A DNA stretch of 40,104 nucleotides from Methylococcales bacterium (GTDB taxonomy: Bacteria; Pseudomonadota; Gammaproteobacteria; Methylococcales; Methylomonadaceae). Of the stretch, positions 1-40,104 are shown piece by piece; positions within the stretch are counted from its first letter, which is position 1, and each line of letters begins with the position of its first letter. Below the pieces are notes generated by a model that saw only the letters and a list, made by a program, of their open reading frames with translations, did no database searches and had not been told where the DNA came from. The translations under genes were made by a program, and so were the position numbers. The DNA lies in contig JAPLRW010000123.1 in the NCBI GenBank assembly GCA_026398935.1, positions 1 through 40,104 on the forward strand, given 5' to 3'.

Positions 1-144
1 TCCACAATTTTATTTTAGAACAACCGACGTTACTGGTGCTGTTGAATTGCCAGAAGGCGTAGAAATGGTTATGCCTGGAGATAACGTGCCAGTACAAATA
101 AAATTAATTGCGCCTATAGCAATGGATGAAGGTTTGCGCTTTGC
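1..144 (+). repeat. Duplicated tuf segment, copy A
   Basis: These 144 bases match 16363-16506 without a mismatch in a base-by-base reading. The match presumably extends upstream beyond the window. It reflects the two tuf paralogues, and such repeats commonly cause contig breaks, which may be why the sequence starts here. Confidence 0.9.
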
Positions 145-202
145 GGTACGTGAAGGTGGACGCACAGTAGGTGCAGGTGTCGTTGCTTCAATTATTGAGT
201 AA
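1..202 (+). CDS. tuf: Elongation factor Tu, copy 1 (3' end only)
   Basis: This is the last 66 codons of an elongation factor Tu gene; the 5' part lies before the window. EF-Tu carries aminoacyl-tRNA to the ribosome as a GTP complex. The visible part is the end of beta-barrel domain 3, and it contains the family's conserved C-terminal strand ([16 protein letters not shown], then a short ASIIE tail). The first 144 bases are identical to bases 16363-16506 of the second tuf gene, as expected for tuf duplicates kept alike by gene conversion. The copies then differ: this one keeps 42 bp that the other lacks. It is followed by tRNA-Trp and secE, a common proteobacterial arrangement. Confidence 0.97.
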
Positions 203-204
203 TT

Positions 205-223
205 GTTGTAATTAATTTACAAC
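205..223 (+). terminator. Small hairpin after tuf copy 1
   Basis: GTTGTAA and TTACAAC form a perfect 7-bp stem around a 5-nt loop, starting 3 nt after the tuf stop codon. The stem is AT-rich and no T-run follows directly (TCTTCG follows, with a T-run only at 243-248). It may be a weak terminator or a processing or stability hairpin before the tRNA. Confidence 0.3.
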
Positions 224-253
224 TCTTCGTTCGTTTTGCAGTTTTTTCTGGAT

Positions 254-329
254 AGGTCAGTAGTTCAATTGGTAGAGCAGCGGTCTCCAAAACCGCAAGT
301 TGGGGGTTCGAGTCCCTCCTGGCCTGCCA
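254..329 (+). tRNA. trpT: tRNA-Trp (CCA anticodon)
   Basis: This is a 76-nt cloverleaf. The acceptor stem AGGTCAG pairs with CTGGCCT (one G-T pair), the discriminator is G, and the CCA end is encoded. The anticodon stem GCGGT/ACCGC encloses loop CTCCAAA, giving anticodon CCA for tryptophan. The T arm carries GGTTCGAGTCC. A tRNA-Trp between tuf and secE is a well-known proteobacterial arrangement. A reverse-strand ORF across it is an artefact. Confidence 0.97.
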
Positions 330-345
330 TTCAGAAAATGCAATG

Positions 346-351
346 TATAAT
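346..351 (+). promoter_or_regulatory. Possible -10 element before secE
   Basis: A perfect TATAAT, directly preceded by TG, lies 26 bp upstream of the secE start. No good -35 hexamer is found at 16-18 bp because that stretch falls in the end of tRNA-Trp. It could be a secE promoter, but transcription may simply continue from tuf and the tRNA. Confidence 0.3.
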
Positions 352-377
352 ATCCGTTTTCTCATAAGATTTTTCAA

Positions 378-758
378 ATGAATGCACAAGCAGAAGCGCC
401 AGCATCAAAACTATTAGATGTTGTTAAACAAGTTATATCTGTTGTTTTTGTTGTTGCCGGCATCGCAGCATTTTATTATTTCTCGCATATTTCTCTTTTA
501 TACAGGGTTCTTGGTCTATTGATCTTGATGGGGATTGTATTAGGCATTATGTTTACTACTCAAATTGGGCAGCAGACGTGGATGTTTATATTAGAGTCTA
601 AAATAGAAGTGCGAAAAGTTGTCTGGCCAACAAGAGAAGAGACAATGCGGACAACGCTTATGGTGTTTGTCATGGTTCTAATTGTTGGTGTAGTTTTATG
701 GTTTCTAGATATGTTTCTGTTTTGGGCAATACGTCTATTAACTGGGCAAGGAGTTTAA
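378..758 (+). CDS. secE: Preprotein translocase subunit SecE
   Basis: SecE is the small essential subunit of the SecYEG inner-membrane translocon and clamps the SecY halves together. The 126-aa product has three predicted transmembrane segments (about residues 17-35, 42-60 and 92-118). Before the last one is the cytoplasmic amphipathic region with the family signature EVRKVVWPTREET (residues 77-89). Three segments, as in E. coli, is the longer gammaproteobacterial form. No clear Shine-Dalgarno precedes the ATG. The end of the gene carries the AAGGAG that serves nusG, 3 bp downstream, so the two are probably translationally coupled. Confidence 0.97.
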   Translation: MNAQAEAPASKLLDVVKQVISVVFVVAGIAAFYYFSHISLLYRVLGLLILMGIVLGIMFTTQIGQQTWMFILESKIEVRKVVWPTREETMRTTLMVFVMVLIVGVVLWFLDMFLFWAIRLLTGQGV

Positions 759-761
759 TTA

Positions 762-1295
762 ATGGCATTGCGCTGGTATGTTGTTCATGCTTATTCAAAC
801 TTTGAAAATAAAGTGAAGCAGGCGCTGGAGGAGCGAATAAAACGAGATGGCATGGAAGATCATTTCGGAAAGATTTTAGTTCCAACGGAAGAAGTTGTTG
901 AAATGCGAATGGGTCAACAGCGTAAAAGTGAAAGAAAGTTTTATCCTGGTTACGTCTTGGTACAAATGGAATTGACAGATGAAACGTGGCATTTAGTTAA
1001 AGAAATTCCTCGCGTTCTTGGTTTTATAGGTGGTGTTTCCGATAGGCCTGCGCCTATATCTGAAAAAGAAGCTTTGGCTATTCTAAGTAGAGTTGAAGAC
1101 GGTGTAAACAAGCCACGACCAAAAATATTATTTGAAGTCGGTGAGGTGTTGAGAGTCGTTGATGGCCCCTTTAAAGATTTTAATGGCGTCGTTGAAGAAG
1201 TTAATTACGAAAAAAATAAATTAAAAATCTCAGTGCTAATTTTTGGGCGATCAACCCCTGTTGAGCTGCAATTCAGTCAAGTTGAAAAGCCTTAA
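762..1295 (+). CDS. nusG: Transcription termination/antitermination protein NusG
   Basis: NusG binds RNA polymerase, raises processivity and links it to Rho or to the leading ribosome through S10. The product is 177 aa, close to the usual 175-181. The N-terminal NGN domain begins [18 protein letters not shown]. The C-terminal KOW domain covers about residues 127-177 with the core [13 protein letters not shown]. The start is firm: AAGGAG lies 8 nt upstream inside the secE end. A hairpin with a T-rich tail follows the gene and separates it from rplK. Confidence 0.98.
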
Positions 1296-1316
1296 GTCAG
1301 TAGTGTAAGTATAAAT

Positions 1317-1353
1317 AAATCTTTATCGCATCCGTGATAAAGATTTTTGTTTC
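1317..1353 (+). terminator. Intrinsic terminator or attenuator between nusG and rplK
   Basis: AAATCTTTATC (1317-1327) and GATAAAGATTT (1336-1346) form a perfect 11-bp stem around an 8-nt loop, followed by TTGTTT. It is AT-rich but has a T-rich tail directly after the stem. It would end or attenuate secE-nusG transcripts before rplK. In E. coli the L11 operon has its own promoter in this gap; I did not find a strong one here. Confidence 0.55.
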
Positions 1354-1396
1354 TATGGGGAGCTGAAAAGCGATTGAACCCAATTTGGAGTAAGTG

Positions 1397-1828
1397 ATGG
1401 CGAAAAAAATAACGGCATATATTAAGTTGCAAGTAAAAGCAGGTGAGGCGAAGCCAAGTCCACCAGTAGGGCCTGCGTTAGGTCAGCATGGTGTTAATAT
1501 TATGGAGTTTTGTAAGGCATTTAATGCAAAAACTCAAGATGTAGAGCAAGGACTGCCGCTTCCAGTTGTGATAACGGTTTATGCGGATCGTAGCTTTACG
1601 TTTATTACTAAAACACCTCCCGCTTCTATATTATTGAAAAAAGCATTAGGGTTGAAATCAGGTAGTAGTAAACCCAATACCGTGAAAGTAGGTACGGTAA
1701 CGCGTGCTCAATTAGAAGAAATCGCTAAGATTAAAATGGAAGACTTAAATGCTGCTAATTTAGAAGCGGCAGTGAAAACTATTGCGGGAAGTGCGCGTAG
1801 TATTGGTCTGAATGTGGAGGGTTTGTAA
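1397..1828 (+). CDS. rplK: 50S ribosomal protein L11
   Basis: L11 binds the GTPase-associated region of 23S rRNA at the stalk base and is needed for factor function and the stringent response. The product is 143 aa, the usual length. [10 protein letters not shown] (about residues 23-32) and the C-terminal rRNA-binding domain with [12 protein letters not shown] are visible. I use ATG at 1397, preceded by GGAG with a 6-nt spacer. A GTG one codon upstream would only add a methionine and sits closer to the ribosome binding site. The stop overlaps the rplA start by one base. Confidence 0.97.
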
Positions 1829-2523
1829 TGGCTAAGTTATCTAAGAAAGCGAAGATTGTTAAATCGAAAATTGATACCAATAAGCATTACTTGATTGGTG
1901 ATGCACTTGCGCTATTGAAAGAATTGGCAACCGCTAAGTTTGCTGAGTCAGTTGATGTTAGTGTTAAATTGGGTGTGGATCCTCGTAAGTCAGATCAGAA
2001 CGTCCGTGGGGCGACTGTGCTACCAAATGGAACAGGTAAGTCTGTTCGTGTGGCGGTATTTGCTCAAGGGGCAAATGCGGAAGCAGCACTAGCAGCTGGT
2101 GCAGATATCGTTGGTATGGATGATTTAGCGGAGCAAGTCAAGAAAGGTGAGATGAATTTTGACGTTGTGATTGCATCTCCAGATGCTATGCGCGTCGTAG
2201 GTCAATTGGGGCAGATTTTGGGGCCTAGAGGCTTAATGCCTAACCCAAAAGTCGGTACGGTTACCCCAGATGTGGCAACCGCTGTTAAGAATGCCAAGTC
2301 AGGCCAAGTTCGTTATAGAACTGATAAAGGCGGCATTATTCACTGTACTGTCGGTAAGATAAGTTTTGATGCAGACGCTATTCAGCAAAATCTTGAAGCG
2401 CTGTTGGCTGATTTGCGGAAAGCAAAGCCTACTGCTGCAAAGGGTATTTATATGCGAAAAATTACCTTATCAACTACGATGGGTCCTGGATTAACTATTG
2501 ATCACAGCAGCTTAGTCGTTTAA
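1828..2523 (+). CDS. rplA: 50S ribosomal protein L1
   Basis: L1 forms the mobile L1 stalk that guides deacylated tRNA out of the E site. In enterics it also represses its own operon by binding the rplK leader. The product is 231 aa, typical length. The family motif [15 protein letters not shown] is present in the middle of the protein, and the C-terminus ends near TMGPGL. The start codon shares its A with the rplK stop (TAATG), and GGAGG lies just upstream in the rplK end, so translation is coupled. Confidence 0.98.
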
Positions 2524-2716
2524 AGATGTAGGGTGGTATAAAAACTTTGGGTTGCCGTTTTGGCGGCAGCCGTCAAAGACCGCAGGTGTTTTTAACTTAA
2601 TGTTGCCTGCGCAGACGGAAGCTTAAACCGGTATGTTGGTGAAAGGGACCGTAGGGGGCATCGTAAGATGCGTTTTATAAATCTGATGAATAATCAGAAA
2701 GTACCGGAGTAAAGCC
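2524..2716 (+). promoter_or_regulatory. L10 leader (rplJL autoregulatory mRNA)
   Basis: The 193-nt gap between rplA and rplJ has the features of the ribosomal protein L10 leader, to which the L10-L12 complex binds to repress rplJ translation. One hairpin pairs GGTTGCCG (2550-2557) with CGGCAGCC (2564-2571). A second pairs CGCAGG (2581-2586) with CCTGCG (2606-2611). CCTGCGCAGACGGAAGC resembles the conserved core of the E. coli leader. The rplJ ribosome binding site CGGAG is at 2705-2709. Matching the L10 leader covariance model would settle this. Confidence 0.75.
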
Positions 2717-3211
2717 GTGGCACTAAATTTAGAGAGCAAAAAAGCTGTCGTAGCAGAAGTTGCTGTGTTTGCCGCTAAAGCCCATTCTGCAGTTGCAGCC
2801 GAGTATCTAGGATTAACGGTTACGGAATTGACCGCGTTGCGTAAAACAGCGAGAGAAACGGGTGTTTATTTGCGAGTGGTAAAAAACACGCTGGCAAAAC
2901 GTGCTGTGGCAGGAACAGAATTTGAATGTATGCAAGACGGCCTAGTAGGGCCATTATTGTTAGCATTTTCAATGGAAGATCCTGGATGTGCAGCAAGGTT
3001 AATCAGTAACTTCTCCAAAACTCATAGCAAATTAGTTACTAAAATTGTAGCTATTGGCGGGAAATCGTTTGATGCTTCTGAGCTTGGTCGACTTGCAAGT
3101 TTACCAACTCGCGATCAAGGTATTGCTATGTTAATGTCGGTCATGAAAGAACCTGTGGCCAAGTTGGTACGGACATTGGCAGAAGTCAAAAGTCAGAAAG
3201 AAGCGGCTTAA
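2717..3211 (+). CDS. rplJ: 50S ribosomal protein L10
   Basis: L10 is the base of the ribosomal stalk. Its N-terminal domain binds 23S rRNA and its C-terminal helix carries L7/L12 dimers. The product is 164 aa (usual 160-175) and begins [15 protein letters not shown], matching the family start, with GTG as initiation codon 8 bp after [14 protein letters not shown] and the final acidic and basic helix are visible. It follows the L10 leader and pairs with rplL 66 bp downstream. Confidence 0.97.
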
Positions 3212-3277
3212 CGCTAACGTTGCATAGCAACGATTCTACTATCAGTTTAGAACCTATTATTTTTAGAGGAAAATTCA

Positions 3278-3646
3278 ATGGCAATTTCGCAAGAAGATAT
3301 CTTGGAAGCAGTCTCAGCAATGAGCGTTATGCAAATCGTTGATTTAATATCAGCGATGGAAGAAAAATTTGGTGTGTCAGCTGCATCAGCAGTAGCTGCG
3401 GCACCAGTAGCAGCAGCGGTTGAAGTTGAAGAGCAAACTGAATTTGATGTTATTATGACATCATTCGGTGAAAATAAAGTCGCTGTTATTAAAGCGGTGC
3501 GTGGAATGACTGGTCTTGGTTTGAAAGAAGCTAAAGATGCTGTTGAAGGCGTACCAACAACGATTAAAGAAGGCGCTAATAAAGCTGAAGCAGAAACAAT
3601 GAAAAAACAGCTTGAAGAAGCTGGCGCGACAGTTACTATTAAATAA
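3278..3646 (+). CDS. rplL: 50S ribosomal protein L7/L12
   Basis: L7/L12 forms the flexible stalk dimers that recruit EF-Tu, EF-G and IF2. The product is 122 aa, standard length. The N-terminal dimerisation helices span about residues 1-33. An Ala/Val-rich hinge covers about 34-52. The C-terminal factor-binding domain contains [22 protein letters not shown] precedes the ATG by a suitable distance. A strong hairpin follows, before rpoB, where E. coli has an attenuator and an RNase III site. Confidence 0.98.
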
Positions 3647-3682
3647 CTGCGCTATCAAATACAGGCTTAACGCCTATTCATG

Positions 3683-3716
3683 AAGGCTGATGATATTTAT
3701 CATCGGCCTTTTGCTG
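3683..3716 (+). terminator. rplL-rpoB attenuator hairpin
   Basis: AAGGCTGATGAT (3683-3694) pairs with ATCATCGGCCTT (3699-3710) over 12 bp with one G-T pair and an ATTT loop, followed by TTGCTGTTT. The position between rplL and rpoB matches the E. coli attenuator, where partial termination lowers beta/beta' expression relative to L7/L12. The short interrupted T-run suggests partial rather than full termination. Confidence 0.6.
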
Positions 3717-3771
3717 TTTGCATTGGGCGAACAGTGGAAAATAATTCTTGACGAAAAGGTACGGAAATTAA

Positions 3772-6700
3772 ATGACCTACTCTTTTACTGAAAAAAAGCG
3801 TATTCGTAACAATTTTGGGAAAAGTTCTGAAGTATTAGAAGTTCCCTATCTTCTTGCAACTCAAATTGATTCCTATGCAAGCTTCTTGCAATCAGGTACT
3901 CACCCAGATAAACGATTAGATCAAGGTTTGCATGCTGCTTTTAGCAGTGTTTTCCCCATCGAAAGCCATTCAGGTTATGCGGTTCTTGAATATGTGAAAT
4001 ACAGACTGGGCGATCCTGTTTTTGATGTTCGGGAATGTCAGCAACGAGGCGCAACCTATGCGGCACCTTTGAGGGTGCTGGTGCGCTTGGTTATTTATGA
4101 TAAAGAGGCTCCTCTTAGCGCAAAAGTGGTTAAAGACATTCGTGAACAGGAAGTTTACATGGGTGAGCTAGCCTTAATGACAGATAATGGAACATTTGTT
4201 ATTAATGGTACTGAAAGAGTAATTGTTTCACAGTTGCACCGTTCTCCGGGTGTGTTTTTTGACCATGATCGTGGCAAAACACATTCTTCAGGTAAATTGT
4301 TATTTAATGCGCGCGTAATTCCGTATCGTGGCTCTTGGTTAGATTTTGAATTCGACCATAAAGACTGCGTTTATGTGCGAATTGATAGACGTCGTAAAAT
4401 TCCGGCAACCATTTTATTGCGCTCGTTAGGCTATGATAACGAAGCAATTATTAAGTTGTTTTTTGAAACCAATTTATTTAATTTAAGTGCAAACAAAATT
4501 ATATTTCATTTGGTTCCAGAGCGCTTACGTGGCGAAATTGCTGCATTTGATATTAAGCATGATGATAAGATTTTAGTAGAAGAAGGTCGGCGAATTACCG
4601 CTAAACATATTCGGCAGATGGAAAAGGCTGCAATTACTCAGATTGAAGTATCTAAAGAATATTTAGTGGGCAAAATCTTGAGCCATAACATCGTTGATGA
4701 AGCTACTGGAGAGCTTATTGCGAACGTTAATGATGAGCTAACGCAGGAGTTATTAGACAAAATTATTGACAATGGTGTTAAGGAAATAAACACCCTTTAT
4801 GTTAATGATTTAGATAAAGGGCCTTATATTTCAAATGCGATGAAATTGGATACAACGACTAATCGCTTGGAAGCATTGGTTGAAATTTATCGTATGATGA
4901 GACCGGGTGAGCCGCCAACTAAAGAAGCTGCTGAAAACTTATTTGAAAATTTATTTTTTACAGATGAGCGCTACGATCTTTCAGCTGTGGGTCGGATGAA
5001 GTTTAACCGTCGCTTAGGTCGGCAGGAAATTCTTGGTTCGGGCACCTTAACCAAAGAAGATATTATTGATGCGTTGAAAGAGCTCATTAATATACGTAAT
5101 GGTAACGGTAATGTTGATGATATTGATCATTTGGGCAACAGACGCGTAAGATCTGTTGGTGAAATGATCGAAAATCAATTCCGTGTTGGCTTGGTTCGTG
5201 TCGAGCGAGCTGTAAAAGAGCGGTTAACATTAGCGGATTCTGAAGGCTTGATGCCGCAAGAAATTATTAATGCCAAGCCGGTTTCTGCTGCAATCAAAGA
5301 GTTTTTTGGTTCAAGTCAGTTATCGCAGTTTATGGATCAGAATAATCCATTATCGCAGGTAACGCATAAGCGTCGGGTTTCTGCTTTAGGGCCAGGTGGT
5401 TTGGCTAGGGAGCGTGCGGGATTTGAGGTGCGTGACGTACATACAACGCATTATGGGCGTGTATGTCCAATTGAAACGCCTGAGGGGCCGAATATTGGAT
5501 TAATTAACTCGTTGTCGGTTTATGCGAGAACTAATTCCTATGGTTTTTTAGAGACACCTTACCGAAAAGTGATTGATGGTGCGGTTACCGATCATGTCGA
5601 TTATTTGTCAGCAATTGAAGAAGGCGAGTTTGTTATCGCGCAAGCGAGTGTCGCGGTTGATGCTAATGGACAGTTAGTTGAAGGTCTGGTTTCATGTCGG
5701 CATAAAGATGAGTTCACGTTGGCATCGTCTGATAAAGTGCAATACATGGATGTGTCTTCAAAACAGATCGTTTCTGTTGCGGCATCTATTATTCCCTTCC
5801 TTGAGCATGATGACGCGAACCGTGCATTAATGGGTTCAAACATGCAACGCCAAGCGGTTCCTACATTGCGCGCTGAAAAGCCGTTAGTAGGTACAGGCAT
5901 GGAGAGAACGGTTGCTAAGGATTCAGGTGTGACGGTGGTAGCGACGCGTGGCGGCAGTATCGAAGCGGTGGATGCAGCTAGAATTGTGGTGCGTGTGAAC
6001 GACAGTGAAACCGAAGCAGGTGGTGTGGGTGTTGATATTTACAACCTGACCAAATACACGCGTTCGAATCAAAATACCTGTATTAATCAAAAGCCACTGG
6101 TTAAGCCTGGCGATATTGTTAAGTCTGGCGATATTATGGCGGATGGTCCTTCTACAGATATGGGTGAATTAGCGTTAGGGCAGAATATGCTTGTTGCGTT
6201 TATGCCTTGGAATGGCTACAACTATGAAGATTCTATTTTGGTTTCTGAGCGTGTTGTAAAAGAAGATCGATTCACCACCATTCATATTGAAGAAAAAACC
6301 TGTGTTGCGCGCGATACTAAACATAGTCCAGAAGAAATTACGGCAGATATTCCTAATGTGAGTGAAGAAGCGCTCTCTAAATTGGATGAGTCTGGGATTG
6401 TGTATGTCGGTGCGGAAGTAAAAGGCGGCGATATTTTGGTGGGTAAAGTTACACCAAAAGGTGAAACGCAGCTAACACCAGAAGAGAAATTATTAAGGGC
6501 TATTTTTGGTGAGAAAGCCGCTGATGTAAAAGATACTTCGTTACGGGTACCGAATAATATTAGTGGTACGGTTATTGATGTTCAAGTATTTACGCGTGAT
6601 GGTGTTAAAAAAGACAAAAGAGCGCTTGAGATTGAAGATGCTGAAATTAAACGCTTCCGTAAGGATGTCGATGATCAGTTAAAAATTGTAGAAGCGGATA

Positions 6701-7848
6701 TTTTTAAACGGGTTGCTACATTATTGTTAGGTAATAAAGTAGAGACAGGGCCTGTAAAAATTAAATTAGGTAGTGAAATCACCCAAGAATATTTGGATGA
6801 ATTAAGGCATTCTGAATGGTTAAAAATTAGAATGCAGAATGAAGACATCAATATCCAATTGGATGCGGTTGCTGAACAGATTACGCAGCAACGTAAAGAT
6901 TTTGATGAGAAATTTGAAGTTAAGCGTAAAAAAATTACCATGGGTGACGATTTGCCGCCAGGTGTGTTAAAAATGGTCAAAGTTTATTTGGCTGTCAAAC
7001 GCAGAATTCAACCGGGCGATAAAATGGCTGGTCGGCATGGTAATAAAGGTGTTATCTCTAAAATCTGTCCAATTGAAGATATGCCTTATACCGCTGATGG
7101 TAACCCAGTCGATATCGTGTTGAACCCGCTTGGTGTTCCATCAAGGATGAACGTTGGTCAGGTATTGGAAACCCATTTAGGCTGGGCTGCGAAAGGCTTG
7201 GGGATTAAAATTGGAAAAATGCTTGAAGCTCGGTCTAAGGTTGCGGAAATCCGTGGGTTTTTAGATAAAATTTATAACGGCAGTGGGCGTAAAGAAGATT
7301 TAGACTCTTTTACTGATCAAGAGATTCTTGATATGGCGGCTAACTTAACGGCGGGTGTGCCAATGGCGACGCCTGTTTTTGATGGCGCGAGTGAAGAAGA
7401 AATTCGCAATATGCTTAAATTGGCTGATTTGCCTGAGCATGGGCAGATTACGCTGTATGACGGTCTAACGGGTGAGCCGTTTGAGCGAGAAGTGACTGTT
7501 GGGTATATGTACATGTTGAAATTGAACCATTTGGTCGATGATAAAATGCACGCGCGCTCAACGGGCCCTTACAGTTTAGTTACTCAGCAACCGCTAGGTG
7601 GTAAAGCGCAGTTTGGTGGTCAGCGTTTTGGAGAAATGGAGGTCTGGGCTTTAGAGGCTTATGGCGCCGCTTATACATTACAAGAAATGTTGACAGTTAA
7701 GTCAGACGATGTGACGGGCAGAACGCGCATGTATAAGAATATTGTAGATGGACATCATAAAATGGAAGCAGGTATGCCTGAATCTTTCAATGTATTGATA
7801 AAAGAAATACGATCGCTTGCGGTAAATATTGAATTAGATCAAGACTAA
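3772..7848 (+). CDS. rpoB: DNA-directed RNA polymerase subunit beta
   Basis: The beta subunit forms half of the RNA polymerase catalytic cleft and one side of the RNA exit channel. The product is 1358 aa (E. coli 1342), beginning [18 protein letters not shown]. The rifampicin-pocket region begins at G513 ([16 protein letters not shown]), followed by [13 protein letters not shown]; residues aligned with common resistance sites look wild type. [22 protein letters not shown] and the C-terminal [19 protein letters not shown] signature are all present. The position aligned with E. coli P564 is Thr (T558), a position that varies between phyla. rpoC follows after 144 bp. Confidence 0.99.
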
Positions 7849-7889
7849 TTACAACTATTGATCGTGTAGTTGCGTCGTGTGCTTTTTGT

Positions 7890-7918
7890 CACCCTCTGCG
7901 TGAATAACGCTGGGGGTG
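7890..7918 (+). other. Hairpin in the rpoB-rpoC gap
   Basis: CACCCTCTGCG (7890-7900) pairs with CGCTGGGGGTG (7908-7918), with one mismatch and a 7-nt loop. No T-run follows, so it is not a standard terminator. It lies about 75 nt upstream of the proposed rpoC start and could affect mRNA processing or stability. Confidence 0.35.
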
Positions 7919-7992
7919 GTAGTGCATAGGTATTTTTGAAGGTCAGTCAGCGTATTCTGGATACTCAGAAACTATATACAGGGGATAAGTTC

Positions 7993-10900
7993 TTGAAAGA
8001 CTTAATGAATTTTTTAAAGCGCCAAGGTCGTGCTGATGATTTTGATGCGATACGGATTGGTTTAGCATCACCTGACATGATTCGATCATGGTCGTATGGT
8101 GAAGTTAAAAAGCCCGAAACGATCAATTATCGTACCTTTAAGCCTGAGCGGGATGGGTTGTTTTGTGCCAAAATCTTCGGGCCTGTTAGTGATTACGAGT
8201 GTTTGTGTGGGAAATACAAGCGCTTAAAACATCGTGGCGTCATCTGTGAAAAGTGTGGCGTTGAAGTGACGCTCTCTAAGGTTCGTCGCGAAAGAATGGG
8301 GCATGTTGACTTGGCCAGTCCTGTTGCGCATATTTGGTTTCTTAAGTCATTACCATCTCGTATAGCGTTACTTCTTGATATGACGTTGCGTTCAATTGAA
8401 CGTGTATTGTATTTTGAATCGTTTGTTGTATTAGACTCTGGAATGACAACGCTTGAAAAAGGTCAGTTATTGACCGACGACGAATATTTAGATGCTGTTG
8501 AGGTTCATGGTGATGAATTTGTTGCCAAGATGGGTGCTGAGGCCATCTATGAATTATTGAAAGCGATTGATTTAAAAGAAGAGGTCGCTTTTTTGCGTGA
8601 GGAGATTAACTCCACCAATTCTGAAACTAAAATTAAGAAATACTCTAAACGTTTAAAAGTCATTGAGTCATTAATGACGTCACGTAATCGTCCTGAATGG
8701 ATGATTTTAACCGTGCTGCCCGTTTTGCCGCCTGAATTAAGACCATTGGTTCCTTTGGATGGTGGGCGTTTTGCAACGTCAGATTTAAATGATTTATACC
8801 GTCGCGTTATTAACCGTAATAACCGTTTGAATCGATTGTTGGATTTGAGTGCGCCCGATATTATTGTGCGTAACGAAAAACGTATGTTGCAAGAATCTGT
8901 CGATGCCTTGTTGGATAACGGTCGTCGTGGTCGCGCCATTACAGGAACAAATAGACGTCCGTTGAAGTCTTTGGCGGATATGATTAAGGGCAAACAAGGG
9001 CGGTTTAGACAGAACTTGTTAGGCAAGCGTGTAGATTATTCTGGGCGTTCAGTTATTGTCGTTGGGCCAACATTGCGCCTACATCAGTGTGGTTTACCTA
9101 AAAAAATGGCTTTAGAGTTATTCAAACCATTCATTTTTAGTAAATTGCAGTCGCGTGGATTGGCAACTACGATTAAAGCCGCTAAAAAAATGGTTGAGCG
9201 GGAGGGTGTCGAGGTTTGGGATATTCTTGAAGAAGTGATTCGTGAGCATCCTATTTTATTGAATCGTGCGCCAACACTGCATCGCTTGGGTATACAAGCA
9301 TTTGAGCCGACGTTGATTGAAGGCAAGGCTATTCAATTGCATCCATTGGTCTGTGGTGCTTTTAATGCTGACTTTGACGGCGATCAGATGGCTGTGCATA
9401 TACCGCTTTCAATTGAGGCTCAATTAGAAGCGCGTACGCTAATGATGGCGACTAATAATATTCTTTCTCCTGCGAATGGCGAGCCGATTATTAACCCTTC
9501 TCAAGATGTTGTATTGGGGTTGTATTATATCAGTCGTGAAAAAGTCAATGCGAAAGGTGATGGCAGTATATTTTACAGTACTGCTGAGTTACACAAAGCA
9601 TTAGATAATCATGTGGTTGAATTGCAGTCTAAAATTCAGGTGCGTATATCGGAAGTTATAAAAACAGCCGACAGTGTCTCAGAGAAAAAAGTTTATCGTG
9701 TTCATACTACGGTTGGACGGGCAATTATTTGGGAAATTATTCCGGAAGGAATGCCCTTTGAAATTGTTAACTGTGATATGACTAAAAAGAATATCTCTCG
9801 GTTAATCAATTATTGTTACCGCTATTTAGGTATTAAGGACACTGTTGTCCTTGCTGATCAGCTCATGTATATGGGTTTTAAATATGCAACGAAATCGGGT
9901 GTTTCGTTTGGTATTGAAGATATGGAAATACCTGCTAAAAAAGTGGGCATCATTAAAGAGGCTGATGATGAGGTTAATGAGATTCAGCGGCAATATGCTT
10001 CTGGTTTGGTAACCAATGGTGAGCGATACAATAAAGTTGTCGATATTTGGTCGCGCGCTAATGAGCGTGTTGCTAAAGTAATGATGGACGGTTTGGGTGA
10101 AGAAGAAGTTATCGACGCTGAAGGGAATCGTGTCAAGCAAAAATCTTTTAACTCTATCTTTATGATGGCAGAGTCGGGTGCTAGGGGTTCTGCTGCACAG
10201 ATACGCCAGTTGGCGGGTATGCGGGGTTTGATGGCTAAGCCGGATGGCTCAATTATCGAAACGCCAATTACGGCTAATTTTAGGGAAGGTTTAGATGTAT
10301 TGCAGTACTTTATTTCGACGCATGGTGCGCGGAAAGGTCTTGCTGATACAGCGCTGAAGACAGCAAACTCCGGCTATTTAACTCGCCGATTAGTTGATGT
10401 TGCGCAAGATTTAGTGGTTAACGAGATAGATTGTGGTACGCGTCAAGGCATAACCATGACTCCGGTGATTGATGGTGGAGATGTTGTCGAGCCATTATCC
10501 GAGCGTGTGCTTGGACGGGTAGTCATTGATGATGTTTATGATGTAGAGGGCGAGACGGTTATTGTCCCTGATGGAACGTTGCTTGATGAGTATTGGGTCA
10601 AGGTTCTTGATGAGCATGGTATTGATCAACTTCAAGTGAGATCAATCATTACGTGTGAAAGTTTGCAGGGCGTTTGTTCTACCTGCTATGGGCGGGATTT
10701 AGGTCGTGGTCATCAGGTTAATATAGGTGAGGCTGTTGGTGTTGTCGCGGCGCAGTCTATTGGTGAGCCGGGAACGCAGTTAACTATGCGGACATTCCAC
10801 ATCGGTGGGGCGGCGTCAAGGTCTGCAGCTATTAGTAATGTTCAGGTGAAATCGGGCGGTACTGTAAAGCTTAATAATCTGAAAGCGGTCAAAAATCGTG

Positions 10901-12201
10901 AAGGGAATTTGGTTGCTGTATCACGTTCGGGTGAGGTTGGCATCGTTGATGAATATGGTAGAGAGCGCGAACGGTATAAAATACCTTATGGCGCGGTACT
11001 GCTAGTGGTTGAGGGCAGTAAAATTAACTCTGGTGAGATTATTGTTAATTGGGATCCTCATACACATCCCGTTATTACCGAAGTGGAAGGGGTTGTTAGT
11101 TTAATTGACTTCGTTGATGGTGTTACCGTCCAAGAGCAATCAGATGAAGTGACGGGTGTTGTTTCAAGAGTAGTAACGGATCCTAAGCAAAGAGGAAGTG
11201 CGGGTAAAGAATTGCGTCCAATGGTTAAATTGGCGGGGCCGAATGGCGAAACAGTCTTTTTGCCGGGTACGGATATTCCTGCACAGTACTTTTTGCCTGC
11301 AGGTGCTATTGCAGGGATCAGAGATGGTTCGGAAGTAAAGGTTGGTGACGTATTAGCCAGGATTCCACAAGAGTCAAGTAAAACAAAAGATATTACAGGT
11401 GGTTTGCCTAGAGTCGCGGATTTATTTGAAGCGCGTAAAACAAAAGACCCTGCTATCTTGGCTGAAGAGACCGGAGCGGTCTCGTTTGGTAAAGAAACTA
11501 AAGGCAAACAGCGTGTGATCATAACGGATGCTGCGGGTGAGCAGTATGAGACGTTAATTCCAAAATGGCGGCATATCACTGTGTTTGAAGGTGAGTTTGT
11601 CGAAAAAGGTGAAACAATTGCGGAAGGTGAGTTGACGCCGCATGATATTTTGCGCTTAAGAGGTGTTGAAGAGTTAGCTAATTACTTGGTTAAAGAAATT
11701 CAAGATGTTTATCGTTTACAAGGCGTTAAGATTAATGATAAACACATTGAGGTTATCATTAGGCAAATGTTGCGAAAAGTAGATATTACTGCGGCTGGCG
11801 ATACTAACTTTGTAAAAGGTGAGCAAGTAGAGCGTACTTTGGTGCGTGTTGAAAATGCACGTATGGAAACTGAAGGTAAGATTCCTGCCTCTTATGAATC
11901 GGTTTTGTTAGGTATCACTAAGGCTTCCTTAGCCACAGAGTCGTTTATTTCGGCGGCATCATTCCAAGAGACGACCCGTGTATTAACTGATGCTGCGGTT
12001 AGGGGATTGCGGGATGGCTTACATGGGCTAAAGGAAAATGTCATTGTTGGTCGATTGATTCCAGCAGGAACTGGTTTGGCGTATCACGAAACACGGAGAA
12101 AGGCAAGGAGTATGGCCGCTGCTGTTGATACGCAAGTTGTGTCACAAATTGACACAGAAGAAGTGGAGGAAGCGTTGAAATTGGCGTTGAATATTGAATA
12201 G
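7993..12201 (+). CDS. rpoC: DNA-directed RNA polymerase subunit beta'
   Basis: Beta' carries the catalytic magnesium and the bridge helix and trigger loop. I place the start at TTG 7993, giving 1402 aa and the family start [11 protein letters not shown], with AGGGG 8 nt upstream. With this start the catalytic NADFDGDQ falls at 458-465 (D460, D462, D464) and the first zinc cysteine at C70, exactly the E. coli numbering. A longer in-frame reading from TTG 7936 adds 19 residues but has a poorer ribosome binding site. The second zinc site ([13 protein letters not shown]) and [16 protein letters not shown] of the bridge and trigger region are present. A promoter for rpsL follows. Confidence 0.97.
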
Positions 12202-12217
12202 TGGAATTAAAATTAAC

Positions 12218-12246
12218 TTGATCTTTTTGTTTAAAAAAAGTATGAT
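12218..12246 (+). promoter_or_regulatory. Sigma-70 type promoter of the str-S10 gene block
   Basis: TTGATC (12218-12223) and TATGAT (12241-12246) are separated by exactly 17 bp. The hexamers match 4/6 and 5/6 of the consensus TTGACA/TATAAT. Transcription would begin near 12253, leaving a leader of about 110 nt before rpsL. This is the best-formed promoter I noticed between rpoC and rplQ. Confidence 0.65.
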
Positions 12247-12277
12247 ATTCGGCTGACATAAACAAAGATGTTTATAA

Positions 12278-12303
12278 GATTAAATTGCCAGATTGATTTA
12301 ATC
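12278..12303 (+). promoter_or_regulatory. Hairpin in the rpsL leader
   Basis: GATTAAAT (12278-12285) and ATTTAATC (12296-12303) are perfect 8-bp arms around a 10-nt loop inside the predicted rpsL 5' UTR. The rpsL ribosome binding site GGAG is at 12353-12356. The function is unknown. A regulatory role is only suggested by position, since ribosomal protein leaders are often targets of autoregulation. Confidence 0.3.
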
Positions 12304-12365
12304 GCTGGGAATCGCTGCGGATCATAATATAGCAGACCATTTTATTATATATGGAGTAAGAAAAT

Positions 12366-12740
12366 ATGGCCACGATCAACCAATTGGTTCGTAAGCCGCG
12401 TGCTAAAAGAATTGAAAAAAGTAATGTGCCTGCGCTTGAGGCTTGTCCGCAAAGACGGGGTGTTTGTACGCGAGTGTATACGACAACTCCAAAAAAACCA
12501 AACTCTGCGCTTAGAAAAGTCGCTAGGGTGAGGTTGACTAACGGTTCGGAGGTTAGTAGTTATATTGGGGGTGAAGGGCATAATTTGCAGGAACATTCCG
12601 TGGTTCTGATTCGTGGTGGGCGGGTTAAAGATTTGCCTGGTGTTCGTTACCACGTGGTTCGCGGCAGCTTAGATACTTCTGGTGTTAAAGATCGCAAGTG
12701 TGGGCGTTCAAAATACGGCACTAAAAAGCCTAAAAAATAA
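12366..12740 (+). CDS. rpsL: 30S ribosomal protein S12
   Basis: S12 lies at the decoding centre and controls tRNA selection accuracy. The product is 124 aa, standard length. [13 protein letters not shown] carries K43 (E. coli precursor numbering), and the second loop reads [12 protein letters not shown]. Both lysines linked to streptomycin resistance are wild type. Start ATG has GGAG 9 nt upstream. It is the first gene behind the promoter at 12218-12246 and heads the str gene order rpsL-rpsG-fusA-tuf. Confidence 0.98.
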
Positions 12741-12757
12741 CTTAAGTTGGTGTAGAA

Positions 12758-13228
12758 ATGTCAAGAAGAAGAGTAGCGGCCAAGAGAGATATTATTCCAG
12801 ATCCGAAATTTGGTAGCGATATGCTGACCAAGTTTATGAACATGATCATGGTGAGTGGTAAAAAATCAGTAGCTGAGAAAATAATTTACGGCGCTTTGGA
12901 TGTTATCGAGTCTAAAGGACATGCGGAGCCGCTTGCGGTTTTGGCTAAGGCTTTAGATAACGTTCAGCCTAGAGTTGAAGTGAAATCTCGTCGTGTTGGT
13001 GGGGCAACTTATCAGGTGCCTGTTGAGGTTCGTCCTTCAAGACGAATGGCTTTAGCAATGCGCTGGTTAATTGATGCTTCGCGTAAAAGAAATGAGAGAA
13101 GCATGCCTTCGCGTTTGGCGGGTGAGTTATTGGATGCGTTCGAAAGTCGTGGATCTGCGGCTAAAAAACGTGAAGAGACGCATAGAATGGCTGAAGCTAA
13201 TAAGGCTTTTTCACATTATCGCTGGTAA
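12758..13228 (+). CDS. rpsG: 30S ribosomal protein S7
   Basis: S7 starts assembly of the 30S head by binding the 3' domain of 16S rRNA and touches the E-site tRNA. The product is 156 aa and begins [12 protein letters not shown], with [16 protein letters not shown] in the centre, as in bacterial S7. Only 17 nt separate it from rpsL, so there is no room for the roughly 100-nt intercistronic S7 target known from E. coli. It ends 30 bp before fusA. A 69-aa reading in another frame here is a shadow. Confidence 0.98.
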
Positions 13229-13258
13229 AAGATATATTTTCGAGTGGGATCTGCATAA

Positions 13259-15343
13259 ATGGCACGTAAGACGCCTATAAGTCGTTATCGAAACATAGGT
13301 ATAATGGCGCATATTGATGCGGGTAAAACCACCACTACTGAACGAATATTATATTATACGGGTGTCTCGCACAGGATTGGTGAAGTTCATGATGGTGCTG
13401 CTACAATGGACTGGATGGTTCAGGAGCAGGAGCGAGGCATCACGATTACATCGGCTGCAACAACGTGCTTTTGGAGTGGTATGTATGGGCAGTTTGATGA
13501 GCATCGTATAAATATAATTGACACGCCTGGTCATGTCGACTTCACTATTGAAGTCGAAAGGTCTTTGCGTGTATTGGATGGTGCTTGTGCTGTTTTTTGT
13601 GCTGTGGGAGGGGTTGAGCCTCAGTCGGAAGCGGTTTGGAAGCAGGCAAATAAGTATGGTGTTCCAAGGATCGTATTCGTAAATAAAATGGATAGGGTTG
13701 GTGCGGATTTTGAAAGGGTTCTTGCTCAGATTAAAGATCGTCTAGGTGCTAATCCTATTTCGTTGCAGATGCCAATTGGTTCTGAAGATAAATTTTCTGG
13801 TGTAATTGATCTTATTAGGATGAAGTCAATTTTCTGGAATGATGATACAAAAGGAATGAAGTTTGAAGAAAAGGAAATTCCTTTGAACTTGCAGTCTGCT
13901 TGTGAAGATTGGCGAGAGAAGATTGTTGAAGCTGCTGCGGAAAGTAGTGAAGAGTTGATGGAAAAGTATCTTGAAGGCATTTCTTTGTCTGAGGAAGAGA
14001 TTATTCAAGGGATTCGTAAGCAAACAATAGCTAATCAGCTTGTGCCTGTTTTTTGTGGTTCTGCTTTTAAAAACAAAGGTGTGCAAACGCTGCTTGATGC
14101 CATTACTGATTATTTGCCGTCGCCTTTGGATGTAAAAGATATTCATGGGTTGGAAAGCGATGGTGAAGTGTGTGCAAGTGATTCACGTCCATTTGCTGCG
14201 TTGGCTTTTAAAATCGCAAGTGATTCTTTTGTTGGTACTTTAACATTCATCCGGGTTTATAGTGGTTCATTAAACTCAGGAGATACTATTTACAACTCGG
14301 TTAAGAATAAAAAAGAACGCGTTGGGCGCATAGTGCAAATGCATGCAAACAGTCGCGAGGAAGTTAAAGAATTATTTGCAGGTGATATTGCTGCGGTCAT
14401 TGGTCTCAAGGATGTGACGACGGGCGATACGTTATGTGATATGAATAATGTGGTTATTTTAGAAAAAATGGATTTTCCAGAGCCAGTTATTTCTGTTGCT
14501 GTGGAGCCAAAAACAAAAAATGATCAAGATAAGATAGGGCTGGCTCTTAGTAAATTGGCTCAAGAAGATCCTTCTTTTAGAGTGCAAACAGAAGGTGAAT
14601 CTGGTCAGATAATTATTTCTGGAATGGGTGAGTTGCATTTGGAGATCATTATAGACAGGATGAGGCGGGAGTTTGGTGTCGAAGCGAATGTCGGCGCGCC
14701 GCAAGTCGCCTATAGAGAAACAGTTCGAAAAATGGTAGAGCAGGAAGGTAAGTTTATAAGGCAGTCTGGAGGGCGTGGTCAGTATGGGCATGTATGGTTG
14801 CGTATTGAGCCAGCTGAGATTGGCTCAGGGTTTGAGTTTGTCAATGAAATAGTCGGTGGGGTTGTGCCTCGAGAGTATATACCGGCAGTAGATAAGGGCA
14901 TTCAAGAGCAGATGCGAAATGGGATTGTTGCAGGGTTTCCTGTAGTGGATGTCAAGGTTTCGTTGTTCGATGGTTCTTATCATGATGTTGATTCAAACGA
15001 GATTGCATTTAAAATTGCAGGCTCTATGTGTTTTAGGGATGGGGCAAGGCAAGCAAGTCCAGTTGTATTGGAGCCCGTAATGAAGGTTGAGATTGCAACG
15101 CCAGAAGCCTATATGGGCGATGTTGTTGGGGATATTAATCGTCGGCGTGGTATTATTCAGTCAATGGATGATGCGCCAGCAGGAAAAACAATAATTTGTG
15201 AGGTTCCGTTGGCGGAAATGTTTGGGTATTCAACGGATCTGCGCTCTGCTACACAAGGAAGGGCTAGCTACAGTATGCAATTTGAAAAATATAGTGAAGT
15301 ACCTTCGGGCATTGCCGATACAATCATAAGAAAATCTTCTTAA
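13259..15343 (+). CDS. fusA: Elongation factor G
   Basis: EF-G is the GTPase that drives mRNA-tRNA translocation and, with RRF, ribosome recycling. The product is 694 aa (usual about 690-705). The GTPase motifs appear in order: AHIDAGKTT (G1), [11 protein letters not shown] (G2), DTPGHVDF (G3), NKMDR (G4) and GSAFKNKG (G5). Domains II-V follow, with [10 protein letters not shown] and [13 protein letters not shown] among the recognisable segments. It looks like the canonical translation form and is placed between rpsG and tuf as in most proteobacteria. Confidence 0.98.
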
Positions 15344-15373
15344 TCAAAATATAAACTTTTAAGGTGTAAACAG

Positions 15374-16522
15374 ATGGCTAAAGAAAAATTTCAACGTTCA
15401 AAACCCCACGTAAACGTCGGTACTATTGGTCACGTCGATCATGGAAAAACAACGTTAACGGCTGCTTTAACAAAAGTAATGGCTGAATTGCAGGGTGGAG
15501 AAGTTAAAGCCTTTGATCAGATTGATAATGCACCTGAAGAGCGTGCGCGTGGTATAACTATTTCAACATCGCATGTTGAGTATGAATCTGCTAATCGCCA
15601 TTATGCACATGTTGATTGTCCAGGACATGCTGACTATGTAAAAAACATGATTACTGGTGCAGCGCAGATGGATGGCGCTATTCTCGTGTGTTCCGCAGCG
15701 GATGGCCCGATGCCGCAAACAAGAGAGCATATTTTATTATCCAGACAGGTTGGTGTTCCTTACATTGTTGTCTTTTTAAATAAAGCTGACATGGTCGATG
15801 ATGCTGAGTTAATTGAGCTCGTCGAAATGGAAATCAGAGAATTGCTGGATATGTATGAGTTCCCTGGTGACGATACACCTATCATTGTAGGTTCAGCATT
15901 AAAAGCATTGGAAGGTGATACTAGCGAAATTGGTGTTCCTTCAGTAGTCAGATTAGTAGAAGCGCTTGATTCTTATATACCATTACCTGAAAGAGCGGTT
16001 GACCTGCCTTTCTTGATGCCGATTGAAGACGTATTCTCAATTTCTGGTCGTGGTACGGTGGTAACAGGTCGTATCGAACGTGGTGTTGTAAAAGTTGGGC
16101 AAGAGATAGAAATTGTCGGCGTCAAACCAACTGTCACAACAACCTGTACGGGTGTTGAAATGTTTCGTAAGTTGCTTGATCAAGGTCAGGCGGGAGATAA
16201 CGTTGGTATCCTGCTAAGAGGCACAAAAAGAGAAGATGTAGAGCGTGGTCAGGTTCTTGCTCATAAAGGTGCTATTAAACCACATACTCATTTTAAAGCA
16301 GAGATTTACGTTTTATCAAAAGAAGAGGGTGGTCGTCATACGCCATTCTTCACAAACTACCGTCCACAATTTTATTTTAGAACAACCGACGTTACTGGTG
16401 CTGTTGAATTGCCAGAAGGCGTAGAAATGGTTATGCCTGGAGATAACGTGCCAGTACAAATAAAATTAATTGCGCCTATAGCAATGGATGAAGGTTTGCG
16501 CTTTGCTTCAATCATTGAGTAA
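15374..16522 (+). CDS. tuf: Elongation factor Tu, copy 2, with a 14-residue internal deletion near the C-terminus
   Basis: EF-Tu delivers aminoacyl-tRNA to the ribosomal A site. The GTPase domain is intact: [31 protein letters not shown] and SALK are all present, and domains 2 and 3 follow normally. The product is 382 aa instead of about 396, because the end reads GLRFASIIE where copy 1 reads [23 protein letters not shown]. The missing 42 bp would sit at 16506/16507, between TTGC repeats. The lost segment is the near-invariant last strand of domain 3, just after the residue aligned with E. coli A375. The frame is kept. The gene may be defective, altered or misassembled. rpsJ follows after only 5 bp. 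Confidence 0.95.
16363..16506 (+). repeat. Duplicated tuf segment, copy B
   Basis: These 144 bases are identical to 1-144. The similarity stops at the 42-bp deletion and resumes for the final 16 bases of the gene (16507-16522 against 187-202) with one difference (C at 16513, T at 193). Confidence 0.9.
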
Positions 16523-16527
16523 ATAAA

Positions 16528-16839
16528 ATGTCAAATCAAACTATTCGCATACGTCTAAAAGCGTTTGATCATAAATTAATTGATCAATCTGCGAGTGAGA
16601 TAGTAGAGACTGCTAAAAGAACGGGTGCGCAAGTTAAAGGGCCTATTCCTTTGCCGACTAAAAAAGAGCGGTTTACCATATTAATTTCGCCGCATGTTGA
16701 TAAAGATGCTCGTGATCAATATGAGTTAAGGACGTACAAAAGGTTGTTGGATATTGTTGAGCCAACCGAAAAAACGGTAGATGCACTGATGAAGTTGGAT
16801 CTTGCTGCTGGTGTAGATGTTCAAATTAAGCTTAATTAA
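16528..16839 (+). CDS. rpsJ: 30S ribosomal protein S10 (NusE)
   Basis: S10 is a 30S head protein and, as NusE, a partner of NusB and NusG in antitermination. The product is 103 aa, standard length, beginning [19 protein letters not shown], with [23 protein letters not shown] visible in two parts. Only 5 bp separate the tuf stop from this ATG and there is no good Shine-Dalgarno, so translation probably depends on coupling to tuf. There is no room for an S10 leader of the enteric type that L4 regulates. Confidence 0.98.
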
Positions 16840-16866
16840 AAGCTAATAAATTAGAGGAATTGGCGC

Positions 16867-17517
16867 ATGTCAATAGGTCTTATTGGTCGTAAGTGTGGAA
16901 TGACCAGAGTTTTTTGCGAAGATGGATCGGCAGTGCCGGTTACCGTTCTTCAAATTGAATCAAATCGAATTACTCAGCTTAAGAGTATCGAAAATGATGG
17001 TTATCGTGCTGTACAGGTTACTGCGGGTGATAAAAAGTCTTCGCGTGTAAATAAGGCGATGGCGGGTCATTTTGCTCAGGCGAACGTAACTGCTGGTCGG
17101 GGGTTGTGGGAGTTTAGGTTGTCAGAAAATGAAGGGCTTGATTTAGCTCTTGGTGCTGAGTTATCTGTTAATGTATTCTCTGCTGGTCAGTCTGTAGATG
17201 TTCAGGGTACAAGTATTGGTAAAGGTTTTGCTGGTGGAATGAAGCGGCATAACTTTAGTATGCAAGATGCAACGCACGGAAACTCGCGTTCGCATAGGTC
17301 TTCTGGTTCAATAGGTATGAATCAAACGCCTGGTCGGGTCTTTAAAGGAAAGAAAATGGCTGGCCATTTGGGGAATGTAACAACAACGACACAAAATTTA
17401 ACGATTCAATCAATTGATATTGAGAGAAGTTTGATTTTAGTGAAGGGCCCTGTTCCTGGTGCAAAAGGAGGGGATGTTGTTATAATTCCTGCAACAAAAA
17501 TGAGAAATAAAGAGTAA
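16867..17517 (+). CDS. rplC: 50S ribosomal protein L3
   Basis: L3 binds the 3' end of 23S rRNA and reaches the peptidyl transferase centre. The product is 216 aa (usual about 205-215), beginning [16 protein letters not shown]. The central extension [21 protein letters not shown] contains the Gln that is methylated by PrmB in E. coli. AGAGGAA stands upstream of the ATG. It is the second gene of the S10 block, with rplD 3 bp downstream. Confidence 0.98.
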
Positions 17518-17520
17518 TTT

Positions 17521-18141
17521 ATGGGTTTTCAAATTCCAGTAATTAATAGTAATGATTCTGCGAAAGCGGTTGATGTGAACGAAGCTGTGTTCGGTCAAGA
17601 ATTCAATGAAACATTAGTGCATCAGCTTGTTGTCAAGTACTTGGCTGGTGGGCGTTCAGGCACCAAGGCTCAAAAAAATAGATCTGCTGTTAGCGGTGGT
17701 GGTATAAAGCCATGGAAACAAAAAGGGACAGGTCGCGCAAGGTCTGGTACAATACGCAGTCCATTGTGGCGTACAGGTGGTGTTACGTTCGCTGCTACGC
17801 CGCGGAATTACGAGCAAAAACTAAATAAAAAGATGTTTCGTGTGGGTATCCGCTCGATATTATCTGAGTTATTAAGACAGGGCCGGTTGGTAGTAAGTAG
17901 CGATATACTACCTACTTCGCCAAAGACAAAAGAGTTTGCGCTCAAAATTAATGCTCTTGATGTAAAGCGTGTTTTGATTGTAGTCGAAAGTTTTGATGAT
18001 AATTTATTTTTGGCTTCGCGCAACATACCTTGTGTCCAGATCGTTTTGGCTGATAATCTAAGTCCAGCATCTTTAATTTCGGCGGACAAGGTGATAGCTA
18101 CTCCTGTGGCAATAAAAAGAATAGAAGAGAGGTTGCTATGA
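17521..18141 (+). CDS. rplD: 50S ribosomal protein L4
   Basis: L4 lines the peptide exit tunnel together with L22. In enterics it also represses the S10 operon and inhibits RNase E. The product is 206 aa (E. coli 201). The tunnel loop region KPWKQKGTGRARSGTIRSP is intact. It starts 3 bp after rplC and its end overlaps the rplW start by 4 bp, the standard coupled arrangement. The missing S10 leader upstream makes the enteric L4 feedback unlikely here. Confidence 0.98.
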   Translation: MGFQIPVINSNDSAKAVDVNEAVFGQEFNETLVHQLVVKYLAGGRSGTKAQKNRSAVSGGGIKPWKQKGTGRARSGTIRSPLWRTGGVTFAATPRNYEQKLNKKMFRVGIRSILSELLRQGRLVVSSDILPTSPKTKEFALKINALDVKRVLIVVESFDDNLFLASRNIPCVQIVLADNLSPASLISADKVIATPVAIKRIEERLL

Positions 18142-18437
18142 GTATGCAGGAAGTTTATTTAGCGAAAGTATTGCAAGGGCCGGTTATTTCTGAGAAAAGC
18201 ACGATAGTTGCTGAACAGAGTAAACAATTCGTTTTTAAAGTGATTAAGCAGTCAACTAAAAAGCAGGTTAAAGACGCGGTTGAGAAAATGTTTAACGTTG
18301 AAGTTGATTCTGTCAGAGTCCTGAATGTTAAAGGTAAAGAGAAAAGATTTGGTCGTTCTGTGGGTAGAAGATCAGATTGGAAAAAAGCTTATGTTAAGTT
18401 AAAAGCTGGGCATGATTTAGATTTCTCTGTGGCTTAA
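18138..18437 (+). CDS. rplW: 50S ribosomal protein L23
   Basis: L23 lies at the tunnel exit and is the docking site of trigger factor and SRP. The product is 99 aa, with GPVISEKSTIVAEQ near the N-terminus and the basic extended loop GKEKRFGRSVGRRSDWKKAYVKL in the second half. The E of VISEKS belongs to the trigger-factor contact area known from E. coli. The ATG overlaps the rplD end (ATG within the last codons). A 37-bp gap precedes rplB. Confidence 0.97.
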   Translation: MSMQEVYLAKVLQGPVISEKSTIVAEQSKQFVFKVIKQSTKKQVKDAVEKMFNVEVDSVRVLNVKGKEKRFGRSVGRRSDWKKAYVKLKAGHDLDFSVA

Positions 18438-18474
18438 TTAGTAAAAAATAAAATCAATAGGAACGGTAGAAAGT

Positions 18475-19302
18475 ATGGCCATTGTAAAATCCAAACCTAC
18501 GTCGCCAGGATCTAGGTTCGTAGTACGTGTAAAAAATGATGAATTACATAAAGGTAAGCCATTTGCTCCTCTGTTGGAAAAAAAGAGTAAAACAGGTGGT
18601 CGAAATAATCAAGGTAGAATAACGACACGGCATATTGGTGGTGGGCATAAACAGCACTATCGGATCATTGATTTTAAAAGAAATAAAGTTGATATTCCCG
18701 CGGTTGTTGAAAGATTAGAATATGATCCAAATAGGACGGCGAATATTGCTCTGATATTATACAGAGATGGTGAGAGACAGTACATTATTGCACCTAAAGG
18801 CTTGGCTGCAGGGCAAGAGATCATCTCTTCTGAGACGGCGTCAGTGAAGGCTGGTAATTGTATGCCGCTTCGGAATGTGCCGCTAGGGACTAATGTCCAT
18901 TGTATTGAATTAAAGCCTGGTAAAGGCGCTCAGGTTGCTAGAAGTGCTGGTACTTCTGCGCAGCTTGTTGCTAAAGATGGTGTTTATGCGACACTTAGAT
19001 TGCGTTCTGGTGAAATGCGGAAAGTAATGAGTGATTGTCGCGCGGTTGTTGGTGAGGTTTCAAACTCTGAGCATAATCTGACTTCTTTAGGGAAGGCTGG
19101 TGCCAAGCGCTGGTTAGGTGTGCGTCCTACAGTTCGGGGTGTGGTTATGAACCCTGTCGATCATCCGCATGGTGGTGGTGAGGGAAGAACGTCAGGCGGA
19201 AGACATCCGGTGTCTCCATGGGGTATGCCAACAAAAGGCTACAAAACAAGAAAAAACAAGCGGACTGACAATATGATTGTTAGACGTCGTAAGTTGAAAT
19301 AG
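18475..19302 (+). CDS. rplB: 50S ribosomal protein L2
   Basis: L2 is a primary 23S rRNA binder required for subunit association and peptidyl transferase activity. The product is 275 aa, standard. Visible motifs are [20 protein letters not shown] near residue 45 and the C-terminal [15 protein letters not shown], which holds the conserved histidine near the peptidyl transferase centre. The ATG follows a purine-rich stretch with GGAACGG. rpsS follows 12 bp downstream. Confidence 0.98.
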
Positions 19303-19314
19303 AGAGGAAATATA

Positions 19315-19587
19315 GTGCCACGTTCAATTAAAAAAGGTCCTTTTATTGATCATCATCTACAAAAAAAAATAGATGATGCCGTCGCAACGAGTAATAGGAA
19401 ACCAATTAAAACTTGGTCAAGACGATCTATGATTATTCCAGATATGCTGGGGTTGACTATAGCTGTGCATAATGGACGTCAACATGTTCCTGTGCTGGTT
19501 TCAGAAAATATGATCGGACATAAGCTAGGTGAATTTGCACCTACTCGTACATTTAAAGGCCATGTGGCTGATAAAAAATCTAGGTAG
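19315..19587 (+). CDS. rpsS: 30S ribosomal protein S19
   Basis: S19 forms a complex with S13 in the 30S head and contacts the A-site tRNA. The product is 90 aa, standard, beginning [15 protein letters not shown] from a GTG codon with AGAGGAAA upstream. The conserved segment [15 protein letters not shown] is visible, followed by [12 protein letters not shown]-like sequence and [12 protein letters not shown]. The gene sits between rplB and rplV as expected. Confidence 0.98.
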
Positions 19588-19596
19588 GTGACAATA

Positions 19597-19929
19597 ATGG
19601 AAGTTTCTGCAAAATTAAGAAATGCGCCGCTCTCTGCTCAAAAAGCTAGACTGGTAAGTGACCAAATTCGAGGGTTGCCTGTTGAAAAAGCATTAAATAT
19701 ATTAACTTTTAGCACAAAAAAAGCGGCTGTAATTGTAAAGAAGATTCTTGAGTCTGCTATTGCCAATGCTGAGCATAATGAAAGTGCTGATATTGATGTG
19801 CTACGGGTTTCGACTATATTTGTTGATGAGGGTACTCCCTTAAAAAGATTACGAGCCAGGGCTAAAGGACGTGCAAATCATATCCTGAAAAGAACCTGTC
19901 ATATTACAGTCAAAGTTCAAGAAAATTAA
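19597..19929 (+). CDS. rplV: 50S ribosomal protein L22
   Basis: L22 spans the large subunit, and its beta hairpin lines the exit tunnel near the macrolide site. Starting at ATG 19597 gives 110 aa, the E. coli length, with start [25 protein letters not shown] lies about 6 nt upstream. The reading can be extended to GTG 19588, directly after the rpsS stop, but that only adds three unconserved residues. The hairpin segment [18 protein letters not shown] is normal, with no macrolide-type insertion or deletion. Confidence 0.96.
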
Positions 19930-19940
19930 AAGAGGCGAAT

Positions 19941-20612
19941 ATGGGTCAAAAAGTTCATCCAACTGGTATACGCCTTGGAATTGTAAAAGATTGGACTTCT
20001 CGGTGGTATGCGAATAGTCAAGACTATCCGATTTTGTTGCATCAAGATTTATCAGTAAGAGAGTTTTTAAGAAAAAAACTTGCTCATGCTTCTGTAAGTC
20101 GCATTCAGATTAATCGCCCAGCGCGTAACGCTAATATTACTATTCATACGGCTCGCCCTGGAATAGTTATTGGTAAGAAAGGCGAGGATATTGATAAGTT
20201 AAGGCAAGAAATTTCGAAGATGATGGGCGTTCCAGTCCAGTTAAATGTAGAAGAGATTAGAAAGCCTGAGCTAGATGCTTATTTAGTTGCTGAGGGAATT
20301 GCGCAGCAACTTGAAAAAAGGATTATGTATAGAAGGGCAATGAAGCGCGCTGTGACAAATACAATGCGATTAGGTGCTGAAGGCATTAAAATTAATGTGG
20401 GTGGTCGATTGAATGGCGCCGAGATTGCTCGTGGTGAATGGTACCGGGAAGGACGGGTTCCATTGCATACACTCAGAGCTGATATTGATTATGGTGTTGC
20501 TGAGGCAAATACTACTTATGGTATTATTGGTATTAAAGTCTGGATTTTTAAAGGCGAAATATTCAATAAGGATGCGGCGTTCGCATCTGATAATACTGAC
20601 TCTAAAAAATAG
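19941..20612 (+). CDS. rpsC: 30S ribosomal protein S3
   Basis: S3 is part of the mRNA entry tunnel and helicase site of the 30S head, with S4 and S5. The product is 223 aa (E. coli 233), beginning [18 protein letters not shown]. The KH domain contains [17 protein letters not shown] (about residues 72-88), and the C-terminal domain has [27 protein letters not shown] visible in parts. An overlapping 67-aa frame is a shadow. rplP follows 16 bp later. Confidence 0.98.
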
Positions 20613-20628
20613 TTGAAGGAAAATAGCA

Positions 20629-21042
20629 ATGCTTCAACCAAAAAGAACAAAATTCCGTAAACAGCATAAAGGTAGAAATACTGGTATAGCTGTTAAAGGC
20701 TCATCTGTTAGTTTCGGCGAATTTGGCTTAAAAGCACTTTCTCGTGGACGATTGACAGCAAGGCAGATTGAATCTGGTCGTCGTGCAATTAACAGGCACG
20801 TTAAACGTAGTGGTAAACTATGGATTAGAATCTTCCCTGATAAGCCGATCACAAAAAAACCTTTAGAAGTTCGTATGGGTAAAGGTAAAGGTAGTGTAGA
20901 ATACTGGGTTGCACAGATAAGGCCTGGAACAATGTTATTTGAACTTCAGGGTATATCTGAAGAAATAGCAAGAGAGGCTTTTGAACTGGCTGCTGCAAAG
21001 CTACCACTAAAAACAACATTTACTGTTCGGACGATAATGTAA
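20629..21042 (+). CDS. rplP: 50S ribosomal protein L16
   Basis: L16 organises the A-site and 5S rRNA contact region of the large subunit. The product is 137 aa, standard, beginning [17 protein letters not shown]. The arginine in [13 protein letters not shown] corresponds to the Arg hydroxylated by YcfD (RoxA) in E. coli. GAAGGAAAA precedes the ATG. The stop shares a base with the rpmC start (TAATG), so the two are coupled. Confidence 0.98.
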
Positions 21043-21233
21043 TGAAAGCAAGTGAGTTACGCCAAAAAACAGGCGCTGAATTAAATGAAATGCTGCATTC
21101 TCTTTCTAGGGAGCAGTTCAATTTAAGGATGCAAAAAGGTACGCAGCAATTATTGAAGCCTGATCAAATAAAAAAGGTTCGTCGAGATATTGCTAGAGTA
21201 CATACAATCGTAAAAGAATTGGCGGGGGCATAA
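21042..21233 (+). CDS. rpmC: 50S ribosomal protein L29
   Basis: L29 is a small helical hairpin protein at the tunnel exit next to L23. The product is 63 aa, same as E. coli, beginning [18 protein letters not shown], with [12 protein letters not shown] and the final [11 protein letters not shown]. The start overlaps the rplP stop by one base, and rpsQ begins directly after its stop with no gap. This is the standard L16-L29-S17 order. Confidence 0.97.
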
Positions 21234-21500
21234 ATGTCAACTGAAAACAAAGAAGTGCAGCGTACTATCAGTGGCCGTGTATTAAGTAATAAGATGGATA
21301 AAACCGTTACTGTATTGGTTGAGAGAGTTGTTAAGCATCCTGTTTACGGTAAGTACATAAAGCGATCCACCAAGCTATTGGCTCATGATGAGTTAAATCA
21401 ATGTCAGGAAGGTGATGTTGTTTCAATTACGTCTTGTCGGCCAATTTCTAAAAATAAGTCATTTAAACTGGTTGGTATTCTCGAAGCTACCAATAGGTAA
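21234..21500 (+). CDS. rpsQ: 30S ribosomal protein S17
   Basis: S17 is an OB-fold primary binder of the 16S 5' domain. The product is 88 aa, standard. [32 protein letters not shown] is recognisable in sections, as is the later [19 protein letters not shown]. Its ATG follows the rpmC stop directly and GGGGG in the rpmC end acts as the ribosome binding site. A 38-bp gap leads to rplN, the first gene of the spc group in E. coli; no promoter is evident there. Confidence 0.97.
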
Positions 21501-21538
21501 TTTAAAGAACGTAAATTTGATGGATAGAGGATAATTAA

Positions 21539-21907
21539 ATGATTCAGATGCAAACTAACCTTGACGTTGCCGATAATAGCGGTGCAAAAAGGGTCATGTG
21601 TATCAAGGTTCTGGGTGGTTCGCATAGGCGTTATGCTGGAATTGGCGACATTATAAAAGTTAGTATTAAAGATGCAATACCGCGCGGAAGAGTCAAAAAG
21701 GGTGATGTATACAATGCTCTAGTTGTTAGGACTAAAAAAGGCGTTCGTCGTGCCGATGGTTCTGTTATACGTTTTGATAGTAATGCTGCCGTAATTTTAA
21801 ATACCCAATTGCAACCACTGGGGACTCGAATATTTGGACCCGTTACTCGCGAATTAAGAGGGGATAAGTTTATGAAAATTATCTCATTAGCTCCAGAAGT
21901 ATTATAA
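21539..21907 (+). CDS. rplN: 50S ribosomal protein L14
   Basis: L14 forms intersubunit bridges with 16S rRNA and is the target of the silencing factor RsfS. The product is 122 aa, standard, beginning [27 protein letters not shown]. Other family parts are [10 protein letters not shown] and [21 protein letters not shown] precedes the ATG. In E. coli this gene heads the spc operon; here it continues the packed S10 block. Confidence 0.98.
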
Positions 21908-21920
21908 GTAGGGTTCAAAA

Positions 21921-22235
21921 ATGCAAAGAATAAAAAAAGGTGATGATGTTGTTATTCGCATCGGAAAAGATAAAGGAAAGCTAGGTAAAGTTCTTGGCTT
22001 TAAAGAAAATAAAGTTTTAGTTGAAGGTGTGAATAAAGTAAAAAAACACCAAAAAGGAAATCCAAGTCGTGGTGTAGAAGGAGGCATTGTTGAAAAAGAA
22101 ATGCCTTTAGATATATCAAATGTTGGGTTGTATAATCCTAAAACTAAAAAAGTAGATCGTATTGGCTTTAGGTTTCTAGAAGATGGGAAAAAAGTCAGAT
22201 TTTTTAAATCAACAAATGAGCTTGTTGGTTCATAA
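21921..22235 (+). CDS. rplX: 50S ribosomal protein L24
   Basis: L24 initiates 50S assembly and borders the tunnel exit. The product is 104 aa, standard. The N-terminal KOW motif reads [22 protein letters not shown] (residues about 4-25), followed by [11 protein letters not shown]. It lies 13 bp after rplN and 17 bp before rplE. A 116-aa reading on the reverse strand is a shadow of this gene. Confidence 0.97.
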
Positions 22236-22252
22236 AAAAGTGAGGATAACAC

Positions 22253-22792
22253 GTGGCTAGATTAGAAGCTGTCTATAAAGAAAAAATACGATCTGCTTTG
22301 ATTGAGCAGTTTGGTTATAAATCAATAATGCAAGCACCTAAGATTTCTAAAATTACGCTTAATATGGGTGTAGGTGCTGCTGTTGCTGACAAAAAAGTAT
22401 TACAGTCTGCTGTGAGTGATATGGAAAAAATTTCCGGTCAAAAAGCAGTTGTTACTTTAGCAAAAAAATCAATTGCTGGTTTTAAAATTCGTGATGATAT
22501 GCCCATTGGATGTAAAGTTACTTTACGTGGTGCAAGAATGTATGAGTTTTTAGATCGCTTGATTAGTATCTCAATTCCTCGAATTCGTGATTTTAGAGGA
22601 ATGAGCCCTAAAAGCTTTGATGGGCGTGGTAATTACTCGATGGGCGTTAAAGAGCAAATCATTTTTCCTGAAATTGATTATGATAAAATTGACGTCATTA
22701 GAGGTATGGACATTACTATAACTACAACAGCTAAAACAAATGAAGAAGGCTTGGCATTATTAAAGCTTTTTGAATTTCCATTTAAGAACTAA
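22253..22792 (+). CDS. rplE: 50S ribosomal protein L5
   Basis: L5 binds 5S rRNA and forms the central protuberance and bridge B1b. The product is 179 aa, same as E. coli. It starts at GTG with GAGGA upstream, reading [22 protein letters not shown]. Family segments are [31 protein letters not shown] and the final [12 protein letters not shown]. In E. coli the S8 repressor target overlaps the start of this gene; with a 17-bp gap I could not confirm such a structure here. Confidence 0.97.
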
Positions 22793-22805
22793 AGGGCGAC
22801 GTTAA

Positions 22806-23111
22806 ATGGCTAAAAAGTCAATGATTGCGCGAGAAGCAAAGCGCACTAAATTAGTAAAGCAATACCGCGAAAAGCGTGAAGCGCTTAAAGCAGTTGTCAG
22901 AAATACTGAGGCTTCTTTTGAAGATAAAGAAAGTGCACAATTAAAGTTGCAAAAATTACCAAGAGATTCTAGTCCTGTAAGGCAGAGGAATCGTTGTAAT
23001 TTAACTGGGCGCCCACATGGTTATTATCGTAAATTTGGACTTTCACGAAACAAACTAAGAGAAGCTACGATGCGTGGTGATGTTCCTGGTTTAGTAAAAG
23101 CAAGTTGGTAA
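22806..23111 (+). CDS. rpsN: 30S ribosomal protein S14 (zinc-free form)
   Basis: S14 is a 30S head protein near S3 and S10. The product is 101 aa, the long form without the CxxC zinc motifs, as in E. coli. It starts [17 protein letters not shown], and the conserved end has [20 protein letters not shown] then [23 protein letters not shown]. It lies 13 bp after rplE and 31 bp before rpsH. Confidence 0.98.
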
Positions 23112-23142
23112 TACTATGAGATCTAAATTGGAGAGCTTATAA

Positions 23143-23538
23143 ATGAGTATGACAGACCCTATTGCAGATATGTTGACTCGTGTAAGAAACGGTCAATCTG
23201 CAGGTAAAGAAAATGTAACAATGCCTTCTTCAAAATTAAAACTTTCGATTGCAAATGTTTTAAAAGAAGAAGGTTATATAACGAGTTTTTCGACAGAAAC
23301 GAATGGTAGTCATACGCAAATGACAATTGTGCTAAAGTACTATAATGGTGCGCCTGTTATTGAAAAAGTAAAGCGTATCAGTCGTCCGGGTCTTCGGATT
23401 TACAAGTCAAAAGACGAGTTGCCGAAAGTTCTTGGTGGGTTGGGTATTGCAGTTGTTTCTACTTCAAAAGGTGTTATGACGGACAGGGCGGCGCGCGCTA
23501 ACGGTCATGGTGGCGAAGTTATTTGCACTGTTTGTTAA
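23143..23538 (+). CDS. rpsH: 30S ribosomal protein S8
   Basis: S8 is a primary binder of the 16S central domain and the spc-operon repressor in E. coli. The product is 131 aa, beginning [18 protein letters not shown], so ATG 23143 is favoured over the one two codons later. GGAGAG lies upstream. The C-terminal [23 protein letters not shown] matches the family end. rplF follows 16 bp downstream. Confidence 0.98.
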
Positions 23539-23554
23539 GTAATAGGTTGAAATT

Positions 23555-24091
23555 ATGTCGAGAGTCGCAAACGCACCGATTAACATTCCTAATGGAGTGG
23601 ATGTAAACGTTTCAAGTGATAATAACATTACTGTTAAGGGTGCTAATGGTGAATTATCATTCAAAATAAACCAGTTGGTTAATTTTGAAATTGAGAATAG
23701 TGTTATTACAGTAAAATGGAATGAAGCTGATAAGGGTGCAAGGGCTCAAGCTGGAACCGCTAGAGCAGTTGTAAATAATATGGTTGATGGAGTTTCTAAG
23801 GGATTTGAAAAAAAACTTAATCTAGTTGGAGTTGGGTACAGGGCTCAAGTAAACGGTAACGTATTAAGCTTAGCGTTGGGTTTCTCGCATCCAGTTGAGT
23901 TTCCTTTTCCTTTGGGAATTGTTATAGAGGCACCAAGTCAAACAGAAATTATTGTCAAGGGAAGTGACAAGCAAAAAGTAGGTCAAGCCGCAGCTAAAAT
24001 CAGAGCTTATAGACCGCCTGAGCCTTATAAGGGTAAAGGGGTAAAATATGCTGATGAAGTAGTTGTAAGAAAAGAAGCCAAGAAGAAGTAA
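23555..24091 (+). CDS. rplF: 50S ribosomal protein L6
   Basis: L6 lies near the sarcin-ricin loop and the factor-binding site. The product is 178 aa (E. coli 177), beginning MSRVANAPINIPNGVDV. It has two related alpha/beta domains. The second holds LVGVGYRAQVNGNVLSLALGFSHPVE, and the end has RAYRPPEPYKGKGVKYADE with the usual basic tail. It is placed between rpsH and rplR as in other bacteria. Confidence 0.98.
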   Translation: MSRVANAPINIPNGVDVNVSSDNNITVKGANGELSFKINQLVNFEIENSVITVKWNEADKGARAQAGTARAVVNNMVDGVSKGFEKKLNLVGVGYRAQVNGNVLSLALGFSHPVEFPFPLGIVIEAPSQTEIIVKGSDKQKVGQAAAKIRAYRPPEPYKGKGVKYADEVVVRKEAKKK

Positions 24092-24100
24092 GGTTAAGTA

Positions 24101-24454
24101 ATGGATAAAAATACCTCCCGAATGAAGCGCGCATTAAAATTGCGTTCAAAAATTAAAAAATCTGGCGCAAGCCGATTAAGTATTCATAAGACATCGCAGC
24201 ATATTTATGCGCAATTGTTGAGTGCAGATGGCAAGACAACCTTGGCTAGTGCTTCAACAGTAAATGCGGAGATAAAAGCGGGGTTGAAAAATACAAGTAA
24301 CATCACTGCTGCAATCGAAGTGGGCAAGCAAATTGCTCAGAAAGCGTTAGCGGCGGGAGTTTCTCAAGTTGCTTTTGATCGATCTGGTTTTAAATATCAT
24401 GGCCGTGTAAAAGCGTTAGCAGATGCAGCCCGTGAAGCTGGATTAAAATTTTAG
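24101..24454 (+). CDS. rplR: 50S ribosomal protein L18
   Basis: L18 binds 5S rRNA and attaches it to the large subunit. The product is 117 aa, same as E. coli, beginning [18 protein letters not shown]. Family segments are [42 protein letters not shown] and the final KF. It is separated from rplF and rpsE by 9 bp each, so it is certainly co-transcribed. Confidence 0.98.
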
Positions 24455-24463
24455 GGGATAAAA

Positions 24464-24967
24464 ATGGCGACAGCACCAGCTCAGAATGCAGATGGATTGC
24501 AAGAAAAATTAGTCAATGTAAGGCGTGTTGCGAAAGTGGTAAAAGGCGGTAGAGTATTCGGTTTTACGGCGCTCACAGTTGTAGGTGATGGGGAAGGTCG
24601 GATTGGTTATGGGGTTAGCAAAGCCCGAGAGGTTCCTATTGCGATTCAAAAATCCCTTGAGCAAGCTAAAAAAAATATGAGGAAAGTAGCTCTGAAAGGA
24701 GATACTCTGCAGTACCCTATAATGTGTTCCACAGGCGCTGCAAAGGTTTATATGCAGCCAGCTTCTGAAGGTACCGGAATTATAGCGGGTGGAGCTATGC
24801 GTGCTGTTTTTGAGGTTGTTGGGGTGCATAATGTTTTAGCAAAATGTATCGGAACCAATAACCCTATAAATGTTGTTAGAGCTACAATCAATGGGCTTAC
24901 CGGTATGCATGATGCGAAATCAATTGCCGATAAGCGTGGATTATCAGTTGAACAAATAATTGGGTAG
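24464..24967 (+). CDS. rpsE: 30S ribosomal protein S5
   Basis: S5 helps control decoding accuracy and, with S3 and S4, forms the mRNA entry site. The product is 167 aa, same as E. coli. The N-terminal dsRBD-like domain has [20 protein letters not shown] and [20 protein letters not shown]; the loop lysine/glycine region tied to spectinomycin looks wild type. It ends [10 protein letters not shown]. rpmD begins 4 bp after its stop. Confidence 0.98.
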
Positions 24968-24971
24968 TAAC

Positions 24972-25157
24972 ATGGCTGAAAAATTATTAAGTGTTACGAT
25001 GACCAAAAGTAAAATCGGACGATTACCTAATCATGTAGCTTGTTTAAAAGGATTGGGTTTGCGTAAGATTAGGCAAACGGTAAAGGTAATAGATACTGCT
25101 GAAAATAGAGGTATGATCAGTAAAGTGTCTTACATGGTAAAAGTTGAGGAAATCTAA
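24972..25157 (+). CDS. rpmD: 50S ribosomal protein L30
   Basis: L30 is a small 23S rRNA-binding protein. I start it at ATG 24972, giving 61 aa: [21 protein letters not shown], then [21 protein letters not shown]. The frame stays open back to TTG 24960 inside rpsE, but the four added residues do not fit the family. The stop shares a base with the rplO start. The family length is about 58-62, so the gene is complete. Confidence 0.96.
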
Positions 25158-25591
25158 TGTTTTTAAATACAATACAGTCTACTTACGGTTCCAGAAAAAA
25201 GTCTAAAAGAGTCGGCCGTGGAATTGGTTGTACTTTTGGAAAAACTTGTGGCAGAGGGCATAAGGGGCAGAAGGCAAGAAGTGGTGGATTTCACAAGGTT
25301 GGCTTTGAGGGTGGTCAGATGCCTTTGCAGCGCAGGCTTCCTAAGGTTGGATTTAACTCGCGTGTTAAGAAGTTTTCAGCTGAAGTTAGATTGAGCGAAT
25401 TAAATTCCTTGGGCGCTGATTTTGTTGATTTGACTGTATTGATAAAAGCTAATTTGGTTCCTTCTTTTACAAAATCAGTAAAAGTAATCAGTTCTGGTAG
25501 TATTTCGAGTCCTGTAGCGTTAAAAGGTATTAAGGTTACTAAGGGTGCTAAATTACTAATAGAAGCAGTAGGCGGAAAAGTCGAGGCATAA
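25157..25591 (+). CDS. rplO: 50S ribosomal protein L15
   Basis: L15 is a late-assembly 50S protein. The product is 144 aa, same as E. coli. The N-terminal extended basic part contains [22 protein letters not shown], then [21 protein letters not shown], both typical. It starts at MFLNTIQ, overlapping the rpmD stop (TAATG), with GAGGAA upstream. secY begins directly after its stop codon. Confidence 0.97.
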
Positions 25592-26914
25592 GTGAGTACT
25601 CCTAGAGAACAAATGGTAGGTAAAATTGGGAATCTCTCTGAATTAAGGTCGAGATTATTGTTTGTGCTCGGTGCTTTTATTGTTTTTAGAGTAGGTGCGC
25701 ACATACCCGTTCCTGGAATTGACCCTAAGGCATTAGCGATAATGTTCGAGCAGCAAAGTGGGTCTATCTTGGATATGTTTAATATGTTCTCTGGAGGCGC
25801 GCTAAGTCGATTGAGTTTGTTTGCGCTGGGTATCATGCCTTACATATCCGCATCTATCATTATGCAGTTGATGACCGTCGTCATTCCTACTTTTGAGCAG
25901 ATGAAAAAAGAGGGCGAGTCTGGTCGTCGAAAGATTTCCCAGTTTACTCGCTATGGCGCTGTTGTTCTGGCAAGTTTTCAAGGGATTGGTATCTCTGTAG
26001 CTCTTCAAAATCAAACCGCAGGGGGATTAAATGTAGTTATTAATCCAGGCGCGTCTTTTGTTGCAATTACGGCTATTACTCTTGTGACGGGTACTATTTT
26101 TCTAATGTGGCTTGGTGAGCAGGTTACAGAGCGTGGGTTGGGAAATGGTATTTCGCTGATCATTTTTGCGGGTATTGTTTCAGGTTTGCCCGGAGCTATT
26201 GGTGGAACTCTTGAGCTAGCAAGAACCGGTGAGATGAATGGTGGCTTTATTGTTTTGCTTTTTTTGATTGCAATAGCCGTTACTGCTTTGGTTGTTTTTG
26301 TCGAAAGAGGTCAGCGTAGGGTAATTATTAATTACCCTAAACGTCAGGAAGGTAGGCGGATGGTTGCTGCGCAAAGTAGTTTCTTGCCGCTTAAGATTAA
26401 TATGGCTGGTGTTATACCGCCAATATTTGCTTCTAGTATTATTTTATTTCCAGCAACTATTGCTGGTTGGTTTGGTAATACGGAGGGTTTTTCTTGGTTG
26501 CATGATATATCAACCATGTTATCTCCAGGGCAGCCAGTTTATGTTCTGTGTTATGCAATTGCGATAATCTTTTTTTGTTTCTTTTACACCGCTTTAGTAT
26601 TTAATTCTAAAGAAACGGCTGAGAATTTAAAAAAATCAGGTGCATTTTTGCCGGGTATTAGGCCAGGTCAGCAGACGAGTGCTTATATTGATAAGGTTAT
26701 GACGCGTTTGACGCTTATAGGTGCTTTTTATATAACCTTGGTTTGCTTGTTGCCGGAATTTTTAATTGTTTATTGGAATGTTCCATTTTATTTTGGTGGT
26801 ACATCGTTGTTGATTATTGTTGTTGTTGTTATGGATTTTATAGCACAGATGCAAACTCATATGATGTCGCAACAGTATGAAGGTTTAATGAAAAAAGCAA
26901 ATTTAAAAAAATAA
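25592..26914 (+). CDS. secY: Protein translocase subunit SecY
   Basis: SecY is the channel-forming subunit of the SecYEG translocon in the inner membrane, partner of SecE at the start of this window. The product is 440 aa with ten hydrophobic segments. It starts from GTG directly after the rplO stop, with GAGG 5 nt upstream. Signatures include [13 protein letters not shown] near residue 30, [14 protein letters not shown], and the cytoplasmic loop [16 protein letters not shown], followed by [23 protein letters not shown] (in parts). SecY inside the spc cluster is standard. Confidence 0.98.
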
Positions 26915-26946
26915 GCTTTTTAATTGGTCAAATTTAGGAGTTGCCT

Positions 26947-27060
26947 GTGAAAGTTCGTGCTTCTGTGAAGACTATCTGTAGAAATTGTAAGGTAGTTAAA
27001 AGAAATGGTATTGTTCGCGTTATATGCAAAGATGGAAGGCATAAACAGCGTCAAGGATAA
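26947..27060 (+). CDS. rpmJ: 50S ribosomal protein L36 (zinc-binding form)
   Basis: This very short gene encodes a 37-aa protein beginning [19 protein letters not shown] from a GTG codon. The zinc ligands C11, C14, C27 and H32 are all present, so it is the zinc-containing form. TTAGGAG lies 6 nt upstream. It sits between secY and rpsM as in most gammaproteobacteria. L36 stabilises the 23S rRNA near the factor-binding region. Confidence 0.96.
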
Positions 27061-27069
27061 GTTTTTGTT

Positions 27070-27103
27070 GCGCTGATTTTATATTAATGTTAATATTCGG
27101 CGC
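27070..27103 (+). promoter_or_regulatory. Extended hairpin before rpsM (possible alpha-operon leader structure)
   Basis: GCGCTGA (27070-27076) pairs with TCGGCGC (27097-27103), with one G-T pair. After a 4-nt T bulge the arms ATATTA and TAATAT continue the stem. Both parts lie in the 77-bp gap between rpmJ and rpsM. In E. coli this gap holds the S4-bound pseudoknot that represses the alpha operon. Here I see a hairpin only and cannot confirm the pseudoknot. No T-run follows. Confidence 0.4.
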
Positions 27104-27137
27104 TTAACTCTATAGTAAAGCTCAGGGGAGTAACTGG

Positions 27138-27494
27138 ATGGCACGTATTGCCGGAATAAATGTACCTGATCATAAACATGCTGAAATCGCTTTAACAGCT
27201 ATTTATGGGATAGGTCGTCAAACAGCAAATAATATTTGTGAACAGGTTGGCATTGTGCCATCAGTAAAAATCAAGGAATTGTCTGAAGATCAGTTAGAGC
27301 TGATTCGTGGCGTGATTGCGAAAATGACCGTTGAAGGTGACCTTCGCCGTGAAGTGTCAATGAATATCAAGCGTTTAATGGATCTTGGATGCTTTCGGGG
27401 CATAAGACACCGTAGAGGTTTGCCATTAAGAGGGCAACGGACGAGAACTAACGCTCGTACTCGTAAAGGCCCACGTAAACCGATTAGAAAATAA
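27138..27494 (+). CDS. rpsM: 30S ribosomal protein S13
   Basis: S13 lies at the top of the 30S head, forms bridges to the 50S and touches the P-site tRNA. The product is 118 aa, standard, beginning [22 protein letters not shown]. The C-terminal tail [22 protein letters not shown] is complete. AGGGGAG precedes the ATG. It heads the alpha group rpsM-rpsK-rpsD-rpoA-rplQ. Confidence 0.98.
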
Positions 27495-27518
27495 ATATCC
27501 CGTGAGAGGTTCAAGTTA

Positions 27519-27905
27519 ATGGCAAGTCCAAATCGTACTAGAAAACGTATTAAGAAAGAAGTTGCTGATGGTATTGCACATGTGCATGCAACATTCAATA
27601 ACACGATTGTGACAATTACTGATAGAAAAGGAAATGCACTGTCTTGGGCAACTTCTGGAGGCTCTGGATTTCGGGGGTCTCGTAAAAGTACCCCATTTGC
27701 AGCTCAGGTAGCAGCGGAAAGGGCTGGTACTGTAGCATTAGAATATGGAATGAAAAATCTGGATGTAATGATCAAAGGGCCTGGTCCTGGTCGTGAATCA
27801 GCGGTACGTTCGCTTAATAATCTTGGATTTAAAATTAATAATATCGTTGATGTGACGCCGATTCCTCATAATGGATGCCGTCCACCTAAAAAACGCCGCG
27901 TATAA
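27519..27905 (+). CDS. rpsK: 30S ribosomal protein S11
   Basis: S11 forms part of the platform and Shine-Dalgarno cleft with S7 and S18. The product is 128 aa (E. coli 129). Family segments are [38 protein letters not shown] and the end [18 protein letters not shown]. It is 24 bp after rpsM and 20 bp before rpsD. A reverse-strand reading across the rpsM/rpsK junction is a shadow. Confidence 0.98.
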
Positions 27906-27925
27906 GTATTTGGAGTAAGTTTGTT

Positions 27926-28546
27926 ATGGCAAGATATCTTGGGCCTACCTGTAAGTTAAGTCGTAGAGAAGGATCTGATCTGCTATTGAAAAGCAGAGGC
28001 AAGTCTTTAGAGAATAAATGTAAATTAGAGCAGCGTCCTGGTCAGCACGGGACAAAAAGAACAAGAAACTCTGATTACGCTTTGCAATTAAGAGCTAAGC
28101 AAAAAATACGTAGAATATACGGTATCTTAGAGAAGCAGTTTAGAAATTACTATCATAATGCAGCAATGAAAAAGGGTGCTACGGGTGAGAATCTGTTGAA
28201 TCTTTTGGAAAGTCGCTTAGATAATGTTGTTTACAGAATGGGCTTTGCTTGTACTCGTTCAGAAGCTCGGCAGTTGGTGTCTCACAAGTCAATCTTGATT
28301 AATGATAAGCTGATTAATATACCTTCTTTTCAGGTTTCTCCTGGCGATGTTGTAAGTATTAGAGAAAAAGCTAAAAAGCAACAGCGAATAGTAGATGCTT
28401 TGGGCGTTACTGAGCAATATGGATTTCCTTCTTGGGTTGATGTAAATTCTAAAAATATGATTGCTGTATTCAAATCACTTCCTGATCGTGTTGATTTGGG
28501 CACTGATATAAATGAACAGCTTGTAGTTGAGTTGTACTCTAAATAA
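27926..28546 (+). CDS. rpsD: 30S ribosomal protein S4
   Basis: S4 nucleates 30S assembly, lines the mRNA entry and is the alpha-operon repressor in E. coli. The product is 206 aa, standard, beginning [23 protein letters not shown]. The S4 RNA-binding domain (about residues 95-155) includes [28 protein letters not shown]. The single N-terminal cysteine shows the zinc-free type. rpoA follows after 23 bp. Confidence 0.98.
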
Positions 28547-28569
28547 TTTTAGCAGTTCCGAGGGTTATA

Positions 28570-29565
28570 ATGCAGGATATTATTTCTGGTCTATTAAAAC
28601 CTAGATTGGTTGAGGTGATTAGTGAATCACCTAATCATTCAAGGATAGTTATCGAACCTTTAGAGCGTGGCTTTGGTCATTCTTTAGGAAATGCATTAAG
28701 AAGAGTGTTGTTGTCATCAATTCCAGGTTGTACTGTTACTGAAGTTGAGATACAAGGCGTTCAGCATGAATACACGACAATTGATGGCGTGCAAGAAGAT
28801 GTTATCGATATATTGTTGAATTTAAAGCAGTTGGCTGTTGTTCTTCACTCCAAGGATGAGGTTGAATTGACCTTGTCCAAAAGTGGTGCTGGTGTTGTGA
28901 CTGCGTCTGATATTATACTTCCACATGATGTTGATATTTTAAATCCAAATCTTGTCATAGCTAATTTGACACAAGCTGGGGATTTGAATATGAGGATCAA
29001 AGTGAAAAGAGGGCGAGGTTACGAGCCTGCTAGTCAGCGGAAGCTTCATGCGGAAAGTTCTAAAATTGGTACGTTGCAGTTGGATGCGTCTTATTCACCT
29101 GTCGAGCGCGTTTCTTATCACGTTGAAAGTACACGTGTTGAACAGCGGACAGATTTAGACAAGTTGATTATTGAGTTGGTTACCAATGGCACTATTGATC
29201 CAGAAAACACAATAAAGCTTGCTGCAAATATATTACATGATCAGCTTTCTGTATTTGTTGATTTTGAGAAAGTTAAAGACGTTGTCGTAGAAGAGCCGTC
29301 TGTAGAAGTTGAAACATTTGATCCTGTTTTATTGCGACCTGTTGACGATTTAGAGTTGACAGTTAGGTCTGCAAATTGTTTGAAAGCTGAAAATATATTT
29401 TATATTGGCGATCTTATTCAAAGAACAGAGTTTGAATTGTTGAAAACACCAAATTTAGGAAAAAAATCATTAACTGAGATTAAAGATATACTCGCTTTAA
29501 AAGGGTTGTCACTCGGTATGCGGTTAGAAAATTGGCAGCCGGAGTCGCTGTCTGATCAAAATTAA
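28570..29565 (+). CDS. rpoA: DNA-directed RNA polymerase subunit alpha
   Basis: The alpha dimer scaffolds RNA polymerase assembly, and its C-terminal domain contacts UP elements and activators. The product is 331 aa (E. coli 329). The N-terminal domain has [26 protein letters not shown]. The C-terminal domain has [14 protein letters not shown], whose Arg aligns with E. coli R265 that contacts DNA, and [19 protein letters not shown]. It is the only core polymerase gene outside rpoBC in this window. rplQ follows 32 bp downstream. Confidence 0.98.
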
Positions 29566-29597
29566 TCTGGAATATATAAATACAAGGCCTTGTTATA

Positions 29598-29963
29598 ATG
29601 AGACATCGTAAAAGTGGAAGAAAATTAAATATCAATAGTAGTCATCGTAAAGCATTATTTAGCAATATGGTGAATTCTTTATTTGAACATGAGTTAATCA
29701 GGACTACTTTACCTAAAGCAAAGGAATTGCGTGGTTATGCAGAACGATTAATCACATTATCAAAGGTTGATTCTGTATCTAAAAGAAGACTCGCTTTCGC
29801 AAAGATGCGAGATCGCGATATGGTCACTAAATTATTTAATGAATTAGGTCCAAGGTATCAGGATAGACCAGGTGGTTATACACGCATTTTAAAATGTGGG
29901 CATAGAACGGGTGATGCTGCTCCCATGGCCTATATTGAATTAGTTGGAAGACCTGAGATTTAA
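29598..29963 (+). CDS. rplQ: 50S ribosomal protein L17
   Basis: L17 is an essential 50S protein of the tunnel-exit side. The product is 121 aa (E. coli 127), beginning [21 protein letters not shown], with the conserved [14 protein letters not shown] and [24 protein letters not shown]. It is the last gene of the ribosomal block; a small hairpin and a long gene-free stretch follow. Confidence 0.98.
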
Positions 29964-29969
29964 AATATT

Positions 29970-29988
29970 TGCACCTTATCAGGGTGCA
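29970..29988 (+). terminator. Hairpin after rplQ
   Basis: TGCACC and GGTGCA form a 6-bp stem around a 7-nt loop, starting 7 nt after the rplQ stop. The position suits transcript ending of the alpha block, but no T-run follows directly, so it may be a 3'-end stabilising hairpin. A T-rich run lies farther downstream at about 30024-30029. Confidence 0.35.
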
Positions 29989-29998
29989 GGTGAAGTAA

Positions 29999-30053
29999 GA
30001 TACTACGCTTAACTTTTATTGTCTTTTTTGTATTTAAAGTAACGTGTAGTATC
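29999..30053. repeat. Imperfect inverted repeat downstream of rplQ
   Basis: GATACTAC (29999-30006) and GTAGTATC (30046-30053) are perfect 8-bp arms. Farther in, TTAACTTT (30009-30016) opposes AAAGTAA (30036-30042) with one bulged base. The loop is T-rich. It could be a structured 3' UTR or the trace of a small palindromic element. Confidence 0.4.
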
Positions 30054-30083
30054 AAATTACTGTTATTGCTGTTGTGTACGAAT

Positions 30084-30105
30084 AAAGCTCAATTTCTTGA
30101 GCTTT
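30084..30105. repeat. Perfect 9-bp hairpin in the gene-poor stretch
   Basis: AAAGCTCAA and TTGAGCTTT flank a TTTC tetraloop. Seven bases farther on, 30112-30128 forms a second palindrome (TACTTGA, TTA, TCAAGTA). Neither is followed by a T-run. The function is unknown. Confidence 0.45.
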
Positions 30106-31129
30106 CAACGGTACTTGATTATCAAGTATTGTCTCTCGATACCATTCCAAATGATTGGTTAATAAATTTATATGACACTAAAATACTTGGGTGTTATTTG
30201 GCATTAATAAAATTATCAGCTGTACATTGTCCTCGGTGATGAACTCATTGATCAAGATGGGTGTAACTCGATTTGTTAGAAAATGATAGTGCTTTCAATG
30301 CAAGTCAGTTATTAAATATGCAATAAAGTAACGTAAGTTCGAGTTTTGATATCGATTTTTTGTATTATTTGTAATTGATGGTGGCGATGATATCTGATTT
30401 ATCAGAGTATTTTTGGTGCGCTGATTCATTATGCTGTTCAGTACAATCCTCTGTTGTACTTACCCTTAGCTCCTGTAAAATCCTCTGGGAAAACTTCTTT
30501 TTGCGAGTCATTTCGCTTCTCTTGTTCATTTTTCATAATAATCTGTGGCTTATTGTTCTCGGTATTTTAATAAATATTGGATTTGCCTATGACTTTTTAA
30601 TTGACGATGCTTAATGTCGGTGCGGTAATTGTTGCTTTGTGCAAGTTGTCTAGTGAGTAGGTGAAATAACACACTGTTACCTATGCTTTAAACGTTCTAT
30701 AATGTCGCGGTGTCCAGGAGATTTGGTTGTTTAAGCATTTTTTGGAACTGATACGGGCGATGTTAAGTCAAATTCGATAAGTAGTGTGCTTTAAATTAAT
30801 ACAGTAAAGAGCTGCTGAGCGGAATGTTGAGGCTGTCGGTTAGGTTTGGAATTGCTAGCTATTTAAAGCAGGCGGGATTTCATTGTATTTTATGTGCCGC
30901 ATATCCCGTTTATTTGAATGAGTATTCGCCTTTCTTGATGGTTGTGTAAGTCTTGAAAAATAGCAGCATCATCCTTTAAGAGAGGCAAAATTTATAAAAG
31001 TACCCTTTATTATCATTCTTCATACTATGCGACAGAAGGTGGGGTTTAACTCGAATATGGATTTATTTTAAACATCCATTTCGCCTAAGTTGTTATTTTA
31101 TCCTTAATTATCTTGTAATACATACAACA

Positions 31130-31135
31130 TATAAT
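31130..31135 (+). promoter_or_regulatory. Candidate -10 element directly before ccmA
   Basis: A perfect TATAAT ends 3 bp before the ccmA ATG. The -35 region is weak at usual spacing. Transcription from it would begin at or just after the ATG, so a ccmA message would be leaderless, which fits the lack of a Shine-Dalgarno there. TTGTA and TACAA (31114-31128) form a 5+5 palindrome next to it that could be an operator. Both points are inference. Confidence 0.3.
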
Positions 31136-31138
31136 CCG

Positions 31139-31765
31139 ATGCTTACGGTTAAAGATTTATCCTGCGAAAGAGATGATCGCGTGCTTTTTGAACGGCTCAA
31201 TTTTACCTTGCGAGCGGGTGAGGTTTTACAGATTGAGGGTCAGAACGGCAGTGGTAAAACCTCACTATTACGTATTCTCTGCGGCTTATCCAGTAGTTTT
31301 GAGGGCGATATTTTTTGGCAGCAAGATAATGTTCATGAAAAACCCACTGTTTATTTGCGTCAGCTGTTGTATGTTGGGCATCATGCGGGTATCAAAGCAT
31401 CTTTAACGGCAGAAGAAAATCTACGTTGGATGCAGACATTACATCCTTTATTGAATAGATGTTCGATCACCTATGCTTTAAAGCAAGTAGGTTTGTTTGG
31501 GTATGAAGATGTTCCCTGTTATGCATTATCGGCGGGTCAGCAGCGTCGTGTTAGTTTGGCAAGACTGTATTTAAGTGCGCATCCCTTGTGGATTTTAGAT
31601 GAGCCGTTTACTGCTCTGGATAAAAAAGGCGTGTTGGAGAAGGAGTTGTTAATTGCTCAGCATGTGCGCGGTGGTGGATTGTGTATCTTGACCACACATC
31701 ACGACTTTGATCTTCCTGATATTGCTGTTCGCCGACTTAACCTTGATCTATTAGTTACTGCATGA
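31139..31765 (+). CDS. ccmA: Cytochrome c biogenesis ATP-binding export protein CcmA
   Basis: CcmA is the ATPase of the CcmABCD complex, which releases holo-CcmE carrying heme on the periplasmic side. The product is 208 aa, normal length. It has Walker A GQNGSGKT (34-41), the ABC signature as LSAGQQRR (130-137), Walker B LWILDEP (150-156) and a switch His in TTHHD. The start MLTVKDLSCERDDRVLF agrees with the family although no ribosome binding site precedes it. The end overlaps ccmB by 4 bp (ATGA). Confidence 0.97.
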   Translation: MLTVKDLSCERDDRVLFERLNFTLRAGEVLQIEGQNGSGKTSLLRILCGLSSSFEGDIFWQQDNVHEKPTVYLRQLLYVGHHAGIKASLTAEENLRWMQTLHPLLNRCSITYALKQVGLFGYEDVPCYALSAGQQRRVSLARLYLSAHPLWILDEPFTALDKKGVLEKELLIAQHVRGGGLCILTTHHDFDLPDIAVRRLNLDLLVTA

Positions 31766-32430
31766 GTTTTTTTGTCCACACATTGCAACGCGATTTGTTG
31801 CTAGCCTTTCGTAATCGTAATGACATTGTTAATCCATTGGCTTTTTTTGTTATTGTGATTGCGCTCTTTCCGTTGGCGGTCAGTCCGGATGCCTCTGTTC
31901 TATCTACTATTGCTCCAGGTATTATCTGGGTTGCTGCGCTTTTGGCAACCTTGCTGTCTATGGATGGGCTTTTCAAGAACGATTTCGATGATGGTACTTT
32001 AGAGCAGGTGCTGGTTAGTCCTCAATCGCTAGTGTTATTAGCCTTAGGAAAAGTGTTTAGTCATTGGCTGATGAGCGGCTTTTTATTAGCATTATTGTCG
32101 CCCTTATTAGCCGTAATGTTGTTTTTGCCGACGCAAGCGATTTTGGCGTTGGTTAGTAGTTTATTACTGGGGACGCCGACATTGAGTTTGATTGGTGCGA
32201 TTGGTGCGGGGCTTACCGTCGGCTTGCGGAAGGGAGGGGTTTTGATTTCGTTACTGGTATTGCCTCTTTACATTCCGGTGTTGATTTTTGGTGCAGGTGC
32301 TGTACAGGCTGGGGTTATGGGTATGCCGATTGCGGGGTATTTGGCACTTTTAGGGGCAATAATGGTTTTTAGTTTGATGTTTGCGCCTTTTGCGGTCGCG
32401 GCGGCTTTAAAGTTGAGTATTCGCAATTAG
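31762..32430 (+). CDS. ccmB: Heme exporter protein CcmB
   Basis: CcmB is the inner-membrane permease partner of CcmA. The product is 222 aa with about six hydrophobic segments. It starts MSFFVHTLQRDLLLAFRNR, the usual N-terminus with a conserved basic cytoplasmic start, and includes FKNDFDDGTLEQVLVSP after the second segment. It overlaps ccmA by 4 bp, so translation is coupled. A 68-bp gap follows before ccmC, the largest inside this operon; no clear promoter was seen in it. Confidence 0.97.
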   Translation: MSFFVHTLQRDLLLAFRNRNDIVNPLAFFVIVIALFPLAVSPDASVLSTIAPGIIWVAALLATLLSMDGLFKNDFDDGTLEQVLVSPQSLVLLALGKVFSHWLMSGFLLALLSPLLAVMLFLPTQAILALVSSLLLGTPTLSLIGAIGAGLTVGLRKGGVLISLLVLPLYIPVLIFGAGAVQAGVMGMPIAGYLALLGAIMVFSLMFAPFAVAAALKLSIRN

Positions 32431-32498
32431 ATTGAATGAAAAATGATGTATAAAGTATTCTTTACCTATCCACCTTCTACTCGATTGGAATTTACACC

Positions 32499-33251
32499 AT
32501 GAAAATAAATATGCCGCGGTGGTTTTATCAATTAGCTTCGCCTAAGTGGTCTTATGACTTTATGGGGATTTTGTTGCCTTGGTTTGCTACGGCTGCCTTA
32601 TTATTACTCGGCGTTGGTTTTGTGTGGGGGCTTGTCTTTGCACCGCCAGATTATCAGCAAGGCAATAGTTATCGCATTATATTTATCCATGTGCCCTCTG
32701 CAATCTTGGCGCAATCTTGTTTTATGTTGATGGCTGTTGCTAGTGGTATTGGTCTAGTCTGGAAGATGAAGGTAGCACATATTGTCGCAAAATCCGCTGC
32801 GCCTATTGGTGCATCAATGACGATTATTGCTTTGGCGACAGGAGCCATTTGGGGTAAGCCCACGTGGGGTGCTTGGTGGGTATGGGATGCGCGCTTAACG
32901 TCGATGTTAATACTGTTATTTTTATATGTAGGTATTATTGCTTTGTATTCTGCGTTTTCTAATAAATCCAGTGGCGAGCAGGCGGCCGCTATTTTAACGT
33001 TGGTGGGTTTGGTGAATATTCCCATTATTAAATACTCGGTAGAATGGTGGAATACCTTGCATCAACCCGCTACGTTTACGCTCACTAAAAAACCTGCCAT
33101 GCCTCCAGAAATGTGGTTACCGTTGCTGGTGATGGTGTTGGGATATTACTGTTTTTTTGCTTTTTTATTGATGGCTCGGACGCGACTTGAGCTATTAGAG
33201 CGTGAAAACAAATCCAGTTGGGTCATTGCTTTAATCAACGAAAAAATTTAA
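32499..33251 (+). CDS. ccmC: Heme transporter / CcmE heme-loading protein CcmC
   Basis: CcmC binds heme at its periplasmic side and transfers it to CcmE. The product is 250 aa with six predicted transmembrane segments. The tryptophan-rich WWD motif is at about residues 118-140 (WGKPTWGAWWVWDARLTS). The two flanking axial histidines are visible as H64 (IFIHVPSA) and H188 (WNTLHQPA). GGA lies 9 nt upstream of the ATG. The gene ends 14 bp before ccmD. Confidence 0.97.
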   Translation: MKINMPRWFYQLASPKWSYDFMGILLPWFATAALLLLGVGFVWGLVFAPPDYQQGNSYRIIFIHVPSAILAQSCFMLMAVASGIGLVWKMKVAHIVAKSAAPIGASMTIIALATGAIWGKPTWGAWWVWDARLTSMLILLFLYVGIIALYSAFSNKSSGEQAAAILTLVGLVNIPIIKYSVEWWNTLHQPATFTLTKKPAMPPEMWLPLLVMVLGYYCFFAFLLMARTRLELLERENKSSWVIALINEKI

Positions 33252-33265
33252 TACTATTTACTATT

Positions 33266-33448
33266 ATGGGTTACTTCAATTCTTTCTCTGATTTCCTGGA
33301 TATGGGGGGTCATGCGCTTTATGTATGGTTAAGCTACGCCATCACGCTATTAATTTTTATAGCGAATATTTTATCTCTCTGGTTAAAAAAACGTGCTTTT
33401 TTTAATCTTGCTAAACGTCACGCAAAGCGCGAGCAACGAAACTCATGA
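33266..33448 (+). CDS. ccmD: Heme exporter protein CcmD
   Basis: CcmD is a small single-span membrane protein required to release holo-CcmE from the CcmABC complex. I start it at ATG 33266, giving 60 aa. A longer frame back to 33218 would overlap ccmC by 34 bp and adds residues unlike the family. MGGHALYVWLSYAITLLIF shows the typical MGGYAxxVW entry into the membrane span (about residues 13-36), followed by a basic cytoplasmic tail RHAKREQRN. Its stop overlaps ccmE by 4 bp. Confidence 0.93.
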   Translation: MGYFNSFSDFLDMGGHALYVWLSYAITLLIFIANILSLWLKKRAFFNLAKRHAKREQRNS

Positions 33449-33894
33449 CTCCAAAACGACAACAACGATTGACAATTGCTTTAGGCGTTGTCTTTGGTAC
33501 CGCCATTATTGTAGGGCTGGTAATGTATTCTTTAAAACAAAACATTAATTTGTTTTACTCTACGACACAAATTGTCAACGGCGAAGCGCCTACAGGCGCA
33601 CGTATTCGGGTGGGTGGTATGGTGTTAAAAGGCTCATTGGTTAGGGATACTAAAAGTTTACATGTTAGCTTTTGGGTGACAGATACGGCGGAGAAAATAC
33701 AGGTGGACTATACGGGTATCTTGCCTGATCTCTTTAAAGAAGGGCAGGGTATTATTGCGCAAGGTAAGTTAGATGCTCAAGGCATTTTTCAAGCTGACGA
33801 AGTCTTGGCGAAACATGATGAAAATTATATGCCGCCTGAAATTGCGGATAGTTTAAAAAACGCTAAGCCTAAAACTGAACAGGTGCAGCCATGA
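33445..33894 (+). CDS. ccmE: Cytochrome c-type biogenesis heme chaperone CcmE
   Basis: CcmE is a membrane-anchored OB-fold protein that carries heme covalently in the periplasm from CcmC to CcmF. The product is 149 aa. It has one N-terminal membrane anchor (about residues 9-29) and a beta-rich domain with RVGGMVLKGSL. The heme-binding motif LAKHDENYMPPE holds the histidine at H124 and the axial Tyr at Y128, so it is the His-type protein. It overlaps ccmD by 4 bp and ccmF by 4 bp. Confidence 0.97.
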   Translation: MTPKRQQRLTIALGVVFGTAIIVGLVMYSLKQNINLFYSTTQIVNGEAPTGARIRVGGMVLKGSLVRDTKSLHVSFWVTDTAEKIQVDYTGILPDLFKEGQGIIAQGKLDAQGIFQADEVLAKHDENYMPPEIADSLKNAKPKTEQVQP

Positions 33895-35858
33895 TCCCAG
33901 AGTTAGGTGAGTTTGCGTTAATTTTGGCGTTATGTTTGTCGGCATTGCTGGCGATAGTACCGTTAATCGGCACTATGCAGAATAACTATTTATGGATGAG
34001 CTATGCGAAACCTTTAGCCAAGGCGCAATTTTTAAGCCTACTTATCAGTATGCTTTGTTTGGGCTATGCTTTTGTTACTGATGATTTTACGGTGACCTAT
34101 GTTGCTGATCACTCTAACAGTAAGTTGCCGTCACAGTATAAAGTGAGTGCGATTTGGGGGGGGCATGAAGGCTCTTTATTATTGTGGGTGTTTATATTAA
34201 GTGGCTGGACGTTAGCCGTCAGCTTATTCAGTCGTGCGCTGCCTCTCGATATGTTGGCAAGGGTACTTGCTGTAATGGGGATGATTGCATTTGGATTTAG
34301 CTTGTTTACCTTGATTACCTCCAGTCCCTTTGCGCGACTGCTTCCTCAGTCGCCTATGGATGGTGCCGACCTTAACCCGCTCTTGCAGGATTTTGGTTTA
34401 ATTGTGCATCCGCCCATTTTGTATATGGGCTATGTCGGTTTTTCTGTTGCGTTTGCGTTTGCGATTGCTGCGTTATTATCCGGTCAATTGGATGCAGCTT
34501 GGGCGCGTTGGTCGCGTCCGTGGACAACTATTGCTTGGGCTTTTTTAGGCACAGGTATTACCTTAGGCAGTTGGTGGGCGTATTACGAATTAGGCTGGGG
34601 CGGTTGGTGGTTTTGGGATCCGGTTGAGAATGCTTCGTTCATGCCTTGGTTAGTAGGAACTGCCTTGGTGCATTCTTTGGCGGTTACTGAAAAGCGCGGG
34701 GTATTTAAAAGCTGGACGGTGTTATTGGCCATCTTTGCGTTCTCTTTAAGTTTGCTCGGAACTTTTCTGGTGCGTTCGGGGGTTTTAACCTCGGTACATG
34801 CCTTTGCCAGTGACCCTAAGCGTGGAATGTTTATTTTGGCTTTATTGGCGGTAACCATTGGTGGCTCGTTAACCTTGTTTGCACTCAAAGCGCCGAATGT
34901 TAAGTCCGAATCAAAATTTGCATTGGTGTCTAGGGAAAGCTTTTTATTGATGAACAATGTGATTTTAACCGTTGCAGCCGTCACTGTATTATTGGGTACA
35001 CTGTATCCTTTATTAGTTGATGCGATGGGTGGCGGTAAAATCTCCGTAGGTCCTCCGTATTTTAATGCGATATTTGTCCCTGAAATGAGCTTGTTAGCCA
35101 TGTTGCTGGGTACATCTGTTGCGCTAAAATGGCGTAAAACCAGCGGAAAAAGTATGCTTACTTCGCTGTGGATGCCTGCGGTTATTGCTGTGGTGTGCGG
35201 TATTATTTTTCCGTTCATCTATCAGGGTGATTTTAAATTACCCGTTGCCATTGGTATGGCGCTTAGTTTCTGGATTGTGCTGAGTATGCTGAAAGATTAT
35301 CAGCATAAATTTAAATCCAGCGATAATCTCCTGCAACGCGCAAGCAACTTGCCATTAAGTTATTACGGCATGTTGATTGCGCATATCGGTTTCGCCGTAG
35401 CTATCGTTGGTGTGACGCTGGTATCAATCTATACCGAAGAGCGTGATATTCGCATGGCGCCGGGTGAGGTGCAAGAGTTTGCAGGGTATCGCTTTGAGTT
35501 TAAAGGCGCGACCCCAGTGCAGGGTGCTAATTTCAGTGCCGACCAAGGGGAAATCGTGATTACGCAGAAAGGTGCTGCGATCGTCAGTCTGTACCCGCAA
35601 AAACGGCATTACACGGTGAAAGCCTCCATGATGACCGAGGCGGCGATTGATCCTACTTTGTGGCGTGATTTGTATGTCGCGATGGGCGAGCCTTTAGGCG
35701 AAGGTGCGTGGGCGATACGCTTGCATTATAAGCCGTTCATGCGCTGGTTATGGTTAGGTGGATTATTGATGGCCTTGGGTGGTTTTGTTACCGTAGCGGA
35801 TAAACGTTATCGTCGTCCTACGGCATCCTTAGTGCCGGTGGAGACTACGCATGCCTAG
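33891..35858 (+). CDS. ccmF: Heme lyase component CcmF
   Basis: CcmF receives heme from CcmE and, with CcmH and CcmI, ligates it to apocytochrome c. The product is 655 aa, normal, with many membrane spans. The WWD motif lies at about 228-254 (WWAYYELGWGGWWFWDPVEN). Conserved histidines are visible at H173 (IVHPPILYMG) and H261 (LVHSLAVTEKRG). A periplasmic domain near the C-terminus (about 530-620) precedes the last span. It overlaps both ccmE and ccmG. Confidence 0.98.
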   Translation: MIPELGEFALILALCLSALLAIVPLIGTMQNNYLWMSYAKPLAKAQFLSLLISMLCLGYAFVTDDFTVTYVADHSNSKLPSQYKVSAIWGGHEGSLLLWVFILSGWTLAVSLFSRALPLDMLARVLAVMGMIAFGFSLFTLITSSPFARLLPQSPMDGADLNPLLQDFGLIVHPPILYMGYVGFSVAFAFAIAALLSGQLDAAWARWSRPWTTIAWAFLGTGITLGSWWAYYELGWGGWWFWDPVENASFMPWLVGTALVHSLAVTEKRGVFKSWTVLLAIFAFSLSLLGTFLVRSGVLTSVHAFASDPKRGMFILALLAVTIGGSLTLFALKAPNVKSESKFALVSRESFLLMNNVILTVAAVTVLLGTLYPLLVDAMGGGKISVGPPYFNAIFVPEMSLLAMLLGTSVALKWRKTSGKSMLTSLWMPAVIAVVCGIIFPFIYQGDFKLPVAIGMALSFWIVLSMLKDYQHKFKSSDNLLQRASNLPLSYYGMLIAHIGFAVAIVGVTLVSIYTEERDIRMAPGEVQEFAGYRFEFKGATPVQGANFSADQGEIVITQKGAAIVSLYPQKRHYTVKASMMTEAAIDPTLWRDLYVAMGEPLGEGAWAIRLHYKPFMRWLWLGGLLMALGGFVTVADKRYRRPTASLVPVETTHA

Positions 35859-36372
35859 GCTATTTTTATTTATACCGTTAGCGTTATTTATTATTTTAGG
35901 CGGATTTTTATGGAAAGGCTTGAGTCTTGATCCCAACGCCATGCCTTCTGCTTTAATTGATAAGCCCTTTCCTGCATTTAAGCTGCCCTCGTTGGAACAG
36001 CCGGAGCGTATCTTAACCAATGCCGACTTTGCAGGTAAACCCGTGCTGGTTAATGTCTGGGCAACTTGGTGTCCTTCTTGCCGTCAGGAGCACAGTGATT
36101 TGCTGGCTATCGCCGATCAAAAAAAGTTAGCCATTATTGGTCTTGATTATAAAGATGAGCGTCCGGCTGCAACAACGTGGTTAAACGACTTAGGTAATCC
36201 GTATCTGTTTACGATTTTTGACGAACAAGGCTTGCTTGGACTTGATTTGGGCGTTTTTGGCGCACCTGAAACCTATTTTGTTGATGCCGGCGGTATCGTA
36301 CGCTTTCGACATGTCGGCGGTATTACGCCCGAGGTATGGGAAAAGGTACAGGAGTTATTAAATGTTAAATAA
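35851..36372 (+). CDS. ccmG: Thiol:disulfide oxidoreductase CcmG (DsbE)
   Basis: CcmG is a membrane-anchored thioredoxin-fold protein that reduces apocytochrome or CcmH disulfides so heme can be attached. The product is 173 aa. It has an N-terminal anchor (about residues 4-22), active site WCPSC with C74 and C77, and the cis-proline segment GAPETY (137-142) that is typical of CcmG/DsbE. It overlaps ccmF by 8 bp and ccmH by 11 bp. Confidence 0.97.
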   Translation: MPRLFLFIPLALFIILGGFLWKGLSLDPNAMPSALIDKPFPAFKLPSLEQPERILTNADFAGKPVLVNVWATWCPSCRQEHSDLLAIADQKKLAIIGLDYKDERPAATTWLNDLGNPYLFTIFDEQGLLGLDLGVFGAPETYFVDAGGIVRFRHVGGITPEVWEKVQELLNVK

Positions 36373-36871
36373 AACCTATTTAAACGTATTGGGCGTGTTG
36401 TTGCTGTTAGCAGGCTTTGCTGTTAATGCGGCGATTGATGTTTATCAATTTAACAGTGACAGTGATCGAGATCGTTTTCGTCAGTTGACGACAGAATTAC
36501 GCTGTCCGAAATGCCAAAATCAAAATATCGCCGATTCTAATGCGCCTATTGCACAAGATTTACGCACCAAAATTCAGGCAATGCTGAGCGAAAAAAAAAG
36601 TGATCAACAAATTGTTGATTATATGATCGAGCGTTACGGTGATTTTGTGCTGTATCAGCCGCGCGTGGACAGTAAAACCTATATATTATGGTTTGGTCCG
36701 GCGGTGTTGCTACTGCTAGGTATTATTGTCGTGGTGTTTATCAGTCGCCGTAATACCGCTAAAGTCAATGCTGATGCTGTAGCCGATACCTTGGCTACCC
36801 ATGCGCTTGATGCTGAGCAGCAAAAACAAATTGAAACTCTCTTAAACGGTACAGGAAAGCATTCATCATGA
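36362..36871 (+). CDS. ccmH: Cytochrome c-type biogenesis protein CcmH (CcmL-type)
   Basis: CcmH presents reduced apocytochrome to the CcmF lyase. The product is 169 aa, the short single-domain form. It has a signal peptide (about 1-24), the LRCPKCQNQNIADSNA redox motif with C48 and C51, and one C-terminal membrane span (about 108-128). The TPR part that is fused to CcmH in E. coli is a separate gene here, ccmI, directly downstream and overlapping by 4 bp. Confidence 0.97.
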   Translation: MLNKTYLNVLGVLLLLAGFAVNAAIDVYQFNSDSDRDRFRQLTTELRCPKCQNQNIADSNAPIAQDLRTKIQAMLSEKKSDQQIVDYMIERYGDFVLYQPRVDSKTYILWFGPAVLLLLGIIVVVFISRRNTAKVNADAVADTLATHALDAEQQKQIETLLNGTGKHSS

Positions 36872-38640
36872 CCAATTTTTGGATAGCTGTCGTTGGAATG
36901 CTTATGGGTGTCGCCGGATTTATATTTTGGCCGATCGTTGCCGCGCAGGGACAGTCTGGTAATTCAGATGATCTTCCTGTGCCTGTTTCGCCTAAAAAAG
37001 GTAAGCGTGGCGTGGTGGCCAAAGGCCATGCGTCTGCTCCGCTGTTGACCGAGCAAGTTGCTAGCCACAGACAGCGTAATATTGAAATTTTTAAAGAGCG
37101 CTTGAGTGAACTTGAAGCTGAAAAAGCACAGGGTACGCTGGATGCAGTAGCGTTTGAGCAGCTCAAAGTAGAGCTTGAAAAATCGTTGTTAAATGATGTT
37201 GCGATTGATACGCGTTTGCCTGTGGCAGAGTCCGTGGTGATTGGTACTAAGCATTGGCTGATGGGCGTATTGATGCTGCTGGCGGTTATTATTTGGAGTA
37301 TTGGTTTGTACGCAGTCTTGGGGCGTAGTGATGATTATACGGTGCGTCTTGCTATGCAGGCACAAGGCACGTTAAACAATCGCATGGATGACTCGCAACA
37401 GGCGTCGGCGGCTGATCAAAAAGCGCCCGATCTTAGCAAAGCCATTGAGCTGCTGAAAGAAAAGGTTAAACAAGATCCTAAAAATATCGGTAAGTGGTTT
37501 TTATTGGCGAACAGCTATGCTGCGACGCAGCAATATGCCAAGGCAGCAGAAATGTTTTCAGCCATTGAGAAAATTGTACCAAAAGACTCGCCTGACTATG
37601 CCTCGATAAAAGGCTCGTACGCACAAGCGCTGTATTTAGCGGCTGATGAAAAGGTAACCGAGCCTGTAAAGGCTGCTATTGCAGCCGCTTTGGCGATTGA
37701 TCCAAAAGAGCCTAATGCGTTGGTGTTGAAGGGTGTTGAAGCCTATGAGCAAGACGCCTATAAACAAGCCATTTCCTTTTGGGAGCAGGCCAAAGTCAAA
37801 GCCAATGCTAATTTAATTGCGCAATTCATCGATCCATCCATTGCGGCGGCACAAGAAAAATTAGGCATCACGCCATCCACGATTATCGGTAATGCTGCAA
37901 CGGTTGCAAAAGACGTGGAGGCTAAAATTCAGGTGACGGTGGATATTGCGCCGGAATTAAAGGCAAAAGTCAGTAGCGATCAAGTTGTCTTTGTATTTGC
38001 CCGTCCAGCGGGGAGTAAAATGCCTTTGGCGGCTGAGCGATTGACCGTTAAAGATCTGCCTGCAACCATTGTATTGGACGACACAAAAGCGGCCATGCCT
38101 ACTGCAACGTTATCTTCTGTTGCGCAAGTGGATATTACCGCTAGAATTTCCCTCTCTGGGCAAGCTATTCCGCAGGATGGTGATTTATTTGCAACGCAAG
38201 AAAAAGTTAACGTGAGTGGCGCGGCGCCGGTTAGTTTAGTGATTAATCAGGTAGTGGGTACGGCTACTTCAGTGTCTGTGCCAGTATTGGCATCAGCATC
38301 TTTGCACTTAACGGTTGATATTGCGCCAGAATTAAAAGCCAAGGTGAATCCTGATCAGCAGGTCTTTATTTTCGCTAAACCTCCCGGCGGAAAAATGCCT
38401 TTGGCGGTTGCGCGCTTAACGGTTAAAGATTTGCCGGCGGATGTTGTGCTGGATGACAGTAAAGCGGCAATGCCTACTGCCACACTGTCTTCTGTCGATG
38501 TGGTGGATATTACCGCTAGAGTCTCGCTGTCAGGTCAAGCCATTGCGCAATCGGGTGATTTATTTGCCAGCAAAGAGCAAGTGGTTATTAGGCAAGTACA
38601 GCAACCGATTGCGTTGTTAATTAATCAGGTGATGCCTTAG
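36868..38640 (+). CDS. ccmI: Cytochrome c-type biogenesis protein CcmI with duplicated C-terminal domain
   Basis: CcmI binds the C-terminus of apocytochrome c and brings it to the CcmF/H ligation complex. The product is 590 aa, longer than the roughly 400 aa common in this family. Its parts are TM1 (about 3-25), a cytoplasmic coiled region, TM2 (130-150), TPR-like repeats (about 190-335), and then the C-terminal beta-rich domain twice: residues 356-464 and 481-590. By hand count 71 of the first 92 positions are identical between copies. The frame is continuous. It is the last gene of the operon. Confidence 0.95.
   Translation: MTNFWIAVVGMLMGVAGFIFWPIVAAQGQSGNSDDLPVPVSPKKGKRGVVAKGHASAPLLTEQVASHRQRNIEIFKERLSELEAEKAQGTLDAVAFEQLKVELEKSLLNDVAIDTRLPVAESVVIGTKHWLMGVLMLLAVIIWSIGLYAVLGRSDDYTVRLAMQAQGTLNNRMDDSQQASAADQKAPDLSKAIELLKEKVKQDPKNIGKWFLLANSYAATQQYAKAAEMFSAIEKIVPKDSPDYASIKGSYAQALYLAADEKVTEPVKAAIAAALAIDPKEPNALVLKGVEAYEQDAYKQAISFWEQAKVKANANLIAQFIDPSIAAAQEKLGITPSTIIGNAATVAKDVEAKIQVTVDIAPELKAKVSSDQVVFVFARPAGSKMPLAAERLTVKDLPATIVLDDTKAAMPTATLSSVAQVDITARISLSGQAIPQDGDLFATQEKVNVSGAAPVSLVINQVVGTATSVSVPVLASASLHLTVDIAPELKAKVNPDQQVFIFAKPPGGKMPLAVARLTVKDLPADVVLDDSKAAMPTATLSSVDVVDITARVSLSGQAIAQSGDLFASKEQVVIRQVQQPIALLINQVMP
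37933..38259 (+). repeat. CcmI C-terminal domain, copy 1
   Basis: Encodes residues 356-464 of CcmI, from VTVDIAPELKAKV to INQVVG. It resembles 38308-38637 closely in DNA and protein, with runs such as KAAMPTATLSSV and RLTVKDLPA unchanged. The two copies are joined by about 16 residues rich in Ser, Thr, Val and Ala. Confidence 0.9.
38308..38637 (+). repeat. CcmI C-terminal domain, copy 2
   Basis: Encodes residues 481-590, from LTVDIAPELKAKV to INQVMP at the C-terminus. Silent differences from copy 1 are frequent, so the duplication is not very recent or has drifted at the third base while the protein was conserved. Confidence 0.9.
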
Positions 38641-38680
38641 AGCGGGATTTTGCGCTACTACATAGAAAAGTGTCTTGATT

Positions 38681-38689
38681 TGATATAAT
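38681..38689 (+). promoter_or_regulatory. Extended -10 candidate after ccmI
   Basis: TGATATAAT is a full extended -10 (TG, one base, TATAAT). The -35 position at 17 bp (CATAGA) is poor, which an extended -10 can tolerate. It could drive the lipoprotein gene, although the repeat element lies between. A second TATAAT at 38761 has TTGCTT at 19 bp. Confidence 0.3.
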
Positions 38690-38777
38690 CGCTGCTTGTG
38701 ATGTGTAAGTTGTACTTAATGGATGGCGCATAATGTTGCTTACACGCACAAACGGTTCTTTATAATGCGCTGGCTTC

Positions 38778-38938
38778 TTAAAAGTACTTATTCACCTCCC
38801 CCTTTGACTTGTGCCCTTTAGGGTAAAAAGGGGGATTGAGGGGGATTGAGGGAGATTTTATCTAATAAATCTCCCTTTATGCCCTTAGGGTACTAACCCC
38901 TCTTTTTCTAAGAGGGGGGGCTGAATAATTACTCTTAA
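38778..38938. mobile_element. MITE-like palindromic element with terminal inverted repeats
   Basis: The ends TTAAAAGTACTTATTCA (38778-38794) and TGAATAATTACTCTTAA (38922-38938) are inverted repeats matching at 15 of 17 positions. Inside are CCCCCTTT/AAAGGGGG (38798-38805, 38827-38834), a tandem 10-bp repeat GGGGGATTGA twice (38830-38849), GGGAGATTT/AAATCTCCC (38850-38858, 38867-38875) and CCCCTCTT/AAGAGGGG (38897-38904, 38910-38917). It has no coding capacity. Its size (161 bp) and architecture fit a non-autonomous MITE or a REP-like element; the family is not recognised. Confidence 0.55.
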
Positions 38939-38983
38939 AGCGATAAAGAAAAATTCCTGGGTATGCTGTCATTACATTGTCAT

Positions 38984-39406
38984 ATGAAAAATATACTATA
39001 TAAAAATTTGCTGTTAATTATTTTCATTAGCGGGTTGTTAGTGTTAGTCGGCTGTACTGGCGTAGCAAATATGGGTAAAACCAGTGCTGAGTTGCTACAG
39101 GAGCGTGTGGAATTGCGCTGGCAGGCGCTTATTAAAAAAGATTGGAACGCAGCGTATCAGTTTGAATTGCCCGCGTATCGCCAAACACATGCTGTTAGTC
39201 AGTATCAAGCGAAGTTTGGCTCGACATTGCAGTGGAAGTCAATGCATATTGATGCTGTAGTGGTTAATGCCGAAACGGATACTGCTGATGTGAGATTAAC
39301 GCTTGTTTACAGCTTTTCGATGCCGGGTGTTGGTTTAACGGAAGGCAATAGCCAAATAAATGAGCGTTGGATGCGACAGGATAATGAGTGGTGGATGGTT
39401 GATTAA
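38984..39406 (+). CDS. Predicted small lipoprotein, function unknown
   Basis: From ATG 38984 the product is 140 aa with a typical lipoprotein signal: a basic start MKNILYK, a hydrophobic core, and lipobox LVGC with the lipidated Cys at residue 24. The frame also opens at ATG 38963, adding seven residues (MLSLHCH), which would make a worse signal peptide; neither start has a good ribosome binding site. The mature part starts helical (ELLQERVELRWQALIKKDW) and continues beta-rich to the Trp-rich end NEWWMVD, a pattern seen in NTF2/SnoaL-like folds. That fold is a guess. Confidence 0.75.
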   Translation: MKNILYKNLLLIIFISGLLVLVGCTGVANMGKTSAELLQERVELRWQALIKKDWNAAYQFELPAYRQTHAVSQYQAKFGSTLQWKSMHIDAVVVNAETDTADVRLTLVYSFSMPGVGLTEGNSQINERWMRQDNEWWMVD

Positions 39407-39758
39407 AACTGCTGCATAGGGAAGCAAGTTGCTCAAACTTTGTGTGTTATTTGGCCAAAAAAACTTATTAACTATGTGGATTTATTGGCATATAGGCAGC
39501 TAGTTTCTGGGGGGTGAATGCCCTCGTTTAGGGTAAAAACTGTTGTTTTAAGCTGAATAGTGTTGTTAAAAATCCAAAATAGTTGTCTAATTGTCACTTA
39601 AGGGTTGGTGATTTTTTTGGAGTGTGCTATCCTAAGATTAAGCATTAAAATAGTTGCTTAAAGTGGCGTAATGTTCTAATATTCTGCTTGATTTTAAAAT
39701 TTCGCTGTGTCGTAGAGCTTTGTATTTCGTTAATTAATGAAATTTGGGGTAATTAAGA
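39407..39758. other. Gap between the lipoprotein gene and the last gene
   Basis: These 352 bases hold no gene. A CCCT-N5-AGGG palindrome followed by TAAAA (39521-39538) resembles motifs inside the repeat element upstream. TTGGTG (39605-39610) and TATCCT (39628-39633) at 17 bp are a weak promoter guess for the last gene. TTC-N-TTAATTAA-N-GAA (39727-39742) is a near-palindrome just upstream of its ribosome binding site. Confidence 0.5.
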
Positions 39759-40104
39759 ATGGAAAAAATGAAAAGAAACAAATTAGCGTTGGCTTTAACG
39801 GCCGCAATGGGTTTGGGTGCTGTTGCCACTAGCGCACAGGCGATTAATATTGCAGAAAACGGCGTAGGTGATTTTGCTGTTGTGCCCTATTTTTCAGTAG
39901 CGAATAGACAAAATGAATTGATCAACATTGTTAACACCAGTGATAAAACTGTAGCCGCCAAAATCGTATTCCGTAGAGGAACCGATTCTAAAGAGGTGAG
40001 AGATTTTATTATATTTTTGAGTCCTAAAGATGTCTGGACGGGTACTATTGTTCCTATTATCGAAAATGGTGCAGTTGTTAATGCTAAATTAGTTACCTCA
40101 GATA
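39759..40104 (+). CDS. Predicted exported protein, 5' part only
   Basis: The frame begins at ATG 39759, 9 nt after GGGG, and runs off the window after 115 codons without a stop. It starts with a clear Sec signal peptide: MEKMKRNK, a hydrophobic stretch, and cleavage after TSAQA (residue 28). The mature start INIAENGVGDFAVVPYFSV leads to ELINIVNTSDKTVAAKIVFRRG and FLSPKDVWTG. The pattern suggests an extracellular beta-sandwich protein. I do not recognise the family or a function. ATG 39768 is an alternative start but lies farther from GGGG. Confidence 0.85.
   Translation, partial: MEKMKRNKLALALTAAMGLGAVATSAQAINIAENGVGDFAVVPYFSVANRQNELINIVNTSDKTVAAKIVFRRGTDSKEVRDFIIFLSPKDVWTGTIVPIIENGAVVNAKLVTSD

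Follow-up and report, generated by a model that had tools for sequence, protein, structure and literature searches.

Between ccmI and a lipoprotein gene of this Methylococcales bacterium lies a palindromic segment that the initial annotation took for a MITE-like element able to act as a terminator, a mobile element or both. We asked which of these readings holds for the segment and its surroundings in the window (the whole 40,104-nucleotide stretch analysed here), in the rest of the source genome and in related genomes. The element at 38784–38932 proves to be a real mobile element of an ordinary kind, an IS66-related MITE.

Borders, ends and setting of the element

The element proper begins with GTAC at 38784 and finishes with TTAC at 38932, giving a length of 149 bp; the 161 bp first proposed were too wide by about 6 bp on each side. 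The 17-bp inverted repeat behind that estimate is present, with 15 of 17 positions matching (TTAAAAGTACTTATTCA at 38778–38794 against TGAATAATTACTCTTAA at 38922–38938), and is overlong because the target duplication looks half-palindromic, so that the outer 6 bp of each arm are duplication bases. In a repeat search the arms, target bases included, reach inward to 26 nt at 85%, and at the extreme ends of the element itself the terminal inverted repeats agree at 10 of 11 bp (GTACTTATTCA / GTAATTATTCA). The duplication is 8 bp long, not the TTAA or TA that had been suggested. There is no ORF of at least 60 aa within 38784–38932, as befits a short MITE lacking a transposase gene, and with no ORF the 149 bp have no capacity to encode DDE_Tnp_IS66, as an autonomous IS66-family insertion sequence would. 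The element stands 143 bp past ccmI and 30 bp ahead of the ORF at 38963, and the two TATAAT strings lie upstream of it, at 38684–38689 and 38761–38766. Its parts are as follows.

38776–38783, no strand: left copy of the target site duplication, TCTTAAAA, 7/8 identical to the right copy
38784–38932, + strand: MITE with IS66-type ends, 149 bp, delimited from copies and 8-bp duplications
38784–38801, + strand: left end GTACTTATTCACCTCCCC, equal to seven IS66 ends of relatives at 12–14 of 18 positions
38796–38834, + strand: hairpin 1, CTCCCCCTTT ... AAAAAGGGGG, from repeat search and fold prediction
about 38813–38824, + strand: micro-hairpin GCCCTTTAGGGT in the loop of hairpin 1, missing at that place in most copies
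38830–38849, + strand: GGGGGATTGA twice in tandem, from sequence and repeat search, a single unit in most copies
38849–38876, + strand: hairpin 2, AGGGAGATTT ... AAATCTCCCT, from repeat search and fold prediction
38877–38894, + strand: central micro-hairpin module around TTATGCCCTTAGGGTACT, whose presence differs among copies
38897–38917, + strand: hairpin 3, CCCCTCTT ... AAGAGGGG, from sequence and fold prediction
38915–38932, − strand: right end, read inward, GTAATTATTCAGCCCCCC, equal to seven IS66 ends of relatives at 15–17 of 18 positions
38933–38940, no strand: right copy of the target site duplication, TCTTAAAG, 7/8 identical to the left copy

The three internal hairpins reported earlier are thus predicted here as well, together with a micro-hairpin nested in the loop of hairpin 1, and the reported tandem repeat is found with its GGGGGATTGA units at 38830–38839 and 38840–38849.

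The source genome (G000) is a 3.6-Mb draft assembly of 304 contigs. It carries a gene for pMMO/AMO subunit A (PF02461), which points to a methane oxidiser (or ammonia oxidiser). Two further features of the window were observed. The CcmI protein of 590 aa (36868–38640) has the Ig_CycH domain twice, as two Pfam stretches, and its gene contains a 272-nt DNA repeat (73%, spacing 375). Positions 1–144 are identical to 16363–16506, the 3' part of a gene at 15374–16522 that, from its sequence, we take to be elongation-factor-Tu-like (tuf); because of this identity the contig probably begins in a second tuf copy, at an assembly break.

Copies, target duplications and empty sites

The search for further copies recommended with the initial annotation recovered 77 dispersed matching pieces of the element in its own genome, where the end pattern has 49 matches against 0 for the reversed control. 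From these we assembled a complete-copy set (n = 17, 48–149 bp), requiring both ends to lie within two substitutions of the pattern with C/G runs behind them, and omitting degenerate or incomplete copies such as L014, L016 and L029. The 8-bp flanks match at six or more of eight positions in all 17 (7 are exact, 7 differ at one position and 3 at two), against 2 of 272 cross-paired flanks; at length 8 the flanks have a mean identity of 0.90, whereas each of the remaining lengths between 2 and 12 gives 0.15–0.31. No flanking sequence is common to the copies. When the flanks of each of the 17 are joined, 11 sites have no ORF of at least 60 codons over the junction and the ORFs at the other 6 do not exceed 124 codons, so on these reading frames the insertions look mainly intergenic. 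A plasmid or phage origin was rejected, as the plasmid and phage collections searched gave no match in either.

The family extends well beyond this genome. Of 201 genomes from the same taxonomic family, 44 (in 14 of 29 genera) contain related elements, and four genomes of genus g10 have 110–189 matches to the end pattern each (0–1 for the control); two further genomes have 9 (G169) and 0 (G042). Of 29 loci inspected in relatives (L077–L105), two ends could be paired in 23, and matching 8-bp flanks were found at 16 of these; the remaining 7 fall below six matching bases, one of them (L083) through an end placement that is off by one.

Comparison with empty sites, the second check that had been proposed, succeeded for two copies in relatives and not for the copy in the window. 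The 144-bp element of G012 (L092), together with one 8-bp copy, is precisely what G054 is missing, and G108 lacks the element found in G093 (L088). One copy in the source genome (L003) is missing from the congener G002, at a junction too diverged for base-by-base reading. At the window locus, relatives of the lipoprotein gene in three congeners have no ccmI within the flanks compared. Insertion, 8-bp duplication, multi-copy spread across the family and common ends are shown, and the mobile-element half of the original proposal is borne out by the many copies, their duplications, the relatives' empty sites and an autonomous IS66 relative that has these ends too. The outcome named beforehand as a refutation, that neither the genome nor its relatives would hold a further copy, did not occur.

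The probable link to IS66 and competing explanations

That autonomous relative is a 1676-bp IS66 element in G012 (L106:2640–4315), which encodes a transposase of 527 aa (PF03050, E = 1.6e-40) between ends GTAACTATTCAGACCCC and has an exact 8-bp duplication, TAATTGTT, at its borders. Among 29 IS66 transposase loci, several of which are fragments, nine have MITE-like ends on both sides and an exact 8-bp duplication (L109, L110, L111, L113, L114, L115, L117, L118 and L122). The text of PMC11946415 that describes IS66 gives 8-bp repeats and ends beginning GTAAGCG; in the window element the right end GTAATTATTCAG has the GTAA start, and the left end, GTAC, departs from it at base 4. Relatives of the G012 transposase are present in 32 of the 201 family genomes at E ≤ 1e-20. 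The MITE and the transposase occur together in 18 of 201 genomes where 7 would be expected (Fisher p = 2.9e-6, assuming one and the same 201-genome set for both searches). Two loci of G054 have other transposase genes between MITE-type ends (L107:2514–4370, DDE_Tnp_1_6/DUF772; L108:747–2570, DDE_Tnp_1); we rejected these as helpers, and they are probably different insertion sequences that jumped into such elements.

Autonomous IS66 elements with these ends were found in relatives only. A PF03050 search of the source genome gave no match (4 of 14 control genomes matched), a protein search of the 304-contig draft with the IS66 transposase gave none at E ≤ 10, and no helper transposase was thus seen in the same genome; the sole trace in the genus is a decayed fragment with three stops in G003.

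On the strength of the common ends, the equal duplication length and the co-occurrence, we consider it highly probable that the element is a non-autonomous MITE mobilised by an IS66-family transposase in trans. Such a transposase would act on the non-autonomous sequence at 38784–38932 by recognising its ends (GTAnnTATTCA followed by a C run); the element would insert at a staggered cut, and host repair would yield the 8-bp duplication. The helper appears to have been lost from the source genome, and the window copy probably dates from an old insertion and is now stranded, as the helper is undetectable and the duplication has decayed by one base.

A different transposase that also produces 8-bp duplications could have moved the MITE, its likeness to IS66 ends reflecting partial convergence or cross-recognition. 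This would fit a source genome without an IS66 transposase, a left end that agrees with IS66 ends at just 12–14 of 18 positions, and the 26 of 44 MITE-bearing genomes that have no IS66 transposase at E ≤ 1e-20; we nevertheless regard it as very unlikely, since IS66 elements across the taxonomic family have the same end signature and duplication length and their transposase is positively associated with the MITE. That the segment is instead an ordinary conserved intergenic region or a ccmI terminator, with no insertion involved, is hardly credible: it is palindromic and lies downstream of ccmI, yet this reading is contradicted by the dispersed copies, the duplications flanking all 17 complete copies of the source genome and the relatives' empty sites, and a scan of 38500–39100 on both strands found no intrinsic-terminator-like site, so that the terminator role once suggested lacks support.

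There is somewhat more to be said for an element mobile by origin that now serves as a regulatory hairpin, an attenuator or RNA-stability element in the lipoprotein mRNA leader, which we still judge unlikely. The element sits 17 bp past a promoter-like site (38739–38766) and just ahead of the ORF at 38963, and its predicted fold is highly stable: −73.5 as RNA against a mean of −51.3 in 200 dinucleotide shuffles (z = −5.35) and z = −6.08 as DNA against 200 such shuffles, with no shuffle as good in either case. Promoter-like sites are nevertheless near chance (3, against a mean of 1.6 in shuffles), terminator-like sites number zero, and the copies have no common flanks and vary in distance and orientation to neighbouring ORFs. 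Selection on RNA structure was set aside as an explanation: when 14 compact copies are aligned, a compensatory change is seen in 1 of the 40 consensus pairs, and many pairs are invariant and thus uninformative either way. The lack of an intrinsic terminator and the near-absence of compensatory changes offer no support for a regulatory role. Membership of a known RNA family was likewise rejected, the two weak matches (mir-365, 23.8 of 62 bits; RalA, 19.3 of 170 bits) lying so far under the gathering scores that we take them as chance. With mobilisation in trans by IS66 as the preferred reading, the hairpins are part of a palindromic core that spans nearly the whole element, and any effect on the lipoprotein gene would be incidental unless shown otherwise.

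Several known systems resemble the element in part. IS66-family insertion sequences, such as that of G012 with its 1676 bp and single transposase, have ends GTAAnTATTCAGACCCC and an 8-bp target duplication as it does, whereas the window element lacks a transposase gene and consists of a hairpin-rich body of 149 bp. In the portion of PMC6382973 that describes it, MITEAba12 is alike in its size (111–114 bp), in ends common with a resident IS, in target duplications and in its presence in many genomes of one family; it differs in being linked to ISAba12, with 9-bp duplications and other ends, where the window element has 8 bp and IS66-type ends. MITEPsy1, as presented in the relevant section of PMC3189936, is also a small non-autonomous element credited to an IS in trans, and its transposition has been seen; its origin is of the IS5 type (ISPsy2) and its duplications are 4 nt. 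A MITE in Thiomargarita hupL is described with a 10-bp repeat in the corresponding part of PMC4853749. Among the open-licence papers listed in literature searches, none is on an IS66-related MITE in this lineage.

The hairpin core and its micro-hairpins

The oddest feature of the element is the micro-hairpin GCCCTTTAGGGT, which some copies have and others lack, at three places. Counting GCCCTTTAGGGT or GCCCTTTGGGTA, 4 of the 17 complete own copies have two, 7 have one and 6 have none, with three positions in use and the micro-hairpin occurring in either orientation. An independently mobile micro-hairpin was considered and rejected: its central version TGCCCTTWRGGTA has 12 exact genomic matches, 10 within MITE pieces and 2 elsewhere (contigs C30 and C239). 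One-mismatch matches (37, against 10 for the reversed control) were discarded.

The core itself is not tied to one kind of end. A second end type, AGGATATGGTCAAAAATAAC ... GTTATTTTTAGCGAAATCCT, surrounds the same hairpin core in the source genome, with three complete cases (L005 in contig C133, L013 in C108 and L018 in C206). Elsewhere in the phylum, half-cores such as CCTCCCCCTTTGAAAAAGGGGGATTGAGGGGGATTT are matched in 13 of 398 genomes, the source genome included, and are shared with dispersed G/C-stem hairpin repeats; among the stretches inspected, most copies of these repeats have no GTAA-type ends, whereas a copy in G458 has them. We know of no published name for these repeats. As the half-cores elsewhere mostly lack IS66-type ends and a second end type occurs in the source genome, the hairpin core may be older than its present ends.

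Individual loci add further variants. L139 starts like the AGGATATGGTCAAAAATAAC ... GTTATTTTTAGCGAAATCCT type and finishes more like the IS66 type. At L160 and L172 (G500, from another family of the class) the left half-core is repeated within one contig at a spacing of about 144 bp. In one copy of the source genome (L055, G000:C237:7053–7127) a run of GGGGGATTGA units extends to the contig end, which suggests expansion of this 10-bp repeat and, with it, a break in the assembly.

A bolder reading, possible although we hold it as doubtful, is that the element serves as a scaffold for a micro-hairpin module of about 18 bp (GCCCTTTAGGGT / GCCCTTTGGGTA), which repeatedly arises, vanishes or flips at three sites (the left loop, the right loop and the spacer preceding hairpin 3), and that the palindromic core is older and wider in distribution than the IS66 ends, having been joined in the same genome to at least one further type of end. 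If this were true, small DNA insertions, deletions or inversions would take place in the hairpin loops of MITEs, giving such elements a way to grow.

For annotation, the consequence is that hairpins of this kind should not be taken for terminators or regulatory RNAs. For the lineage, probably one of methane oxidisers, a large MITE family is now delimited and tied to IS66, and the presence or absence of its micro-hairpins at fixed loop positions provides a natural data set on the gain and loss of palindrome segments.
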